In this document: positions 1-64,000 of the stretch, one piece after another
Position numbering within the stretch: the stretch's first letter is position 1
Layout: each line of letters begins with the position of its first letter
Assembly: GCF_026013545.1 (NCBI RefSeq)
Contig: NZ_JAPDOG010000008.1
Span: forward strand, 1-64,000
Direction of reading: 5' to 3'
DNA length: 64,000 nucleotides
Source of the DNA: Defluviimonas salinarum
Lineage (GTDB): Bacteria; Pseudomonadota; Alphaproteobacteria; Rhodobacterales; Rhodobacteraceae
Made by a program: the position numbers and the translations under genes
The notes under the pieces: generated by a model
What the model saw: only the letters and a program-made list of their open reading frames with translations
The model's database searches: none
What the model was told of the DNA's origin: nothing

Positions 1-139
1 GCTGGAGTTTTTCGGCCGCGTAGGCGCGGGCGCCGTCGCGGAGCATCCGCTCTTCCTCGGTCAGCTGGTCTTCCATGCGGAAGGCGTCTTCCCAGTCGAA
101 GCGCGACAGGTCGGGGGCGTCTTTCGGTTTCAGAGCCAT
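1..139 (-). CDS. gcdH: Glutaryl-CoA dehydrogenase, N-terminal fragment
   Basis: The first 46 codons are present; the gene runs off the left edge. The N terminus (MALKPKDAPDLSRFDW, then a FRMEDQLTEEE stretch) is the start typical of glutaryl-CoA dehydrogenases, FAD enzymes that oxidise and decarboxylate glutaryl-CoA to crotonyl-CoA in lysine, tryptophan and glutarate breakdown. The ATG at 139 has a GAGGA ribosome site and lies 8 bases after the stop of the aminotransferase gene, so the two are probably one transcript. The flavin and catalytic regions are outside the window, so another acyl-CoA dehydrogenase is not excluded. Confidence 0.72.
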   Translation of the reverse strand, partial: MALKPKDAPDLSRFDWEDAFRMEDQLTEEERMLRDGARAYAAEKLQ

Positions 140-147
140 TTGGGTCC

Positions 148-1353
148 TCACTTCAGATTCGCGCAGAACCGCGCGATGCGGGTGGCGGCCTCGGTCAGCG
201 AGGCCCGGGAATAGGCGTAGGAGAGCCGCACATAGCCGGGCGTGCCGAAGGCACGGCCGGGGACGAGGGCGACGCCCTCTTCCTCCAGAAGTGCGGTGCA
301 AAAATCGGCGTCGCTCTCGATGCGGCGGCCCCCGGCCGTGACCTTTCCGAAGGCGCGGGCGCAGCCGGGGAAGAGGTAGAAGGCGCCGTCGGCCGAAGGG
401 CAGTCGAGCACGCCGGTCGCATTCAGTGCGGCGGCCAGCATGTCACGGCGCTCGCGGAAATCGTCGCTGCGTTCGGCCAGAAGCTGCTGGTCGCCGTCCA
501 GCGCGGCGACGGCCGCCGCTTGGGCGACCGAGGACGCGCCCGAGGTGATCTGGCTCTGGACGGCCAGCATTGCCGCGGTCAGCCGTTTCGGTCCGATCCC
601 CCAGCCGATGCGCCAGCCGGTCATCGCGTAGCTCTTCGACACGCCGTTCACGATCAGTGTGCGGTCGGCGAGGTCGGAGGCGATGGCGCGGAAAGAGCGG
701 AACGGGACGTAGGAGATGTGCTGGTAGATTTCGTCGACCATGATGCCGACATGGGGCGCGTCGCGCAGCACTTCGGCCAGGGCTTCGAGATCGGCCGCCG
801 AATAGACCGCGCCCGAGGGGTTCGAGGGCGAGTTGAGGAGGAGCCAGCGGGTGTTCGGCCCGATCGCGTCGCGCAATTGCTCGGGCGTGATGCGGAACCC
901 GGTCTCGGCACTGGTCGGCATGACAACTGGCTTGCCGTCGCAGACGGTGACGATGTCGGGGTAGCTCGTCCAATAGGGCGCGACGATCAGCACCTCATCA
1001 CCGGGGTCGAGCGTCGCAGCGAAGGCGTTGTAGAGAACCTGTTTCGCGCCGGTGCAGACTATGATTTCCGCCGTTTCCGGCGTGTAGCCGTTCTCGCGCT
1101 GGCAGGCCGCGGCGATGGCGCGGCGCAACTCGAGCGTGCCGGCGGTAAGGGTGTAGGTGGTCTCGCCCGCCAGCGCGGCCTGGTGCGCGGCGTGGATCAC
1201 ATGCGGCGGCGTCGAGAAGTCGGGCTCGCCGGTGCCGAGCGTGATGACGTCGCGCCCCTCGCGCTTCAGCGCGTCGGCGAGCTCGGAAATCTTCAGGATC
1301 TCGGAGAGTTCGACCGCGTCGATGCGGGCGGAGCGGCGGAACGGATCGGACAT
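148..1353 (-). CDS. Class I (aspartate-type) aminotransferase
   Basis: A 401-residue PLP enzyme of the aspartate aminotransferase I family. Family motifs are in order: an N-terminal substrate loop (TLGTGEPDFSTP), SPSNPSGAVYS, DEIYQHISY, and the PLP-lysine segment NGVSKSYAMTGWRIGWG near residue 240. The ATG at 1353 (MSDPFRRSARID) is chosen because family similarity begins there; sequence upstream belongs to the divergent promoter. It sits just upstream of gcdH and divergent from a LysR gene, which suggests a role in catabolism of an amino acid feeding glutaryl-CoA. Exact substrate cannot be read; aspartate, aromatic or 2-aminoadipate specificity are all possible. Confidence 0.85.
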   Translation of the reverse strand: MSDPFRRSARIDAVELSEILKISELADALKREGRDVITLGTGEPDFSTPPHVIHAAHQAALAGETTYTLTAGTLELRRAIAAACQRENGYTPETAEIIVCTGAKQVLYNAFAATLDPGDEVLIVAPYWTSYPDIVTVCDGKPVVMPTSAETGFRITPEQLRDAIGPNTRWLLLNSPSNPSGAVYSAADLEALAEVLRDAPHVGIMVDEIYQHISYVPFRSFRAIASDLADRTLIVNGVSKSYAMTGWRIGWGIGPKRLTAAMLAVQSQITSGASSVAQAAAVAALDGDQQLLAERSDDFRERRDMLAAALNATGVLDCPSADGAFYLFPGCARAFGKVTAGGRRIESDADFCTALLEEEGVALVPGRAFGTPGYVRLSYAYSRASLTEAATRIARFCANLK

Positions 1354-1391
1354 GGCGGCCTCATGCGCGGTTTTATGCCTTATGGGCCATT

Positions 1392-1408
1392 GTATGCCGC
1401 ATGGATAC
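1392..1408. promoter_or_regulatory. Candidate LysR-type operator between divergent genes
   Basis: GTAT-N9-ATAC (GTATGCCGCATGGATAC) is an interrupted dyad with the shape of LysR-regulator sites. It lies in the 93-base divergent gap between the aminotransferase start and the lysR start, where such regulators normally bind. Seen in sequence; binding is inferred. Confidence 0.4.
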
Positions 1409-1446
1409 CGATATTGTGGCCTTGATATATGCATGGAGCGAATACA

Positions 1447-2364
1447 ATGGCGATGCCCCGTCGACTCCTCCCGTCGATTTCCCTGCTCACGGCTTTCGAA
1501 TCGGTCGTCCGGACCGGCTCGACGCTCGCCGCCGCCCGCGACCTCGACCTGACCCAGGGTGCGGTGAGCCGGCTGATCCAGAACCTCGAGGCGCAGTTGG
1601 GCGTGACGCTCTTTCTGCGCGAGCGGCGGCGGCTCATTCCGACCGACCATGCGCTGGCCTATGCCCGCGATGTGGTGAAGGCGCTGGACCTCATCTCGCG
1701 CGGTTCGATGCGGGTCAGGTCCGATACCGGGGGCGGTACGCTCTCGCTCGCGATCCTGCCGACCTTCGGCACGCGGTGGCTGGCGCCGCGCCTTCCGCGC
1801 TTTCTTGGCGATCATCCAGGGATCACGATCAACCTCGGAACGCGGCTGAAGCCCTTCGATTTCGAGGAGGAGGGATTCGATGCCGCGATCCATTTCGGGG
1901 CCGAAGACTGGGCCGGCACCGGCGCGGTGAAGCTCTTCGACGAGCGACTCGTGGCCTGTTCCGCGCCGCGCTTTATTGCCGATCACCCGGTCGAGGCGCC
2001 ATCGGACCTGATCGGTCTGCCGCTTTTGCAACTCGAGACCCGGCCGAATGCCTGGGCCGCCTGGTTCGCCCATCACGGGCTCGAGCGGCGGATCGGGCAG
2101 GGCATGCTCTTCGACCAGTTCGCGCCGATGATCCAGGCGGTGATCCACGGGCTCGGCGTGGCACTTCTGCCGGAGTTCCTCGCCAAGACCGAACTGGCGG
2201 ACGGGAGGCTCGTCGAGGTCTTTGGCGGGCCGGTCCGGGGCGAGGGCAGCTATTACCTCGTCTGGCCCTCGGTCGGCGCCTGGTATCCGCCCCTGCAGGC
2301 CTTCCGCGACTGGCTGGTGGCGGAGGCCGCCGACCCCGACGGCGAGGCGATGCTGCCCCGTTGA
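1447..2364 (+). CDS. LysR-family transcriptional regulator
   Basis: 305 residues with an N-terminal winged helix-turn-helix (residues about 6-65, SLLTAFESVVRTGSTLAAAR then LTQGAVSRLIQNLEAQLG) and a C-terminal substrate-binding domain, the standard LTTR length and order. It resembles the GcvA/GcdR-like branch seen beside glutarate and lysine genes. The ATG at 1447 is preferred over the in-frame ATG at 1429 because GGAG stands 8 bases upstream. It is divergent from the aminotransferase-gcdH unit, which it probably controls, with the dyad in the shared gap as likely site. Ligand unknown. Confidence 0.85.
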   Translation: MAMPRRLLPSISLLTAFESVVRTGSTLAAARDLDLTQGAVSRLIQNLEAQLGVTLFLRERRRLIPTDHALAYARDVVKALDLISRGSMRVRSDTGGGTLSLAILPTFGTRWLAPRLPRFLGDHPGITINLGTRLKPFDFEEEGFDAAIHFGAEDWAGTGAVKLFDERLVACSAPRFIADHPVEAPSDLIGLPLLQLETRPNAWAAWFAHHGLERRIGQGMLFDQFAPMIQAVIHGLGVALLPEFLAKTELADGRLVEVFGGPVRGEGSYYLVWPSVGAWYPPLQAFRDWLVAEAADPDGEAMLPR

Positions 2365-2395
2365 CCTTTCCGCGCGCCGGGACCACCTTTGCCGC

Positions 2396-2956
2396 ATGAA
2401 CACGCGCGCCAACATCCATGACCGCCTTGCCGCCTCGCTGAAGGAGGCGCGGAAGTCGAAGGGGCTCAGCCTCGATGCCGTGGCCAAGCTCTCGGGGGTG
2501 TCGCGCTCGATGGTGAGCCAGATCGAGCGGGGAGAGAGCAGCCCGACGGTGGCGACGCTGTGGAACCTGACGCAGGCGTTGCAGGTCGATTTCGCGGGGC
2601 TTCTCGAGGGCCGGACCGCGCCCGGGATCGAGGTGATCCGGGCCGAAGCGGCGCCGGTGATCGCGGGCCGCGGGCAGGGGGTGCGGATCCGGATCCTCTC
2701 GCCTGCCGAGGCGGCCGGCGAGCACGAGGTTTACGATCTGCGATTCGATGCCGGGGGGCGGCTCGTCAGCGATCCGCACGGGCCGGGCTGCCGCGAGCAT
2801 CTGACGGTTCTGGAAGGTGCGGTGACCGTGGTGTCTGGTGATGATGTGCAGGGATTGGGCGTCGGTGACACGGCGCGCTACTTCGCCGACCGGCCGCACC
2901 GGATCGAGGCCGATGCCGGGCCGGCGCGGGCGATCCTGATCGTGCAGAACAGCTGA
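2396..2956 (+). CDS. XRE-family regulator with cupin domain
   Basis: 186 residues. Residues about 10-65 form a Cro/CI helix-turn-helix (LSGVSRSMVSQIERGESSPT is the recognition region) and the last 80 residues a small cupin (REHLTVLEGAVTVVSGDD). This HTH-cupin layout is common in repressors of amino-acid and amine catabolic genes, the cupin sensing the ligand. The gene starts 31 bases after lysR and lies 149 bases upstream of kbl-tdh, whose promoter carries two matching operators; control of threonine breakdown is the natural inference. It has no visible strong promoter of its own and may be cotranscribed with lysR. Confidence 0.85.
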   Translation: MNTRANIHDRLAASLKEARKSKGLSLDAVAKLSGVSRSMVSQIERGESSPTVATLWNLTQALQVDFAGLLEGRTAPGIEVIRAEAAPVIAGRGQGVRIRILSPAEAAGEHEVYDLRFDAGGRLVSDPHGPGCREHLTVLEGAVTVVSGDDVQGLGVGDTARYFADRPHRIEADAGPARAILIVQNS

Positions 2957-2960
2957 CCTC

Positions 2961-3019
2961 GCGGGGGGGGGGCGCCTGTCCCCCGCACCCCCCGGGGATA
3001 GTTGGGGCAAGATGAAAGG
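2961..3019 (+). repeat. GC-rich hairpin repeat, copy 1 (terminator-like)
   Basis: After the XRE gene a hairpin GCGGGGG...CCCCCGC (2961-2986) is followed by ACCCCCCGGGGATAGTTGG and GCAAGATGAAAGG. The same order (G-run/C-run hairpin, CCCCC-GGGATA or GTAC tail, then AAGATGAA/AAGAAG) recurs three more times in the window. It probably acts as a transcription terminator; there is no T-run. Confidence 0.6.
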
Positions 3020-3031
3020 AGTTCCGGGATA

Positions 3032-3050
3032 GCGGATTTTATTCCGTCAT
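3032..3050. promoter_or_regulatory. Operator 1 of kbl-tdh
   Basis: GCGGATTTTATTCCGTCAT: an inverted repeat (GCGGA...TCCGt) directly upstream of a TTGACA -35 box. It matches the second site at 3069-3087 at 16 of 19 positions in the same orientation. Likely bound by the neighbouring XRE-cupin protein (inference). Confidence 0.55.
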
Positions 3051-3051
3051 A

Positions 3052-3079
3052 TTGACAAAGGCGTTTTGGCGGATATTGT
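3052..3079 (+). promoter_or_regulatory. Promoter of kbl-tdh
   Basis: A consensus TTGACA (3052-3057) with TATTGT (3074-3079) 16 bases downstream. The -10 hexamer is the loop of the second inverted repeat, so a protein on that repeat would cover it. Confidence 0.5.
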
Positions 3080-3087
3080 TCCGCCAT
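3069..3087. promoter_or_regulatory. Operator 2 of kbl-tdh
   Basis: GCGGATATTGTTCCGCCAT: perfect GGCGGA/TCCGCC arms (3068-3085) around the candidate -10 TATTGT. Centre-to-centre distance from operator 1 is 37 bases, a little over three helical turns. Confidence 0.55.
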
Positions 3088-3105
3088 ATGGGAGGAGATT
3101 CTGTC

Positions 3106-4296
3106 ATGTCGGACAAGGCGACCTTTCTCGACCATCTGGGCGAGACCCTGCGCGGGATCGAGGCCGAGGGGCTTTACAAGCGCGAGCGGCTGATCACCTC
3201 GGCTCAAGGGGCCCATGTGAAGGTCGCGGGGCGCGACGTGCTCAATCTCTGCGCCAACAACTACCTCGGGCTGGCCGATCATCCGGCGCTGATCGCGGCG
3301 GCGAAGGCGGCGATGGAGGATCACGGTTACGGCATGGCCTCGGTCCGGTTCATCTGCGGCACGCAGGACCTGCACCGGGAGCTCGAGGCGCGGATCGCGC
3401 GGTTCCTCGGCAAGGACGATTCCATACTCTTCGCCGCCTGTTTCGACGCCAATGGCGGTTTGTTCGAGCCGCTGCTGGGGCCGGAGGATGCGATCATCTC
3501 GGATGCGCTGAACCATGCCTCGATCATCGACGGCATCAGGCTCTGCAAGGCGAAACGCTACCGTTACGCCAATTCCGACATGGCCGATCTCGAGGCGCAG
3601 CTCAAGGCGGCGCGGGCGGATGGCGCGCGCTTCGTGATGATCGCGACCGATGGCGTCTTCTCGATGGATGGCTATCTCGCGAAGCTGCCGGAGATCGTGG
3701 CCCTGGCGGAGAAATACGGCGCGCTCACCATGGTCGACGATTGCCACGCGACCGGGTTCATGGGACCGCAGGGGCGCGGCACGCCGGCCCATGCCGGGGT
3801 CGAGGTCGATATCCTGACCGGCACGCTCGGCAAGGCGCTGGGCGGCGCGCTCGGCGGCTATATCGCCGGGCCGCAGGCGGCCATCGACCTCTTGCGTCAG
3901 CGGGCGCGGCCCTATCTCTTCTCGAACGCGCTGCCGCCGGCCGTGGTCGCGGCGGGCATCGCCGCGCTCGATCTCGTCGAGGCGGCGGACGATCTCAGAG
4001 CGTCCTTGTTCGACAATGCCCGCTACTGGCGCGCGGGGCTGGAGGAGGCGGGCTTCACCCTCCTGCCGGGTGAGCACCCGATCGTGCCGGTGATGCTCGG
4101 CGACGCGGCCCTCTCTCAGAAGATGGCGGCGGCGCTCTACGAGCGCGGCGTCTATGTCGCGGGCTTCTTCTTCCCGGTCGTGCCGAAGGGGCAGGCGCGA
4201 ATCCGGACCCAGATGAACGCGCGGCTGACGCGCGCTGATCTCGATTTCGCGCTCGACGCCTTCTGGGCAGCGGGCAAGGCGGTGGGAGCGATCTGA
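3106..4296 (+). CDS. kbl: Glycine C-acetyltransferase (2-amino-3-ketobutyrate CoA ligase)
   Basis: 396 residues, the usual KBL length. PLP enzyme of the alpha-oxoamine synthase family that cleaves 2-amino-3-oxobutyrate with CoA to glycine and acetyl-CoA. Diagnostic stretches are [48 protein letters not shown] and the PLP-lysine segment [17 protein letters not shown]. The ATG at 3106 has GGAGGAG 8 bases upstream; an in-frame extension would run through the promoter. The TGA overlaps the ATG of tdh (TGATG), so the two enzymes of the pathway are translated together. Confidence 0.97.
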
Positions 4297-5333
4297 TGCG
4301 CAATGACATGAAGGCACTGGCGAAGGCGAAGCCCGAGGTCGGGCTCTGGATGGAGCACCGCCCGGTGCCGGAGATCGGCGCGGACGACGTGCTGATCCGG
4401 ATCCGCAAGACCGGGATCTGCGGCACCGATATCCATATCTGGAACTGGGACGAATGGGCGGCGAAGACGGTGCCCGTGGGTCTTGTCACGGGGCATGAAT
4501 TCGCCGGCGAGATCGTCGAGATCGGCAAGAACGTCGAGGGGCTGACCATCGGCCAACGCTGTTCGGGCGAGGGCCATCTGATCGGCAAGCAGTCGCGGCA
4601 GAGTCGTGCCGGCAAGTTCCACCTCGACCCCGCGACGCGGGGGATCGGCGTGAACGAGCAAGGGGCATTTGCCGAGTACCTGAGGCTTCCCGCCTTCAAC
4701 GTGGTGCCGCTGCCCGACGAGATCGACGACGAGATCGGGGCGATCCTCGATCCATTGGGCAACGCCGTCCATACTGCGCTGTCGTTCGATCTCGTCGGCG
4801 AGGACGTGCTGATCACCGGCGCGGGCCCGATCGGCATCATGGCCGCCGCCGTTGCCCGCCATGTCGGCGCGCGGCATGTGGTGATCACCGATATCAATCA
4901 GGACCGGCTCGACCTTGCCGCGCAGGTCACCGACGTGATCCCGGTGAACGTCGCGAAACAGGATCTGAAGGACGTCGAGGGCGCCCTGAAGATGAAGGAG
5001 GGCTTCGACGTCGGCATGGAGATGTCAGGCAGCCAGGCCGCGCTCGACCAGATGGTCGAGAACATGGTGATGGGCGGGCGGATCGCGATGCTCGGCATCC
5101 CGCCGGGCAAGAGCCCGGTGGACTGGTCCCGCATCGTCTTCAAGGCGATCACCATCAAGGGCGTCTATGGCCGCGAGATCTTCGAGACCTGGTACAAGAT
5201 GATCGCGATGCTGGAGAACGGCCTCGATATCCGCCGCGTCATCACCCACCGTTTCAAGGTCGATGACTTCCGCGACGGGTTCGAGATCATGCGCTCGGGC
5301 AAGAGCGGCAAGGTCGTGCTCGACTGGACCTGA
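4296..5333 (+). CDS. tdh: L-threonine 3-dehydrogenase
   Basis: 345 residues, zinc-dependent medium-chain dehydrogenase oxidising threonine with NAD to 2-amino-3-oxobutyrate, which Kbl then cleaves. Visible motifs: [15 protein letters not shown] (first catalytic-zinc Cys and the TDH-specific IWNWD), TGHEFAGEI (zinc His-Glu), and the Rossmann segment [19 protein letters not shown]. Overlaps kbl by one base and closes the operon; the downstream gene is convergent. Confidence 0.97.
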
Positions 5334-5371
5334 GCGCCGGGTCCGGTCCCCGCGGGGCCGGGCCGGTGCGA

Positions 5372-6763
5372 TCAGACCGTGTGCAGGTAGAGGTCGTAAT
5401 CGACTTCCGAGATCGTGCGGGCAACGCGGGCATACTCCGCGGCCTTCACCTCGACGAAGGTGCGGTGCATGTCCTCGCCGAGCGCCTGCTTAAGGAACTC
5501 CGAGTTCCGCGCCGCCTCGATCGCCGCGCGCCATTCGCGCGGGATCTCCGGCCCTTCCGGATCCTCGGCATAGGCATTGCCGGTGGTCTCCGGGCCGGGA
5601 TCGAGCTTCTTGTCGAAGCCGTGGAGAATGCCCGCGAGCACGGTCGCGGCGACGAGATAGGGATTGGCGTCGACGCCCGAGGGCCGATGCTCGATCCGCC
5701 GCGCCTTCACGTCGCCGGCGGGCACGCGAAGTGCCACAGAGCGGTTGTTCACCCCCCAGGCGGTCGAGATCGGCGCGTAGCTCTGGTTGGCGAAGCGGCG
5801 CCAGGAATTGAGATGCGGCGCGAAGACCAGCATCGATTCCGCCATCGTCGCCCGGAGCCCGCCGAGCGCGTGAAGGAGCATGGTCTCCCACTTGCCAGGC
5901 TTCTTCTCGGCAAAGACGTTCTCGCCCTTCTCGTTCATCAGGGAGACGTGGAAATGCATGCCCGAGCCGGCGTAGTCGGCGATGGGCTTGGCCATGAAAC
6001 AGGCGACGACCCCGTGCGCGCGCGCCTGCGCCCGAACGATCCGCTTCAGCCGCATCAGGTCGTCGGCCGCCTGCATCACGTCCTCGCGGTAGTGCAGCGT
6101 CAGTTCGTACTGGCCCGGTGCATATTCCGAGATCATCGTCTCCGCCGTGATCCCGGCCTTGGCCGCGCCAGCGTAGATGTCAGAGAAGAGGGGCAGCATC
6201 CCGTGCAGGTGATCGACCGAATAGACCTCGGTCTTGTGGCTGTCGCGCCCGTCGAGCACGTCGGCGGCGGGGCGGACCCTGCCGTCGGGGCCGCGCTCCT
6301 TGGCGAGCAGGAAGAATTCCAGCTCGAAGGCCCCCGCGGGTTTCAGACCGCGCTTGGCGAATTCATCGACTTGGCGCTGGAGCGCGTGGCGGGGATCCGA
6401 GGTCATCGGCCGCCCGTCGAGCTCGTAGAGCGACATCAGCACCTCGGCGCGCGGCGGGGTGGTGTTGTGCAGGACCTTCAGCGTGCCGGGAATCGGCCAG
6501 GCGCGGAGGTCGCCGTCGCCCTTGTCCCAGATCAGGCCGGTCTCGTGCACGTCCTCGCCGCAGATGTCGAGGCCGAGGATCGAGATCGGCATGTGCCGGC
6601 CGGACTTGTAGAGCGAGGGCAGCTCGTGGCGGCGGATGATCTTGCCGCGGCCGATGCCGTTCGAATCGTGGAGCACGATGTCCACAGCCTCGATCTCGGG
6701 ATGTTCGGCGAGGAAGTCCTCGGCCTCGGCGAGGGTCGCGCCCGAGGGGCAGGGATTGGTCAT
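5372..6763 (-). CDS. Glutamine synthetase-family enzyme (gamma-glutamylamide synthetase type)
   Basis: 463 residues with the glutamine synthetase fold: beta-grasp N domain (VDIVLHDSNGIGRGKIIRR), then the catalytic domain with the E-x-E metal ligands (AFELEFFLL), GSGMHFHVSLMN and the RIEHRPSGVDANPYL glutamate-binding stretch. It is the PuuA/GlnA3-like group that ligates glutamate to amines such as putrescine, not the large nitrogen-assimilating GlnA. The ATG at 6763 has TGAGGA upstream, the TGA being the stop of the aminotransferase gene. Cotranscribed with that class III aminotransferase, it suggests an amine or polyamine catabolic route; the amine is not readable. Confidence 0.85.
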   Translation of the reverse strand: MTNPCPSGATLAEAEDFLAEHPEIEAVDIVLHDSNGIGRGKIIRRHELPSLYKSGRHMPISILGLDICGEDVHETGLIWDKGDGDLRAWPIPGTLKVLHNTTPPRAEVLMSLYELDGRPMTSDPRHALQRQVDEFAKRGLKPAGAFELEFFLLAKERGPDGRVRPAADVLDGRDSHKTEVYSVDHLHGMLPLFSDIYAGAAKAGITAETMISEYAPGQYELTLHYREDVMQAADDLMRLKRIVRAQARAHGVVACFMAKPIADYAGSGMHFHVSLMNEKGENVFAEKKPGKWETMLLHALGGLRATMAESMLVFAPHLNSWRRFANQSYAPISTAWGVNNRSVALRVPAGDVKARRIEHRPSGVDANPYLVAATVLAGILHGFDKKLDPGPETTGNAYAEDPEGPEIPREWRAAIEAARNSEFLKQALGEDMHRTFVEVKAAEYARVARTISEVDYDLYLHTV

Positions 6764-6770
6764 GGTGTCC

Positions 6771-8144
6771 TCAGGCAAAGAGTTCGGAAAGGATGGCGTC
6801 GAAGGCGGCGATGAGCTGGTCGATCTGGCGCTTTTTCGTCGCGGGGCTGACCAGCATCATGTTGTGGAAGGGCGCGATCAGGCAGCCGCGATTGAGAAGC
6901 GCGGTGTGCAAGGTCGCCTCGACCTCAGGCATATGGGCGGCGCCCGCCTCGGTCCCGTTTTTCAAGGGGCCGGGGGCGCAGATGAACTCGACCCGCGCGC
7001 CGACGCGGACGACATGCCAGGGGGCGCCATGCGCCTCGATAACCCGTTTCAGGCCGGAATAGAGCCTTTCCGCGCCCTTCTCCATGTGGTCGTAAGTGGC
7101 CTTGGTCATCACCTCGGCGAGGGTCGCGCGAAGGCAGGCGAACTGCATCGGGTTCGCAGACAGCGTCGTGCCCATGCCGGAATGACCCGAGGCGCGGCCG
7201 GCATTGTAGCGGATATAGGCCTTGGCCAGTTTCGGCCGCAGCCCCCAGACCGCGGTGGGCATGCCACCGGCCACGCATTTTCCGACGACGAAAATGTCGG
7301 GGTCGAGGCCGTGGACGCCGGTGTAACCGCCGAGGCCCGAGGAAATCGTGTGGGTCTCGTCGATGATCAGCAGCGCGCCGTGCTTGGTGGCGAGCTTGCG
7401 CAAGCCGTCATGGAAGCCCGGTTCGGGCAGGACCATGCAGGAATTGGTCATCACCGGTTCGGTCAGGATCGCCGCGATCTCGCCGGTCTTGAGGGCCGCC
7501 TCGACGCTGTCGAGATCGTTGAACTCCGCGCAGGCGGCGACCTTGGTGAGGTCGGCGACCTGGCCGGTGAGGCCGGGCCGCGTGACGGTCTTGCCGTTCG
7601 CGAGTTCCACCATCGCGTCATCGACGGTGCCGTGATAGCAGCCGTGGAACACGAGGACCTTGGGCTTGCCGGTGACCGCCCGGGCCACGCGAATGGCGAA
7701 GCGGTTGGCATCCGTCGCGGTCGTGGCGATCTGCCAATGGAATTCGCCGAAACGCTCGGTCAGGAGCCGCCCCGCCTCCAAAGCGGCCTCGGTCGGCAGC
7801 ATGTAGGTCAGCCCGTATCGCGCCTGCTTGCGAATCGCCTTCGCGACCGGTTCCGGCGAATGGCCGAACATCGAGCCGGTGTCGCCAAGGCAGAAATCGT
7901 CGACCTCGTTGCCGTCGATATCGGTGAGCCGCGCACCCCGCGCGGTCTCCACCAGCATCGGGAAGGGCATCGGCCAGTCCTTCATCCAGTGCATCGGCAC
8001 CGCGTCGAGATAGGCGTCGGCACCTCCCGCAAGCGCCGCTCGCGTCTTCGGCCGCGCCTTGGCGAAGCGTTCGGCCTCGCGTTTCGCGATGGTCTTGAGG
8101 CGGGTCCGGGCGATTCCGGCGATCAGATCGGGATGCTGGTTCAT
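6771..8144 (-). CDS. Class III aminotransferase (glutamate-1-semialdehyde aminomutase-like)
   Basis: 457 residues, PLP enzyme of aminotransferase class III. Motifs seen: DIDGNEVDDFCLGDTGSMFGH, DANRFAIRVARAVTGK, LLIIDETHTISSGLGGYTG and the PLP-lysine loop VGKCVAGGMPTAVWG. The similarity is to HemL-like enzymes, but the coupling to a glutamylamide-synthetase gene and a dedicated operator region argue for a catabolic transaminase. An N-terminal extension of about 60 residues precedes the HemL-like core. ATG at 8144 with GGAGT upstream. Confidence 0.8.
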   Translation of the reverse strand: MNQHPDLIAGIARTRLKTIAKREAERFAKARPKTRAALAGGADAYLDAVPMHWMKDWPMPFPMLVETARGARLTDIDGNEVDDFCLGDTGSMFGHSPEPVAKAIRKQARYGLTYMLPTEAALEAGRLLTERFGEFHWQIATTATDANRFAIRVARAVTGKPKVLVFHGCYHGTVDDAMVELANGKTVTRPGLTGQVADLTKVAACAEFNDLDSVEAALKTGEIAAILTEPVMTNSCMVLPEPGFHDGLRKLATKHGALLIIDETHTISSGLGGYTGVHGLDPDIFVVGKCVAGGMPTAVWGLRPKLAKAYIRYNAGRASGHSGMGTTLSANPMQFACLRATLAEVMTKATYDHMEKGAERLYSGLKRVIEAHGAPWHVVRVGARVEFICAPGPLKNGTEAGAAHMPEVEATLHTALLNRGCLIAPFHNMMLVSPATKKRQIDQLIAAFDAILSELFA

Positions 8145-8175
8145 GGCGCCACTCCTTGCGTTGCGCCCTTATCCT

Positions 8176-8194
8176 CCAAATTTGATCAAATTGG
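8176..8194. promoter_or_regulatory. Palindromic operator upstream of the aminotransferase
   Basis: CCAAATTTGATCAAATTGG contains a perfect 14-base palindrome AATTTGATCAAATT, 32-50 bases before the start codon. Strikingly AT-rich for this genome. A GntR-type or similar dimeric regulator is plausible; none is encoded adjacent. Confidence 0.55.
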
Positions 8195-8244
8195 AAGATG
8201 GCAAATTATGGTACCGATAGCCTGATGCTATGCCCATGACCAGT

Positions 8245-8256
8245 GTTTGATCAAAC
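8245..8256. promoter_or_regulatory. Second TTTGATCAAA palindrome
   Basis: GTTTGATCAAAC, perfect 12-base palindrome sharing the TTTGATCAAA core with the site at 8176-8194, 65 bases away centre to centre. It overlaps the stop codon of cobV (TGA at 8251-8253). Confidence 0.5.
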
Positions 8257-9000
8257 CGATGCGGAAAGGACTGCCCAGCCGGCGACCTCGGCCACCTGCT
8301 GCATCGCGCCCATGACATCGCCGGTCTGGCCGCCGATCTGCCGCAGGGCGAGGCCGGCAAGGAGCGTCGCGGCCAGCGCCATCGCGCCCCCCGCCACGAC
8401 CGCGGTTCCGAAGCCCAAGGGCAGGAGGCAGAGAAAGCCGATCCCGGCAGCGACCAGCGCCGGCGCCGGACCGCTCCCGGCGGCAGAGTGACCAAGCCCG
8501 TCGCCGCGCGCTGCCGGCATCATGACCAGCGCGGCCGGCAGCACCGCCCGGCTCGCCGCCGCGATGCCGACGAGCGCGGCGGTGGCCGATCCGGCCTCGG
8601 CCAGGGTCGAGATGCCGATCGCGCGGAAGGCCAGGGCAAGGACCAGCGCCACGACCCCGTAGGAGCCGATCCGGCTGTCGCGCATGATCTCGAGCTTGCG
8701 CGCCCGGTCGCGGCCGCCGCCGAAGCCGTCGGCGAGGTCGGCAAGCCCGTCCTCATGCATCGCCCCGGTGGCCAGCGCCCCGGCGGCGAGCGCCAGAAGT
8801 GCCGCCATCAGGGGCGGCAGGCCAAGCCACAGCGCGGACCCGCAGACGAGCGCCATGATCGCGCCGACCGCGACACCGACGAGCGGCCAGGCCCAGGACG
8901 ACGCCGCCATCGCGGGCGCCTCGCCCTCGATGCGCCCGGCCGGCAGGCGGCTCAGGAGCATGAAGGCCAGCCGGATCTCGCCCGCGCGCGAAGGCCTCAT
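8251..9000 (-). CDS. cobV: Adenosylcobinamide-GDP ribazoletransferase (cobalamin synthase)
   Basis: 249 residues, integral membrane enzyme (CobS in Salmonella naming) that joins adenosylcobinamide-GDP and alpha-ribazole phosphate in the last steps of B12 synthesis. Visible: AFMLLSRLPAG near the N terminus, the conserved metal-binding TGAMHEDGLADLADGFGGG, MRDSRIGSYG, and several hydrophobic helices. Its ATG at 9000 overlaps the cobT stop (ATGA), which fixes the start. Last gene of the leftward cobU-cobT-cobV operon. Confidence 0.95.
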   Translation of the reverse strand: MRPSRAGEIRLAFMLLSRLPAGRIEGEAPAMAASSWAWPLVGVAVGAIMALVCGSALWLGLPPLMAALLALAAGALATGAMHEDGLADLADGFGGGRDRARKLEIMRDSRIGSYGVVALVLALAFRAIGISTLAEAGSATAALVGIAAASRAVLPAALVMMPAARGDGLGHSAAGSGPAPALVAAGIGFLCLLPLGFGTAVVAGGAMALAATLLAGLALRQIGGQTGDVMGAMQQVAEVAGWAVLSASV

Positions 9001-10016
9001 GCCTCCGACACCCCCGCCTCGCCGAAGGTGGCCATGCCGTTGTGGCAGGCCAGCGCCGCCCGCACGATTCCGAGCGCCAGCGCCGCGCCCGAGCCCTCGC
9101 CGAGCCGCATGTCGAATTCGAGGACCGGGCGCTTGTGGATCGCGGCCAGGAGTTTGCGGTGACCGGGCTCGGCCGAGACATGGCCGACGAGGCAATGGTC
9201 GAGAAGCCGCTTGTCGACGGCATAGAGAACCGCCGCCGCGGCGGTGCAGATGAAGCCGTCGAGGATCACCGGGATCCGCGCCGCCCGCGCCGCCAGCACC
9301 GCGCCGCAGATCGCCGCCTGTTCGCGCCCGCCAAGGGCGGCAAGGATCGCCGGCGCGTTGCCGATCACGCCCTCGTGGCGCTTCAGCCCGCGCTCGATCG
9401 CGTCGATCTTGCGCGTGATTCCGGCCTTGTCAGAGCCTGTTCCGGGCCCCGTCCACTCCGCCACGTCGCCGCCGAAACAAGCCGCTGCCAGCGCCGCCGC
9501 GACGGTCGAGTTGCCGATCCCCATTTCGCCGAGGACAAGAATGTCCGCACCTTCGTCCACCGCCGAGGCGCCCTGCCAGAGCGCGTCGAGGCAGTCGGTC
9601 TCCGACATCGCCGGGCCTTCGGTGAAGTCCCCCGTCGGCCGGTCGAGGTCGAGCGCCACGACCGACAGCTCGGCGCCGTTCACCGCACAGAGCTGGTTGA
9701 TCGCCGCGCCGCCGGTCTCGAAATTCGCCACCATCTGCGCGGTGACTTCCTGCGGATAGGGGTTCACTCCTTGCGCGCAGATGCCGTGGTTGCCGGCGAA
9801 GACGAGCGCCTGCGCCCGCCAGATCTCCGGCCGCGCCGTGCCGCGCCAGGTCGCCATGAACTCGGCCAGCGTCTCGAGCCGGCCAAGCGATCCCGGCGGC
9901 TTCGTGAGAGAGTTCTGCCGCGCGCGGGCCGCTTCGGCGGCGGCGGCGTCGGCATCGGGCAGCCGGTCGGCAAGCAGCGGGATCTGGTCGAGGGAGGAGA
10001 TGCGCGGAAGGCTCAT
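8997..10016 (-). CDS. cobT: Nicotinate-nucleotide-dimethylbenzimidazole phosphoribosyltransferase
   Basis: 339 residues (CobT in Salmonella, CobU in Pseudomonas naming). Transfers phosphoribose from nicotinate mononucleotide to dimethylbenzimidazole, giving alpha-ribazole 5'-phosphate. Signatures: LTKPPGSLGRLETLA, VFAGNHGICAQGVNPYP, EMGIGNSTVAAAL and the C-terminal FDMRLGEGSGAALAL with the catalytic glutamate. Separated from cobU by one base and overlapping cobV by four, so tightly coupled. Works with BluB, encoded at 13.9 kb, which makes its base substrate. Confidence 0.97.
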   Translation of the reverse strand: MSLPRISSLDQIPLLADRLPDADAAAAEAARARQNSLTKPPGSLGRLETLAEFMATWRGTARPEIWRAQALVFAGNHGICAQGVNPYPQEVTAQMVANFETGGAAINQLCAVNGAELSVVALDLDRPTGDFTEGPAMSETDCLDALWQGASAVDEGADILVLGEMGIGNSTVAAALAAACFGGDVAEWTGPGTGSDKAGITRKIDAIERGLKRHEGVIGNAPAILAALGGREQAAICGAVLAARAARIPVILDGFICTAAAAVLYAVDKRLLDHCLVGHVSAEPGHRKLLAAIHKRPVLEFDMRLGEGSGAALALGIVRAALACHNGMATFGEAGVSEA

Positions 10017-10017
10017 G

Positions 10018-10524
10018 TCATTTCACTTTCAGGGGCAGGCCGCAGACGGCGAGATGGACTTCGTCCACCGCCGCCGCGACCCGTTGGTTAAGCAGCCCGG
10101 CCGCGTCGCGGAACTCGCGGGCGAGCGCGTTGTCGGGGACGATGCCGCCGCCGACTTCGTTGGTGACGAAGATCACCGGGTCGCGCTGGGCGGGCAGTGC
10201 GGCGATCATCGCGCGCGCCTCCTCCTGCCAGTCGCGGCCCGAGAACATCAGGTTCGAGAGCCAGAGCGTCAGGCAGTCGACGAGCCGGGGCCCCTGGCCG
10301 TCGGTTGCCTGAAGTGCTTCCGTCAGGTCGAGCGGTTCGGCATGGGTGGTCCACTCCGCGCCGCGTCGCGCCTGATGGGTGGCGATGCGCTTTTCCATCT
10401 CGGCGTCATGCGCCTCGGCGGTGGCGATATAGACCGCACGCGGGCCAAGGCCGAGCGTCATCGTCTCGGCAATGCCGCTTTTGCCGGATCTCGCGCCGCC
10501 GGTGATGAGTATCGTCTTGCCCAT
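10018..10524 (-). CDS. cobU: Adenosylcobinamide kinase / adenosylcobinamide-phosphate guanylyltransferase
   Basis: 168 residues (CobP in Pseudomonas naming), normal length. P-loop GGARSGKS at residues 9-16; VYIATAEAHDAEMEKRIATH carries the guanylylated histidine region; LVDCLTLWLSNL and TNEVGGGIVPDN follow as in the family. Bifunctional: phosphorylates adenosylcobinamide and adds GMP. First gene of the leftward cobU-cobT-cobV unit, divergent from the phosphatase gene across 51 bases. Confidence 0.96.
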   Translation of the reverse strand: MGKTILITGGARSGKSGIAETMTLGLGPRAVYIATAEAHDAEMEKRIATHQARRGAEWTTHAEPLDLTEALQATDGQGPRLVDCLTLWLSNLMFSGRDWQEEARAMIAALPAQRDPVIFVTNEVGGGIVPDNALAREFRDAAGLLNQRVAAAVDEVHLAVCGLPLKVK

Positions 10525-10575
10525 GGCTCGCTGACAAAGCAGAAACGGGCCGCGTGTGAAAGGGAGAATGCGACG

Positions 10576-11154
10576 GTGAAGGGCGGGGCTGCGACAGAGC
10601 TGATTCTGATCCGCCATGCGCCGGCCTTGAGCCAGGGCAAGCTCTGCGGCCGCACCGACGTGCCGGCCGATTGCGGCGATGTGGAACGGATCGAGGCAAC
10701 GCGCGCCGCGCTGGGTACGCCCGACCGCATCGTGGTCAGCCCGGCGCTGCGGTGCCGCCAGACCGCCGCGGCGCTCTGGCCCGATCTCGCGGAGCCGGAA
10801 CTGGATGCCGCCCTCTGGGAACAGGATTTCGGCGACTGGGAAGGCCGGCCCTATGCCGAACTGCCCGATCTCGGGCCACTGCCGCCTGCGGAACTCGCCG
10901 ATCACCGCCCGCCGCGCGGCGAAAGCTTCGCCGATCTCTGCGCGCGCGTGGCACCGGCGCTTCGCCGCGCGGCCTGCGGCGGGCGGGTCGCCGTGGTGGC
11001 CCATGCCGGCACCGCGCGGGCGGCGCTGGCGCTGGCGCTCGGCAATCCGGCGCAAGGGCTCGCCTTCGAGATCGCGCCCCTGTCGGTCACCCGGCTGCGG
11101 CTTCTGGAGGGCGGCGGCTGGTCGGTGATCGGCGTGAACTGGGTGCCAGGATGA
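10576..11154 (+). CDS. Histidine phosphatase (alpha-ribazole phosphatase-like)
   Basis: 192 residues with the RHG-type catalytic start LILIRHAP (His about residue 14) and the second histidine in VAVVAHAGTARAAL. In this setting the expected job is dephosphorylation of alpha-ribazole phosphate or cobalamin 5'-phosphate (CobC in Salmonella). The start is a GTG at 10576 with GGGAG nine bases upstream; the nearby ATG at 10568 is out of frame. Its stop overlaps the next gene (ATGA). Member of a rightward operon with the threonine kinase, cbiB, threonine-P decarboxylase and bluB. Confidence 0.82.
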   Translation: MKGGAATELILIRHAPALSQGKLCGRTDVPADCGDVERIEATRAALGTPDRIVVSPALRCRQTAAALWPDLAEPELDAALWEQDFGDWEGRPYAELPDLGPLPPAELADHRPPRGESFADLCARVAPALRRAACGGRVAVVAHAGTARAALALALGNPAQGLAFEIAPLSVTRLRLLEGGGWSVIGVNWVPG

Positions 11155-11972
11155 GCGCGGCCGCCGTTCGGGTCGCCGGGCATTTCGGAGAATTCCTGCA
11201 AGGCCGGATCGGGCCCGGCGGACCGGTCGCGCTGGTTACGCTGCCCTGTCCGGTGCTCGCGGTGACCGCGCGCCATGTGCCGGGGCCGGGCCTCGCGGTG
11301 CATGGGGCGGGGCAGATGCTGCTCGGCCCGGCGCGGGCGCGGCGGCTCCTGACCGCGCTGCGCTGTCGGCTCAACGGCCGGGTGATGCTGCGCGCGACGA
11401 TGCCGGCCGGCGGTGGCGCCGGAGCTTCGACCGCGGCACTGGTGGCGCTCGCCCGCCTTGCGGGGGCCAGATCGGGACCGCACGATCTCGCGCGCGCCTG
11501 TGTCGCGACCGAGGGTGCGAGCGATCCCCTCATGTTCGACGTGCCCGAGCGGCTTCTCTGGGCCTCGCGCCGGGCGGTGGTGCTCGACCGGTTGCCGCCG
11601 CTGCCCGCGCTCGACGTGGTCGGCGGCTTCTACGGTCCGCACCGGCGGACCGAGGCGCGCGACATGGACTTTCCCGACATCGCCGACCTGATCGCGCCGT
11701 GGCGCGCGGCGGCGGAAGCCGGCGACGGCGCGGCGGTGGCGGCGCTCGCCGCGGAATCGGCGCGGCGCACGCTCGCGCTGCGCGGGCCGGAGGGCGATCC
11801 GACCGAGGCGCTGGCCCGCGCGACCGGCGCCGCGGGCTTTGTGATTGCCCATACCGGATCGGCGCGGGCGCTGCTATTCCGGCGTGGCGACATGCCCGAG
11901 GATATCGCCGCGACGCTCAGGCGCGCGGGCCTACGCGGTAACGTCCGGTTCGAGGTGGGAGGCAAGGGATGA
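11151..11972 (+). CDS. GHMP-family L-threonine kinase (PduX/BluE type)
   Basis: 273 residues. N terminus RVAGHFGEFLQGRIGPGG and the glycine-rich ATP loop MPAGGGAGASTAALVAL are GHMP-kinase features, matching the PduX/BluE group that phosphorylates L-threonine. L-threonine phosphate is the precursor of the (R)-1-amino-2-propanol phosphate linker of B12. The substrate enzyme for the next step (threonine-phosphate decarboxylase) is two genes on, which supports the call. Overlaps both neighbours by four bases. Confidence 0.82.
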   Translation: MSAAAVRVAGHFGEFLQGRIGPGGPVALVTLPCPVLAVTARHVPGPGLAVHGAGQMLLGPARARRLLTALRCRLNGRVMLRATMPAGGGAGASTAALVALARLAGARSGPHDLARACVATEGASDPLMFDVPERLLWASRRAVVLDRLPPLPALDVVGGFYGPHRRTEARDMDFPDIADLIAPWRAAAEAGDGAAVAALAAESARRTLALRGPEGDPTEALARATGAAGFVIAHTGSARALLFRRGDMPEDIAATLRRAGLRGNVRFEVGGKG

Positions 11973-12910
11973 GCGGCGCGGCAATCGTGCTTGTGGCGCT
12001 GGTGCTCGATGTGGCGCTGGGCTGGCCGAAATGGCTCTATGCGGCGATCGGGCATCCGGTGACCTGGATCGGCACGCTGATTGTGCGGCTCGACGCATGG
12101 CTGAACCTCGAAGCGTCAGACGAGCACGGGCGCCGCATAGCCGGGATCGTTGCGGCGCTCGTGGTTATCATGGTCGCAGCGAATCTCGCCTGGATCCTGA
12201 CCTGGTTCCTGCCCTCCGGCTGGTTCGGGGTCCTCCTCGGCGGTATCCTCGCCTGGCCCTTCGTCGCGCTCCGCTCGATGCACGAGCACGTCGCTGCGGT
12301 GGCCGCACCGCTGGAGGCCGGCAATCTCGACGGCGCGCGCCATGCCGTGTCGATGATCGTCGGGCGTGACCCTTCGCGGCTCGACCAGGCCGGCGTCGCG
12401 CGCGCCGCGATCGAGAGCCTGGCCGAGAACACCTCCGACGGCATCGTCGCGCCGGTCTTCTGGGGCGTGATCTTCGGCCTGCCCGGCCTCGCGGCCTACA
12501 AGGCGATCAACACGCTCGATTCGATGATCGGCCATCGGACCCCGCGCCACGAGGCCTTCGGCTGGGCCTCGGCGCGGATCGACGACGTGGTGAACCTGAT
12601 CCCGGCGCGGCTCGCCGGGCTTCTCTTCGCCGCGGTCTCGACGCGGCCTAAAGAGGCGCTCGCGACGATGCGGCGCGATGCGGGCCATCACCGCTCGCCC
12701 AATGCCGGCTGGCCGGAAGCGGCGATGGCCGGCGCGCTTGGCATCCGCCTCTCCGGCCCGCGGGTCTATGCCGACCGGGTCGCGGACGAACCCTGGGTCA
12801 ATGCGGGCGGAGCCGATCCAGGTGCCACGGACATCGGCCGGGCGCTCGGCCTCTACCGCTTCGCAATGCTTGCCCTCGCAGCCGTCGTCGCGCTATGCGC
12901 GCTGATCTGA
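11969..12910 (+). CDS. cbiB: Adenosylcobinamide-phosphate synthase
   Basis: 313 residues (CobD in Pseudomonas naming), membrane protein attaching aminopropanol phosphate to adenosylcobyric acid. Recognised from LDVALGWPKWLYAAIGHPVTWIG split over residues 9-31, ESLAENTSDGIVAPVFW, and the INTLDSMIGHRTPRHEAFG stretch. Several hydrophobic helices. ATG overlaps the kinase stop. Confidence 0.95.
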   Translation: MSGAAIVLVALVLDVALGWPKWLYAAIGHPVTWIGTLIVRLDAWLNLEASDEHGRRIAGIVAALVVIMVAANLAWILTWFLPSGWFGVLLGGILAWPFVALRSMHEHVAAVAAPLEAGNLDGARHAVSMIVGRDPSRLDQAGVARAAIESLAENTSDGIVAPVFWGVIFGLPGLAAYKAINTLDSMIGHRTPRHEAFGWASARIDDVVNLIPARLAGLLFAAVSTRPKEALATMRRDAGHHRSPNAGWPEAAMAGALGIRLSGPRVYADRVADEPWVNAGGADPGATDIGRALGLYRFAMLALAAVVALCALI

Positions 12911-12922
12911 GGCGGAGGGCGC

Positions 12923-13885
12923 ATGCGCGATCACGGCGGCAATATCGACTGGGCAATCGCGCATTACGGCGGTGACGCGGCGGACTGGATCGATCTCTCG
13001 ACCGGCATCAACCGGGTGCCCTATCCCTTGCCCGCGATCTCGCCTGAGGCCTGGACGACGCTGCCGACCCGTGCGGCGACGGCGTCGCTCGTCGAGGCCG
13101 CCCGCGCCGCCTATCGCTGTCCCGCCGCGATCCTGCCGGTCGCCGGCGCGCAGGCGGCGATCCAGATGATCCCGCGAACCGCGGCGCCCGGCCGGGCGCG
13201 CATCCTCGCGCCGACCTACAACGAGCACGCCGCCGCCCTGCGCGCCGCGGGCTGGCAGGTCGCCGAGGTCGGAGATCTCGCCGCGCTTGAGGGCGCCGAC
13301 CTTGCGATCGTGGTTAATCCGAACAACCCCGACGGCAAACGGTACAAGCCCGAGGATTTGCTGCGGCTGGCCGGCGGCGTGACCTGCCTCGTCGTTGACG
13401 AGAGCTTCGCCGATCCCGACCCCGGCCTGTCGATCGCAGCGGCGGCCGGTCGGCCCGGAATGTTCATCTTGCGGTCTTTCGGAAAGTTCTACGGCCTCGC
13501 GGGGCTCAGGCTCGGCTTCGTGCTCGGCGCGGAGGAGGAAATCGCAGCGCTCGCCGAGATGGCCGGTCCCTGGCCGGTCTCCGGCGCCGCGATCGAGGTC
13601 GGCCGCGCCGCGCTCATGGACCGCGACTGGGCGGTCGCGACCAGCGCGCGGCTCGCGGCCGAGACGGAGCGGCTCGACGCGATGGCCGAGGCTGCGGGTT
13701 GGCGCAGCATCGGCGGCAGCGCGCTGTTCCGGCTTTACGACTGCGGCGACGCGGCGACGGCGCAGGAGCGCCTGGCGCGGGCGCGGATCTGGTCGCGGAT
13801 CTTTCCCTATGCGTCGGGCTGGATCCGGCTCGGCCTGCCGGGGAATGCGGCGGAATGGGCGCGGCTCGCCGCCGCGCCGGCCTGA
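12923..13885 (+). CDS. cobC: Threonine-phosphate decarboxylase
   Basis: 320 residues (CobC in Pseudomonas, CobD in Salmonella naming), class I aminotransferase fold with PLP. MRDHGGNIDWAIAHYGGDA and WIDLSTGINRVPYP are the characteristic N terminus; VVNPNNPDGKRY, DESFADPDPG and the PLP-lysine RSFGKFYGLAGLRLGF follow. It makes aminopropanol phosphate from threonine phosphate for CbiB, encoded just upstream. Start ATG at 12923 has GGAGG six bases ahead. Confidence 0.93.
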   Translation: MRDHGGNIDWAIAHYGGDAADWIDLSTGINRVPYPLPAISPEAWTTLPTRAATASLVEAARAAYRCPAAILPVAGAQAAIQMIPRTAAPGRARILAPTYNEHAAALRAAGWQVAEVGDLAALEGADLAIVVNPNNPDGKRYKPEDLLRLAGGVTCLVVDESFADPDPGLSIAAAAGRPGMFILRSFGKFYGLAGLRLGFVLGAEEEIAALAEMAGPWPVSGAAIEVGRAALMDRDWAVATSARLAAETERLDAMAEAAGWRSIGGSALFRLYDCGDAATAQERLARARIWSRIFPYASGWIRLGLPGNAAEWARLAAAPA

Positions 13886-13899
13886 GAGCGGGGGGCGGA

Positions 13900-14523
13900 A
13901 TGGAATTCGATCGCGAGGAACGGCGGGCACTGGAGCGGATCCTGCGCTGGCGGCGCGACGTGCGGCATTTCCGGACAGATCCGGTTTCCGAAGCGGTGCT
14001 GGAGCGGCTCAGGGAGGCGATGGGCTGGGCGCCCTCGGTCGGCAACGCCCGGCCGTGGCGGGTGTTGCGGGTGCGCGACGCCGGCTTGCGCGCCGGCGTG
14101 CGGGCCGAGTTCGAACGCTGCAACGCCGAAGCCGCGGCGGCCTATGACAGCGCGGCCCGCGCGGAATACGTCAAGCTCAAGCTCGCGGGTCTCGACGCCG
14201 CGCCGGAGCATCTCGCGGTCTTCACCGTGACCGATCCGGCCGCGGGGCGCGGTCTTGGCCGCCGCACCATGCCCGAGACGCTGCACCAGTCGACCGCGAT
14301 GGCGATCCTGACGCTGTGGCTCGCGGCGCGGGCGGAAAATCTCGGCCTCGGTATGGTGTCGATCGTCGATCCAGCGGTGATCGAACGGCTCTTCGACGTG
14401 CCGGATGATTGGCATTTCAGTGCCTATCTCTGCTTGGGCTGGCCGGAATTCGACGATGACACGCCGCTCCTGCACCGGGTCGGCTGGCAGGGAAACCAGC
14501 CGACGGAGTGGGAGGAGAGGTAG
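13900..14523 (+). CDS. bluB: 5,6-dimethylbenzimidazole synthase
   Basis: 207 residues, flavin-destroying oxidase of the nitroreductase fold that cuts reduced FMN with oxygen to give the lower-ligand base. Seen: LRWRRDVRHFRTDPV, MGWAPSVGNARPWR, ARAEYVKLKLAGL and the FMN-binding tail around LHQSTAMAILTLWLAARAEN. The requirement for oxygen fits the aerobic corrin pathway encoded nearby. GGGGGCGGA before the ATG provides the ribosome site. Last gene of its operon. Confidence 0.95.
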   Translation: MEFDREERRALERILRWRRDVRHFRTDPVSEAVLERLREAMGWAPSVGNARPWRVLRVRDAGLRAGVRAEFERCNAEAAAAYDSAARAEYVKLKLAGLDAAPEHLAVFTVTDPAAGRGLGRRTMPETLHQSTAMAILTLWLAARAENLGLGMVSIVDPAVIERLFDVPDDWHFSAYLCLGWPEFDDDTPLLHRVGWQGNQPTEWEER

Positions 14524-14524
14524 G

Positions 14525-14590
14525 CGGGGGCGCTGCCCCCGTCGCCGCTTCCGCGGCGACTCCCCCGGGATACTTTCGAAAAGAAGAAGG
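14525..14590 (+). repeat. GC-rich hairpin repeat, copy 2 (terminator-like)
   Basis: CGGGGGCGCTGCCCCCG (14525-14541) and a second hairpin GTCGCCGCTTCCGCGGCGAC (14541-14560), then TCCCCCGGGATACTTTCGAA and AAGAAGAAGG. It lies between convergent bluB and cobQ and can terminate both. Confidence 0.65.
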
Positions 14591-14592
14591 GC

Positions 14593-16035
14593 TCAGCGCG
14601 CGAGGGAGAGCAGACCCTCCACGTCAAGATGCGCCTCCATGTGGTCGGCCAGCGCGTCGAGCGTGGTCTCGATACTGGTGCCGTAGGTGGCGGTCGAGGG
14701 GGCGCCGAGCCGGGCGAGGAAGGCGGCGCGGAAGGCGTCCGTTGTGAACATGCCGTGCAGGTAGCTGCCGGTGACACGGCCATCGGCGGAACAGGCGCCT
14801 TCGGGCGCGCCCTCGACATGAGCGAAGGGACGAGTGCGATCGGGACCATCGGTCCGGCCGATATGGATCTCGTAGCCCTCCATCAAGGTGCCGGTGGCCG
14901 CATGGACGGCGGCGGTACGGGTGAGCCGCTTGTCGGGGGTCATCACCGTTGTGACGTCGAGAAGGCCGAGGCCGGGGGTCTCGCCCGGTTCGCCCTCGAT
15001 CCCGTCGGGATCGGCGATGCATTGTCCAAGCATCTGGTAGCCGCCGCAGATGCCGAGCACATGACCGCCGCGCCGGACATGGGCGGCAAGGTCGATGTCC
15101 CAGCCCTGCTGTCGCAGAAAGGCCAGATCGCCGCGGGTCGACTTGGAGCCGGGGAGTATGACGAGGCTCGCGTCGCCGGGGATGGCGTCACCGGAGCGCA
15201 CCATCGTGAGGCTGACGGCGGGCTCCAGCTTCAGCGGGTCTAGATCGTCGAAATTGGCGATGCGCGACAGCGCGAGGCAGGCGATCTTCAGCGGCCCGCC
15301 CGCCGTGGCGCCGCCGAGGTCGAGCGCATCCTCGGCGGGCAGCTTCGCGGCGCCCAGAAAATAGGGCAGCACGCCGAAGCCGCGCCAGCCGGTGCGCGCC
15401 TCGATCAGCCGGTAGCCGTCGTCGAAGAGCGCGGGGTCGCCACGGAACTTGTTGATGAGGAACCCCGCGACCATGGCGGCGTCCTCGGGGTCGAGCACCG
15501 CCTGGGTGCCGACGATCTGGCCGATCACGCCGCCGCGGTCGATGTCGCCGGCAAGCACCACCGGCACGTCGGCCGCACGCGCGAACCCCATGTTCGCGAT
15601 GTCGCCTCTGCGCAGATTGATCTCTGCCGGGCTGCCCGCACCCTCGACGATGACGAGGTCATGGGCGGCTTTCAGACGCGTGAAGCTCTCGAGAACCGAA
15701 GCCAGAAGTTGCGGTTTCAGGGCGGAATAGTCTCTTGCCCGTACCGTCGTCAGTCTCTTTCCCTGCACAACGACCTGCGCCCCGGTATCGGTTTCGGGCT
15801 TGAGAAGGACCGGATTCATGTCGGTATGCGGCGCGAGCCCCGAGGCCAGCGCCTGAAGTGCCTGCGCCCGCCCGATCTCGCCTCCGTCCACGGTGACGGC
15901 GGCGTTGTTCGACATGTTCTGCGGCTTGAACGGCGCCACCGACAGCCCCCGCCGTTTGGCTGCGCGGCAGAGCCCGGCCACGAGGAGCGACTTGCCGACA
16001 TTGGAGCCGCAGCCCTGGATCATCAGCGCCTTCAC
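14593..16035 (-). CDS. cobQ: Cobyric acid synthase
   Basis: 480 residues, glutamine- and ATP-dependent amidase adding four amides to adenosylcobyrinic acid a,c-diamide. P-loop region [16 protein letters not shown] at the N terminus, [23 protein letters not shown], and a C-terminal class I-like amidotransferase domain with the catalytic cysteine in [14 protein letters not shown] and histidine in [12 protein letters not shown] at 16035 (KALMIQGCG) is taken as start because AAGAAGGCGG precedes it and family members begin there; ATG at 16023 is the alternative. The coding sequence carries two AT-rich, AGA-codon patches near 15721-15763. Confidence 0.95.
15721..15740 (-). repeat. AT-rich intragenic word, cobQ copy
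   Basis: On the coding strand GGGCAAGAGACTATTCCGCC, inside cobQ, using the rare codons GCA and AGA. It shares AGAGACTATTC with the cobF, cobI and cobL copies; a weaker relative lies at 15751-15763. Confidence 0.4.
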
Positions 16036-16044
16036 AGTGTACCC

Positions 16045-16106
16045 GCCTTCTTCATTGTCCAAGTACCCCGGGGGTCCGGGGGCAGCGCCCCCGGCCACCG
16101 CCCCCG
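16045..16106 (-). repeat. GC-rich hairpin repeat, copy 3, upstream of cobQ
   Basis: Read on the minus strand: hairpin CCGGGGGCGCTGCCCCCGG (16076-16094), then ACCCCCGGGGTACTTGGACA and ATGAAGAAGGC. The terminal AAGAAGG lies about 10 bases before the cobQ start, so the repeat appears to supply its Shine-Dalgarno sequence. Confidence 0.6.
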
Positions 16107-16171
16107 GCAAGGTCCCGGCGCAGATCCGAAGGCGCGCACCTGCATGGCTTGCGAAGACGCGGCGGCATCAC

Positions 16172-16516
16172 TCAGCCCCGAAATGGCAGGAACGCCTCGA
16201 CAGCCGCCGTGGCGATGACGATCACGTTGCCGCTGTCGGGATTGATGACATCGAGCCCGCCTTCGACCGTTGTGACTGAAATCCGGCCGCGAGGCAGGCC
16301 AGCGGCGAGCGCGGCGCAATCCACAGCCTCCGGCTTCTGCACTCCCACCGTCACCACGACCCGCATCTCGGCGTGGTCGAGATCGAGCGCGTCGAACATC
16401 GGGATCGACGAATGGCGGATCGCGTCCTCGATCGCGCGCCGGGCGGCCTTCTGGTAGTCCCGCCCGTACTGGTCGTTGCCCATACCCATTTCGATGATGA
16501 AGCGCTGATCGCTCAT
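16172..16516 (-). CDS. Lin0512-family protein, second of a tandem pair
   Basis: 114 residues, recognised as the uncharacterised Lin0512 family from FIIEMGMGNDQYGRDYQKAA, AIRHSSIPMFDALD and the GGLDVINPDSGN stretch. No catalytic motif is evident and no signal peptide or membrane segment. It overlaps its paralogue by four bases and is followed by cobQ, so it is carried in the cobalamin operon. Function unknown; a role in handling a corrinoid intermediate or the adenosylation step is only a context-based guess. Confidence 0.75.
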   Translation of the reverse strand: MSDQRFIIEMGMGNDQYGRDYQKAARRAIEDAIRHSSIPMFDALDLDHAEMRVVVTVGVQKPEAVDCAALAAGLPRGRISVTTVEGGLDVINPDSGNVIVIATAAVEAFLPFRG

Positions 16517-16857
16517 GGGCCAACCTCCAGCGAGACCGAAACCGCCGCATTGGCGATCACCGTCGGGTTGCCACCATCGGCGCGCGGCACGTCAAGGCCG
16601 CCCTTAACAAGCGTCACTTTCGGCTGGCCGTAGGGGAAGACCGCAAGGATAGCGGCGGAATCGACCCTGTCGGGCGCCTGCACGCCGATCTCCACATCGA
16701 TCAGCATGTCGCCCTTCGGTCGCCCGAACAACTCCGCGAGGTTTATCGAATTGTGCCAGAGCGCATCCTTCACCGCGCGGATCGCGGCCTCGGTATAGTC
16801 CTGCCGGCGCAGGCTGGTGCCCATGCCGAACTCGGTCAGGAGACGCCGCACCGCCAT
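16513..16857 (-). CDS. Lin0512-family protein, first of a tandem pair
   Basis: 114 residues, same length and layout as its neighbour: LLTEFGMGTSLRRQDYTEAA, ALWHNSINLAELFG, a matching beta-rich middle and GGLDVPRADGGN. The shared FGMG/EMGMG start, a hydroxyl-rich HNSI/HSSI turn and the GGLDV motif show an old duplication, since most other positions differ. Its ATG shares one base with the cobO stop (TGATG). Partner or subunit relation to the downstream copy is likely from conserved pairing; the biochemical role is unknown. Confidence 0.75.
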   Translation of the reverse strand: MAVRRLLTEFGMGTSLRRQDYTEAAIRAVKDALWHNSINLAELFGRPKGDMLIDVEIGVQAPDRVDSAAILAVFPYGQPKVTLVKGGLDVPRADGGNPTVIANAAVSVSLEVGP

Positions 16858-17480
16858 CAGAACTCGACCCCCTTCTGACCCTTGATCCCCGACCGGAACG
16901 GATGCTTGATCAGCGTCATCTCGGTCACCAGATCGGCGATCTCGATCAGCTCCTCCTTGGCGTTGCGGCCTGTCAGCACGACATGGGTCATCGCCGGCTT
17001 CTCGTCCTTCAGGAAGGCCACGACCTCGGCAATGTCGAGATAGTCGTAGCGAAGCGCGATGTTGATCTCGTCGAGGAGCACCATCCTGATGCGCTCGTCG
17101 CGGATCAGCTCCTTGGCCTTCTCCCAGCCCTTCCGTGCCGCCGCGATGTCGCGCTCCTTGTCCTGCGTTTCCCAGGTGAAGCCCTCGCCCATCGCGTGAA
17201 ACTGGCAGAGATCGCCGAAATGCGCCTCGATCAGTGTGCGCTCGCCGGTTGACCAGGCGCCCTTGATGAACTGCACGACGGCCGAGGGCATCCCATGCGC
17301 GATGCAGCGCAGGATCATGCCGAAGCCGGAGGAGGACTTGCCCTTGCCCGCGCCGGTATGAACGATGATCAGGCCCTTCTCGCCTTCCTTCGTCGCCATG
17401 ATCTTGTCGCGGGCGGCCTTCTTCTTGGCCATCTTCTGGGCGTGGCGCTCGGCGTCACTCGGGGGCGTGGGCGTGGTCAT
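16857..17480 (-). CDS. cobO: Corrinoid adenosyltransferase
   Basis: 207 residues, CobA/CobO/BtuR family enzyme moving the adenosyl group of ATP to Co(I) corrinoids. P-loop VHTGAGKGKSSSGFGM, VQFIKGAWSTGER, and VLLDEINIALRY with the Walker B acid are all present. The N-terminal lysine-rich helix (HAQKMAKKKAARDKIMATKE) is usual. ATG at 17480 has GAGGGA six bases upstream; a longer TTG start at 17513 is less likely. Leads the transcript cobO-Lin0512-Lin0512-cobQ. Confidence 0.95.
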   Translation of the reverse strand: MTTPTPPSDAERHAQKMAKKKAARDKIMATKEGEKGLIIVHTGAGKGKSSSGFGMILRCIAHGMPSAVVQFIKGAWSTGERTLIEAHFGDLCQFHAMGEGFTWETQDKERDIAAARKGWEKAKELIRDERIRMVLLDEINIALRYDYLDIAEVVAFLKDEKPAMTHVVLTGRNAKEELIEIADLVTEMTLIKHPFRSGIKGQKGVEF

Positions 17481-17546
17481 GGCGGTCCCTCTTGTCGTCG
17501 GGTCGGTGTTCAATAGGCGATTGCGGGGCGGATGGCGAGGGGCGGC

Positions 17547-18731
17547 TCATGCGCGCGGCCCGCTGAAGACCGGGCGTTGCGGCGCGCCACGCAAGGTCGG
17601 GGCGAGGGCAATCAGAAAGAGCGTCCAGCCGGCGATCCAGAGGAGCGCCGCGAGCTGGCTCAGTTCCGGAACCGCGCTCTGGGCGATCCGCAACCAGGCC
17701 GAGAGCCAGACGAGGGCGAAGCCTGCGATGTTCGGCCAGCCGGCGACGAGCCGGTCGGGCGCGCGCCGCGCCACCGAACGGGCGGCCACCGCGTAGATCA
17801 GGCAGGACATCGCGCCCGCCGTAAGCGCGTGCAGCGCATCCGGTTCGGCAAGGAGCGGCACACCCAGCCGTGCGAGGCCGGTGAGGCAAAGCCCGACCGG
17901 CAGCCAGAGAAAGCCGAGATGCAGCATCAGGAGCAGCGCGTCATGCCGTACCGCCGCCCGCTGCCAGAGCGCGAGCCGGAGCGCCTCGGCCCCGGCCCCG
18001 GCGATCAGGGCCACGCCAGCAAGCGTTTCGGCCCCGGCAAGCGTGGCGAGAAGTGCCGCGAGGATCGCGGCGCCGCCGATGTGGGCCACTCGCTCGGCTG
18101 CGGGCACCGGCGGGGCATGTTCCGCTGCGACGCGGTTCTCGGTGAAGGCGCGGACCATGCGGCCGCCGATGACCGAGAGGATCAGCGCGAAGACGAGGAT
18201 CGCGGCGCGGGGATCGGCCCCGGCACCGAGCACGGCGAGATCGGCAAGGCCGAGGAGTGCCGCGAAACCCGCCTGCAGACCGCCCTTGGCCGAGCGCCCG
18301 GCGACGGCCTCGCGCCCGAGCAGCAGCGCGAGCCAGGCGAAGAACCCCGCGCTCGTGGCCGCGACGAGCGGCAGTGGCAGCGCAGGCAGCCCGGCGAGCG
18401 CGAGCCGGGCGGCGATCCAGATGAGCGTCAGGATCAGGATCCGCGCGCCGGAGGCGGGCGGGCGGTGGCTCCAGCTCGGCGCGGCGGTGAGAGTGTAGCC
18501 CGCGAAGGCGGCGCCTGCGAAGCCGAAGAGCATCTCGTGCGCGTGCCAGAGCGTGGCCGAGCCCAGCGCATCCGCCGCCGGCCCGCCCGATTCGCCGAAG
18601 GCCCGCCAGCCGATCACGACGACCGCCCAGAGCCCGGCGGCGAGGAACATCGGACGGTGCGCGGTGGCGAGGATGCCGCCCGCGGCACCCGCCGGGTCGT
18701 TCCTGTGCGTCGGGGCTTCGTAACCGTTCAT
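17547..18731 (-). CDS. NnrS-family membrane protein
   Basis: 394 residues, almost entirely hydrophobic with about 12 predicted membrane helices. LATAHRPMFLAAGLWAV, LWHAHEMLFGFAGAAFAGY and SVIGGRMVRAFTENR carry the conserved histidines of the NnrS family, heme- and copper-containing membrane proteins linked to nitric oxide stress. It lies 66 bases upstream of cobO on the same strand and starts in the gap shared with the first cobalamin riboswitch. Why it accompanies B12 genes is unclear. Confidence 0.85.
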   Translation of the reverse strand: MNGYEAPTHRNDPAGAAGGILATAHRPMFLAAGLWAVVVIGWRAFGESGGPAADALGSATLWHAHEMLFGFAGAAFAGYTLTAAPSWSHRPPASGARILILTLIWIAARLALAGLPALPLPLVAATSAGFFAWLALLLGREAVAGRSAKGGLQAGFAALLGLADLAVLGAGADPRAAILVFALILSVIGGRMVRAFTENRVAAEHAPPVPAAERVAHIGGAAILAALLATLAGAETLAGVALIAGAGAEALRLALWQRAAVRHDALLLMLHLGFLWLPVGLCLTGLARLGVPLLAEPDALHALTAGAMSCLIYAVAARSVARRAPDRLVAGWPNIAGFALVWLSAWLRIAQSAVPELSQLAALLWIAGWTLFLIALAPTLRGAPQRPVFSGPRA

Positions 18732-18747
18732 GCGGGGCCGTGCTTGC

Positions 18748-18766
18748 TTGACAAGATGCGCGTCAA
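18748..18766. promoter_or_regulatory. TTGAC-N9-GTCAA dyad before the first riboswitch
   Basis: TTGACAAGATGCGCGTCAA: interrupted palindrome whose left arm is also a TTGACA -35-like hexamer, just upstream of the riboswitch and 17 bases from the divergent NnrS-like start codon. Possible operator; chance occurrence not excluded. Confidence 0.3.
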
Positions 18767-18779
18767 TGCCTCAGGAGAG

Positions 18780-18990
18780 GCGCGCTGGTTCCTGCCTAAG
18801 GCAGGCGAAGAGGGAATGCGACAGGCTTTGCGACCACAAGTGGTCCGGCGCCGAAGCGCAGCCGCCCCCGCGACCGTGACCGGAGAGGCCCCCCGAGGCC
18901 CACTGGCGAGATGCCGGGAAGGGGGAGGGGCCGTCGGGGCGAAAGCCCCGGCATCCGCAAGCCGGGAGACCTGCCAGCGAGGACGTTGTG
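18780..18990 (+). ncRNA. Cobalamin riboswitch 1
   Basis: The class-defining pieces occur in order: GGTTCCTGCC, GAAGAGGGAATGCG, AGCCGCCCCCGCGACCGTGA, GGAGAGG, CCACTGG, GCCGGGAAGG, GGCATCCGCAAGCCGGGAGA and the B12 box AAGCCGGGAGACCTGCC at 18959-18975. It controls the DUF1636-cobW-cobN-cobG... operon. The 100 bases after it contain GC-rich pairing (around GCGGACGGGGGGTTCCGC) that could form the expression platform. Exact ends are estimates. Confidence 0.93.
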
Positions 18991-19068
18991 ACGGCGGACG
19001 GGGGGTTCCGCGACCGGCTCGGGGCAGGATCGCCCCCCGCAGGCCGCCCCTTTCCGTAAGGGAGAAGG

Positions 19069-19083
19069 ATGAGCCGCGCGTGA
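19069..19083 (+). CDS. Possible four-codon leader ORF
   Basis: ATG AGC CGC GCG TGA directly after GGGAGAAGG. Its stop overlaps the GTG start of the DUF1636 gene at 19080 (GTGA). The best ribosome site in the riboswitch leader thus fits this mini-ORF better than the gene. Could couple translation by re-initiation; may be chance. Confidence 0.25.
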   Translation: MSRA

Positions 19084-19439
19084 CCGTGACGCTTCATGTC
19101 TGCACAACCTGCCGGATGGGCCAGCCCATCCCGGAGGACGAGGTGCGCCCGGGCACCCGTCTCCTTGAGGCGCTTCAGGCCGCCGGTGCGCCCGAGGGCG
19201 TCCAAATCGTGCCGGTCGAGTGCCTGTCCGCCTGCGACCACGGCTGCAACATCGCTTTGAGCGGCCCCGGCCGCTGGTCCTACGTCTATCGCGGGCTCAA
19301 CCCGGATGAGCATGTCGAAGACATCCTCGCCGGTGCGGCCGCCTATGCCGCGACTGGGGACGGGATCGTCCCCTGGCGCGAGCGCCCCCAGATCTTCCGC
19401 AAGCAATCGCTTGCCCGCATCCCCCCGATGGAGAGCTGA
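19080..19439 (+). CDS. DUF1636 metal-binding protein, riboswitch-proximal copy
   Basis: 119 residues, no signal or membrane segment. VTLHVCTTCRMGQP gives a C-x2-C pair near the N terminus and VECLSACDHGCNIALSG a second cysteine cluster, the pattern of a thioredoxin-like [2Fe-2S] or metal-binding fold. DUF1636 proteins are known mainly as neighbours of cobW/cobN in alphaproteobacteria; function unestablished. Start is uncertain: GTG at 19080 or 19086, 11-17 bases after AAGG. First gene under riboswitch 1 and one base before cobW, so a role in cobalt delivery or B12-related metal handling is inferred. Confidence 0.8.
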   Translation: MTVTLHVCTTCRMGQPIPEDEVRPGTRLLEALQAAGAPEGVQIVPVECLSACDHGCNIALSGPGRWSYVYRGLNPDEHVEDILAGAAAYAATGDGIVPWRERPQIFRKQSLARIPPMES

Positions 19440-20489
19440 ATGTCTGACCTGAACAAGATCCCCGTCACCGTCATCACCGGCTTCCTCGGTGCGGGCAAGA
19501 CGACGCTGATCCGGCATCTCATGCAGAACCCGCAAGGCAAGCGCCTCGCGGTTCTGGTCAACGAGTTCGGCACCGTCGGCGTCGACGGCGACATCCTCAA
19601 GTCCTGCGCCGACGACAACTGCCCGGCCGAGAACATCGTCGAGCTGGCCAATGGCTGCATCTGCTGCACCGTCGCCGACGACTTCATCCCGACGATCGAG
19701 GCGCTGATGGCGCTGCCGCAGCGCCCCGACCATATCCTGATCGAGACCTCGGGCCTTGCCCTGCCGAAGCCGCTCCTGAAGGCCTTCGACTGGCCCGCGA
19801 TCCGTTCGCGCATCACCGTCGACGGTGTCATCGCGCTCGCCGATGCCGAGGCGGTCGCCGCCGGCCGCTTCGCCCCCGATGTCGACGCGGTCCAGGCCCA
19901 GCGCGAGGCCGATGACTCGATCGACCACGAGACGCCGCTGTCGGAGGTATTCGAGGACCAGATCTCCTGCGCCGACATCGTGCTCCTGTCGAAGGCCGAT
20001 CTCGCCGGCGAGGCTGGTCTTGCCAGCGCCCGCGCGGTGATCGAGGCCGAAGCGCCGCGCAAGCTGCCGATCCTCGCAATGGAGGAAGGCCGCATCGACC
20101 CCGCCGTCATCCTCGGGCTGAATGCCGCCGCCGAGGACGACCTCGACGCCCGGCCTTCGCATCATGACGGCCATGACGACCACGAGCACGACGATTTCGA
20201 CACGGTTGTGATCGACCTGCCGGAAGTCGCCGACCCCGAGGCGCTGAAGGCGGCGATCACCCGGCTGGCCGAGGAGCAGAACATCCTCCGCGTGAAGGGC
20301 TATGTCGCGGTCGCGGGCAAGCCGATGCGAATGCTGGTGCAGGCCGTCGGCACGCGGATCCGGGCGCAATACGACAAGCCCTGGGGCGATGCGCCCCGCG
20401 CCTCGAAGCTCGTGGTGATCGGCGAGCACCATGACGTCGACCTCGACGCGATTCGCAGCGTCCTCGTCCCGGTCGCCGTGGAGGCCTGA
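19440..20489 (+). CDS. cobW: CobW GTPase
   Basis: 349 residues, COG0523 G3E GTPase proposed to deliver cobalt to the cobaltochelatase. Walker A GFLGAGKTT at residues 14-22, metal-binding CxCC motif NGCICCTVADDF, SKADLAGE nucleotide-specificity motif, and a His/Asp-rich linker HHDGHDDHEHDD before the C-terminal domain that probably binds metal. Starts one base after the DUF1636 stop and ends six bases before cobN, consistent with supplying metal to CobN. Confidence 0.95.
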   Translation: MSDLNKIPVTVITGFLGAGKTTLIRHLMQNPQGKRLAVLVNEFGTVGVDGDILKSCADDNCPAENIVELANGCICCTVADDFIPTIEALMALPQRPDHILIETSGLALPKPLLKAFDWPAIRSRITVDGVIALADAEAVAAGRFAPDVDAVQAQREADDSIDHETPLSEVFEDQISCADIVLLSKADLAGEAGLASARAVIEAEAPRKLPILAMEEGRIDPAVILGLNAAAEDDLDARPSHHDGHDDHEHDDFDTVVIDLPEVADPEALKAAITRLAEEQNILRVKGYVAVAGKPMRMLVQAVGTRIRAQYDKPWGDAPRASKLVVIGEHHDVDLDAIRSVLVPVAVEA

Positions 20490-20495
20490 TCCCCC

Positions 20496-23400
20496 ATGCA
20501 TGTCGTCTTCCGCGAAAGCCACGGGTTGGAAGAGACCGACACGCCCCGCGATCTCGGCCAGGACCCGGCCGAGCTCGTGGTGCTGTCCTTCTCCGATAGC
20601 GACCTCGGCGCTTTCGCGGCGGGCTGGCATCGCGCTGACGGCGGGCTGCCGACGCTGCGGCTGGCGAACCTCGTGGCCCTGCGCCATCCGCTGTCCGTCG
20701 ACACCTATGCCGAGCAGACGCTTGGCGAGGCGAAAGGCATCCTCATCCGCCTGATCGGCGGCGAGAGCTACTGGCCCTATGGTCTCGCGCAGGTGCAGGA
20801 TCTCGCCCGGCGCAGGGGCATCGCGCTGGCGATCCTGCCCGCCGACGGGCGCGAAGATGCGCGGCTCGACGAGCTCTCGACCCTGCCGAAATCGACCCTG
20901 CGCCGGCTGCAATCGCTCTGCGACGCGGGCGGTGCGGTAGCCGCGCAGGCCGCGCTGCAACAGATGGCGCTGGCCGCCGGCCTCTATGCCGGGCCGGTGA
21001 TCGGTGACAAGACCGTGCCGACCTTCGGCTGGTACCGTCCGGCCAAGGGCGTGGTGACGGCGCCCGACGCCTCCGACCGCCCGTTCGCCGTCGTCACCTT
21101 CTACCGCTCCTACCTCACCTCGGCCGATACCGACCCGGTCGACGCGCTGATCGCGGCGCTGGAAGAGCGTGGCTTCGCCGCCATCGGCGCCTATGCCGCC
21201 TCGCTGAAGGACCCGGCCGCCGCCGCCTGGCTCCGCGCCGAGCTGACCCGGCTGAAGCCCGCCGCCATCGTCAATGCCACCGCCTTCTCGGCGAAAGGTG
21301 CCGACGGTTCCGCCTCGCCCCTCGACGCCACCGGCTGCCCGGTCTTCCAGGTGGCGCTTTCGACCGCGCGAAAGAAGGACTGGGCCGAGGCCGAACGCGG
21401 TCTCTCGCCCGCCGATCTCGCCATGCATGTGGTGCTGCCCGAGGTCGACGGCCGCATCTTCGCGGGTGTCGCGAGCTTCAAGAGCCCCGGCCGCCGCGAC
21501 CCCGACCTGCAGTATTCCCGCTTCGCCCACCGCGCCGACCCGGACCGGATCGCCGCTGTCGCCGACCGCATCGCGGGCTGGCACCGCCTCGCGAAGACCC
21601 CGGCGGCGGAGCGCAACACCGCCCTCATCCTTTCCACCTATCCCGGCAAGGCGCACCAGCTCGCCCATGCCGTCGGCCTCGACGCGCTGGCCTCGGCCGA
21701 CGGCATCCTTGCGGCGCTCGCCACCGAGGGCCACGCTGTCGAGAGCGGCGCGGGGCTCGGATCGGCGCTGATCACCGAGACGCTGGAATGGCCGGTTTCG
21801 GCCTATCTAGACACTGTTTCAGGCCTTCCAGTCTCCTTGCACGACGCGCTCTTCGCCGCCTGGGGCGCACCCGAGACCGATCCCTCCGTCACGGATGGCC
21901 AGTTCCGCTTCCACGCCCTTCGCCGAGGCAAGGCCATCGTTGCCCTGCAACCTGAACGCGGCGAGGTGGCGACGCGCGCGGACGATTACCACGACCTCTC
22001 CCGCACCCCGCGCCACGCCTATGTCGCCTTCTACCTCTGGCTCCGGGCGCAGGGGCTTCACGCGCTGATCCATATCGGCGCGCATGGCACGCTCGAATGG
22101 CTGCCGGGCAAGTCGGTCGCCCTTTCCGCCGACTGCTGGCCCGAGGCGCTGACCGGTGCCCTGCCGGTCATCTATCCCTTCATCGTCAACGACCCCGGCG
22201 AGGCCGCCCAGGCCAAGCGCCGGATCGGCGCCGTGACCATCGGCCACCTGCCGCCGCCTCTGGTGGAAAGCGCGGTGCCCGAGGACCTGACCCGGCTCGA
22301 ACGCCTCCTTGATGAATACTCGACCGCCGACGGGCTCGACCCCGCCCGCCGCGACCGGCTGATCCAGTCGATCCGCGACGAGGCCAAGGGACGCGGCGTC
22401 GAGGACGATCTCGGCATCCCCGAGGATGCCTCGCCTGCCGTGGCGATCACCCGCATCGACCGCTTCGTCTGCGACATCAAGGAAAGCCAGTACGGCGACG
22501 GCTTGCACATCTTCGGCGCCGGCCAGTGCGGGCCTGAGGAACGCGCAGGGCTCCTCGCCGCGCTGAACGGCCAAAGGGTCGAGGCCGGCCCCTCCGGCTC
22601 GCCCTTCCGTGGCCGGTCGGACGTTCTGCCGACGGGCCGCAACCTCTTCACCACCGACCCCCGCGCCGTGCCCTCGCGCGCCGCTCATGCGCAGGGCGTG
22701 AAGCTCGCCGAGGAACTCCTCCGCCGACACCTTCAGGACCACGGCGACTGGCCGAAATCTCTGGTCGTCGACCTCTGGGGCTCGGCGACGATGCGCACGG
22801 CGGGCGAGGAATTCGCGATGGCGCTGCATCTCGCGGGCCTCACCCCGAAATGGGACGAGGGATCGGAGCGGGTCGCGGGCTTCGAGGTGATCCCGCTCGC
22901 GCTTTTGCGTCGCCCCCGGATCGACGTGACCTTGCGCGTTTCCGGCCTGTTCAGAGACGTTTTTCCCGGCCTCGCCCAGCTTTTCGAAGCCGCCGCCAAG
23001 ACCCTTGCCGAACGCGAGGAAGCGCCCGAGGACAACCCCTATCTGCGCGCCAGCCCCCGTGTCTTCGGGCCGAAGCCGGGCCTCTACGGCCTCGCGATGG
23101 GCGAGGCGATCGAGGATTACGGCCCCGAGGGCCAGCATGCCGCCGGCGAGGCCTGGCTGTCGGGCTCCGAATGGGCCATCGACGCCTCGGGCGCGGCCCA
23201 TCCCGCCCGCGCAGCGCTTGAAGAGCAGGTGAAGGGTGCCGACGGCTTCGTCCATATCCAGGACCTCGCCGAGACCGACCTGCTGCTCGCCTCCGACTAC
23301 GCCGCGCATGAGGGCGGGTTTGCCGCCGCCGTCGCACGGCTCGGCGGAGAAGCACCCGCGCTCTACCATCTGGACGCGACCCGCCCCGACGCGCCGCGCG

Positions 23401-23738
23401 CCCGGACGCTCTCCGAGGAGATCGGCCGCGTCGTCCGCGCCCGTGCGACGAACCCCGACTGGGCCGACGGCATGGTGCGGCACGGCTTCCGCGGCGCGGC
23501 CGAGATCGCGGCGACGCTCGACCACATGGCGGCCTTCGCCCATCTCGCCCGCGCGGTCCCGGCGCATCTCTTCGATCTCTACCATGAGGCGACGCTCGGC
23601 CGGGACGACGTCGTGGCCTTCCTCGAACGCGAGAACCCCGCCGCCCTGCAGGCGATGCGCGACCGCTTCGCCGCGCTCCGCGATGCTGGGCTCTGGATCA
23701 CCCGGCGCAACTCCATCGCGATGGAGACGGGGCAATGA
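20496..23738 (+). CDS. cobN: Cobaltochelatase subunit CobN
   Basis: 1080 residues, large subunit of the aerobic ATP-dependent chelatase that inserts Co(II) into hydrogenobyrinic acid a,c-diamide. Diagnostic blocks: LIGGESYWPYGLAQVQDLAR, LILSTYPGKAHQLAHAVGLD, HIGAHGTLEWLPGKSVALS, YPFIVNDPGEAAQAKRR and VVDLWGSATMRTAGEEFAM. Shorter than the Pseudomonas denitrificans protein but intact end to end. Partners CobS and CobT are not encoded in the window. Overlaps cobG by four bases. Contains two AT-rich rare-codon patches (21807-21825 and 22952-22971). Confidence 0.96.
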   Translation: MHVVFRESHGLEETDTPRDLGQDPAELVVLSFSDSDLGAFAAGWHRADGGLPTLRLANLVALRHPLSVDTYAEQTLGEAKGILIRLIGGESYWPYGLAQVQDLARRRGIALAILPADGREDARLDELSTLPKSTLRRLQSLCDAGGAVAAQAALQQMALAAGLYAGPVIGDKTVPTFGWYRPAKGVVTAPDASDRPFAVVTFYRSYLTSADTDPVDALIAALEERGFAAIGAYAASLKDPAAAAWLRAELTRLKPAAIVNATAFSAKGADGSASPLDATGCPVFQVALSTARKKDWAEAERGLSPADLAMHVVLPEVDGRIFAGVASFKSPGRRDPDLQYSRFAHRADPDRIAAVADRIAGWHRLAKTPAAERNTALILSTYPGKAHQLAHAVGLDALASADGILAALATEGHAVESGAGLGSALITETLEWPVSAYLDTVSGLPVSLHDALFAAWGAPETDPSVTDGQFRFHALRRGKAIVALQPERGEVATRADDYHDLSRTPRHAYVAFYLWLRAQGLHALIHIGAHGTLEWLPGKSVALSADCWPEALTGALPVIYPFIVNDPGEAAQAKRRIGAVTIGHLPPPLVESAVPEDLTRLERLLDEYSTADGLDPARRDRLIQSIRDEAKGRGVEDDLGIPEDASPAVAITRIDRFVCDIKESQYGDGLHIFGAGQCGPEERAGLLAALNGQRVEAGPSGSPFRGRSDVLPTGRNLFTTDPRAVPSRAAHAQGVKLAEELLRRHLQDHGDWPKSLVVDLWGSATMRTAGEEFAMALHLAGLTPKWDEGSERVAGFEVIPLALLRRPRIDVTLRVSGLFRDVFPGLAQLFEAAAKTLAEREEAPEDNPYLRASPRVFGPKPGLYGLAMGEAIEDYGPEGQHAAGEAWLSGSEWAIDASGAAHPARAALEEQVKGADGFVHIQDLAETDLLLASDYAAHEGGFAAAVARLGGEAPALYHLDATRPDAPRARTLSEEIGRVVRARATNPDWADGMVRHGFRGAAEIAATLDHMAAFAHLARAVPAHLFDLYHEATLGRDDVVAFLERENPAALQAMRDRFAALRDAGLWITRRNSIAMETGQ
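21807..21825 (+). repeat. AT-rich intragenic word, cobN copy 1
   Basis: CTAGACACTGTTTCAGGCC, read as rare codons CTA, ACT, GTT, TCA in a gene that otherwise uses GC-ending codons. Near-identical in its AGACACTGTTT core to the copy in cobL at 28686. Confidence 0.45.
22952..22971 (+). repeat. AT-rich intragenic word, cobN copy 2 (weaker)
   Basis: CAGAGACGTTTTTCCCGGCC, rare codons AGA, GTT, TTT. It is in a different frame relative to the AGA than the cobL and cobI copies. Confidence 0.3.
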
Positions 23739-24913
23739 ACGAGCCGATCGTCAAGGGCTGGTGCCCCGGCGCGCTTCGTCCGATGATGTCGGGCGACGGC
23801 CTCGTCGTCCGCGTCCGTCCGCGCGGCGGACGGCTGACGCCCACGCAGGCGAAGGGCATAGCCGAACTGTCGGCGCGCCATGGCAACGGGCTCATCGACC
23901 TCTCCGCCCGCGCCAATGTCCAGCTTCGCGGCGTCACCGAGGCGGCGCATGGGCCGCTGATTGAGGGTCTTTCCGCCCTTGGCCTCATCGACGAGACGAC
24001 CGAGGCCGAGAGCCGCCGCAACATCACCGTCACGCCCTACTGGCAGGACGGCGACGGGGTGCAGGAGGTGGTGCGGTCGCTCACCGAGGCGCTGGGCCAT
24101 CCGGGCGCGCCGCAGACGCCGGGCAAGTTCGGCTATGCGGTCGATTGCGGCGCCGAGCCGGTCCTGTCGGAAACCTCCGCCGATATCCGCATCGAGCGCG
24201 GCCCCGGCGGCGTCCTTCTGGTCCGCGCCGATGGCATGGGCTCCGGCGCCGAGGCGACGATAGAGAGCGCGGCGCGGCAGGCGCTGAGGCTCGCGGAATG
24301 GTTCCTTGAAACCGGCGGCGCGCCCGAGGGTCGCGGCCGCATGGCGGCGCATCTGGCGCGCGGCGCGCGCCTGCCCGAGCTGTTCACCGAGATCCCGGCG
24401 CTGCCGCGCGCGAGCGCCCCCGCCCCCGCGCCGGGACCTCTGCCGCTCGGCTACCTCGTCGGCTTCGAATTCGGCCAGATGGCGGCCGAAACCTTGTCTA
24501 TTCTTGCCGAAAACGGTGCTTTGCGGATCACGCCCTGGCGCATGATCCTGATCGAGGGCGCCACCCAGGCGCCCGCCATTCCCGGCCTCATCACCGATCC
24601 CGCCGACCCGATGCTGCGGGTGACCGCCTGCACCGGCGCCCCCGGCTGCCCGCAGGCGCTGATCGAGACGCGGCCGCTGGCGCGCGCGCTCAGCACGTCG
24701 CTTGCCTCCGTCGGCCGGCTCCATGTCTCCGGCTGCGCCAAGGGCTGCGCCCATCCCGCACCCTCGGCCCTGACGCTCGTCGGCCGCACGGGTGGCGCCA
24801 TCGACCTGATCCGGAACGGCACCGCCGCCGACACGCCTTCGCGGACCGGGCTCTCGCCCGCGACGCTCACCGCCACCCCCGCCCTTCTCACCGAGACCGA
24901 AGATGCCCCATAG
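23735..24913 (+). CDS. cobG: Precorrin-3B synthase
   Basis: 392 residues, oxygen-dependent monooxygenase of the sulfite/nitrite-reductase-like fold that prepares ring contraction. N terminus VKGWCPGALRPMMSGDGLVV is the CobG start; SARANVQLRGVTEAAHGPL is a ferredoxin-reductase-half motif; the iron-sulfur cysteines are in TGAPGCPQALIETR and SGCAKGCAHPAPSALTLVG (C-x5-C...C-x3-C). Its presence fixes the pathway as the aerobic one. Overlaps both cobN and cobH. Confidence 0.94.
   Translation: MNEPIVKGWCPGALRPMMSGDGLVVRVRPRGGRLTPTQAKGIAELSARHGNGLIDLSARANVQLRGVTEAAHGPLIEGLSALGLIDETTEAESRRNITVTPYWQDGDGVQEVVRSLTEALGHPGAPQTPGKFGYAVDCGAEPVLSETSADIRIERGPGGVLLVRADGMGSGAEATIESAARQALRLAEWFLETGGAPEGRGRMAAHLARGARLPELFTEIPALPRASAPAPAPGPLPLGYLVGFEFGQMAAETLSILAENGALRITPWRMILIEGATQAPAIPGLITDPADPMLRVTACTGAPGCPQALIETRPLARALSTSLASVGRLHVSGCAKGCAHPAPSALTLVGRTGGAIDLIRNGTAADTPSRTGLSPATLTATPALLTETEDAP
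24484..24503 (-). repeat. AT-rich intragenic word, cobG copy (inverted)
   Basis: Minus strand GAATAGACAAGGTTTCGGCC. It is in the opposite orientation to the other copies relative to its gene, placing TTG, TCT, ATT, CTT codons in cobG. Confidence 0.35.
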
Positions 24914-25532
24914 CTACCAGACCGACGGCGCCGCGATTTACCGCGAGAGCTTCGCCACCATCCGCGCCGAGGCCGACCTCGCGCGCTTCACCCCCGAGGA
25001 GGAGGTCGTCGTCGTCCGCATGATCCATGCCGCCGGGATGGTGGGGCTTGAGGAACACGTCCGCTTCTCCCCCGGCATGGCGATCGCCGCCCGAGCAGCA
25101 CTTGAGGCCGGCGCGCCGATCCTCTGCGACGCACGCATGGTCAGCGAGGGGATCACCCGGGCGCGCCTGCCCGCCAACAACGCGGTCATCTGCACGCTGC
25201 AGGATCCGCGCGTGCCCGAATTGGCGAAGGAGATGGGCAACACCCGCTCCGCCGCCGCGCTGGAGCTGTGGCGGCCGCATCTGGAAGGGGCCGTCGTCGC
25301 CATCGGCAACGCGCCGACCGCGCTCTTTCACCTCCTGAACATGCTCGAGGACCCGGCCTGCCCGCGCCCCGCGGCGATCATCGGCTGCCCGGTGGGCTTC
25401 GTGGGTGCGGCCGAATCGAAGGACGCGCTGATGGAGGACCTGCCGGTGCCCTCGGTCATCGTGAAGGGCCGCCTCGGCGGCTCGGCGATCACCGTCGCCG
25501 CCGTCAACGCGCTCGCGAGCCGGAAGGAATGA
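24903..25532 (+). CDS. cobH: Precorrin-8X methylmutase
   Basis: 209 residues, catalyses the 1,5 methyl shift giving hydrogenobyrinic acid. Catalytic histidine at about residue 42 in VVRMIHAAGMVGLEEHVRFS; LCDARMVSEGITRARLPANN, AIGNAPTALFHLL and CPVGFVGAAESKDAL are hallmark blocks. Overlaps cobG by 11 bases and touches cobI. Confidence 0.96.
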   Translation: MPHSYQTDGAAIYRESFATIRAEADLARFTPEEEVVVVRMIHAAGMVGLEEHVRFSPGMAIAARAALEAGAPILCDARMVSEGITRARLPANNAVICTLQDPRVPELAKEMGNTRSAAALELWRPHLEGAVVAIGNAPTALFHLLNMLEDPACPRPAAIIGCPVGFVGAAESKDALMEDLPVPSVIVKGRLGGSAITVAAVNALASRKE

Positions 25533-25534
25533 AC

Positions 25535-26251
25535 ATGGGCAAGGTCATCTGCGTCGGCCTCGGCCCCGGCGATCCCGATCTGATGAGCGTCAAGTCCGAC
25601 CGGCTGGTGCGCGCCTCGACCCACATCGCCTATTTCCGCAAGGCGGGCTACGAGGGCCAGGCACGGCGCATCGTCGAGGGGATGCTGCGCCCTGACGCCA
25701 TCGAGTACCCGATGGAATACCCCGTGACGACCGAGATCCATTTCTCCGATCCCGAATACAACCGGGTTATGGCGGAATTCTATGAGGTCTGGGCCGAGAA
25801 ACTGGCCAAACTGGCTGAAACAGAGACTGTTCTGGTCCTCTGCGAGGGCGATCCCTTCTTCTACGGCAGCTTCATGCATCTCTACACGCGGCTCCGCGAA
25901 CGCCGTGCGGTCGAGGTCGTTCCCGGCATCACCGGCATGTCCGGCTGCTGGACCGCGACGGGCGAGCCGATCACCTGGGGCGATGACGTGCTGACCGTGG
26001 TCACCGCGACGATGGGCGAGGAGGAACTCACCCGCCGCATCCGCGACACCGACGCGCTCGTGGTGATGAAGATCGGCCGCAACCTCGAGAAGCTGAAGCG
26101 CTGCCTGACCGCCGCCGGTCGGCTCGACACCGCCTGGCTGGTGGAGCGCGGCACGATGACGGACCAGAAGGTGCACCGGCTTTGCGAAGCGCCCGCCAAG
26201 GTGCCCTATTTCTCCATCGCCGTCGTGCACGGGCAAGGGCGGCGGCCATGA
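25535..26251 (+). CDS. cobI: Precorrin-2 C20-methyltransferase
   Basis: 238 residues, SAM-dependent tetrapyrrole methylase. VICVGLGPGDPDLMSVKSDR is the glycine-rich start; LCEGDPFFYGSFMHLYTRL and VEVVPGITGMSG bind SAM; DDVLTVVTATMGEEEL is CobI-like. ATG at 25535 has AAGGA six bases ahead; an ATG at 25529 overlapping the cobH stop is the alternative and adds two residues. Overlaps cobJ by four bases. Confidence 0.95.
   Translation: MGKVICVGLGPGDPDLMSVKSDRLVRASTHIAYFRKAGYEGQARRIVEGMLRPDAIEYPMEYPVTTEIHFSDPEYNRVMAEFYEVWAEKLAKLAETETVLVLCEGDPFFYGSFMHLYTRLRERRAVEVVPGITGMSGCWTATGEPITWGDDVLTVVTATMGEEELTRRIRDTDALVVMKIGRNLEKLKRCLTAAGRLDTAWLVERGTMTDQKVHRLCEAPAKVPYFSIAVVHGQGRRP
25820..25835 (+). repeat. 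AT-rich intragenic word, cobI copy
   Basis: ACAGAGACTGTTCTGG, codons ACA-GAG-ACT-GTT-CTG, inside cobI. Same frame as the cobL copies. Confidence 0.4.
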
Positions 26252-26982
26252 GCGGCTGGATCGCGGTAGCCGGCCTCGGGCCGGGCGATGAGCGGCTGGT
26301 GACCGACGAGGTGCGAGCCGCTCTGGCCGAGGCGACCGATGTCGTCGGCTACATTCCCTACGTCGCTCGGGTCGCGCCGCGCGAGGGGCTGACCCTGCAC
26401 CCCTCCGACAACCGGGTGGAGCTGGACCGTGCGGGCCACGCGCTCGACATGGCGGGCGAAGGCAAGCGCGTCGTCATCGTCTCCTCCGGCGATCCCGGCG
26501 TCTTCGCCATGGCCTCGGCCTTGTTCGAGGCGCTGGAGGAACGGCCGGACGCGCAGGCCTACGACATCCGCATCCTGCCCGGCATCACCGCGATGCTGGC
26601 CGCCGCCTCGCGGCTCGGCGCGCCGCTGGGCCACGATTTCTGCGCGATCAACCTGTCGGACAACCTCAAGCCCTGGGAACTGGTGGAGCATCGCCTGCGC
26701 CTCGCCGCGCAGGCCGGCTTCGCGATGGCGTTCTACAATCCGCGTTCCAAGAGCCGCCCGCACCAGTTCGCCCGCGCGCTGGAGATCCTGCGAGAGGAGG
26801 CGGGGCCGGAGACGCTGATCTCTTTCGCCCGCGCGGTGACGACGCCTGAGGAGGCACTGAACACCGTGACGCTCGGCGAAGCGACGCCCGAGATGGCCGA
26901 CATGCGCACCGTCGTCATCGTCGGCAACCGCGACACCCGCCGCGTCGGCCGCTTCGTCTACACCCCGAGGTCGGCGCGGTGA
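26248..26982 (+). CDS. cobJ: Precorrin-3B C17-methyltransferase
   Basis: 244 residues, ring-contracting methylase acting on the CobG product. WIAVAGLGPGDERLVTDEV, VVGYIPYVARV, VSSGDPGVFAMASALFEAL, LPGITAMLAAASRLGAPLG and MAFYNPRSKSRPHQ are CobJ/CbiH motifs. ATG at 26248 overlaps the cobI stop. The last 25 bases overlap the 3' end of cobK on the other strand. Confidence 0.96.
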   Translation: MSGWIAVAGLGPGDERLVTDEVRAALAEATDVVGYIPYVARVAPREGLTLHPSDNRVELDRAGHALDMAGEGKRVVIVSSGDPGVFAMASALFEALEERPDAQAYDIRILPGITAMLAAASRLGAPLGHDFCAINLSDNLKPWELVEHRLRLAAQAGFAMAFYNPRSKSRPHQFARALEILREEAGPETLISFARAVTTPEEALNTVTLGEATPEMADMRTVVIVGNRDTRRVGRFVYTPRSAR

Positions 26983-27707
26983 GCGAGGAAGGCCATCACC
27001 TCATCCAGGTCCCGCGCGATGCGGCGCGGCGGCAGGCTTGGCCGGTCGATCAGGATCACCGGGATCCCGAGCCGGCGCGCGGCGTCGAGCTTCGCCCGCG
27101 CGCCCGAGCCGCCGGCGTTCTTGGCGACGATATGGGTGATGCGGTGGTCCTTCAGAAGCGCGCGGTCGCCGGCTTCGGTGAAGGGGCCGCGCGCGATCAC
27201 GGCTTCCGCGTCCGGAAGCGGCAGCGCGCCCTCGGGCGGATCGACGAGGCGCAGGAGGTAATGGTGCTGCGGCTTCGCCGCGAAGCCCGCGAGGTTTTGC
27301 TTGCCGATGGCAAGGAAGATGCGGGCCGGGGTCACGGGCAGGGCGGCGACGGCGGCCTGAAGGTCCGGAACATGGGTCCAGTCATCGCCGTCGCCCGCCT
27401 GCCAAGGCGCACGTTCGTAGGCGCAGCACGGCGTGCCCGTCTCCGCGCAGGCCGCGATCGCGTTGCGGCTCATCTGGGCCGCAAAGGGATGCGTCGCGTC
27501 GACGACATGGGTTATGCTCTCGGCCCGCAGGTAGCGGGCGAGCCCCTCGGCGCCGCCGAAGCCGCCGATCCGGGTCGGCAGCGGCTGCGCCACCGGCGCT
27601 TCGGTGCGTCCGGCATAGGAGAAGACCGCCGTCACGCCCGTCGCCGCGAAGTGGCGGGCGAGGCCGGAGGCCTCCGTGGTGCCGCCGAGAAGAAGGACGC
27701 GCGTCAT
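26958..27707 (-). CDS. cobK: Precorrin-6A reductase
   Basis: 249 residues, NADPH-dependent reductase. VLLLGGTTEASGLARHFA is the nucleotide-binding start; VDATHPFAAQMSRNA, YERAPWQAGDGDDW and AKNAGGSGARAKLDAARRL are CobK/CbiJ motifs. It is the only gene of this stretch on the minus strand. Its 3' end overlaps cobJ by 25 bases and its start codon (27705-27707) overlaps the cobL start codon (27706-27708). AGGGA six bases before its ATG lies inside cobL, so its ribosome site and promoter must be embedded in cobL. Confidence 0.95.
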   Translation of the reverse strand: MTRVLLLGGTTEASGLARHFAATGVTAVFSYAGRTEAPVAQPLPTRIGGFGGAEGLARYLRAESITHVVDATHPFAAQMSRNAIAACAETGTPCCAYERAPWQAGDGDDWTHVPDLQAAVAALPVTPARIFLAIGKQNLAGFAAKPQHHYLLRLVDPPEGALPLPDAEAVIARGPFTEAGDRALLKDHRITHIVAKNAGGSGARAKLDAARRLGIPVILIDRPSLPPRRIARDLDEVMAFLAHRADLGV

Positions 27708-28893
27708 GGCTGATCCCTGGCTGACGATCATCGGTCTTGGCGAGGATGGCCTGTCGGGTCTGACCGAGGCAAGCCGCGCCGCTCTGCGGGGCGCCGATAC
27801 CATCTTCGGCGGGCCGCGTCATCTGGCTTTGGTGGAGGCTGGGGCGCGCGGGCGGGAATGGCCGGTGCCGTTCAAAATAGACCCTGTTCTGGCGGAAAAG
27901 GGCCGGAACGTGGTGGTCCTCGCGTCCGGCGATCCGTTCTGGCACGGCGCCGGCGGATCGCTTTCCGCGCATCTTCAGCCCGGCGACTGGGTCTCGCATC
28001 CCGCACCCTCGACCTTCGCGCTCGCCGCCTCGCGGCTTGGCTGGCGGCTGGAGGAAACGGTCTGCCTCGGCCTTCATGCCGCGCCGTTCGAGCGGCTGGT
28101 TCCGGTTCTGGCGCGCGGGGTGCGGGTGATCTGCCTCGTCCGCGACGGGTCGGCGGTGTCCTCCCTGGCGGAATGGCTCACGGCAAAGGGGTTCGGCCCG
28201 TCGCGCCTGACGGTGCTCGAATCGCTCGGCGGGCCGTCCGAACGCATCCGCGCCGCCACGGCGGAGAGGTTCGACATCGCGGACGCGGCCTATCCGGTCG
28301 CGGTCGCCATCGCGGCTGAGGGTGCCTCGGGCCTGCCGCACGCCTCGGGTCTGCCGGACGAGCTTTTCGCCTCCGACGGGGTGATGACCAAGCGGCCGGT
28401 CCGGGCACTGACGCTCTCGGCGCTGGCGCCGCGCCCCGGCGAGGTGCTCTGGGACCTTGGCGCAGGCTCGGGCTCGATCTCGGTCGAATGGTGCCTCGCG
28501 GCGCCGGGGGCCACCGCGCAGGCGGTCGAGAGCCGGGCCGACCGGGTGGCGAACATCAGGACGAATGCCGGGACCTTCGGCCTCGCCCACCGGCTGACGG
28601 TGACCGGGGCGGACTGGCCCGAGGTGCTGGAAGGGCTGCCGAGGCCGGATGCCGTCTTCATCGGCGGCGGCGCGAATTTGGCCGGAATAGACACTGTTTG
28701 GGCGGCGATTCCGGAAGGAACGCGTCTCGTCGCCAACGCGGTGACGATCGAGTCGGAGGCGCTCCTGGCGGCGTGCCACGCAGAGCGGGGCGGCTCGCTG
28801 ATGCGGGTCGAGATCGCGGTGGCGGAGCCCCTCGGGCGGATGCGCGGCTGGATGCCGGCACGTCCGGTGACGCAGTGGAGCGTGGTCAGATGA
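27706..28893 (+). CDS. cobL: Precorrin-6Y C5,15-methyltransferase (decarboxylating)
   Basis: 395 residues, a fusion of CbiE-like (residues 1-210: LTIIGLGEDGLSGLTEAS, LASGDPFWHGAGGSL, PSTFALAASRLGW) and CbiT-like methylase domains (LGAGSGSISVEWCLAAPG as SAM motif I). It methylates C5 and C15 and decarboxylates. AAGGA eight bases before the ATG lies within cobK on the opposite strand. Contains two AT-rich words, one per half. Confidence 0.95.
   Translation: MADPWLTIIGLGEDGLSGLTEASRAALRGADTIFGGPRHLALVEAGARGREWPVPFKIDPVLAEKGRNVVVLASGDPFWHGAGGSLSAHLQPGDWVSHPAPSTFALAASRLGWRLEETVCLGLHAAPFERLVPVLARGVRVICLVRDGSAVSSLAEWLTAKGFGPSRLTVLESLGGPSERIRAATAERFDIADAAYPVAVAIAAEGASGLPHASGLPDELFASDGVMTKRPVRALTLSALAPRPGEVLWDLGAGSGSISVEWCLAAPGATAQAVESRADRVANIRTNAGTFGLAHRLTVTGADWPEVLEGLPRPDAVFIGGGANLAGIDTVWAAIPEGTRLVANAVTIESEALLAACHAERGGSLMRVEIAVAEPLGRMRGWMPARPVTQWSVVR
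27876..27895 (+). repeat. AT-rich intragenic word, cobL copy 1
   Basis: AATAGACCCTGTTCTGGCGG, with the rare codons ATA, CCT, GTT in the CbiE-like half. Confidence 0.45.
28686..28703 (+). repeat. AT-rich intragenic word, cobL copy 2
   Basis: AATAGACACTGTTTGGGC, codons ATA-GAC-ACT-GTT-TGG in the CbiT-like half. This is the best match to the consensus. Confidence 0.5.
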
Positions 28894-29252
28894 GGGTCGC
28901 GGGGATCGGATTCCGGCGCGCCGCGACGGTCGCCTCGCTGCGGGATGCGGTGGAGCGCGCCGGCGGCGGTGCGGAGCTTCTGGCGACAGCGGCGTCAAAG
29001 GCCGAGGCGCCGGCGGCGCGGGAACTGGCGGCGGAACTGGGGCTGAGGCTCTGCGGGCTTGACCGGGCGGTGCTCGAGGTCGAGGAGACGCTGACCCATT
29101 CGGCGCGGGTCGCCGAACGGTTCGGCGCGGGATCGGTGGCCGAGGCGGCGGCTCTGGCCGCGGCCGGGCCGGGAGCGCGGCTTCTGGGGCCGCGGGTTGT
29201 ATCGGGCGACGGGCTGGCCACGGCCGCCATCGCGATTGGGAGAGACGAATGA
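28890..29252 (+). CDS. cobE: CobE / CbiG C-terminal domain protein
   Basis: 120 residues. [33 protein letters not shown] and the ...[22 protein letters not shown] tail correspond to the C-terminal domain of CbiG, which stands alone as CobE in aerobic pathways. Its role is thought to be auxiliary in the methylation steps; the precise reaction is not settled. Overlaps cobL and cobM by four bases each. Confidence 0.85.
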
Positions 29253-30034
29253 CTGTGCATTTCATCGGCGCCGGACCGGGCGCCCCCGACCTTCTGACCC
29301 TGCGCGGCCGCGACCTGATCGCGTCCTGCCCGGTCTGTCTTTATGCCGGATCGCTGGTGCCGGAGGTGATTCTTGGCCACTGCCCGGAAGGGGCGAGGAT
29401 CGTCAATACCGCGCCCCTTTCGCTCGACGAGATCATCGCCGAGATCCAGGCGGCGCACGAGGCGGGGCAGGACGTGGCGCGGCTTCATTCGGGCGATCTC
29501 TCGGTCTGGTCGGCGATGGGCGAGCAGCTTCGCCGCCTGCGCGAGTTAGGCATTCCCTATGACGTGACGCCGGGCGTGCCCTCCTTCGCCGCCGGCGCCG
29601 CGGCTCTGGGCGCGGAACTGACCCTGCCGGGCGTGGTGCAGTCGGTGGTGCTGACCCGGACCTCGGGCCGGGCGACCACCATGCCGCCGGGCGAGACGCT
29701 GGAGAACTTCGCCCGGACCGGCGCGGTGCTGGCGATCCATCTCTCGGTCCATGTGCTGGAGAAGGTGGTGGCGGAGCTGACCCCGCATTACGGCGCCGAC
29801 TGCCCGGTCGCGGTGATCTGGCGCGCGAGCTGGCCCGACCAGCGCATCGTGCGGGCGACTCTCGAGACTCTGGAGACCGCCGTCGGTGCCGAGATGGAGC
29901 GCACGGCGCTGATCTTCGTCGGCCGCTCGATCGGGGCGGAGGAGTTTGACGAGAGCCGGCTCTATGCCGGCGATTACGACCGCCGCTACCGGCCGGTCGG
30001 GACCCACCCGCGGTTCCCGGAGACCGAGGCGTGA
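29249..30034 (+). CDS. cobM: Precorrin-4 C11-methyltransferase
   Basis: 261 residues, SAM tetrapyrrole methylase. [64 protein letters not shown] and [15 protein letters not shown] are CobM/CbiF blocks. Overlaps cobE; followed by a terminator-like hairpin and a repeat before cobB. Confidence 0.96.
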
Positions 30035-30051
30035 CCGGAGCCGACCGGGTA

Positions 30052-30074
30052 TCGGCCCGCCGGGGGCGGGCCGA
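30052..30074 (+). terminator. Hairpin after cobM
   Basis: Arms TCGGCCCGCC (30052-30061) and GGCGGGCCGA (30065-30074) with a 3-base loop, perfect 10-base stem, but no T-run. It may attenuate rather than stop transcription, since cobB and cobA follow on the same strand. Confidence 0.5.
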
Positions 30075-30079
30075 CCGAA

Positions 30080-30134
30080 GCGGGGGGCCGTCTGCCCCCC
30101 GCGCCCCCCGAGGGTATTTCGGCAATGAAGAAGG
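30080..30134 (+). repeat. GC-rich hairpin repeat, copy 4, upstream of cobB
   Basis: GCGGGGGG...CCCCCCGC hairpin (30080-30102), then GCCCCCCGAGGGTATTTCGG and CAATGAAGAAGGG. As at cobQ, the AAGAAGGG end sits at Shine-Dalgarno distance from a GTG start. Confidence 0.6.
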
Positions 30135-30142
30135 GACGGGCG

Positions 30143-31453
30143 GTGGTTCCTGACGGGCTGATCATCTCGGCGCCGGCCTCGGGCACGGGCAAGACCACGC
30201 TGATGCTGGGGCTTCTGGGCGCATTCCGGACATCCGGGCTTCAGGTGCAGCCGTTCAAATCGGGGCCGGACTACATCGACCCGGCATTTCACCGCGCGGC
30301 GTCGGGGCGGTTTTCCGTCAATCTCGACACCTGGGCGATGGCGGAGGACCGGATTGGCGGGCTCATCGGGGCGGCGAACGGGGCCGATCTCGTGCTGGCC
30401 GAGGGCTCGATGGGGCTCTTTGACGGCGTGGCCGTGGCTGGCGAGGCCGGGACCGGGGCCTCGGCGGATCTCTCGGCGCTGACCGGGTGGCCGGTCGTGC
30501 TGGTGCTGGACGTGTCCGGCCAGGCGCAGTCGGCGGCGGCGGTGGCGCTCGGCTTCGCGCGGATGCGGCCGGATGTGACGGTGGCGGGCGTGGTCCTGAA
30601 CCGGGTCGCCTCGCCCCGGCACGAGGCGTTGGTGCGCGCCGGGATGGCGGCGGCGGGGATCCGGGTCTTCGGGGCCCTGCCGCGGCGGGCGACGATCGAG
30701 GTGCCGGAGCGACACCTCGGGCTCGTTCAGGCCGAGGAGACGCCGGAGCTTGACCGCATCATCGCCGATGCGGCGGAGTTCGTGGCCGCGCATCTCGATC
30801 TCGACGGCTTGCGCGCGGCGGCGCGGGCGACCCGGCTTTCGCCGGGCGCGGCGGTTGCGGTGGCGGCGCCGGGGCAGCGTATCGCTCTCGCGCAGGACCA
30901 GGCGTTCTCCTTCGTCTATCCGCACCTTCTCGATGGCTGGCGCGCGGCGGGGGCGGAGATCCTGCCGTTCTCGCCGCTCGCCGACGAGGCCCCGGAGCCG
31001 AGCGCCGATTGCTGCTGGCTGCCGGGTGGATACCCGGAACTCCACGGGGCGCGGCTCGCGGCAGCGGGGCATTTCCGGCAGGGATTGAGACGGTTTGCCG
31101 ACACCCGCCCCGTGCACGGCGAATGCGGTGGCTACATGGCGATGGGGGCGGCGATCATCGACCGCGACGGCGTGGGTCACGAGATGGCGGGGCTTCTCGG
31201 CCTCGTGACCTCGTTCGAGAAGCGCAGGATGCATCTCGGCTACCGGCTCGCCACACTTTCGGCGCCGGTGCCGGGGCACGGGACGGGGGCGCGGCTCAGG
31301 GGCCACGAATTTCACTACTCGACGATCCTTGAGCAGCCGGATATGGCGCTCGCGAGCGTCGTCGACGCCAATGGCGATCCGGTGCCCGAGACCGGGTCGC
31401 GCCGGGGCCAGGCCACCGGCACGTTCTTCCACCTGATCGCGGAGGCGACATGA
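30143..31453 (+). CDS. cobB: Hydrogenobyrinic acid a,c-diamide synthase
   Basis: 436 residues, ATP/glutamine amidase. LIISAPASGTGKTTLMLGLL is the P-loop, FKSGPDYIDPAFHRAASGR and EGSMGLFDGV follow; the C-terminal amidotransferase domain has the catalytic cysteine in VHGECGGYMAMG. GTG at 30143 is preferred: AAGAAGGG stands about eight bases ahead and family homology starts there. An ATG at 30125 lies within the repeat and lacks a ribosome site. Overlaps cobA by four bases. Confidence 0.94.
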   Translation: MVPDGLIISAPASGTGKTTLMLGLLGAFRTSGLQVQPFKSGPDYIDPAFHRAASGRFSVNLDTWAMAEDRIGGLIGAANGADLVLAEGSMGLFDGVAVAGEAGTGASADLSALTGWPVVLVLDVSGQAQSAAAVALGFARMRPDVTVAGVVLNRVASPRHEALVRAGMAAAGIRVFGALPRRATIEVPERHLGLVQAEETPELDRIIADAAEFVAAHLDLDGLRAAARATRLSPGAAVAVAAPGQRIALAQDQAFSFVYPHLLDGWRAAGAEILPFSPLADEAPEPSADCCWLPGGYPELHGARLAAAGHFRQGLRRFADTRPVHGECGGYMAMGAAIIDRDGVGHEMAGLLGLVTSFEKRRMHLGYRLATLSAPVPGHGTGARLRGHEFHYSTILEQPDMALASVVDANGDPVPETGSRRGQATGTFFHLIAEAT

Positions 31454-32172
31454 AGGGTTTCGTCAGTTTCGTTTCCTCCGGCCCCGGTGATCCGGAGCTG
31501 TTGACGCTGAAGGCGGTGGACCGGCTCCAGAAGGCCGATGCGGTGCTCTTCGACGATCTCTCTTCGGGTCCGATTCTCGCCAAGGCGCGCGAGGGCGCGG
31601 ACATGGTCGGCGTCGGCAAGCGGGCGGGGCGCGCCTCGCCGAAGCAGGACCATGTGAGCCGGCTTCTGGTCGATTACGCGAAATCCGGCGCGAAGGTGGT
31701 GCGGCTGAAGTCGGGCGATTCGGGGCTCTTCGGGCGGCTCGAGGAGGAGATCACCGCCTGCCGCGAGGCCGGGATCGACTACGAGATCATTCCGGGCGTG
31801 ACCTCGGCGATGGCGGCGGCGGCGGCGGCGGGCATCCCGCTCACCCGGCGTCTAACCGCGCGGCGGGTCCAGTTCGTCACCGGCCATGACGTCACCGGCG
31901 CGCTGCCCGAGGACCTGAACATCGCGGCACTCGCCGATCCGACGGCGACGACGGTTGTCTTCATGGGCAAGCGCACCTTCGCCGAGCTGGCGCGGCGTCT
32001 GCAGGGGGCGGGCATGTCGGCCGAGACGCCGGCGCTTCTGGCCGAAAGCGTCTCTACGCCGGCGGAAAAGATCGTTCGCGGCACGCTGGGGTCGATGGAA
32101 CGCCTGATCGAGGCCGAGGCCTCCGACGGGCCGGCGCTGATCCTGCTCGGCCCCCTGGCCGAGGGGAAATGA
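31450..32172 (+). CDS. cobA: Uroporphyrinogen-III C-methyltransferase
   Basis: 240 residues, SUMT, the branch-point enzyme making precorrin-2. FVSSGPGDPELLTLKAVDRL, VGKRAGRASPKQDHVSRLL, RLKSGDSGLFGRLEEE, PGVTSAMAAAAAAGIPLTRR and VVFMGKRTFAELA are SUMT motifs. It is a stand-alone methylase, not a CysG fusion. Overlaps cobB and the DUF1636 gene that follows. Confidence 0.96.
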   Translation: MKGFVSFVSSGPGDPELLTLKAVDRLQKADAVLFDDLSSGPILAKAREGADMVGVGKRAGRASPKQDHVSRLLVDYAKSGAKVVRLKSGDSGLFGRLEEEITACREAGIDYEIIPGVTSAMAAAAAAGIPLTRRLTARRVQFVTGHDVTGALPEDLNIAALADPTATTVVFMGKRTFAELARRLQGAGMSAETPALLAESVSTPAEKIVRGTLGSMERLIEAEASDGPALILLGPLAEGK

Positions 32173-32486
32173 GCGCCGTCACCATCACCGTCTGCCGGTC
32201 CTGCCCGGCGGGGCAGGCCGGGCTTGCGGCGCGACTCGCCGAGGCGGTCGGCGATGCAGCGGCCGTGCGCGAGATCGACTGCATGTCGGGCTGCACCCGG
32301 CCCTCGACGGTGGCCTTCCGGGCTGAGGGCAAGACCGCCTATCTCTTCGGCGAGATCACCGAGGCCGAGATCCCGAATCTCGTGACCTTTCTTGCGCTCT
32401 ATGCCGCCGCGCCCGACGGCACCCTTGCCGATGCGCGCCCGCTCGGCACGCTGAGGGAAAAGGCGATCGCCCGGATTCCGGGGTGA
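32169..32486 (+). CDS. DUF1636 metal-binding protein, second copy
   Basis: 105 residues, paralogue of the protein at 19080. ITVCRSCPAGQAG gives C-x2-C and IDCMSGCTRPSTVAF a later cysteine pair; the downstream YLFGEITEAEIPNLVTFLALY matches the same fold. The final AIARIPG resembles the LARIPPMES end of the first copy. Ends the long cob operon just before riboswitch 2, so both paralogues flank the corrin genes. Function unknown. Confidence 0.8.
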   Translation: MSAVTITVCRSCPAGQAGLAARLAEAVGDAAAVREIDCMSGCTRPSTVAFRAEGKTAYLFGEITEAEIPNLVTFLALYAAAPDGTLADARPLGTLREKAIARIPG

Positions 32487-32492
32487 CAGGTC

Positions 32493-32518
32493 GCAATCGG
32501 TGCGGCGATTGGCGCTAA
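32493..32518. promoter_or_regulatory. Composite LacI-like site before riboswitch 2
   Basis: GCAATCGGTGC (32493-32503) followed by TTGGCGCTAA (32509-32518). The same pair in the same order occurs in the lacI promoter at 35684-35711 (GCAATCGGTTGC, TTAGCGCTAA). Confidence 0.4.
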
Positions 32519-32555
32519 TCCGCCTTGACCGGATGGTCCGCTTGCTGGCAGATGG

Positions 32556-32750
32556 AAGGGCATGGTGTCCATCAGGCGCAAAGCGTCCGGACCGAAACGG
32601 GAATGGGGAAGGGTGGACCAAAGGCGGCACCCGAAGCCCCAACCGCCCCCGCGACTGTGAGCGGCGAGCGGCTTTCCAACGGCCACTGGGGTTCGCCCCC
32701 GGGAAGGCGGAAGGCCGCAGCGACCCGCAAGTCAGGAGACCGGCCATGTG
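32556..32750 (+). ncRNA. Cobalamin riboswitch 2
   Basis: Class features in order: GGTGTCCATCAGGCGCAAAG, GGGAATGGGGAAGGGTGGAC, CCGAAGCCCCAACCGCCCCC, GCGACTGTGAGCGGCGAG, CCACTGGGG, GGGAAGGCGGAAGGCC, GACCCGCAAGTCAGGAGACC, with the B12 box AAGTCAGGAGACCGGCC at 32729-32745. It lies upstream of cbtB-cbtA, so B12 represses cobalt uptake. Ends are approximate. Confidence 0.93.
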
Positions 32751-32794
32751 GGAAGGCAACAAAAGCCGTCGGGTGTGACGGCAAGGAGAACGAC

Positions 32795-32965
32795 ATGAAC
32801 GCTACGACCCATTCCGCCGCCAAGACCTCCACCGGGCTCCTGTCCATCGTCTTCGTTGCGCTGATCGGTGCGACGATGCTGTTTGTCGCGGGCCACGCCC
32901 AGTCGGCGACGCTGCACGATGCCGCGCACGACATGCGCCACGCGACCGGCTTCCCCTGCCACTGA
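32795..32965 (+). CDS. cbtB: Cobalt transporter subunit CbtB
   Basis: 56 residues: one membrane helix (STGLLSIVFVALIGATMLFV) and a His-rich tail (HDAAHDMRHATGFPCH) ending in the conserved GFPCH, the CbtB signature. AAGGAG stands six bases before the ATG. Riboswitch-controlled partner of CbtA, together thought to import cobalt. Confidence 0.93.
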   Translation: MNATTHSAAKTSTGLLSIVFVALIGATMLFVAGHAQSATLHDAAHDMRHATGFPCH

Positions 32966-32988
32966 GCAGGACCTGACGGTCTGAACCA

Positions 32989-33717
32989 ATGATCCAACGT
33001 TTGCTGGCCGGCGGGCTGATCGCCGGCTTTGCAGCGGGGCTGTTCGCGGCTCTGCTGCATTTCGCGTTCATCCAGGAACTGATCCTCCTGGGTGAGGAAT
33101 ACGAAACCGGGGCGCTGGTGCATTTCGGCGGTACGGGGGAGGCGGCTGAGGCTGCCGGCCACGACCATGCCGAGGGGGAACCCGCGCATGATGACGGCGC
33201 CGCCGCGGAAGAGGGCGAGACTTCCGCCGCCACCCGCAATGCGCTCACCGTGCTCTTCACCGGGCTCATCTACGCGAGCTACGGGCTGATCCTCGTCGCG
33301 GGCTTCGCGCTGGCCGAGCATTTCGGCCGCAGGGTCGAGGCGCGGGACGGCATCTTCTGGGGCCTCGCGGGCTTTGCCGCGCTGATGCTGGCCCCGGCGA
33401 TGGGGCTGGCGCCGGAACTGCCGGGATCGGTCGCTGCCGAGCTTGGCGCGCGTCAGGCCTGGTGGCTCGGCACGGTCGTCGCGACGGCGGGCGGGCTCGC
33501 GCTGCTCGCCTTCGGCCGCGGTTTCGTGCCGGCGCTGATAGGCGGGGCGCTTCTGGCCGGGCCGCATCTGATCGGCGCGCCGCATCCGGAGGGCTTTTTC
33601 GGTGTCGCACCGCCGGAAGTGGCGGGCGAGTACTCGGCCCGCGTCCTCGGCGTCGGCTTCTTCGCCTGGGCGGCGCTTGGCTGGCTCGCGGCGCGGCTCT
33701 GGACCCGGGACGCCTGA
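32989..33717 (+). CDS. cbtA: Cobalt transporter subunit CbtA
   Basis: 242 residues with about five to six membrane helices. LLAGGLIAGFAAGLFAALLH is the first helix; a His/Asp/Glu-rich loop follows (HDHAEGEPAHDD, about residues 58-69), likely metal-binding; GPHLIGAPHPEG and the PPEVAGEYSARVLGVGFFAW end are CbtA motifs. Starts 23 bases after cbtB. Supplies cobalt to the CobN chelatase made upstream. Confidence 0.92.
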   Translation: MIQRLLAGGLIAGFAAGLFAALLHFAFIQELILLGEEYETGALVHFGGTGEAAEAAGHDHAEGEPAHDDGAAAEEGETSAATRNALTVLFTGLIYASYGLILVAGFALAEHFGRRVEARDGIFWGLAGFAALMLAPAMGLAPELPGSVAAELGARQAWWLGTVVATAGGLALLAFGRGFVPALIGGALLAGPHLIGAPHPEGFFGVAPPEVAGEYSARVLGVGFFAWAALGWLAARLWTRDA

Positions 33718-33737
33718 CGGGCTTGACAGAAAGCACC

Positions 33738-33770
33738 GGCCCCGCGCGAGGTGTTGCGCGGGGCCTTTTG
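33738..33770 (+). terminator. Rho-independent terminator after cbtA
   Basis: Arms GGCCCCGCGC (33738-33747) and GCGCGGGGCC (33756-33765), perfect ten-base stem with loop GAGGTGTT, then TTTTG. Its T-run ends only 24 bases before the cobF start codon. Confidence 0.85.
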
Positions 33771-33793
33771 TTATCCAGCGCGGAAGGGCGCAC

Positions 33794-34546
33794 ATGATCG
33801 AGCTTCTTCTCATCGGCATCGGCACCGGCAATCCGGATCACCTGACGCGGCAGGCCGAGAAGGCGCTGCGCTCGGCCGACCTCGTGCTGATCCCGAGGAA
33901 GGGCGCGAACAAGGCCGATCTCGCGGAACTCAGGCAGGCGATCTGCGATGAGCTGCTGCAAGGCAGCGCGGCGCGGGTGGTGATCTTCGACCTGCCGAAG
34001 CGAGACGCGGAGAACCTCGACTACCGCGCCGGGGTCGACGACTGGCACGACGCCATCGCTAGGGTCTGGACAGACACTATTCAGGCCGAAATCGGCGATA
34101 CGGGTCGGGTCGCGCTGCTGATCTGGGGCGATCCCTCGCTTTACGACAGCACGCTCCGGATCGCCGGACGGGTGGACCGGGCGGTGCCGCTCAAGGTCAC
34201 GGTCATTCCCGGCATCACCTCGCTGCAGGCGCTGACCGCGTCCCACGCGATCCCGATCAACGAGATCGGCGCGCCGTTCCTCGTCACCACCGGCCGGAAA
34301 TTGCGCGAGGAGGGCTGGCCCGCTGGCGCCGACACGCTGGCGATCATGCTCGACGGCGAGTGCTCGTTCCAAGCGGTCGACCCGGAAGGCGTCACGATCT
34401 GGTGGGGCGCCTATGTCGGCATGGCCGAGGAGATCATCCTCTCCGGTCCGCTCGCCGAACTGGCGCCGCGGATCGTCGAAACCCGCGCCGAGTCGCGGGC
34501 GCGGCATGGCTGGATCATGGACATCTACATCCTGCGAAGGGCCTGA
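33794..34546 (+). CDS. cobF: Precorrin-6A synthase (deacetylating)
   Basis: 250 residues, SAM methylase at C1 with loss of the C2 acetyl fragment; specific to the aerobic pathway. LLIGIGTGNPDHLTRQAEKA, LIPRKGANKADLAELR, LIWGDPSLYDSTLRIAGRV and VIPGITSLQALTASHAIPIN are CobF motifs. GGAAGGG six bases before the ATG. It follows a strong terminator, so it needs read-through or a promoter not recognised in the 24-base gap. Convergent with lacI. Confidence 0.95.
   Translation: MIELLLIGIGTGNPDHLTRQAEKALRSADLVLIPRKGANKADLAELRQAICDELLQGSAARVVIFDLPKRDAENLDYRAGVDDWHDAIARVWTDTIQAEIGDTGRVALLIWGDPSLYDSTLRIAGRVDRAVPLKVTVIPGITSLQALTASHAIPINEIGAPFLVTTGRKLREEGWPAGADTLAIMLDGECSFQAVDPEGVTIWWGAYVGMAEEIILSGPLAELAPRIVETRAESRARHGWIMDIYILRRA
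34070..34087 (+). repeat. AT-rich intragenic word, cobF copy
   Basis: ACAGACACTATTCAGGCC, rare codons ACA, ACT, ATT inside cobF. Confidence 0.42.
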
Positions 34547-34557
34547 ACTGGGGGTCG

Positions 34558-34578
34558 CGAACTTTCGGCGAAAATTCG
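34558..34578. terminator. Weak hairpin between convergent cobF and lacI
   Basis: CGAACTTT-CGGCG-AAAATTCG, an eight-base stem with one mismatch in the 40-base gap. AT-rich arms resemble a bidirectional terminator; low confidence. Confidence 0.3.
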
Positions 34579-34586
34579 GGTTTCCG

Positions 34587-35621
34587 TCAGCCCTGCCGGA
34601 TCGTGTCGCCCGGTTCGAGCACCGGCGTCAGTTCGACATGCTCGCCGCCGATCAGCCCGGCGTCGCTGTGGCCCGAGATGATCTGGGCCGCGCGCCGCCC
34701 GATCTCGCGCCGGCAGGCATCCATCGTGGCGAGCTTGCGCGGCAGCCCGTCGAGGAGATCGACCCCGTTGAACCCGGCCAGCCCGAGCTTGCCCGGCACG
34801 TCGATCCCCTTGTCGAGGCAGTAGAGCAGCCCGCCCGCCCCGATCATGTCGTTCGAATAGTAGAGGAAATCGAGATCCGGGCTGCGCTTCAGGATCGCCT
34901 CGGTCATCTCGCGCCCCTTGAGGAGCGCCGAGCCGCCCGAGTAGAACTCGCTGTCCGCAAGCTCGATCCCGGCCTCGGCCAGCCCCGCCTCGAACCCTTC
35001 GAGCCGTTTCCGCGCCCGGTGGTCATGCGGCATCTTGGTACCGAGAAAGCCGATCCGGCGGTAGCCCGCGCCAATGATCGCGCGCGCCATTTCGAGCCCG
35101 GCGCGCTTGTGCGAGATGCCGACGACCGAGTCGACCGGCGTGCCGTCGACATCCATGATCTCGACGATCGGGATGCCGGCGTTCTGCAGCATCGCCCGCG
35201 CCGCGTCGCTGTGTTCGAGCCCGGCGATGATCACCCCGGTCGGCCGCCAGGACAGCATCTCGTAGAGCACCGCCTCCTCGCGCTCGGCCGAGTAGTTGGT
35301 GACGCCGAAGACCGGCTGCAGGCCGCTTTCCTCCAGTTCCTCGGATATCCCGCTCAAGACCTCCGGAAAGACGAGGTTCGACAACGAGGGGATGATCACC
35401 GCGACGAGGTTCACACGTTGCGAGGCAAGCGCGCCGGCAATCTTGTTGGGCACGTAGCCGAGCCTCTTGGCCGCCTCGAGCACCCTTTCGCGCGTGGAGT
35501 CCGAGACATCGCCGCGATTGCGCAGCACCCGGCTGACGGTCATTTCGGAGACACCCGAGGCTTCGGAAACGTCGCGCAAGGTCAGGGTCCGGCGCGGCTC
35601 GGCGGGTCCGTTGCTGCTCAC
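34587..35621 (-). CDS. LacI-family transcriptional regulator
   Basis: 344 residues. N-terminal helix-turn-helix TLRDVSEASGVSEMTVSRVL and hinge KRLGYVPNKIAGALASQR, then a periplasmic-binding-protein-like sensor domain (VAVIIPSLSNLVFPEVLSGI, GLAGFNGVDLLD). It resembles the GntR/gluconate branch. Start taken as GTG at 35621 with GGAG eight bases upstream. Candidate operators lie upstream of it, suggesting autoregulation; a related site precedes riboswitch 2. No sugar operon is adjacent, so target and effector are unknown. Confidence 0.88.
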   Translation of the reverse strand: MSSNGPAEPRRTLTLRDVSEASGVSEMTVSRVLRNRGDVSDSTRERVLEAAKRLGYVPNKIAGALASQRVNLVAVIIPSLSNLVFPEVLSGISEELEESGLQPVFGVTNYSAEREEAVLYEMLSWRPTGVIIAGLEHSDAARAMLQNAGIPIVEIMDVDGTPVDSVVGISHKRAGLEMARAIIGAGYRRIGFLGTKMPHDHRARKRLEGFEAGLAEAGIELADSEFYSGGSALLKGREMTEAILKRSPDLDFLYYSNDMIGAGGLLYCLDKGIDVPGKLGLAGFNGVDLLDGLPRKLATMDACRREIGRRAAQIISGHSDAGLIGGEHVELTPVLEPGDTIRQG

Positions 35622-35656
35622 GGGGCGGTCTCCAGCTTGGTTGGCGTCACTTCTGA

Positions 35657-35666
35657 TTAGCGCCAA
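35657..35666. promoter_or_regulatory. Half-matched LacI-type site
   Basis: TTAGCGCCAA, 45 bases from the perfect TTAGCGCTAA at 35702, between it and the lacI start. Fits a looped or double operator. Confidence 0.35.
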
Positions 35667-35683
35667 ATTTCGGGCTTGTCCAA

Positions 35684-35711
35684 GCAATCGGTTGCAAAAA
35701 ATTAGCGCTAA
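35684..35711. promoter_or_regulatory. Composite LacI-type operator in the lacI promoter
   Basis: GCAATCGGTTGC (35684-35695) and the perfect palindrome TTAGCGCTAA (35702-35711) separated by an A-run. Central CG palindromes of this kind are typical LacI-family sites. Confidence 0.5.
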
Positions 35712-35869
35712 CGGCGACCGCGCCGCCGGTGGCGGGTGCCACGATCCGCGCGGCGGGGCGCCGACTTTTCTTGAAGCCCGCCGACACTCGGACTAAAGAC
35801 AAGGGGGCGGATCACTTGACCGGCGTTGACGGGGTGAACCGACCGCGGTGCAGCGCGCTGTATCGGTGC

Positions 35870-35945
35870 GGCCTCGTAGCTCAGGGGATAGAGCGACCGC
35901 CTCCTAAGCGGTAGGTCATAGGTTCGAATCCTATCGGGGCCGCCA
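35870..35945 (+). tRNA. tRNA-Arg (anticodon CCT)
   Basis: 76 bases including encoded CCA. Acceptor GGCCTCG pairs with CGGGGCC; D arm GCTC/GAGC; anticodon arm ACCGC/GCGGT with loop CTCCTAA, anticodon CCT at 35903-35905; T arm ATAGG-TTCGAAT-CCTAT. Reads AGG. tRNA-Arg(CCT) genes are frequent integration sites, and an atypical glycan gene block follows. Confidence 0.96.
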
Positions 35946-36306
35946 AACATGTGCCAGCCAATGGCGAAGAGGTATGCCGGTGGTCGAAAGCCGGTCCCGC
36001 AGTCCCGGACAGGTTCGCGGATGGCAGTGCCAGATTCTGCCGGAACGCGAGAGATTGGAGCCGCGACGGCAGTCTGCCGCTGGAGTTCAAGACCGGTTTC
36101 GGAACGCGTTCCGTCATTTTCGCGGCGCGGCAGGCGCCGGTCGTCCCCGCATCAAGCAAGGTTCTGGTTGCGTGGCGGATCCCTGCCGACGAGGCGGAGC
36201 TGGTTCGCCGGGTCCGGTTTGCAAGCCTTGGTCGGATTGACAACGAAACTTGATAGTGTAGTGCCATGCCCGACGAAGTGAGCGAAAATGGCATCACGAG
36301 GGCGCG
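35946..36306. other. Gap between tRNA-Arg and the sulfotransferase gene
   Basis: 361 bases with no convincing gene. A TTGACA hexamer at 36237-36242 could be the -35 of the glycan genes, but no good -10 follows. I see no duplicate of the tRNA 3' end here. Confidence 0.4.
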
Positions 36307-37308
36307 ATGGGTTTGGCGATTGGAGGGTTTCACCGAAGCGGAACGTCTTCCGTCACACAACACCTGGCCCAGTCGGGGCTTAACCCCGGGACCAATCTGA
36401 TCGGCGCGAACGAGTACAACCGCTATGGCCATTTCGAGGATTGGCCTCCGGTAACGTTTCACGACGAGGTGCTGGCGGCGGCCGGACTGGACTGGGCCTC
36501 GGTCACCTACAACGACATTCCTCTCGTGGAAAGGGACCGCGAATTCATAAGAGGCTACTGCGCCGAGCGGGAGGCGAATGCCCCGGTATGGGGGTTCAAG
36601 GATCCGCGTGTCTGCCAGTTCCTGGGCCACTGGATGGACGTCGTCCCATCGCTCAAGGCGTTGATCGTCTATCGTTCGCCTGCGGAATGCAGCTGGTCGC
36701 TCTACCGCCGCTCGGTCCGTGAGGTCGTTCAGGGAACCGACAGAAATCAGACGAGCGCGCGGTTTCTGACGGAGCCGGACCACGCACTGGCGCTCTGGGT
36801 CACTCACAACGAGAAGCTGCTCGAAGTGGCCCGGCGGTTTCCGGAGCGTACGATCGTTGTCGGTCATGCCAGTTTCGCCGCGGGACGAAATCTCGCATCC
36901 GAAGTGCGGGATCGCCTCGGACTCGATCTTGAGCCGGCCGATGTGGCGGATACATTCGATGCCAAGGCTGTAACGCGCGCCGTCGCGCCCCTGCCGGTGA
37001 TGAACTGGGAACTCGCCTCCGCCGCAGGCGACATCTGGGACGAGTTCGAAAGCCTGGACACCGCGGGCAAGGGGAACTTCGGGCATGCCGCCGCGCAGTT
37101 CAGCGACGATCCGACCGGATTGATCCTGACAAATGCCCTGTTGACGCTTCAGATCGGGGAAACCCGCAAACTGGTCGATCGTGAATTCAATCACAATAAA
37201 GAAAAAGCCGCGATCAAGGTTGCACGGAAGCTGAAACGCTGGCCGTTCTCGCTCTTTTTTTCACGGAGCGACAAGTACCGCTCTCTCATCGACGAGATTC
37301 TCAAGTGA
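36307..37308 (+). CDS. Sulfotransferase-family protein
   Basis: 333 residues. The N terminus GLAIGGFHRSGTSSVTQHLA carries the 5'-PSB loop (residues about 6-16) that binds PAPS; GFKDPRVCQFLGHWMDVVP and ALIVYRSPAECSWSLYRR give the 3'-phosphate-binding region. Probably sulfates a surface glycan made by the three following glycosyltransferase genes, the first of which overlaps its stop. Codon use is more AT-rich than the flanking cob genes. Confidence 0.78.
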   Translation: MGLAIGGFHRSGTSSVTQHLAQSGLNPGTNLIGANEYNRYGHFEDWPPVTFHDEVLAAAGLDWASVTYNDIPLVERDREFIRGYCAEREANAPVWGFKDPRVCQFLGHWMDVVPSLKALIVYRSPAECSWSLYRRSVREVVQGTDRNQTSARFLTEPDHALALWVTHNEKLLEVARRFPERTIVVGHASFAAGRNLASEVRDRLGLDLEPADVADTFDAKAVTRAVAPLPVMNWELASAAGDIWDEFESLDTAGKGNFGHAAAQFSDDPTGLILTNALLTLQIGETRKLVDREFNHNKEKAAIKVARKLKRWPFSLFFSRSDKYRSLIDEILK

Positions 37309-38426
37309 TTTATGTCTTTACCACCTGCGCTCTGAACTATTATCCGAACGCCGTCCTTCTGGCGCGTTCTCTGGAAAAGTTCCTGCCGGAGGCGCGGCGT
37401 GTCGTGTGCATCGTCGATCGCGATCTGGGCGACACAGATCCGCAGGCGGACGGCTTCCACGAAATCTACCCGCTCTCGGCCATAGCCGATCATGTTCCCA
37501 ATCTGGACCAGTGGCTCTTTCAGCATACCGTCATGGAGCTGGCGACCGCGGCAAAGGGATTCGTGCTGGCCGACCTTCTTGATCGGCCGGACTGCGATGC
37601 GGTCCTGTTCTTCGATCCCGATTGCGAGATCCACTCCACCTGCCAGACGATCCTGGATGCCGTTTCGCGGCACTCGATCGTTCTCACGCCGCATGCGAAC
37701 ATTCCGCACGTCAAGGATCCGTGGGTCTTCTTCGAACTCAACACGCATCGCGTGGGCGTGTTCAACGGCGGCTTTCTTGGCGTCCGGGCCGATCAGGAAG
37801 GCAAGGCCTTTGGGAAATGGTGGCGCCATCGCCTCACCGACTACTGCCTGATCGATGACAAGAGGCGGCTGTTCACGGACCAGAAATGGCTCGACCTCGT
37901 GCCGTGCTATTTCGACAACGTTAAGGTGTTGCGCCAGCCGACCATGAACCTGGCGCGCTGGAACACATTCCAGCGCAAGGTCGAGCAGACGGCGGATGGC
38001 ACCGTCCTCATCGACGATGCGCCCGCCGATTTCATCCACTTCTCCGGCTTCCTGAAGAAGGGCGGATATGTGCGCGGGCTCTACGATGCCACTTCCGAGA
38101 AGTGGTGCGATGATGTCGGTACGCTCGATGCCCTGTCGGAAGCCTACGCGGAGCGCCTGGCTCCGTTTCAGGCGCGGGAGGACTGCTCGCGCGACTGGGG
38201 TTACGGCACATATCGCGACGGCGTCACCATCCCGGACGACCATCGCCGCATGTACCACCAGGACCGGCGCCTGAGAAAGGCTTTCCCCAACCCGTTCGAT
38301 GGGGGCGAGAAACTGCGCAAGGAGCTGAATCGTGTGGAAAGGGCGCCCGGTCCTCAGACGCCGGAACCACGCCATGCACGCAGGCGCTCGCTTCTGTCAA
38401 AGCTGTGGAAGCGCATCCGGTCTTGA
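37305..38426 (+). CDS. Glycosyltransferase with DxD motif
   Basis: 373 residues, soluble. FTTCALNYYPNAVLLARSLE at the start, VLFFDPDCEIH with the metal-binding DPD (about residues 104-106) and GVFNGGFLGVRADQEGKAF recall GT-A nucleotide-sugar transferases. The C terminus ends in a basic stretch (ARRRSLLSKLWKRIRS) that could contact membrane. GTG start overlaps the sulfotransferase stop (GTGA), so they are coupled. Sugar and acceptor unknown. Confidence 0.72.
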   Translation: MIYVFTTCALNYYPNAVLLARSLEKFLPEARRVVCIVDRDLGDTDPQADGFHEIYPLSAIADHVPNLDQWLFQHTVMELATAAKGFVLADLLDRPDCDAVLFFDPDCEIHSTCQTILDAVSRHSIVLTPHANIPHVKDPWVFFELNTHRVGVFNGGFLGVRADQEGKAFGKWWRHRLTDYCLIDDKRRLFTDQKWLDLVPCYFDNVKVLRQPTMNLARWNTFQRKVEQTADGTVLIDDAPADFIHFSGFLKKGGYVRGLYDATSEKWCDDVGTLDALSEAYAERLAPFQAREDCSRDWGYGTYRDGVTIPDDHRRMYHQDRRLRKAFPNPFDGGEKLRKELNRVERAPGPQTPEPRHARRRSLLSKLWKRIRS

Positions 38427-38533
38427 GAAAGGTCTCCGAGACAGTACTCGGACCAGCTAATAATCACTGTGAGCGAACTCCGCGCATACCGCCATCGCAC
38501 CGCAGCGATTGCCGATTAGGGAACATCCTTGGC

Positions 38534-40762
38534 ATGACGCAAGTACTTCCAGTTTCATTCAGTTGCATCGTCGATAGGCCACAGTCGATCCAGTCCGCGG
38601 CAGTCCGCTGGGCGAACGCCCTGATCCGCATCGAAGGGGTTGATCCGTCGCGCATCTTCATCCAGTCGGTCGACAAGGATCTGCCGGTTCTCGATCATTT
38701 CCGGGCGCTCGGGACCAATGTCATTCCGGTGGACCGCTTCGGCGACGGCAAGCACTGCAACAAGCTGGTGCAATTCGACTGCCACGAGCGTTTCGAAGAC
38801 GGCGCCATCGCGCTGTTCGACTGCGATACCGTATGTAGCGGGACGTTCAGCGAGACGGTCTCACGTCGCTTCCGGAAACGGGCGGGCGTATCGGGACATC
38901 GTTTCGCAATGGGAAAGACGGTCGACGCCCCTAACCCTCCGGCAGATCTGTTCCTTCGGCTCCGCGACCATTTCAAGATCAACGCCGAGTTCCGCATGAT
39001 CGCAGGAACGCTCGAACGCGACCTGACGCCCGAAGGTTACTTCAACGGAGGCCTCTACTGCCTGCCGACGGCGCTCGCCGGCGAATTCGGCGGCCGCTGG
39101 AAGGAATGGGCCGGGCGGCTCCTCGGCAGCTCGCAGGCCAAGATCATCCTCGACAGCTATTTCTGGCATGTGGATCAGATCTCGTTCTATTTCGCAGCTC
39201 TCGACGCCGGGCTGGATTTCGAGATCCTGGACAACACTTTCAACTGCGCGACACATTATGTCTGGCCGCAAGTGAACGAGAACAGCGATCCGCCCCGGGT
39301 CATCCACTATCATCACAACCTGAGGTCCGATGGTCGCATTGGGACGATTGGCTCGCGAACACTCGACCGGGCGACAAATCGCGTTAACGATGTCCTGGCG
39401 CCGCTGCAGGCCGAAGCCGAAGCGCGCTTCGGCCTGACCGAGCAGCGGCCGTTCAAGAACTGGATTGAAATCGAACCCACCATGTCCATCACGTCACAGA
39501 ACCTCAGCCATCTGCATGCCTTGCTCAGGCTGGCCGGCATAGAGACGGCCCGGTCGGTCGCCGAGCATCGCTGCGCCTCGGCGCGCCATATCGAAGGGCT
39601 CGACGTCAAGGAGTATGCCGGTTTCGAGGAACGCGCGGCCTATGCCGAAAGCGCCCGGCAACGATTGCCTGGGCACCACGTCGAAAGCCGCGGGCTCACG
39701 CGTTCGGACAGGGCCGAAATGGTCATCTGCCTTGACCTGGCCGGCGCCCTCGAGACGTTCAAGAGTATCGAGGCCCTCGTTGACGAGCTCGCCCTGGCCG
39801 CGTCGCACAGCGTTCTCCTGGCCGGCGAATGCGTCTCGACCGCTCTTCTCGGCGACGATCCGGAAATCACGCTCGATGTCGCCGGCAGTCTCAGGCGGTC
39901 CGGTCAGTTTCAGCATGTCATGTCTCTCGCCCGGCATGGCGGGCGTGACGTGTTCCTTGCGCTCAAGCCGGCAGCCGTGTCGGCCCTGGTAGCCGACGGG
40001 CCGGCGGGCACGGGGCGTCTGCTCGACGCCTCCGCAGACTCCGCGGCGGTACTGCGCACGCTCCTCGCCGCACGCGCGGCCCGGAGCGGCGCGGCCGGCG
40101 AGGCGGCGATCGACGCCGCGTCGCTGATCGAGCTTCCGTGGATCGTCCGGACGCTGGAGGACAACCTGGAGGCGCGGCGTATCGGTCTGGTCGGCCCGGA
40201 GCTCACACCCGTGTCGGCAGGTCTTTCCGGCTGTGGGGCATCGCTCGTCACGATGACCGCCGACGCGGTCAGGCTGTCGTTCACCAAGACGGGGACCGCT
40301 TCGGGGAATGCTCAGAAGACGGGTGGCACGAACGACATGGCGCAGGCGAAGTGCGACGCCTGGGTCATCGACCGCTCGATCTGGCGGACGTTGGCGAATG
40401 ATCGTGCGGCCGCACTGAGCCGTGTCACGCATTTGCTCAATCCCGGCGGCATGCTCCTGTTCACGTTCGATCTCGAAAAGCGCACCAACAACCTGACGTC
40501 TGCGGACGGGTCGCTCCTGACGCTCGAGCGGGTGCTCGCCGAGATCGAGGCGATGGGCTACCATGTTCAGTCCAAGCGCATCGTCCCGATGCCCTTCAGC
40601 ATTCCGAACGATCTTGCGCTTGTGCAGGCGATCTACGTTGGCGCAGGCGTGCCGCATATCGTCAGCAGCAAGGCCCTGAAACGCTCGCGGACACCGGAAT
40701 CGCTTCGAAATTTCGAACGCAGGATCCGGCATATGATTCGCGGGACAAAGGCCAATGGCTGA
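38534..40762 (+). CDS. Glycosyltransferase with C-terminal methyltransferase-like region
   Basis: 742 residues. First 330: glycosyltransferase-like, with AIALFDCDTVCSG (DxD at about 97) and PEGYFNGGLYCLPTALAG, echoing the upstream protein. The rest looks like two remnants of class I methyltransferase folds (EMVICLDLAGALETFKSIEA and VTHLLNPGGMLLFTFDLEKR), but no clear glycine-rich SAM motif I is visible, so activity is doubtful. The ATG at 38534 starts the homologous part; a long 5' leader of 107 bases precedes it. Overlaps the next gene by eight bases. Confidence 0.65.
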   Translation: MTQVLPVSFSCIVDRPQSIQSAAVRWANALIRIEGVDPSRIFIQSVDKDLPVLDHFRALGTNVIPVDRFGDGKHCNKLVQFDCHERFEDGAIALFDCDTVCSGTFSETVSRRFRKRAGVSGHRFAMGKTVDAPNPPADLFLRLRDHFKINAEFRMIAGTLERDLTPEGYFNGGLYCLPTALAGEFGGRWKEWAGRLLGSSQAKIILDSYFWHVDQISFYFAALDAGLDFEILDNTFNCATHYVWPQVNENSDPPRVIHYHHNLRSDGRIGTIGSRTLDRATNRVNDVLAPLQAEAEARFGLTEQRPFKNWIEIEPTMSITSQNLSHLHALLRLAGIETARSVAEHRCASARHIEGLDVKEYAGFEERAAYAESARQRLPGHHVESRGLTRSDRAEMVICLDLAGALETFKSIEALVDELALAASHSVLLAGECVSTALLGDDPEITLDVAGSLRRSGQFQHVMSLARHGGRDVFLALKPAAVSALVADGPAGTGRLLDASADSAAVLRTLLAARAARSGAAGEAAIDAASLIELPWIVRTLEDNLEARRIGLVGPELTPVSAGLSGCGASLVTMTADAVRLSFTKTGTASGNAQKTGGTNDMAQAKCDAWVIDRSIWRTLANDRAAALSRVTHLLNPGGMLLFTFDLEKRTNNLTSADGSLLTLERVLAEIEAMGYHVQSKRIVPMPFSIPNDLALVQAIYVGAGVPHIVSSKALKRSRTPESLRNFERRIRHMIRGTKANG

Positions 40763-42842
40763 TCCGGCGCCGATCTCGATCGCCCTACGCATCGACGACG
40801 GACTCCGGCAGTCTTATCTCGCGCTGCTCTTTCTCGCGAGTTGCGGCGAATTCCTGCGCAATCCGATACGGCAGGTGCTGATCCACGGGCGCAGGGAAGA
40901 GGATCTGTCGGTCCTGAGGGAAGAGATGGGCTTGTTTGGTGACCTCGCCGTCAGCTTTTCCGTCGGTCCCGAGCTGCCGGATGCCCCGACGGACGAGCTG
41001 TGGCTGGTCGGAGAGCCTGCATTCTTCTTCTCGCGGGACCTGACGCTTTCAGACGGTTTCGCGATCTCGGCTGCATCCGGATCGCTCGCGCTCCTTCACG
41101 GGCCGGGAGCGCCGACCTCCGCGGTGCCGGAGGGCATCGTTGCCTTCGACGACGGCCTCGCCGCGAATGGACTCGTCACCGGAAAGAGCCTGCTCGATCA
41201 CTCGCCCCAGGAGGTGGCGCGCGTCCAGCAAGCCTTCCGGACGGTCTTCAGCAACCGCGCCTTCTGGAACCGCCGCTATGCGCTCTGTCCGCAGCTGGGC
41301 AGCGGCCTCGGCTCGCGCGGGCGCTTCCAGGAACTTAAACGCCGGATTCTTACGGATTTCGTCGTCGATCCGGGTCATTCGGTTCTGGACGTGGGGTGCG
41401 GCGACCTCGAGGTCGTCAAGGATCTTCGGTTCGCGTCCTATACCGGAATGGACGTATCGGAGACCTCGATCCATCACGCCCGCGACATCCGCCCCGAATG
41501 GACCTTCCACCTCGGTTCCACCGAGCAGATCGATCCGCCCGGCGCGGACGCCGTGATCTGCTTTGACGTGCTGATCCACCAGCCGACGGTGGAAAAGGCG
41601 CGCGCCCTGATCGACTTCCTGTCCGCGCATGCGCGCCGGCGTCTGATCGTGTCCGGCTACGACCGACCGGTTGAGAGCCGGCACATCGTCTATTCCCATC
41701 GTCCCCTCCACGCGCTCCTTCGGGAGCTCGACGGCTGGAAGGAGCCGGTGAAGATTGCGGCCTACCATGACATGTCGGTGTACATGATGGACCGCATCGA
41801 CACGGACGACGACTCTGCAATGCCGATGCCCGCGGCCGTGGCGCCGAAGAAGTGCAGCCCGCTGGTGACGGTGACGGTGAATACGTACAACAACCAGGAT
41901 CAGATCCTGCGTTGCCTGAACTCGCTCGCCCGGCAGAGTGAGGGCAATGTCGCGGTCAACGTCATCGACGACGGCTCGGAGGACGGAACCCGGACGTTGG
42001 TCACCGAATTCGCAAACGCCGATCCAAGGTTTCGCCTGGTCGGCGGGCCGAACAAGGGCATTTCGGCGCGAAGGAATGAAGGGCTCCGGCTGGCGCACGG
42101 TACATATCACCTGTTCGTCGACGGAGACGACTGGCTCCCGGATGACGCGATCGCGACGCTTCTGGACCTAGCAACCGAGAGCGGCGCGGAAATCGTTCGC
42201 GGCAGTCATCTCTTTTACAACCTCAACGGCAAGTCGGGCTTTGAGGTCAATCCTTTGGAACAGATGCACCAGCCCGAGATTCGCGCGGCCCGATTCGATG
42301 CGGTTCCGAGCCTGACGATGCTGTGGACGACCTGGAACACGCTGATCCACCGCAGAGTCATTGCTGACAACTACCTTCGTTTCCACGAAGACCTGATGCT
42401 CGGAGAGGACCGGATATTCCTACTTGAGGCGTTCATGGCATGCCGTTCCATAACGATGACCAAGGAGGTCACCTACTACTGGGACCGCAGCGACAAATGG
42501 CACGGCAGCCTGTCGCGGTCGCAAGACCCGGCACAAAGGCTTCGGGCCATCCGTCTCTGGCTCGCGCTCGCCCGGCGGGACGCATCATGCTCTCGGCGGC
42601 ATCGGGATATGGTGGAGGTCTCCGCGTTCCATGAGGCCGTGAAGATCCTTCTGGAACAGCCAAAAATGCCGACCGCGCTCGCGATCGGGTATCACCGCCT
42701 GCTGGAGACGATGGACTTCCCGCCCCGCCTGCTCCGCGATCGCACGATCAAGGGCTGGCAGGGATCGATCGAAGAACGGTCGTGCCAGATCTACGACGAT
42801 CTCCGGCGCATCGGACGGATCGACTGCGACAACCTGATCTAG
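40755..42842 (+). CDS. Methyltransferase-GT2 glycosyltransferase fusion
   Basis: 695 residues, three parts. About 1-190: unknown region. About 200-350: class I SAM methyltransferase with HSVLDVGCGDLEVVKDL as motif I and ADAVICFDVLIHQP. About 365-690: family 2 glycosyltransferase with VTVTVNTYNNQDQILRCLNS, VIDDGSEDGT and LFVDGDDWLPDDA. Likely modifies and extends a sulfated, methylated surface polysaccharide or glycoprotein glycan together with the preceding genes. Last gene of the block; a hairpin follows. Confidence 0.78.
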   Translation: MADPAPISIALRIDDGLRQSYLALLFLASCGEFLRNPIRQVLIHGRREEDLSVLREEMGLFGDLAVSFSVGPELPDAPTDELWLVGEPAFFFSRDLTLSDGFAISAASGSLALLHGPGAPTSAVPEGIVAFDDGLAANGLVTGKSLLDHSPQEVARVQQAFRTVFSNRAFWNRRYALCPQLGSGLGSRGRFQELKRRILTDFVVDPGHSVLDVGCGDLEVVKDLRFASYTGMDVSETSIHHARDIRPEWTFHLGSTEQIDPPGADAVICFDVLIHQPTVEKARALIDFLSAHARRRLIVSGYDRPVESRHIVYSHRPLHALLRELDGWKEPVKIAAYHDMSVYMMDRIDTDDDSAMPMPAAVAPKKCSPLVTVTVNTYNNQDQILRCLNSLARQSEGNVAVNVIDDGSEDGTRTLVTEFANADPRFRLVGGPNKGISARRNEGLRLAHGTYHLFVDGDDWLPDDAIATLLDLATESGAEIVRGSHLFYNLNGKSGFEVNPLEQMHQPEIRAARFDAVPSLTMLWTTWNTLIHRRVIADNYLRFHEDLMLGEDRIFLLEAFMACRSITMTKEVTYYWDRSDKWHGSLSRSQDPAQRLRAIRLWLALARRDASCSRRHRDMVEVSAFHEAVKILLEQPKMPTALAIGYHRLLETMDFPPRLLRDRTIKGWQGSIEERSCQIYDDLRRIGRIDCDNLI

Positions 42843-42963
42843 GAGCTGGATCCTGTGATCTGGCGCCTCTCAGCGCGCCAGGTTCCGCGTGTGAGCGCCG
42901 GGCATGGCGGCTTGGCTTGTCTGTTGCCCTCATGAGTCTTCGCACCCGGACATGGCGGATGTA

Positions 42964-42997
42964 CGTTCCCGGCCGGAGCCGCCCGGGAACGCTTTCC
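42964..42997 (+). terminator. Terminator between convergent genes
   Basis: Arms CGTTCCCGG (42964-42972) and CCGGGAACG (42983-42991), perfect nine-base stem, then CTTTCC. It separates the glycan genes from the oppositely oriented cytochrome operon. Confidence 0.65.
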
Positions 42998-44922
42998 TAA
43001 TCCGCGGCCAGTTCCCGGCCCAGCTGGAGAAGGCCCGGATCTTCGGGTGCGGCCGAGAGCGCCTCGTCCAGCACCTCGCGCGCCGCTTCGGCCCCATCCG
43101 TCGCCGCCGCGAGGCGGACGAGCATGATCCAGGCGTCGCTCCGCTGCGGGTCCATCCGCACCGCCTCGCGGAACGCCGCCGTGGCGCCGGCAACGGAGCG
43201 CATCGTCAGCGCCATCCCGGCGAGCTGCAGATGCGTCTCCGGGAAGTCGAGCCGGCTCGCGAGCGACGCTTGCCATTCCGACATCGCCGCCTCGAGCGCC
43301 GCCTGTGCCTGGCCGGGCAATCGAACGATCGGGCTGCCGAGCATCGCGCGCGCCGCCGCGATCCGCACCGGCCGGACCGGGTCGCCCAGGAGCCCGATGA
43401 CCCGCATCACCCGCTCCTGCGGCGGCGCCTTGATCTGGAGCCCCAGGGCGGCGGCCCGCACGAGCGGATCGTCGTCCTCGAGCAGCGTCGCGAGGCGGTT
43501 CACGGGCTCAGGCGCGTCGGCATTTTCCAGAAGCCAGAGCGCGGTGGCGCGGACGATGCCGGGCTGGCTTTCGTCGGCGGCGAGGTCGGCGAGATCCCCG
43601 GCGGCGGCGGTGGGATTCTCGCGGCCGTGGGCGAGTACATTGCCGAAATGTGGGCCGCGGTTGTTGCTCATCGGATACCAGGCCGCGATCCGCTCGGCGG
43701 CCCAGCCGGCGGTCTGGTCCTGATGGCAGGTCGTGCAGGCGTCGGGCGCAGCGGTCTCGGCCGCGAGGTCCGGCCGCGGGACACGGAAGGAATGATCGGC
43801 GCGCCAGTCATTGCCCATGTAGACGCGCTCGACCATGTGGCAGCTCTTGCATTCGGCGGCCGTCGTGCCCGGCGCGTGGAAGTGGTGCGCGGCGCTGTCG
43901 TAGTCCGCCGGCTCAAGGCTCGGGAAGTCCGGGTTGCCCGAGGGGTTGTGGCAGCGGGTGCAGACCGCGTTGCCCTCCGCCACCAGCTCCGCCGTATGCG
44001 GGTCGTGGCAGTCTCCGCAGCCGACGCCCTTCGCGTACATCTTCGACTGCAGGAACGAGCCGTAGACATAGACCTCGTCCTGCGACTGGCCGTCCGCGTA
44101 GTAAAGTCCGGGCCGCAGCAGCGAGAGGTTGTAGGACTGGTGATAGGGCGTGCCGGGATAGGGCGAGCGGTCGTCAAGGGCCTCGCGACGCGAATGGCAG
44201 GTGGCGCATTGCTGGATCATCGAACCGGTCGTCGCGAAGGATTTCGAGAAGCCGACCGCGTCGAGGTCGAGGCTGTACCCCTTGATCTCCTTTCCCGCGG
44301 CCCAGGCCAGATGCGCCTCGCCCGGCCCGTGGCAGGCCTCGCAGCCGACCCCGATCTCGGCCTCGAACGAGGCATAGCTCCGCTTTGCCGGATCGTAGTT
44401 CTTGCGGTACCCCGTGGCGTGGCACTCCGCGCAGCGGGCATTCCAGTTCTTGTAGGGCCCGGTCCAGTGCAGGCCGTCGCCCGGTGGCAGGTCCTGATCG
44501 GGATAGAGATGGAACCAGCGGTGCGCCTCGCTGTCCCAGACGACATCGAAGCTCTGCAGGCGGCCCGGCTCGGTCTCGAGGAGATATTGCTGCAGGGGCT
44601 CGATCCCCGCGACGGAATGGACCCTGTATTCGGTCGTGCTGCCTTCCTTCTCCGTCACCTCGACGAAGTAGCCGCCGTCTGCCCCCAGCCGGAACCGCGC
44701 CGTCATGCCGTCATGCGCGAAACTGGTGCCGTCGAAATCCGCGATCACCGTCTCGGGCGAGGGCTCGGTCCAGGCCAGCGCGTGGTGCGAGCCCGACCAG
44801 CGCGCGGTTTCGTCGGCATGGCACCCGGCGCAGGTGTCCGACCCGACATAGGCCGGCGGCACCTGCGCCGCGGCGGGCAGGCCGAGCAAAGTGAGAACGA
44901 TGGCAACAAATCTCAATCGCAT
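42997..44922 (-). CDS. Secreted octaheme c-type cytochrome with repeat-rich C terminus
   Basis: 641 residues. Signal peptide (MRLRFVAIVLTLLGLPAAAQ), then eight CxxCH heme motifs: CAGCH (31-35), CAECH, CEACH, CATCH, CGDCH, CTRCH, CKSCH, CTTCH, within about the first 420 residues. The rest looks like HEAT repeats (ATLLEDDDPLVRAAALGLQI) followed by TPR-like helices (AFREAVRMDPQRSDAWIMLV). Periplasmic electron carrier or redox enzyme, with the repeats as protein-binding surface. It is the last gene of the MoxR/Bat operon, 11 bases after batD. Electron partner and substrate unknown. Confidence 0.85.
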   Translation of the reverse strand: MRLRFVAIVLTLLGLPAAAQVPPAYVGSDTCAGCHADETARWSGSHHALAWTEPSPETVIADFDGTSFAHDGMTARFRLGADGGYFVEVTEKEGSTTEYRVHSVAGIEPLQQYLLETEPGRLQSFDVVWDSEAHRWFHLYPDQDLPPGDGLHWTGPYKNWNARCAECHATGYRKNYDPAKRSYASFEAEIGVGCEACHGPGEAHLAWAAGKEIKGYSLDLDAVGFSKSFATTGSMIQQCATCHSRREALDDRSPYPGTPYHQSYNLSLLRPGLYYADGQSQDEVYVYGSFLQSKMYAKGVGCGDCHDPHTAELVAEGNAVCTRCHNPSGNPDFPSLEPADYDSAAHHFHAPGTTAAECKSCHMVERVYMGNDWRADHSFRVPRPDLAAETAAPDACTTCHQDQTAGWAAERIAAWYPMSNNRGPHFGNVLAHGRENPTAAAGDLADLAADESQPGIVRATALWLLENADAPEPVNRLATLLEDDDPLVRAAALGLQIKAPPQERVMRVIGLLGDPVRPVRIAAARAMLGSPIVRLPGQAQAALEAAMSEWQASLASRLDFPETHLQLAGMALTMRSVAGATAAFREAVRMDPQRSDAWIMLVRLAAATDGAEAAREVLDEALSAAPEDPGLLQLGRELAAD

Positions 44923-44933
44923 GGAACTGCCTG

Positions 44934-46193
44934 TCACGAGCGGCCGGGAGCCGGGTTGAGAGGGGGAAGGAGAACCTTCCTTCGATGCCGGAGCGCATCG
45001 TACCGCAGCGACGGCAGGATGCCGGCAAGCCCGCGCCAGCCGTCCTGCGCCCCCGCGCCCGCCGGTCCGTAGCGCGCCGCCCCGAGGGCTGCGAGCGCGG
45101 CCCCGACACGCGGGTCGCGTCTCGGGTCGGCGCCGGGAAGGCGCGATGCCCACTCGTCCAGCGCGGGCCGCAGCGCGGCGTCGTCGCGGCGGCGGACGGT
45201 CCGGGTCAGCATTCGCCAGGCCCTTTGTTCCGACACCAGCCATCGGGCGCGGTGTTCTGCCACCCGGTGGCGCACGACCGGCGTGAGCCAGCGCAGCACC
45301 ACCCCGAGGAGCGCGAGCCCGACCGCGCCGGCAAGGGCCGCGCCCGCGATCCTGCGCCAGTCGCGTGGAGCCTCCACGGGAGCGAGCGACACCGGCGGGC
45401 CTTCGACGGACAGCGGAACAGGATCGGCGCGGGCGGTCTCGACCTCTCCGGTCGCGAGGTTGAACCAGTCGAGCATGATCGCCGGCGCCTCTCCGGTCCC
45501 GCCGCCTTCCGCGATCAGCGTCACGCTTTCCTTTCGCGTGCCCGAGAGGACGCCGCGCTCCTCCCGTTCCTCGACGACCGGCTCTTTGGCATAGGCGCGG
45601 AAGCCGGGTATGTCGTGCGCTGGCAGCAGCACGGGCAGGAACATCGGCGAGGCGCCCCCAACCATCACCGTCACGTTGCGGATCACGCTGTCACCCGGTG
45701 CCAAACCCTCGGTCTCACCCTCGATGCTCTGCTCGATCGTCAGCGTATCGGCGGCGATGAAGGGGTCAAGCCCCTCCGCCCCCGCGGGCACGACGCCCGA
45801 GAAGGCAATCGGCTCGGTCGCGAGCAGGGTCTCGCGCGCGGCGTTCGTTTCGGGATCGGCCCAGCTCACGGCCACTTCCTGCGCCGGCAGCGCGAAATTG
45901 CCGGCGATCATCGGCGTGAGCAGGTAGCGCCGGCTCACGCCCGCCCAGGTCGCGCCGTCGATCCGGCGGCTCGTCGGCCCGCTCGATGCCATCCGGACCC
46001 GGATGTTCGGGATTTCCATCGCGGGCCAGGCAGGCGGATCGGGCAGGAAGGTCGGCACCAGAACCGTCAGCCGAAGCGACAGCGGCTGGCCCGGGATCGC
46101 CGCCGTCTCGTCGAATTCCATCTCAAGGACCGGGCCCTCCTGTGCGGAGGCGGGAAGGGCCAAAGCAAACAGCAGAAGGATGACGCGCATCAT
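44934..46193 (-). CDS. BatD-like membrane-anchored protein
   Basis: 419 residues: signal peptide (RVILLLFALALPASAQ), beta-rich periplasmic domain (residues 20-270), one membrane helix (IAGAALAGAVGLALLGVVLRWL) and a basic cytoplasmic helical tail. This order matches BatD proteins of aerotolerance-type operons, which probably present partner proteins to the VWA subunits. ATG at 46193 overlaps the stop of the BatB-like gene. Confidence 0.72.
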   Translation of the reverse strand: MMRVILLLFALALPASAQEGPVLEMEFDETAAIPGQPLSLRLTVLVPTFLPDPPAWPAMEIPNIRVRMASSGPTSRRIDGATWAGVSRRYLLTPMIAGNFALPAQEVAVSWADPETNAARETLLATEPIAFSGVVPAGAEGLDPFIAADTLTIEQSIEGETEGLAPGDSVIRNVTVMVGGASPMFLPVLLPAHDIPGFRAYAKEPVVEEREERGVLSGTRKESVTLIAEGGGTGEAPAIMLDWFNLATGEVETARADPVPLSVEGPPVSLAPVEAPRDWRRIAGAALAGAVGLALLGVVLRWLTPVVRHRVAEHRARWLVSEQRAWRMLTRTVRRRDDAALRPALDEWASRLPGADPRRDPRVGAALAALGAARYGPAGAGAQDGWRGLAGILPSLRYDALRHRRKVLLPPLNPAPGRS

Positions 46194-47734
46194 TCCGGCG
46201 CCTCCCCTTGGGCCTCACCGGCAGCGGCGAGCGACTCCAGCAGGAACCGGCTCCTGAGAAAGTCGCCCGTGCGGGTGTCCACCGTGTTCATCCAGGCTTC
46301 CGCAGTCAGCATGCCCTCGCCGGGTCCCTCCTCGGTGGCTTCGATCTCCGTCTCCGCGCCGCGTCCCGATTCATTGTCGAACACCACCTCGTCGGCGCCG
46401 ATCCCCTGTTCCTCGCCGGTGTCGGACTGTTCGCGCACGCGCTCGACGTAGTCGACGATCTCCTTCGCCACGGCGAGGTTCTCCGCGGCGGCGGCATGGT
46501 CGGGGTCGCGCGCGAGCGCGGTCTCGAAGGCGCGCACGCCGTCCCGGTAGCCGCGCGACTTCATGTGCGCCATGCCCTTGATGAAAGCCGCGTCGGCGGT
46601 CTCGACCCGCGCAAGCACCTCGACCGCCGCCTCGTACTGGCCCGACCGGTAAAGTGCGTAGCCGCGCCAGAGCGGGTCGATGAAGGCCTCTGCCGCGGCA
46701 GAGAAATCGTTGCGCTCGAAGGCGAGGCGGCCCTGCTGGTCGGGCGTGAAGAACCAGTCGGCGATGCCGTCCGCCTGCGCCCGGTGCGCGGGAAGGCACA
46801 GCGCGAGCGCGGCAAGCACGACCCAGCGCATCGTCCATCCGCGCCGGAACCAGAGCAGCGTCAGCAGCGCCGCCGGCCAGGCGAGCCAGGCGCCCCGGTC
46901 CCGCCACGGCAGCTCGCTGTTCTCCAGCGCGGCCCGCGCCTGCGCCGCGTCGAGCATCCGGTCGATCCGCACGACATCCGCCTGATCGGGGGTGACCGGC
47001 AGGACCGGCACGGCGGACAGCCGGTCGAAACCGGCATCGCCCTGACCGGCCGGGAGCATGGCAAGCATGATCGCAGAGCCGGCCGCCTCAAGGCTCGCCG
47101 CGTCGGCGGGATCGAGCGCGTCCGCGACGAAAAGGACCGCGCCCGGCCCCTCCTCGCCCGCGAGAAGGCCTTGGGCCAGCGTCACCGCCGAGGCCGCGCG
47201 GTTGCCCTCCTCGGGCATCACCTCCGGCGCGAGCCCCTCGAGATAGGGCAGCATCACGCCGGGATCCTCCGTCATCGGCACGACGCCGTGGGCGCTGCCC
47301 GCATAGGCTACCAGAGCCGTGCGCGCCCCGGAGCGGAGGTCGAGCAGGTCGCGGATCTTCTGCTTGGCGCGTTCCAGCCGCGAGGGCGCGATGTCCGCCG
47401 CCTCCATCGACGGCGTCACCTTCAGGGCGACAACGAGGGCGGCCGATTGCGCCACGAACGGGTCCGGCTGGCGCGACCAGGTCGGCCCGGCCGCCCCGAG
47501 GCACAAGAGCGCCATCGCGAGCGCGGCGCCGTCGATCGGCAGGATCCGCAGCCGGCTGTCGCCGCCGACGGTGAGCGCCGCGCCGAGATGCGGGGCGATC
47601 CCGGTCCGCACCGGCGGCCGCCGCGTCGCGCCGCGCCGCACCGACCACCAGAGCGCCGCGATCGGCAGGAGCGCCAGCAGCCACAGCGGCCGCAGGAAGT
47701 GGAACGCCTCGAGCGCGAGGTCGAAGCCCGTCAT
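46190..47734 (-). CDS. BatB-like VWA-TPR protein with degenerate MIDAS
   Basis: 514 residues: membrane helices near the N terminus (LLALLPIAALWW) and around 330, a VWA domain between, and TPR repeats in the C-terminal third (YALYRSGQYEAAVEVLARVE; GVRAFETALARDPDHAAAAE), then an acidic tail. The expected metal-site DxSxS reads K105-V-T-P-S109, so the key aspartate is a lysine although the following MEAADIAPSRLERAK is typical. Probably structural instead of metal-binding. Overlaps both neighbours by four bases. Confidence 0.78.
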   Translation of the reverse strand: MTGFDLALEAFHFLRPLWLLALLPIAALWWSVRRGATRRPPVRTGIAPHLGAALTVGGDSRLRILPIDGAALAMALLCLGAAGPTWSRQPDPFVAQSAALVVALKVTPSMEAADIAPSRLERAKQKIRDLLDLRSGARTALVAYAGSAHGVVPMTEDPGVMLPYLEGLAPEVMPEEGNRAASAVTLAQGLLAGEEGPGAVLFVADALDPADAASLEAAGSAIMLAMLPAGQGDAGFDRLSAVPVLPVTPDQADVVRIDRMLDAAQARAALENSELPWRDRGAWLAWPAALLTLLWFRRGWTMRWVVLAALALCLPAHRAQADGIADWFFTPDQQGRLAFERNDFSAAAEAFIDPLWRGYALYRSGQYEAAVEVLARVETADAAFIKGMAHMKSRGYRDGVRAFETALARDPDHAAAAENLAVAKEIVDYVERVREQSDTGEEQGIGADEVVFDNESGRGAETEIEATEEGPGEGMLTAEAWMNTVDTRTGDFLRSRFLLESLAAAGEAQGEAPE

Positions 47735-48735
47735 GCCGACCTCCTCTCCGTCGCGGGCCCGGCGCCAAGGCGCGGGCGCAGGTGCAGCACCGCAACCGCC
47801 CCGAGCGCGATCAGCGCAGCCAGTCCCAGCGGCCAATGGGCGAGGGACTGGCGCGGGCGGTAGGACAGCGTCTGGGTCTCACGCGGGGCGAGGGTGTCGA
47901 TCCGGTCGTAGACGGTGCCCAGCGCCGCGACGTCGTCGGCGAAGAAATAGGCGCCTCCCGTGCGCGCGGCGATGTCCCGTAATGCGCCGAGATCCACCCG
48001 CGCCTCGCCCCGCGCCTCAGGATCGCCGACGCCGATGGCATAGATCGCCACGCCCCGGCTCGCGGCGATCTCGGCGGCGTTGACTGGAGACATCGCCGAG
48101 GCCGTGTCCGATCCGTCGGACAGGAGGATCAGCAGCCGCTGCTCGATCTCGGAGGCCTCGAAGGTCCGGATCGCGAGGCCGATGGCATCTCCGAGCGCGG
48201 TATGCGGCCCCGCCATGCCGACGCTGGTCTGGCCCAGGAGGCCGGAAACCGTGTCGAGATCCTCGGTGAGCGGCGCCTGGACATAGGCCTTTGAGCCGAA
48301 AACGATGAGCGCGGCCCGGTCGCCCTCGCGCCCGGCGAGGAACTCTGCCACCACCTGCTTCACCGCGGCAAGCCGCTGCAGCCGCTCGCCGTCGGGCGTC
48401 TGGAAATCCTGCGTGCCCATCGAGCCCGAAATGTCGATCGCGAGCACCACGTCGCGCGCCGCCTTCACCCGCTCGACCGGCGCGCCGACCCGTTCCGGCC
48501 GCGCGAGCGCGAGGACGACCAGCGCCCAGACGATGACCGCCGCCGCCATCTGCAACCGTGAGCGCGCAAGCACCACCGCGCCCGGTTTCGGCTCCGCCCC
48601 GGCGGCTTCGGCAATGCGGCGGAAGAAGGGAAAGCGCAGCCCCTCGACGCGCCGCCGGTAGGGCGGCGCGAAGCGCCAGACGAGGTAGGGCAGGGGCAGG
48701 AGGATCAGCGCCCAGGGCAATGCGAGCTGGATCAC
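47731..48735 (-). CDS. BatA-like VWA protein
   Basis: 334 residues, membrane helices at residues about 3-20, 63-80 and 300-320 flanking a VWA domain. MIDAS is intact: VVLAIDISGSMGTQDFQTP (D101, S103, S105), plus GDRAALIVFGSKAYVQAPLT and LLILLSDGSDTASAMSP. Start is a GTG at 48735 with GGAGG five bases ahead, overlapping the DUF4381 stop. Acts at the inner membrane with MoxR; the target is unknown. Confidence 0.85.
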   Translation of the reverse strand: MIQLALPWALILLPLPYLVWRFAPPYRRRVEGLRFPFFRRIAEAAGAEPKPGAVVLARSRLQMAAAVIVWALVVLALARPERVGAPVERVKAARDVVLAIDISGSMGTQDFQTPDGERLQRLAAVKQVVAEFLAGREGDRAALIVFGSKAYVQAPLTEDLDTVSGLLGQTSVGMAGPHTALGDAIGLAIRTFEASEIEQRLLILLSDGSDTASAMSPVNAAEIAASRGVAIYAIGVGDPEARGEARVDLGALRDIAARTGGAYFFADDVAALGTVYDRIDTLAPRETQTLSYRPRQSLAHWPLGLAALIALGAVAVLHLRPRLGAGPATERRSA

Positions 48736-49190
48736 GACGCCCTCCGGTGCCCGCGGATCCACCGTATCGCGGCGGCGCGAAGATCCGCCGCCCCGGCCTC
48801 GCGCGCATAGGGCGCGCGGATAAGGGCGGGGCCGAGGGCTTCGGGAAAGCCGCCCGTCGCGTTCAGGAACGCGACCCAATCCGGCCCCGCCAAGCCCGCC
48901 ACCTCGCGCCGTGGATAGGCGGCCAAAGCGGTCCGGCGCAGGATCGCCGCAATCGCGGCGGGATCGTTCCCGGCGGTGGCGAGCGCGGCGAGCGCGGTTC
49001 GCCGATAAGCGTTCGCGCGCCAATGGAGCCATCCCCGCCAGAGCGCGTAGGCGAGCGCCGTGAGAACAAGCGCGCCAAGCACCCACCATCCCGCGGTCTG
49101 CGGCACCAGCGAGACGGGGGCCGGGACCTCGGGCTCGATCAACCGGCCCATCAGGTCCACGAGGTTCACGTTCGCGTCTTCGCCGTTCAT
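48732..49190 (-). CDS. DUF4381 membrane protein
   Basis: 152 residues, one membrane helix (TAGWWVLGALVLTALAYALW) near residues 32-52 and a cytoplasmic helical domain (ILRRTALAAYPRREVAGLAG, WVAFLNATGG). Matches the DUF4381 proteins that sit between DUF58 and BatA in MoxR operons. No enzymatic motif. Overlaps both neighbours by four bases. Confidence 0.8.
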   Translation of the reverse strand: MNGEDANVNLVDLMGRLIEPEVPAPVSLVPQTAGWWVLGALVLTALAYALWRGWLHWRANAYRRTALAALATAGNDPAAIAAILRRTALAAYPRREVAGLAGPDWVAFLNATGGFPEALGPALIRAPYAREAGAADLRAAAIRWIRGHRRAS

Positions 49191-50164
49191 CGCGGCCCGA
49201 GCCCCATGAGCCGGCGCATCTGCGGCAAGGTCTCCTCGCCCGTCGAAAGCGGCAGGACCGGGGGGCCGTACTTCCTCTGCCAGTCGAGCACCGTCGCGAG
49301 CCGCCCCTCGGCCATCTCCGAAAGCGCGCGGTGCCGCGCCTTGTCGCCGGTGTCGATCTCGGCCTGGAGCGTGCCATCCGAGACGACGAGCCGCAGCCCC
49401 TCGGGCAGGTCATGTGCCATCGGATCGGTCACGAGCCCGAGGATCAGGTCATTGCGCCGGGCAAGGCCGGAGACGAGGCGCTCGGCCTCATCGTCGACGC
49501 CGTCGAAGTCCGAGAGCACGATCACGAGGTGGTTCTTCGGTGCGATCCGCGCGGTCGCGCGCAGGATCCTCGACAGCGGCATCGCCTCCACCGCCGGCGC
49601 GTCGGCGCTGAGAAGCCCGTTCGCATCCGCGATCGCGGTCAGGAACCGCCTAAGCGCGGCGCGGCTGCGCTGCGGCCGGATCTCGGCGAGGGTCGCGTCG
49701 CCGAAGACGATCCCGCCGACCCGGTCGCCCTGGTCGAGGATGCGAAACGCCGTCAGCGCGGCGGCCTCCGCCGCCGTCACCGACTTCATGTTGAGCCGGG
49801 AGCCGAAGAACATCGACATCCGCTGATCGACGACGATCAGCGCCGGGCGGTCGCGCTCCTCGGTCATCACCCGCACATAAGGCTCGCCGGTCCGCGCCGT
49901 CACCTTCCAGTCGATGGAGCGGACATCGTCTCCGGGCAGGTAGCCGCGCAGTTCCTCGAAACTGAGCCCGCGCCCCCGGAGCCGCGAGGCGTGGCGGCCG
50001 TTCAACACCGAGCGGGCGGGCTGGCGCGGCAGGAAGCTGAGCGCCCGCGACCGGGCTTCGAGCGAGAGCAGATGCGGCAGGTTCGTCCGGATCCGCGTGT
50101 CGCCTTCGGGTGCCGGATGGCCCGGCAGGGTGGCGGTTCGGCTCCGGGCGGCGAGGTCGCGCAT
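49187..50164 (-). CDS. DUF58-domain protein
   Basis: 325 residues, soluble. SRLRGRGLSFEELRGYLPGD and VRSIDWKVTARTGEPYVRVM are the DUF58 signature; the domain is a VWA relative (ALIVVDQRMSMFFGSR, with a partial MIDAS) and contains IVLSDFDGVDD. It regularly follows MoxR ATPases and probably links them to the membrane VWA proteins. Its ATG shares a base with the moxR stop. Confidence 0.88.
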   Translation of the reverse strand: MRDLAARSRTATLPGHPAPEGDTRIRTNLPHLLSLEARSRALSFLPRQPARSVLNGRHASRLRGRGLSFEELRGYLPGDDVRSIDWKVTARTGEPYVRVMTEERDRPALIVVDQRMSMFFGSRLNMKSVTAAEAAALTAFRILDQGDRVGGIVFGDATLAEIRPQRSRAALRRFLTAIADANGLLSADAPAVEAMPLSRILRATARIAPKNHLVIVLSDFDGVDDEAERLVSGLARRNDLILGLVTDPMAHDLPEGLRLVVSDGTLQAEIDTGDKARHRALSEMAEGRLATVLDWQRKYGPPVLPLSTGEETLPQMRRLMGLGPR

Positions 50165-51144
50165 CAGGGCAGCGCCACCTGCGCGATCAGCTCCTCGACG
50201 ACGCGGGTGGCGCTCACGCCTTCGCCCTGCGCCTCGTAGGTCAGCATCATCCGGTGGCGCAGCACCTCGCGCGCGATCGCGCGCACGTCCTCGGGGTCGA
50301 CATAGTCGCGGCCGTTCAACCAGGCATGGGTGCGCCCGCAGCGATCGAGCGCCAGCGAGGCGCGCGGGCTCGCGCCGACCTCGATCCAGCGTTTGAGATC
50401 GTCGCCGTAGCCCTCCCGGTGGCGGGTCGCGTTGACCAGATCGGCCATGTACCTCTCCATCGCCGGGGCGACATGGATCGCGCCGATCTCGCGGCGGGCC
50501 GCGAAGATCACCTCCTGCGAGATCGGCGCCGGCTTCTCCTTCGGCTTCTCCTTCGACTGGGTCGCGATCTCCTCGCCGCGCACCAGCCGGATCACCTCCA
50601 CCTCGTCCTCCACTGGCGGATACTCGATGAGGACATGCATCAGGAACCGGTCCATCTGCGCTTCGGGCAACGGATAGGTGCCCTCCTGCTCCACCGGGTT
50701 CTGGGTGGCCATGACCATGAACAGGGGCGGCATCCGGTGGGTGGTGCCGGCCACGGTCACCTGCCGCTCTTCCATCGCCTCGAGAAGCGCGGCCTGCACC
50801 TTGGCGGGCGCCCGGTTGATCTCGTCCGCAAGGACGAGATTGGCAAAGATCGGTCCCGGCTCGAAGCGGAACTCGGCCGCGCCCTCGGCCTGATGGTAGA
50901 CCTCGGTGCCGGTCACGTCCGATGGCAAGAGGTCGGGCGTGAACTGGATGCGCGAGAAATCGCAGTCGAGGTTCTTCGCGAGCGATTTGATCGCGCGCGT
51001 CTTGGCGAGACCGGGCAGGCCCTCGACCAGAAGGTTGCCGTTCGCCAGAAGCCCGATCAGCAGCCGCTCGATGACGTCGCGCTGGCCGATAATGGCCTGA
51101 CCCATCCGGGCGCGGAGCTCTTCGATTGCGTCGCGCGCCGTCAT
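50164..51144 (-). CDS. MoxR-family AAA+ ATPase
   Basis: 326 residues. Walker A LLVEGLPGLAKTRAIKSLAK (K48), Walker B NLVLADEINRAPAKVQAALL, sensor FMVMATQNPVEQEGTYPLPE with AQMDRFLMH, and the C-terminal lid RASLALDRCGRTHAWLNGRD. MoxR ATPases act with VWA proteins as chaperones that load metals or mature periplasmic and membrane complexes. Overlaps the phosphatase gene upstream by four bases, so that enzyme and MoxR are coupled. Confidence 0.93.
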   Translation of the reverse strand: MTARDAIEELRARMGQAIIGQRDVIERLLIGLLANGNLLVEGLPGLAKTRAIKSLAKNLDCDFSRIQFTPDLLPSDVTGTEVYHQAEGAAEFRFEPGPIFANLVLADEINRAPAKVQAALLEAMEERQVTVAGTTHRMPPLFMVMATQNPVEQEGTYPLPEAQMDRFLMHVLIEYPPVEDEVEVIRLVRGEEIATQSKEKPKEKPAPISQEVIFAARREIGAIHVAPAMERYMADLVNATRHREGYGDDLKRWIEVGASPRASLALDRCGRTHAWLNGRDYVDPEDVRAIAREVLRHRMMLTYEAQGEGVSATRVVEELIAQVALP

Positions 51145-52856
51145 TCTGCCGTCGCCTTCGCCGTTCCGTCGCCGGACGCCGGCAGCGCCTCCGTCAGCGG
51201 CAGTCCCAATGCGCCCGAGGGCGGCTTGGCGCCGAGATAGGCGGCGATGGTCGGGGCGACATCGACGGTCTCGACCCTGCGCGAGACCCGCGCCGGCGCG
51301 ATTCCGGGGCCGGCGACGAGGATCGGCACGTGGCTGTCGTAGGTCCAGGGCGAGCCATGCGCCGAGGCGACCGTGAGCCCGTCGAAATCGGCGATGAACC
51401 AGTGCGGATCGAAGACGACGTAGATATCGCCCGACCGGTCCGGGTTGAAGTTCGCGAGCACCGCGTCCTGGATCTTGCCGCGCGGGACCGCGCCCTCGCG
51501 CAGCGCCGAGCTTGGGATCGCGTAGGCGATGCCCGGCAGCTTCTCCAGCTCGTCGGCCACGACCCGCTCGACCTCGGCCTTGTCGAGTCCCCGCGCCGCG
51601 ATCGCCGCCGTGTTGAGGTAAAGGTAGGGGTTCGAGTAGTTGAGGATCAGATCCCGGCTTTCCCCGAATTCCGCCCGCAGCCGCACGAAGCCGGGCTCCG
51701 TGTCCACCCGCTCGAAATCGAAGGTTCCCGCCTCGATCCCCAGCGTCGCGAGATAGCCCGGATGCTCGGGTGCGCCGTGATCGGCCGACAGCACGATCAG
51801 CGTCCGGTCGAGCCCGACGCGTTCGTCCACATGGGCGAGGAGGTTGGCGAGCGTCCGGTCCAGACGCGCGAAGTTGTCCTCGGCTTCGAGGCTGGACGGG
51901 CCGAAGAGGTGCCCGACATAGTCCGTCGAGGACAGGCTCACCGCGAGGAAGTCCGGCACCGCGTCCTGCCCGAGCCCCTCGGCGTCGATCAGCGACTTGG
52001 CAAAGTCCACCGTGATCTCGTCGCCCGCCGGGCTGAGCGTCAGGAGCGTCGTGAAATAGCGGTTGTCCGCCTCGCCCCAGGCATGCGGAAAGGTGCGCCC
52101 GAAGCCGGGGAAGTCGGTCTCCCAGGGCTGGTCGTCGCTCGTGCCGAACATGTAGGTCTCGGGCGCGGCCGAAAGCTCCCAGCTCTGCCCGGCATAGCCC
52201 GCGACGGTGCCCTTCGCCTCCCATTCTGCGATCCATTCGGGGTAGGCGTCGAGGTAGAAGGTGCTGCTGACGAACCTGCCCTCGGACTTGGAGAACCAGT
52301 AGGCGGTGCCGGCATGGCCGGCCATCGAAATCGCGCCGCGATCCTTGACCGAGACGCCGAAGACCTTCGACGCAGGCCCGAAATGAAGCGCGATCTCGTC
52401 CGCGACCGTGGAGGTCAGGATGTTGCGCGGCGAGCGGCCGTCGGTCGTGGCGGCGCGTTGCGTCGGGTCGATCTCGGCCGAGGCGTCCACACCGGCGGCG
52501 CCGACGAGCGGGAAATCAGGGTCCTGCACGTTGTAGAACTGGGTTCCGGCGACGCGGTCGAACCACAGGTTCGCCACCATGCCGTGGATCGCGGGATCGG
52601 TGCCGGTCGCCAGCGTCGTGTGGCCGACGATCGTCTCGGTATTTGCGTGCCGGTGATGCGCGTTGGCGAAATGGACGCCGTGATCCAGCAGGTAGCGGAA
52701 ACCGCCGTCGCCGAGGTGGCGTCCGTAGCGATCGATCAGGTCGCCCCGGAACTGGTCGACGGTGATCTGGAGCACCAAGGGCGGCGCTTCCTGCGCCTGT
52801 GCCGCAACGGCGATCTGAAGCGTGCCCAGAAGGGCCGCGCAATAGCTCGTCCTCAT
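51141..52856 (-). CDS. Secreted PafA-like alkaline phosphatase / phosphodiesterase
   Basis: 571 residues. Signal peptide (SYCAALLGTLQIAVAAQAQE), then the alkaline-phosphatase superfamily fold: LVLQITVDQFRGDLI (metal Asp), the nucleophile region NTETIVGHTTLATGTDP with Thr near residue 75 by analogy, SLSSTDYVGHLFGP, VLSADHGAPEHPG and SAHGSPWTYDSHVPIL with the metal His/Asp residues. Periplasmic hydrolysis of phosphate mono- or diesters is expected. Its ribosome site lies in a hairpin (52865-52882). Operon with MoxR/Bat genes. Confidence 0.85.
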   Translation of the reverse strand: MRTSYCAALLGTLQIAVAAQAQEAPPLVLQITVDQFRGDLIDRYGRHLGDGGFRYLLDHGVHFANAHHRHANTETIVGHTTLATGTDPAIHGMVANLWFDRVAGTQFYNVQDPDFPLVGAAGVDASAEIDPTQRAATTDGRSPRNILTSTVADEIALHFGPASKVFGVSVKDRGAISMAGHAGTAYWFSKSEGRFVSSTFYLDAYPEWIAEWEAKGTVAGYAGQSWELSAAPETYMFGTSDDQPWETDFPGFGRTFPHAWGEADNRYFTTLLTLSPAGDEITVDFAKSLIDAEGLGQDAVPDFLAVSLSSTDYVGHLFGPSSLEAEDNFARLDRTLANLLAHVDERVGLDRTLIVLSADHGAPEHPGYLATLGIEAGTFDFERVDTEPGFVRLRAEFGESRDLILNYSNPYLYLNTAAIAARGLDKAEVERVVADELEKLPGIAYAIPSSALREGAVPRGKIQDAVLANFNPDRSGDIYVVFDPHWFIADFDGLTVASAHGSPWTYDSHVPILVAGPGIAPARVSRRVETVDVAPTIAAYLGAKPPSGALGLPLTEALPASGDGTAKATAE

Positions 52857-52864
52857 GATTGTCT

Positions 52865-52882
52865 GCCCTCTCCTGAGAGGGC
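52865..52882 (-). promoter_or_regulatory. Hairpin masking the phosphatase ribosome site
   Basis: Minus strand GCCCTCTCAGGAGAGGGC: perfect eight-base stem, two-base loop. The AGGAGAGGG in it is the Shine-Dalgarno sequence, nine bases before the ATG at 52856, so folding would block translation. Confidence 0.5.
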
Positions 52883-52908
52883 GGGGCCGCGCCCAGACGC
52901 GGCCCCGC
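52881..52908 (-). terminator. GC-rich hairpin after the arylsulfatase gene
   Basis: Arms GCGGGGCCGCG and CGCGGCCCCGC, perfect eleven-base stem, six-base loop, ten bases past the sulfatase stop. No T-run follows. It shares two bases with the next hairpin, so the two cannot both form completely. Confidence 0.5.
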
Positions 52909-52918
52909 ACTATTCCCG

Positions 52919-54451
52919 TCAGTTGGACGCGGTGCCGCCGTCCTGAAGCTTCCGCATCACCTGGTCGATCGAGAAGCTGCCCGGCGTCTGCCGCGGCGGA
53001 TATTCGACGAAGGTCTGCAGGAACGCCCCGACGAAGGCCTGTGCCGGAGCGAGCACATAGGCGCGCCGCAGCCGCCAGTCCGAATAGTAGATCGATTCCT
53101 CGATCGCGCGCTCGAACGGGTCGGACAGGAGGTTGATCAGCTTAGGCAGGCGCAGGAAGATGAAGGGCTCCTCCCAGACCTCGAAGCCTTCGGCGCGCTG
53201 CTCGGCGAAGACGACCTTGTACTGGTCGTAGCGCATGGCGAGCAGGTCGCCGGTGTCCGAGAAGTAGAAGAACTCGCGCCGCGGGCCCTTGTCGGTCTCG
53301 CCCGCGAAGTAGGGCAGGAAGTTGTAGCCGTCGAGATGGACCTTGGTGTTTTCCTCGCCGAACGGCGTTTCCTGGAGCATCTTCTCCTTCATGTCCGGAT
53401 CGCCGAGCGCAGCCATGATGGTCGGGAACCAGTCGAGATGGCTGATCGTCGCGTTCGAGCGCCGGCCCGGTTCGATAACGCCCGGCCACTTGACCAGAAG
53501 CGGAATCCGGAATCCGCCATCCCAGTTGTCGTTCTTCTCACCCTTGAACGGTGTCGCTCCGCCGTCGGGCCAGGAGAAGACCTCGGCGCCGTTGTCGGTC
53601 GAGTACATGACGACCGTGTTGTCGGCGATCCCCAGCGCGTCGAGCTTGTCGAGCATCTGGCCGACCATGCCATCGTGTTCGACCATGCCGTCGGGATAGA
53701 TGCCGAGCCCGGTCACGCCCCGGCTTTCCTCCTTCAGATGCGTGAAGATGTGCATGCGCGTGGTGTTGTACCACAGGAAGAAGGGCTTGTTCTGCGCGAC
53801 CGCACGGTCGATGAAGTCGAGCGCGCCGGTCGTGACTTCCTCGTCGATCGTTTCCATGCGCTTGCGCGTGAGCGGTCCGGTGTCCTCCTCCTGGCCGTCG
53901 GCAGTCGCCCGGATGACTCCGCGCGGACCGAAGTTCTGGCGGAACTCGTCGCTTTGCGGATAGTCCTCGTTCTCCGGCTCCTCTTCGGCGTTCAGATGGT
54001 AGAGATTGCCGAAGAACTCGTCGAAGCCGTGGTTCGTCGGCATGTGCTCGGCAAGATCGCCGAGGTGGTTCTTGCCGAACTGGCCGGTCATGTAGCCCTT
54101 GGACTTGACGTATTCCGCGATCGTGGGATCGCGCGGGTCCATGCCCTCCTTCGCGCCCGGCAGGCCGACTTTCAGAAGCCCGGTGCGGAAACCGGATTGC
54201 CCGGTGATGAAAGCCGCCCGGCCGGCGGTGCAGGACTGTTCGCCATAGGCATGCGTGAAGAGCATGCCTTCGTTTGCGATCCGGTCGATGTTCGGGGTCT
54301 CATAGCCCATCATGCCCTGGTTGTAGGCCGAGATGTTCCAGTACCCGACATCATCTCCCCAGATCATGAGAAAATTCAGAGGCTTGGCGTCCTGAGACAA
54401 GGCCGGCCCGGCCGCCATCATCGCCGCCACCGCAAAAACAAATCTCTTCAA
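52919..54451 (-). CDS. Secreted arylsulfatase
   Basis: 510 residues. Signal peptide LKRFVFAVAAMMAAGPALSQ, metal-binding MIWGDDVGYWNISAYNQGMM, and the sulfatase active-site motif C74-T-A-G-R78 in EQSCTAGRAAFITGQSG, whose cysteine must be converted to formylglycine. GQFGKNHLGD and MYSTDNGAEVFSW supply further catalytic residues. The start is a TTG at 54451 with GGAGG seven bases upstream; the next ATG would remove most of the signal peptide. Cuts sulfate esters in the periplasm. Upstream in the phosphatase-MoxR-Bat gene run. Confidence 0.9.
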   Translation of the reverse strand: MKRFVFAVAAMMAAGPALSQDAKPLNFLMIWGDDVGYWNISAYNQGMMGYETPNIDRIANEGMLFTHAYGEQSCTAGRAAFITGQSGFRTGLLKVGLPGAKEGMDPRDPTIAEYVKSKGYMTGQFGKNHLGDLAEHMPTNHGFDEFFGNLYHLNAEEEPENEDYPQSDEFRQNFGPRGVIRATADGQEEDTGPLTRKRMETIDEEVTTGALDFIDRAVAQNKPFFLWYNTTRMHIFTHLKEESRGVTGLGIYPDGMVEHDGMVGQMLDKLDALGIADNTVVMYSTDNGAEVFSWPDGGATPFKGEKNDNWDGGFRIPLLVKWPGVIEPGRRSNATISHLDWFPTIMAALGDPDMKEKMLQETPFGEENTKVHLDGYNFLPYFAGETDKGPRREFFYFSDTGDLLAMRYDQYKVVFAEQRAEGFEVWEEPFIFLRLPKLINLLSDPFERAIEESIYYSDWRLRRAYVLAPAQAFVGAFLQTFVEYPPRQTPGSFSIDQVMRKLQDGGTASN

Positions 54452-54698
54452 TTCCTTTCCTCCCTGTTCTTTTGTCTCCGTTGATTTTCGTAATTGTGCG
54501 CGAAGCGTAATAGTGGAGGGCCGAGTCGCACAACCCCGTTTGCCGCCTTTCGGACACCTTCCTGCCGCAACGGAAGGTGCTGCCATGCCCCTGAATCTGG
54601 ACAATTTTGCAGACATCGCTGCCCTCGGCAGGGTCATCGCATGAGATCAAGGATCAGGATTGCCAGCCGGGCACCGGCCGGCCGGTCGTTGAGGCCGC

Positions 54699-55892
54699 TC
54701 ACGCGGGCCGGTCGAACTCCGGCACCCGCGCGCGCCTGAGCGCCTGCGCCTCCGCGAGGATTTCCGCCCCGGCCTCTCCCGGCAGGTTCGCCGCGAGGCG
54801 CAGCGTGATGTCGGACGACTCGCGGCTCAGCCAGACCGGCGACTTCTTGAGGAACGGAAAGCCGCATTCGTTGATGGTGAAGTCGGCCAGTGCATAGCTC
54901 GATCCCTGCCGCGCGACGCCGGTCAGGATCAGCCGGATCAGGTCCTGCCGGCCGGGCCTTCCCTTCAGCGCCGCGTGCTTGACCGCGAGCATGCGCCGGT
55001 CCTCGGGCACGATCAGGTTGTCCGCGATCTCGCGCAGCCGGGCATCGTCGAGGGCTGCCAGTTCCGCATCGAGGCGTGTCAGGTCGCAGGTGACGCCGTG
55101 GCTGAAGTCGCGCGACAGGATCCACTTGCTGAGCCCGATCTCGCCGCGCCGCACGGTCCGGTTCTTGCGGTTGGTCAGCGGGAAGTTCCGCCAGAACCGC
55201 AGAAAGTCGGGATCGGCGAGAACCCGGTTGCCGAAGAGGAGCGCGAAGGAGCAGAAATGGAAGTTCCGGTGGCTGGTGCGGTAATTCCACTCGATGCTCT
55301 GGAACTCTGCCGGATCGACACGCGGAATGCCGAAGTTCGACGCGGCGGCCGCGAGATCGACGTTCAGCCCCTCCGCCTCGTCGAGCCAGTCGTTGCGGCC
55401 GGGCAGGGCGAACCAGGTGGAATCGTTGATCAGGAGCAGCCGGTCGAGCGTCGCGACCCCGGCCGCGACCGCGTGGACCCCGTCGCGATAGCCGCCGAAG
55501 TCGTAGCCGAAGTTCGGCCGTTCGATGCAGAGATGGCAGAGCGGCAGGACCCGGTCGCGGTCGGCGGCCTCGAGCGCGAGGTTCGACACGACGACCGGCG
55601 CATAGCCCTTCGACGCAAGGTATTCGAGACTGCGCAGATGCGAGGCCTGGAGCCCGTGATTGGGATAGATCAGATAGATCGCGACTTTCGCAGTGGCCGG
55701 CACCGCGCCCGCGGTCCTGCGGATCTGGCCCGCCAGCGCGAGATCGTAATATTTCGCCGCGAAGAGATAGGTCGCCAGAGCGCCGGGTGCCGCGCGCGTC
55801 TGACGAACGAAGCGACGCAACTCGCGCCCGATCTTCCAGAACGGCAGCTGACTGGCTTTGCGTCCCAAGATGTCCCGAAGCTCCTCGATCAC
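54699..55892 (-). CDS. RgpF-like rhamnan synthesis F family protein
   Basis: About 397 residues. VAIYLIYPNHGLQASHLRSL, CIERPNFGYDFGGYRDGVHA, LLLINDSTWFALPGRNDWLD and RNFHFCSFALLFGNRVL match the RgpF/rhamnan synthesis F family of putative glycosyltransferases in surface polysaccharide synthesis. The start is uncertain: GTG at 55892 is used because conserved sequence starts there, but no good ribosome site is visible. Stands alone between the sulfatase and a decayed insertion sequence. Confidence 0.72.
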   Translation of the reverse strand: MIEELRDILGRKASQLPFWKIGRELRRFVRQTRAAPGALATYLFAAKYYDLALAGQIRRTAGAVPATAKVAIYLIYPNHGLQASHLRSLEYLASKGYAPVVVSNLALEAADRDRVLPLCHLCIERPNFGYDFGGYRDGVHAVAAGVATLDRLLLINDSTWFALPGRNDWLDEAEGLNVDLAAAASNFGIPRVDPAEFQSIEWNYRTSHRNFHFCSFALLFGNRVLADPDFLRFWRNFPLTNRKNRTVRRGEIGLSKWILSRDFSHGVTCDLTRLDAELAALDDARLREIADNLIVPEDRRMLAVKHAALKGRPGRQDLIRLILTGVARQGSSYALADFTINECGFPFLKKSPVWLSRESSDITLRLAANLPGEAGAEILAEAQALRRARVPEFDRPA

Positions 55893-56320
55893 GCGCGGGG
55901 TTCGCCCCCGCGCGGGCGGCGCGCCCACCCGGCTGTTAGATGAGGAACCGGCCCGCCCGGCGCAAGGGCAATTTGCAACGCGACGAGCCGGAGAACCACC
56001 GTGACGAGCCCGCACGCGTGGTTTCTTGGCATTGGTCAGCCGAATGAGGGGCCGCTCGCAAAGACATGATCGGCACCTGTCTCGCAGAGAGCTGTGCGAA
56101 TAACATGAAGGGGCGTTGGAAACCACTCGCCTCGCCAACACCAATCAGATCGACACCGGCATCAAGCCGGCGATCGGAAGACAGGCTGCGGTCTCGCATG
56201 CTCATTCCGATACCGTGATGATGTAGGCGGACATTGTCGCAGGGACGGCCAAGAAAAGGAGGAGCCGCGGTGGCGTCCCCACGGGAGGCGCGGGCGTGGC
56301 GAGCCGCGCGGCCGTCATAC
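55893..56320. other. Gap upstream of the RgpF-like gene
   Basis: About 430 bases without a credible gene on either strand. The near end is GC-rich (GGGGTTCGCCCCCGCGCGGG). No recognisable promoter or RNA gene. Confidence 0.4.
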
Positions 56321-56942
56321 TAGGCCGTGTCGACAAATGGGACTCACATGGCGCCATGATCGTCGCGCAAGCCGGCATCCGCAGTGGGGACAAGCCAGGC
56401 ACGAGAGCTGATGCCTGACGAGGTGCGGGCGTTACACGAGCGCTTCATCCTTGCCGCCCGTGCCCCGAATGGGTGCAAACCCGCGAACAATCGTCTTGTT
56501 CTGGACGGGATACCTGGATCGCACACACCGGTTCGCCGCGGCGCGGTTTGGCCGAGGAGTCCGGCATGCGGTCGTCGGTCTGTCGTCAGTTCCGGCGCCG
56601 GACGCGGGCGGGGGCAGCGGGAGCGGATCATGGACGCACGAATGAGGCCGGGTTAGTGCCCGAGCCCTGCGTCACACTCGGCGACCGTGGCTATTTCTCT
56701 GACGACGTTCGCAAGATCAAGGGGGTGTGCAACTAGGCGCCGGTGATCCCCATGCGGATGACCCGCAAGCTGCGCGTCGTCGACTTTCGGATCTGCGCAA
56801 CCTGGTCGAGCGCTCCTTCGAAATGCGGGAAAACGCCTGACGAGTGGCCACACATGCGGCAAAGCGGCGGAAAGCGTCCACGACCTCAACGACATCACGC
56901 CGATGCGCCTATGGCTCCGCCGTTCGTCAACATGACCCGGCT
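56321..56942 (+). pseudogene. Decayed IS5-family (IS427-like) insertion sequence
   Basis: Pieces of an IS5-family transposase appear in order but in shifting frames: MPDEVRALHERFILAARAPN (from 56411) and CKPANNRLVLDGI, TLGDRGYFSDDVRKIKGV (about 56675), IPMRMTRKLRVVDFRI (about 56743), and GKAAESVHDLNDITPMRLWL (about 56862). Stops and deletions interrupt it and the catalytic middle is mostly missing. The left end GGCCGTGTCGACAAATGG (56323-56340) resembles this group's terminal repeat; a weak inverted match (CCGTTCGTCAACATGACC) lies near 56920-56938. Confidence 0.72.
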
Positions 56943-57071
56943 TCGACTCCGGAACAGGTGGATGTCCTGACCGGCTCGCGCTCTGCCGTCATGAGTGCCC
57001 CGAAGCCATGCGATCTCGCTCGCCAAGCCGTCGGATCGCGTTGCTCAGAACGAACGCATCTGCCCGCAGGG
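56943..57071. other. Gap between IS remnant and opgC
   Basis: 129 bases with no gene or clear terminator seen. Confidence 0.35.
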
Positions 57072-58355
57072 TTATTCGGCCGCCACCGGAACATCGAATC
57101 CGGTAATTGCATCGGGTGAGGCGTGTCCGCGCTTATCGGAGCGCCGCTGACACGACGGCGCTTTGATAAGCGGTTCGTCCTTTGCGAGGGGTGGTTGCCC
57201 CGCAGGCTGACTTGCGCGCCGTTTCCAGTCGCCGAGCCAGGCGATGCCCCAGAGCGCAAGCGTTCCGGCCGGGATGTAAAGCCACGGCACGAGTGCCACA
57301 CCGTCGAAATAGCGGAGCAACGCCTGCCCTGCGAGTGACAGCAGCGTGCCCGCGGAGAAGACCAGAAGTCCCTGGCGGCCCATCAGGCGCAGCGGCTCGG
57401 CGAACCTGTGGGCACTGAGCCGCGCGATGACCGGCAGGCACGAGATGACGTAGATGAGCGCCAGGACGTGCAGGAGGCGCAGCATCGGCAGATAGGTCTT
57501 GTCGTGGGAGGTGATGTGGAACGGCAGCCCGACGGACTGCAGCCGCGCCATGAAGCCGTTCATGGTCGATCCGACCTCCGGCACATAGCGCCAGGCAAAC
57601 ACGAAGACGAGCCAGCCTGCCGCCAGAGCGAACAACACCCGGCTCTTGCGCACGAACCGCTCGCCGTCGCGCAGGGCGACGCCCGTCAGGAGCCCGATGG
57701 TGAAGATGAGCTGCCAAGCGAAGGGGTTGAAGAACCAGCCGCCGGGGTTGGGATAGGCGGGGATGTTGAGGCGGAAGAGCCCGGTGGCGAACCACAGCGC
57801 AAGCGAGCCGGCCAGCAGTGCAAGCGGAGAGCGCAAGGCCAGATGGATCGCGAAAGGCGCGGCGAGGAGCAGCACCGAATAGGCCGGCAGGATGTTCACA
57901 TAGCCGATCTGGTGCCCCATCGTCACGATGCCGAGCAGGGCCTGGGACGTGTTCTCGAACACCTGCCGCAGGTTGTTCTTGGTCAGAAGTTCGGTCAGTC
58001 CGAACGCCTCGGCCGCCGCCGCGAAGATGGCAATGCCGGCCATGGTCAGGAAGACATGGCTCAGGTAGAGCACCCAGGCCCGCTTCCAGACCGGAGCGAT
58101 CCCGGACCAGACGCCGATCTCGCGCCAGCGTACGATGCCCGCGGTATAGGCCAGCCCGGCGGCCATGCCGGACATGGCGAAGAAGCTCTCGGCCGCGTCG
58201 GTGAAGCCGATGTTGCGGAGCGTGAGGTATTCGTACCAGTTGCCCGGCACATGATCGATGAAGATCATCACCAGGAGCAGGCCCCGGAACAGGTCGATCC
58301 GGGGATCACGCGGGCGCCGGGTGCGGCCTGCGGTCTGCGTGTCAGGCTGGGACAT
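57072..58355 (-). CDS. opgC: OpgC membrane acyltransferase of periplasmic glucans
   Basis: 427 residues, about ten membrane helices. RDPRIDLFRGLLLVMIFIDH near the N terminus, AAESFFAMSGMAAGLAY and the PYAYPNPGG-like NPGGWFFNPFAWQLIFTIGL stretch are OpgC features. It succinylates osmoregulated periplasmic glucans. ATG at 58355 overlaps the 3' end of opgH by 14 bases. Last gene of the operon. Confidence 0.92.
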   Translation of the reverse strand: MSQPDTQTAGRTRRPRDPRIDLFRGLLLVMIFIDHVPGNWYEYLTLRNIGFTDAAESFFAMSGMAAGLAYTAGIVRWREIGVWSGIAPVWKRAWVLYLSHVFLTMAGIAIFAAAAEAFGLTELLTKNNLRQVFENTSQALLGIVTMGHQIGYVNILPAYSVLLLAAPFAIHLALRSPLALLAGSLALWFATGLFRLNIPAYPNPGGWFFNPFAWQLIFTIGLLTGVALRDGERFVRKSRVLFALAAGWLVFVFAWRYVPEVGSTMNGFMARLQSVGLPFHITSHDKTYLPMLRLLHVLALIYVISCLPVIARLSAHRFAEPLRLMGRQGLLVFSAGTLLSLAGQALLRYFDGVALVPWLYIPAGTLALWGIAWLGDWKRRASQPAGQPPLAKDEPLIKAPSCQRRSDKRGHASPDAITGFDVPVAAE

Positions 58356-60138
58356 GAAGAGCCTCGTTCGGCAGGGCCTCGGCGGCCGCTGAGTCATGAC
58401 TGGTTGCGAGCCAGCGACCGTGAATCTCGCGGAAGCTGGCGAGGACCGGCGGCGCGGTGGTCTCTTCGGGAACGCTGAAGTGGCGCGCACCGACGGGTTG
58501 CGACGACCACGAGATCAGCAGCGGTGCGGCGATCATCGGCAGCGCCACCGGAAGCAGCCACGGCAGCAGGTCGGACGCGAACTGCCACGTCAGGCCGAGG
58601 ACGATGAGCCCGGTCGTCACGATCCAGCCTGAGGCTCTTGCCGCCTCGGCGAAGGTCAGCGCGCCCTCACCGCGCGCATTGGCCGGCCAGCCGCCATCCT
58701 GCCCCGAAAGGACCTGAACGACGGCGCGCGACTGGAACATCAGCATGACCGGGGCGAGCGCCGAGGTCAGCAGGATCTCGACCGCCACCGACGCCAGCGC
58801 GCGCGCCGATCCGCCGAACTCGCGGGTGCGCCCGGTGATGGCGGATTTCGTCAGGATGGCGAACTTGGGCATGATCAGCAGCCCGATGATGCCGAGCACC
58901 AGGGCCGTGATCTCGCGGCTGCGGTCCGACGGGAAGACCGGGAAGAGCTGGTATGTGTTGGGGAAGTAGTCCGGCTCGGGCGCCAGCACGGTACCCGCCA
59001 CCGTGCTGATCAGGAACACCCCCCAGAGGACCGAGACGAGATAGGCGAAGATGCCCTGGACGAAGACGAAACGGCTCCATCCGGCCAGGCCCGGCGCGAA
59101 GAGAAGCCGCATGTGCTGGAGGTTGCCCTGGCACCAGCGACGGTCGCGCTTGGCGTAGGAGAGGATGTTTTCCGGCCCCTCCTCGTAGGACCCGCCGATG
59201 CCGCTGTCCACGAGGACGCGCCAGCCGCCCCGGGCCAGCAGGGCGGCTTCCACGTAGTCGTGCGACAGGATGTGACCGCCGAGCGGCGGCTTGCCGGACA
59301 GCTCCGGCAGGCCGCAGGACTGGGCGAAGGCATTGACGCGGATGATCGCGTTGTGGCCCCAGTAGGGACCGGTCGCACCCTGCATCCGTTCGAGCCCGCG
59401 GGTAAAGACCGGGCCGTGAAATGCCGCGGCGAACTGCATCGCGCGGCCGAAGAAGCTGCGCGCGCCGATGATCCGCGGCAGGGTCTGGAGGAGACCAAGC
59501 TTCGGATCCGCATCCATGCGCGCGATCATCGCGGCGAGCGCCTCGCCGGACATCAGGCTGTCGGCGTCGAGCGTCACCGCATAGTCATAGGCGCCGCCGG
59601 ACCTGCGGATGAAATCCTCGACGTTGCCGGCCTTGCGCCCGCGGTTGTCGCTGCGGTTGCGGTAGTAGATGTGATCGGCGCCGCCGGTTTCGGCGATCAG
59701 CAGGCGGTACGCCGCATGCTCGGCCGCCTGCCCCTCGGCGGAGCGCGTGTCGGACAGGATCACGATGTCGAGCTTCAGCGCCGCGTCCCGGATCGAGCGG
59801 TCCATCGCGGCGATCCGCGCGAAGGTCGCAACCGGATCCTCGTTGCAGATCGGGACGAGCACCACGGTCGCAGCGTCCGAATTCACCGCTGCGATCGTGG
59901 TGGAGCGCCGCCGCGGCCGGAGCCCGGTCAGGGCCAGCGCCGCGCCCCAGGCCAGCCAGCCGGTGGTCAGCAGGATCAGGACGGTGCGAATGGCGTCCCA
60001 GACCTGGAACCCGTCCTGCAAACCGGCATCCGTGATGAGGACCGACGCACCGATCGCGGCGGTGGTGGCGAAGCCGATCGCCAGCACCCGGATCCGGACC
60101 GTGGCGGCGTCCGGCGAGAGATGAGCCCGTGATGTCAC
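58342..60138 (-). CDS. opgH: Glucans biosynthesis glucosyltransferase H
   Basis: 598 residues, inner-membrane GT2 enzyme building the linear or cyclic beta-glucan backbone. VVLVPICNEDPVATFARIAA, YAVTLDADSLMSGEAL, HILSHDYVEAALLARGGWRV and the QxxRW-type KRDRRWCQGNLQHM are the D,D,D,QxxRW catalytic set; helices flank them. It lacks the long cytoplasmic N terminus of E. coli OpgH. The start is a GTG at 60138, 19 bases after opgI. Overlaps opgC. Confidence 0.94.
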   Translation of the reverse strand: MTSRAHLSPDAATVRIRVLAIGFATTAAIGASVLITDAGLQDGFQVWDAIRTVLILLTTGWLAWGAALALTGLRPRRRSTTIAAVNSDAATVVLVPICNEDPVATFARIAAMDRSIRDAALKLDIVILSDTRSAEGQAAEHAAYRLLIAETGGADHIYYRNRSDNRGRKAGNVEDFIRRSGGAYDYAVTLDADSLMSGEALAAMIARMDADPKLGLLQTLPRIIGARSFFGRAMQFAAAFHGPVFTRGLERMQGATGPYWGHNAIIRVNAFAQSCGLPELSGKPPLGGHILSHDYVEAALLARGGWRVLVDSGIGGSYEEGPENILSYAKRDRRWCQGNLQHMRLLFAPGLAGWSRFVFVQGIFAYLVSVLWGVFLISTVAGTVLAPEPDYFPNTYQLFPVFPSDRSREITALVLGIIGLLIMPKFAILTKSAITGRTREFGGSARALASVAVEILLTSALAPVMLMFQSRAVVQVLSGQDGGWPANARGEGALTFAEAARASGWIVTTGLIVLGLTWQFASDLLPWLLPVALPMIAAPLLISWSSQPVGARHFSVPEETTAPPVLASFREIHGRWLATSHDSAAAEALPNEALHVPA

Positions 60139-60157
60139 GTCAGCCCCGCGCCGGGCG

Positions 60158-60334
60158 TCAGATGTGCTGACCCGGCAGGAACGGCCGGAACAGCTGGGCG
60201 AACTCGAAGCGGCCGGAGCGGCGTTCGAGCTCCTGGCGCGGCATGTCGAGCGGCGCCTCGGGCGGCCCCCAGAACCGGGGGTCTTCGGGTATCAGGACCG
60301 TTTCGGTTCGTGCCTGATGCAACGTCTCGGTCAT
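60158..60334 (-). CDS. opgI: Small opgI-like protein between opgG and opgH
   Basis: 58 residues, soluble: LIPEDPRFWGPPEAPLDMPR then ELERRSGRFEFAQLFRPFLP. No signal or membrane helix. Its ATG overlaps the opgG stop (ATGA). In Rhodobacter sphaeroides the operon is opgGIHC with a small gene opgI of unknown function at this place; position and size fit. It may stand in for part of the cytoplasmic N terminus missing from OpgH (speculative). Confidence 0.72.
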   Translation of the reverse strand: MTETLHQARTETVLIPEDPRFWGPPEAPLDMPRQELERRSGRFEFAQLFRPFLPGQHI

Positions 60335-61959
60335 TCGGTCACCCACTGGTAGAGCCATATCTCGCTCAGGTTTTGTCCGTATCCGGTAATGGCGGCTTGG
60401 ATTTCCATCGTGTTCTGGTCGCCCGCCGGCACCGCTTCGATGACGAGGCGCCAGTCGCCCGTGCCCGCGATCGGCGACAGGATCGCCTGCGTGAGCTCGC
60501 CGCGCAGGACCGTCACCTTGGGGGTGATGTCCGCGTCGCGCGGAAGGTCAGCGAGCAGGCCGCCCCGGAAATCGACGACGAACTTCTTCCCGTCGGTCGT
60601 GCCGGACACGCCGGCGACGCCGCCCTTGCCGACCCGCGTGCGCAGGATCCGCGCCCGTTCCTTCGAACGGTCGCCGGCGGGGGACAGGCCCCAGTGCAGG
60701 CGATAGGAGACTTCGAGGCTGTCGCCCTTCCGGGCGGGCGTGGCCGGAACCCAGTAGGCGACGATGTTGTCGTTGCCTTCGAGATCCGACGGGATCTCCA
60801 GCAGCCGGACCGAGCCCTGGCCCCAGTCTCCGAGCGGTTCCACGATCAGCGACGGGCGCCGCTCGTAATGCGCCTGCGCGTCGAGATACTGGTCGAAATC
60901 GCGCTCGCGCTGGATCAGCCCGAAGGACGCGGGGTTCTGTGCGCCGAGGTAGGAATTGCCGAGCTGGGCGGGATTCACCAGCGGGCGGACGAAGGTCTCG
61001 CCGTCCCGCGTATTGAGCACGAGGTGGTCGCTGTCGTGCACCGCGGGGCGGAAATCGTCGAACGCGCCCGGATCGGCGCCGCCGAACAGGAACATCGACG
61101 TCAGCGGCGCGATCCCGAGCTGCTCCACGTCCTCGCGCAGGAACAGCCGCGCGGTCACGTCGACGACGGTCGTGCTGCCCGGCTTCAGGACGAGGCGGTA
61201 GGCGCCGGTGACCGATTTCGACTGAAGCGCCGCGTAGACGACGACTTCGTCGGCGCCGGGGGCGGGACGTTCGATCCAGAAGTCGGTGAACCGGGGAAAC
61301 TCCTCGCCGCTCGACATGCCAGTATTGACCGCCAGCCCGCGCGCGGACAGACCGTAGACGGTGTCGCGTCCGAGCGCCCGGAAATAGCTCGCCCCGAGGA
61401 AGGCCGCGATCTCGTCATAATGGTCGGCGCGATTGAGCGGCGACATGAGCCGGAACCCGGCGACGCCCGGCATCTCGAAGTCGGCGGGGATCTCGGCCTT
61501 CACGTTGGCGTAGTCGAAATCGGCCGTCGAGAAACGCATCGGCGTGGCGGTGCCCTCGGTCACCTCGGAGAGGTGGACCGGTTCGTTGAAGAGCCAGCCG
61601 AGGTGAAAGGCGTTGAGGTGGAACGGCGCATTTTTCTGGTCCGCCCATCTCGTCCGCTCGCGGCGGAAGCCCACCCGCTGGTAGTCGTCGTAGTCAAACT
61701 CGGCGAGGAAGCCTTCGACGGCCTCCGCGGGCTTGGGTGCGGCCGCGGCGGCGGCGCGCATCTCGCCGGTCAGCCAGTCGAAGGAGAAGGCCACGCCCGC
61801 GGGCGCGGTGCCGGTGGTCCCGGTCGAGCTGTCCTGGGCGAAGGCCGGCAAGGAAGGGGCCAGTGCCGCCAGGGCGACAGATGACAGCAAGCCCGTGACG
61901 AGCTTGCGGCGCGTGCTGCAGGTGCGAACTTCGCGAATCGGCCTGACCAAGGAACACAT
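60331..61959 (-). CDS. opgG: Glucans biosynthesis protein G/D
   Basis: 542 residues, periplasmic. Twin-arginine-like signal (CSTRRKLVTGLLSSVALAAL ending at AFA), then FSFDWLTGEMRAAAAAA, FDYDDYQRVGFRRERTRW, GASYFRALGRDTVYGLSARG and LGDWGQGSVRLLEIPSD, all typical of OpgG/OpgD, which shape or branch the glucan in the periplasm. ATG at 61959 has AGGAAG five bases ahead. First gene of opgGIHC. Confidence 0.93.
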   Translation of the reverse strand: MCSLVRPIREVRTCSTRRKLVTGLLSSVALAALAPSLPAFAQDSSTGTTGTAPAGVAFSFDWLTGEMRAAAAAAPKPAEAVEGFLAEFDYDDYQRVGFRRERTRWADQKNAPFHLNAFHLGWLFNEPVHLSEVTEGTATPMRFSTADFDYANVKAEIPADFEMPGVAGFRLMSPLNRADHYDEIAAFLGASYFRALGRDTVYGLSARGLAVNTGMSSGEEFPRFTDFWIERPAPGADEVVVYAALQSKSVTGAYRLVLKPGSTTVVDVTARLFLREDVEQLGIAPLTSMFLFGGADPGAFDDFRPAVHDSDHLVLNTRDGETFVRPLVNPAQLGNSYLGAQNPASFGLIQRERDFDQYLDAQAHYERRPSLIVEPLGDWGQGSVRLLEIPSDLEGNDNIVAYWVPATPARKGDSLEVSYRLHWGLSPAGDRSKERARILRTRVGKGGVAGVSGTTDGKKFVVDFRGGLLADLPRDADITPKVTVLRGELTQAILSPIAGTGDWRLVIEAVPAGDQNTMEIQAAITGYGQNLSEIWLYQWVTE

Positions 61960-62521
61960 CCCAACTTCCTGACTCAGCGCCGTATTTCTTCGCTGCGTCG
62001 TAGAATGCAAGAGGGAGAACATCACGCACGCGTGCATTTTCCTACGCCGGTGCAATTTGTCGGCGGCGTCCTGCTCAAAAACATGGCTTCAGCCCGCTCT
62101 CGGTATCAGATCCGGCAAGCGGGATCCGAGAAAACCGCACCGCCGGGTCTGTGTCTTGCCCGAGCTGCGGCGGGGTGACCCGGCGAAACAGGTTGATACC
62201 GTGGCGCGGCGGTCGCGCGGCGACCGCAGCCCGGTGCACGGAGAAAGCTCTCGTCGGGACCGGGGCGAGGTGACACATGCTGGGCGCAGGAGTTCGACGT
62301 CCATCAGAATCGGATCAAGCGATGACGCGGCTTGATTTGTCCGTCGTTGGTCTCCTTGCGGAACCGGAGCCATGCTCGTGGCCTGGGATCGACGCGGCCT
62401 GCCCCCGGGAACAAGCCCGAGCGGCTACTCTCCGCGATCGCGCGCTGCCGCGACGGCTCGCGCGTTCACTTCCGCATGAACGAGGCCTCGGGAGTCGGCT
62501 GTTGTCGCGATTGCAACTGCG
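61960..62521. other. Gap between opgG and fliI
   Basis: 562 bases without a supported gene. It should hold the opg promoter. A perfect palindrome GCACGCGTGC lies at 62026-62035, 67 bases before the opgG start; function unknown. Nothing else stands out. Confidence 0.4.
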
Positions 62522-63844
62522 TCACGCGGCCCCGGCCCGGTCGAGGATCTGACGCAGCCGCGCGAAGCTTGCCGCGATGCTCTCCGGCTCGTCCTCCGAG
62601 AGAAAGGCGTCGAGCGTGGGCCAGACCCTGACCGCCGCGTCGATGAGCGGATCGGAGCCGCTCACGTAAAGCCCGGCCTGGATCATCATCTCCGCCCGGT
62701 CATAGGCGCCTAGCAGCCGCCGCGCGCGGGCGATGAGCGCGTTCTCGGCCTCGCTCGCCGCCTGCGGCAGGGAACGCGAGACCGACCGAAGCAGGTTGAT
62801 CGCGGGATAGCGGCCGCGCTCGGCGATCTCGCGCTCCATCACGACGTGGCCGTCGAGCACACCGCGCAGGATATCGGCGACCGGCTCGTCCATGTCCGAG
62901 CCCGCGACCAGGACGGAAAACACCGCCGTTATGTCGCCCGCACCCTCCAGCCCCGGCCCGGCGCGCTCGGCGAGCGACATGATCAGGTGCGAGGTCGAGG
63001 GTGGAAAGCCCCTCAGCGAGGGCGGCTCGCCCGACGCAAGCGCCACCTCGCGATGCGCCTCGGCCAGGCGGGTGATTGAATCGGCGAGCAGCAGCACCTG
63101 CAGGCCGCGGTCGCGGAAGTGCTCGGCCACCGTCATCGCTGCCCAGGCGCAGCGGCGGCGGATCAGCGGCGACTGGTCCGATGTCGCGGCCACGACGACG
63201 CTGCGCGCCATGCCGTCGGGGCCGAGGACGCCTTCGACGAAGTCGCGAAGTTCACGCCCGCGCTCGCCGATCAGGGCGATGACGATCACATCGGCTGCGA
63301 CTCCGCGGGCGAATTTCGCCAGGAGCGAGGACTTGCCGACGCCGGAGCCGGCGAAGAGCCCGATCCGCTGGCCGCGCACCAAGGGCAGGAGCGTGTTGAA
63401 GACCGCCGCCCCGGTCTCCAGCCGCGCGCCGAGCCGGCGGCGCCGCGACGGGGCTGGCGGCGCGGCACGCAGGGCCCTTTCCTCTGCTCCGCGCATTAAC
63501 GGGCGGCCGTCGATCGGCTGGCCGAACGGATCGAGGACACGTCCGATCCAGCTGTCGTCGGGCGCGATCCCGCCCGCGCCGAGCAGCTCCACCCCGTCAC
63601 CGATCCGCGCCCCGTCGACCGGTCCGTCGGTCAGCACCGTCGCGCTGTCCGTATCGAGCGCCACGACCTCGCCGCCGACCGCCGCGCCCTCGACGAGCCG
63701 GACCCGGTCGCCAAGCCGCCAGTCGGGGCCACAAACGCTCACCTTGAGCACGCCGCGGCCGATCTCGCGGATGCGCCCGAGCCGGCGCAGCGCGCCACAT
63801 CCGCCGATCTCCGCCCTGAGCCGGTCGAGCCCGAGTGTCGCCAT
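62522..63844 (-). CDS. fliI: Flagellum-specific ATPase FliI
   Basis: 440 residues, export ATPase of the flagellar type III system, F1-beta-like. IGRVLDPFGQPIDGRPL, Walker A IGLFAGSGVGKSSLLAKFAR, VIALIGERGRELRDFVEGVL, the Walker B region QVLLLADSITRLAEAHREVA and AGDITAVFSVLVAGSDMDEP identify it. ATG at 63844 has GGGAGG five bases upstream. Divergent from flgB. The usual partner fliH/fliJ genes are not in view. Confidence 0.95.
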   Translation of the reverse strand: MATLGLDRLRAEIGGCGALRRLGRIREIGRGVLKVSVCGPDWRLGDRVRLVEGAAVGGEVVALDTDSATVLTDGPVDGARIGDGVELLGAGGIAPDDSWIGRVLDPFGQPIDGRPLMRGAEERALRAAPPAPSRRRRLGARLETGAAVFNTLLPLVRGQRIGLFAGSGVGKSSLLAKFARGVAADVIVIALIGERGRELRDFVEGVLGPDGMARSVVVAATSDQSPLIRRRCAWAAMTVAEHFRDRGLQVLLLADSITRLAEAHREVALASGEPPSLRGFPPSTSHLIMSLAERAGPGLEGAGDITAVFSVLVAGSDMDEPVADILRGVLDGHVVMEREIAERGRYPAINLLRSVSRSLPQAASEAENALIARARRLLGAYDRAEMMIQAGLYVSGSDPLIDAAVRVWPTLDAFLSEDEPESIAASFARLRQILDRAGAA

Positions 63845-63888
63845 TCTGACCTCCCTGTGTTCCGCAACCGTTTCTAAAGGAATCGGGG

Positions 63889-63903
63889 TTAAGGCTTGAT
63901 TGA
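63889..63903. promoter_or_regulatory. Candidate CtrA site between fliI and flgB
   Basis: TTAA-N7-TTGA, one base off the CtrA consensus TTAA-N7-TTAA, 20-35 bases before the flgB start. CtrA controls flagellar genes in many alphaproteobacteria; only a candidate. Confidence 0.35.
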
Positions 63904-63923
63904 AAGCTCGGAGGAGAAGCCCC

Positions 63924-64000
63924 GATGTTCGAGAAACCGGAGATCCTGTCGCTGGCCGCATCGCTCGCTGCCCATGCCGCCACGCGGCAGTCGGCGATCG
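63924..64000 (+). CDS. flgB: Flagellar basal-body rod protein FlgB, N-terminal fragment
   Basis: The first 25 codons (MFEKPEILSLAASLAAHAAT, then RQSAI) match the start of FlgB, a proximal rod subunit of the flagellum. GGAGGAG stands before the ATG. The gene runs off the right edge. Divergent from fliI, as in other Rhodobacteraceae flagellar clusters. Confidence 0.75.

Follow-up and report, generated by a model that had tools for sequence, protein, structure and literature searches.

Two overlapping genes of the Lin0512 family, set between cobO and cobQ in a 64,000-nucleotide stretch of DNA from Defluviimonas salinarum (hereafter the window, meaning the whole stretch analysed), form a pair that recurs across Proteobacteria in a constant order, whose members descend from a single old duplication and share out unequally the residues conserved in single-copy relatives. 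With confidence little better than even, it is proposed that the two proteins constitute a hetero-oligomer with a split site, that the wider family serves a role linked to ThDP-dependent metabolism, and that the position of the pair in a cobalamin operon is a lineage-specific insertion. No paper on Lin0512, PF09585, TIGR02058 or 3C8L was found in the open-access literature.

The two genes and their place in the locus

Both genes are complete open reading frames (Table 1), and the four bases in which they overlap read CCATGAGC. The stop codon of cobO and the start codon of the first Lin0512 gene also share one base (TGATG), the spacing between the pair and cobQ is about 140 bases, and the pair is embedded in a large cobalamin cluster. 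Within this cluster cobO, cobQ, cobW and CbiC/CobH were named by searches and the other cob genes by reading of their sequences; the mechanical open reading frame of cobQ extends to 16110. Against PF09585 (Lin0512_fam, cut-off 23.4 bits) the first gene scored 117.6 bits (E 3.7e-34) and the second 112.2 bits (E 1.8e-32), and the TIGR02058 scores of the pair proteins, 60.6 and 59.1 bits, lie slightly over the cut-off of 56.85, so that a chance match is excluded by the family profiles. The two partners are 44% identical across 110 residues (BLASTP E 5e-28) and are the sole Lin0512 matches in their own 5.0 Mb genome. The preliminary description of tandem 114-residue paralogues with a four-base overlap, placed between the adenosyltransferase and cobyric acid synthase genes, is thus borne out, as are the motifs that it named, GGLDV and HxSI, the latter being present as WHNSI/RHSSI.

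Two further features of the locus were observed. A gene on the same strand, with the look of an NnrS-type membrane protein on reading of its sequence, stops 33 bases short of the mechanical cobO open reading frame and is a possible operon member. Between the pair and cobQ lies a G+C-rich palindrome whose 19-base core has no second exact copy in the window; as a possible hairpin it has no folding advantage over shuffled sequence (z 0.06).

Table 1. Features of the window that bear on the Lin0512 pair.
Feature	Coordinates	Strand	Remarks
First gene, B-type Lin0512, 114 aa	16513..16857	-	Complete ORF, ATG start
Second gene, A-type Lin0512, 114 aa	16172..16516	-	Complete ORF, ATG start
ATGA stop/start overlap of first and second Lin0512 genes	16513..16516	-	
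cobO, upstream in presumed operon	16857..17513	-	PF02572, E 1.1e-65
cobQ, downstream	14593..16032 (start about)	-	NF001989, 626 bits
Cobalamin riboswitch before cobW, opposite strand to pair	18770..18992	+	RF00174, 74 bits
Second cobalamin riboswitch	32546-32762	+	
CbiC/CobH	24936-25520		Search-based name
NnrS-type gene, possible operon member	17547-18731	-	Named by sequence reading
G+C-rich palindrome between pair and cobQ	16060-16110		

Constancy of the pair and division of its conserved residues

Lin0512 genes were found in 40 of 149 genomes sampled from the family of the window, and all 40 held exactly two copies with no internal stops, a solo copy being found in none of them. The 67 pairs considered here comprise the window, 39 other loci of this family sample, 10 loci of a Pseudomonadota sample (eight more from the same family and two others) and 17 named genomes, the record titles of which span Rhodobacterales, Acetobacteraceae, Hyphomicrobiaceae, Granulosicoccaceae, Thiotrichaceae and Chromatiales. 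One genome (G530), with matches resembling a near copy of those in G532, was left out of the collected loci. Neighbour calling was coarse in GC-rich loci owing to antisense open reading frames, and seven loci displayed by it without Lin0512 were retained later through profile search. The gene order within the pair is the same at all 67 loci, and the reading frames overlap in 55 of them, by four bases in 38, one base in 12 and eight bases in 5. The identity between partners has a median of 43%, and partner distances are correlated (r 0.77, with shared descent uncontrolled). In a tree of the 67 pairs and 26 single-copy proteins, built by a 'quick' method from few columns, one branch (95, starred) sets apart all 67 first genes, and a different one (98, starred) does so for all 67 second genes. 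The two reciprocal clades and the fixed order therefore trace the pair to one ancient Lin0512 duplication. No reading frame among 141 sequences represented a natural fusion of two Lin0512 domains. The heterodimer suggested in the preliminary description thus receives strong, though indirect, support from the fixed order, the reciprocal clades, the lack of solo copies and a complementary loss of residues, and the two proteins are very probably the subunits of an obligate heteromer.

A second conserved setting, in which the pair lies between addB-addA-trxA and hslV, was observed in six of the 67 pairs (L059, L064, L068, L075, L076 and L080), which form one clade of six. A partial extra Lin0512 match covering profile positions 1-45 (G344:C97:837790-837921, locus L106) was also noted less than 1 kb ahead of an intact copy; the genome belongs to the Bradyrhizobium-type family.

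The conserved residues were compared, in the numbering of the second gene of the window, with those of 74 single-copy Lin0512 proteins, which come mainly from one lineage (56 of 74 are Bradyrhizobium-type by motif). D15, G18 and K23 are invariant in this set, H17 (73/74), Y76 (70/74) and N103 (72/74) are nearly so, and most single-copy members carry a GxGxDxHGxDxTKAA loop. This loop is intact in neither protein of the window. The first has a degenerate version (S15, R17, R18, E23) and retains Y76 and N103, whereas the second retains D15, G18, D20 and K23 and shows the changes H17 to Y, T22 to Q, Y76 to R and N103 to T. The loop is a subfamily trait that is not strict even among the singles, and the assignment of both proteins to Lin0512 by profile therefore stands. 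Across the 67 pairs, D15 is found solely in the second protein in 45, in both in 19 and in neither in 3; the corresponding counts are 47, 19 and 1 for G18 and 46, 21 and 0 for K23, and none of these three residues is ever confined to the first protein. Y76 shows the reverse, being present solely in the first protein in 58 pairs, in both in 3, solely in the second in 4 and in neither in 2, as does N103 (first 50, both 1, neither 16). H17 is restricted to the second protein in 27 pairs and to the first in 5, and is missing from both in 35 and shared in none. Position 76 of the second protein varies with the state of the first loop: it is R in 44 of the 48 pairs in which that loop is degenerate, and Y, F or H in 18 of the 19 in which it is intact. 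The remaining pair, L060, combines an intact first loop with R76, and this single row suggests that the Y76R change may have preceded decay of the first loop.

This partition could be explained if each subunit of the single-copy relatives carried both halves of a site, namely the GxGxDxHGxDxTKAA loop and Y76/N103, and if a single old duplication had then given rise to the two subunits of one obligate hetero-oligomer. The second protein would supply D15, G18 and K23 and the first Y76 and N103, leaving one composite site live and the other dead. Tentatively, with odds somewhat short of even, the residue pattern points to one surviving and one abandoned site of this kind, each combining the loop from one subunit with Y76/N103 from its partner. 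Tandem-duplicate hetero-oligomers with one live site are known from CaaD, of the tautomerase superfamily, and from DsrEFH/TusBCD, which likewise consist of small adjoining paralogues with an asymmetric loss of site residues; these systems differ from the Lin0512 pair in fold, and an activity of the pair itself is a proposal. The model of one live site does not predict loss in both subunits, as seen for H17 (35/67), N103 (16/67) and P60 and D97, two positions conserved in the singles and altered in both pair proteins. The positions of the partition were picked after inspection of the alignment, and since the 67 pairs are kin, the partition may reflect two or three events. In ten single-copy proteins from acetoin-type loci (see below), D15, H17, G18 and D20 are present in 10/10, but K23 is found in 5, position 76 is F in 8 and I in 2 and never Y, and N103 is seen in 5 of 9. 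Given this variability of K23, Y76 and N103, only the D-x-H-G-x-D core is general to the family.

Linkage to cobalamin genes

The operon had been taken in the preliminary description to indicate corrinoid handling, and the corresponding explanation is that the heterodimer would bind or channel a corrinoid on its way from the adenosylation step (CobO) to the amidation step (CobQ). The overlap with the cobO stop codon and the position before cobQ fit this proposal. A set of 22 cob sequences of the window served as queries for cob genes within 5 kb of each locus (E 1e-12, identity of 33% or more, coverage of 40% or more). cobO was found in 21 of the 67 pairs, in every case upstream on the same strand, and cobU-cobT adjoin the pair at one further locus (L071), giving 22 pairs with a true cob gene; a 23rd match, at L078, is the siroheme synthase CysG. 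Against the proposal, 45 of the 67 pairs and all 74 single-copy loci showed no cob gene at distances up to 5 kb, these counts being upper bounds since less than 5 kb was available on one side in 12 pair and 18 single loci. The cobO-linked pairs all belong to one clade of 38 rows (87/85, not starred), alongside 17 unlinked rows, and the cobO label requires 10 changes on the pair tree, at least 7 of them by starred branches. We read this as one gain of linkage followed by repeated loss, although the change count itself is blind to the direction of change.

Within the family sample, CobO is encoded by 37 of the 40 pair-bearing genomes versus 75 of 109 without the pair (Fisher p 0.0025, a test that ignores kinship) and CobQ by 38 of 40 versus 82 of 109 (p 0.005); both CobO and CobQ are present in 74 of the 109 genomes without the pair. 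Among the latter is G010, a genome of the same genus as the window and 100% complete, which has CobO, CobQ and CbiC and no Lin0512, whereas G101, a single contig also 100% complete, has the pair and lacks all three. In the Pseudomonadota sample, CbiC was found in 23 of 26 Lin0512 genomes versus 127 of 372 others (Fisher p 4.6e-8), an association that was given little weight because two families, with 13 and 10 genomes, contribute 23 of the 26 positives; for the family of the window alone the comparison is 13/13 versus 10/14 (p 0.098). Of 80 named loci, 50, equivalent to 50 Lin0512 genomes, were searched for CbiC and CobO, which were found in 19 and 26, respectively, and 7 of the 17 named pair-bearing genomes lack both, six of these seven being labelled MAG. 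The window and 6 of 10 other linked loci carry a cobalamin riboswitch on the opposite strand, the other 4 having none, and none was found in 31 unlinked pair loci. No riboswitch was thus seen ahead of the pair in the 42 of 67 pair loci scanned.

Together, distribution, tree, co-occurrence and riboswitch results indicate that B12 synthesis does not require the pair and that the pair also occurs outside it, and the pair is probably not a dedicated cobalamin protein. Frequent occurrence outside cobalamin synthesis, which the preliminary description had named as evidence against its own reading, is what the 45 unlinked pairs, the 7 named genomes and G101 display, leaving corrinoid handling unsupported, and a corrinoid function deduced from the operon was dropped as the leading view. 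The corrinoid-handling factor was retained as an unlikely alternative, since the co-occurrence with CobO exceeds chance, and because this statistical association remains within the family, a role in B12-using metabolism may still apply. A gene for an MttB-like corrinoid methyltransferase follows the pair on the same strand at two loci of different clades (L086:7510-9054 and L088:7589-9136; 270 and 264 bits, cut-off 525), which would also fit a link to corrinoids. The cobO-cobQ position in the window would instead represent a lineage-specific operon insertion, with no dedicated step of cobalamin synthesis.

Fold and acetoin neighbourhoods of the family

The predicted models of the first protein (md356b05cd608, pLDDT 92.3) and of the second (m4fdfa91ea9e0, pLDDT 90.3) match 3c8l with Z scores of 17.3 and 15.8, respectively, each over 112 residues. 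This structure of the Lin0512 family, Npun_R1471, is titled an FtsZ-like protein of unknown function. The pair shares its predicted fold and passes both curated profile cut-offs of the family, and differs in being a fixed pair of which the first member is without the DxHG...K loop and the second without Y76 and N103. After 3c8l, the closest fold matches are C-terminal domains of FtsZ, with Z up to 7.9, and chorismate mutase and RidA-type structures appear in the Foldseek lists. FtsZ C-terminal domains, AroH-type chorismate mutase and RidA share with the pair a small alpha/beta arrangement at Z below 8, a level of similarity that can reflect a common fold arrangement and possibly nothing further, and in a Pfam scan the pair proteins gave no sequence-family match to any of the three. 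The pair has no FtsZ GTPase domain, and the relation to FtsZ is confined to fold. Cyanuric-acid-hydrolase-like domains were absent from the fold lists shown and from a profile search of PDB sequences, which excludes nothing. In small folds of the chorismate-mutase/IspF/RidA-like kind, the fold type of Lin0512 proteins, sites are commonly located between subunits.

A general damage-control or reactive-intermediate enzyme with a RidA-like role, acting in many catabolic settings and hence found among scattered neighbours, is improbable. The appearance of RidA-type and chorismate-mutase structures among the fold matches is in keeping with such a role, as is the variety of neighbours, which include a PLP enzyme, IlvD, an M20 peptidase, an aminotransferase, UbiD, TenA and the addA-trxA-hslV set. 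However, profile comparison (hhalign) with RidA (PF01042) gave E values of 0.038 for first genes, 0.1 for second genes, 0.57 for singles and 0.068 for all proteins, no better than the range of unrelated control families, and RidA-like homology was rejected; furthermore, RidA homologues are present in 9 of 9 related genomes, and the association of Bacillota Lin0512 genes with acetoin clusters, described below, is too regular for a general role.

A local resemblance was found to IspF (2-C-methyl-D-erythritol 2,4-cyclodiphosphate synthase), in which the D and H of a DxH motif and a His from an insertion are metal ligands. The model of the second protein aligns with IspF at Z 6.5 (rmsd 3.5, 98 residues), and the GMGxDVHG motif of single-copy Lin0512 proteins aligns with the N-terminal GxGxDVHx of IspF (hhalign E 0.0016 over 11 columns, with 0 of 75 control families as good). 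The comparison of IspF with the other profiles gave E values of 0.21 for second genes, 0.16 for first genes and 0.091 for all proteins, a longer alignment was obtained solely when forced (mact 0.01 or 0.1), and global mode gave E 0.8. A Pfam scan at E 0.001 reported PF09585 alone and no match to YgbB (PF02542), and Lin0512 differs from IspF in being without the insertion that bears the third metal His. Homology to IspF was therefore not adopted, the support being limited to the 11-column motif match. A possible counterpart of the DxH metal motif after strand 1 would comprise the conserved D15 and H17 of the singles (74/74 and 73/74), both of which occur in 10 of 10 acetoin-type proteins, while in the pairs both subunits lack H17 in 35 of 67 and never carry it together.

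The neighbourhoods of single-copy relatives provide a lead to the function of the family. In a Bacillota sample of 149 genomes, taken from the phylum of G540 (Virgibacillus), Lin0512 was found in 11 genomes as a single copy each, and in 10 of these (L258-L267) an aco-type cluster holds or adjoins it, a raw count uncorrected for the frequency of aco clusters. The ten proteins are 43-97% identical (median 53%), and their genes share a strand with the acoA- and acoB-type E1 genes. In five loci Lin0512 lies directly before acoA with a gap of 26-65 bases, in two (L264 and L265) it lies directly before acoX with acoA 5.7 kb further on, and in three it is 0.7, 2.6 and 5.5 kb from acoA, with a gene on the opposite strand intervening in one of them (L262). 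acoX is near Lin0512 in 9 of the 10 loci, and acoC, an acoR-type sigma-54 activator, dihydrolipoyl dehydrogenase, lipoate genes and an MDR-type dehydrogenase are also found beside it. Gene order and sequence reading form part of the basis for the aco and lipoate names: NCBIfam labels the E1 proteins as pyruvate-dehydrogenase-type, the acoR-type regulator scores under the family cut-offs, and acoX gave NAD-kinase-type domain matches only. The sole exception in the sample is G540, its centre; no aco genes were found at the nine Bacillota loci L119-L127, one of which (L119) belongs to G540 and two (L120 and L126) to short stretches. Three Azospirillum regions and one Listeria region shared no neighbour theme, aco included. 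According to a published account, acoX is a typical component of acetoin clusters, with unknown function, and the Pelobacter carbinolicus cluster contains a similar set that includes acoX and methylmalonyl-CoA-epimerase-family, lipoate and thiamin genes (PMC3543383). Two side observations concern these records. The Listeria monocytogenes entry NZ_CP030101.1, of 2.9 Mb, is filed in a plasmid collection and, judging from its size, is probably a chromosome, and a corrinoid methyltransferase-type protein (L266:5600-6235; TIGR02370, 182 bits, under the cut-off of 215) is encoded upstream of the Lin0512-aco genes of its locus.

A second setting connected with ThDP enzymes was seen in Bradyrhizobium-type genomes, where an acetolactate-synthase-type gene lies upstream on the same strand in 36 of the 74 single-copy loci, within 500 bases in 26 and within 3 kb in 10. 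All 36 are at least 88% identical to the query and represent one lineage; that of L100 matches NF006187 at 826 bits against a cut-off of 509. A ThDP enzyme 27-31% identical to the same query occurs at six pair loci, at five of them on the opposite strand, and a TenA gene directly follows Lin0512 in L137. L139, with acoA-, acoX- and acoR-type genes within about 7 kb, is the only pair locus near aco genes, and no aco cluster surrounds the pair in the window. The likeness to acetoin dehydrogenase clusters (acoA, acoB, acoX, acoC, acoL, acoR) thus concerns the single-copy genes of the Bacillota sample, which lie in or beside them, and the acetoin context is a lead for the family and not for the pair of the window.

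A family function of the acetoin or 2-oxo-acid type is put forward as a tentative assignment, somewhat less than an even prospect, in which Lin0512 proteins would most likely perform an accessory small-molecule step near the ThDP-enzyme metabolism of acetoin, acetolactate or 2-oxo acids. The same contexts could be accounted for by a non-catalytic assembly or regulatory protein of ThDP-dependent E1 or acetolactate-synthase-type enzymes, as the position directly before acoA in 5 of 10 Bacillota loci and downstream of the acetolactate-synthase-type gene in Bradyrhizobium would allow. This is quite unlikely: every single examined has D15, G18 and D20, and one alone lacks H17, a pattern with the look of a ligand or metal site, and two Bacillota loci place Lin0512 directly before acoX instead. 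A more specific form of the enzymatic reading is a long shot. In it, Lin0512 would be a missing metal-dependent enzyme of alpha-hydroxyketone metabolism, such as an isomerase or racemase of acetoin or acetolactate, and would have an IspF-like DxH site placed between subunits. A homo-oligomer of an ancestral proteobacterium would have become an obligate hetero-oligomer with one live and one dead composite site, and this hetero-oligomer would have been co-opted into the cobalamin operon of Rhodobacterales.

For PF09585, a family without an assigned function, these observations provide two handles. The first is the regular place of its genes in acetoin-dehydrogenase-type clusters near acoX among the Bacillota sampled, and the second is the way in which a conserved site has been naturally divided between two subunits, which predicts which residues meet. 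They also advise caution, in that a B12 function should not be inferred from the cob operon of one lineage.
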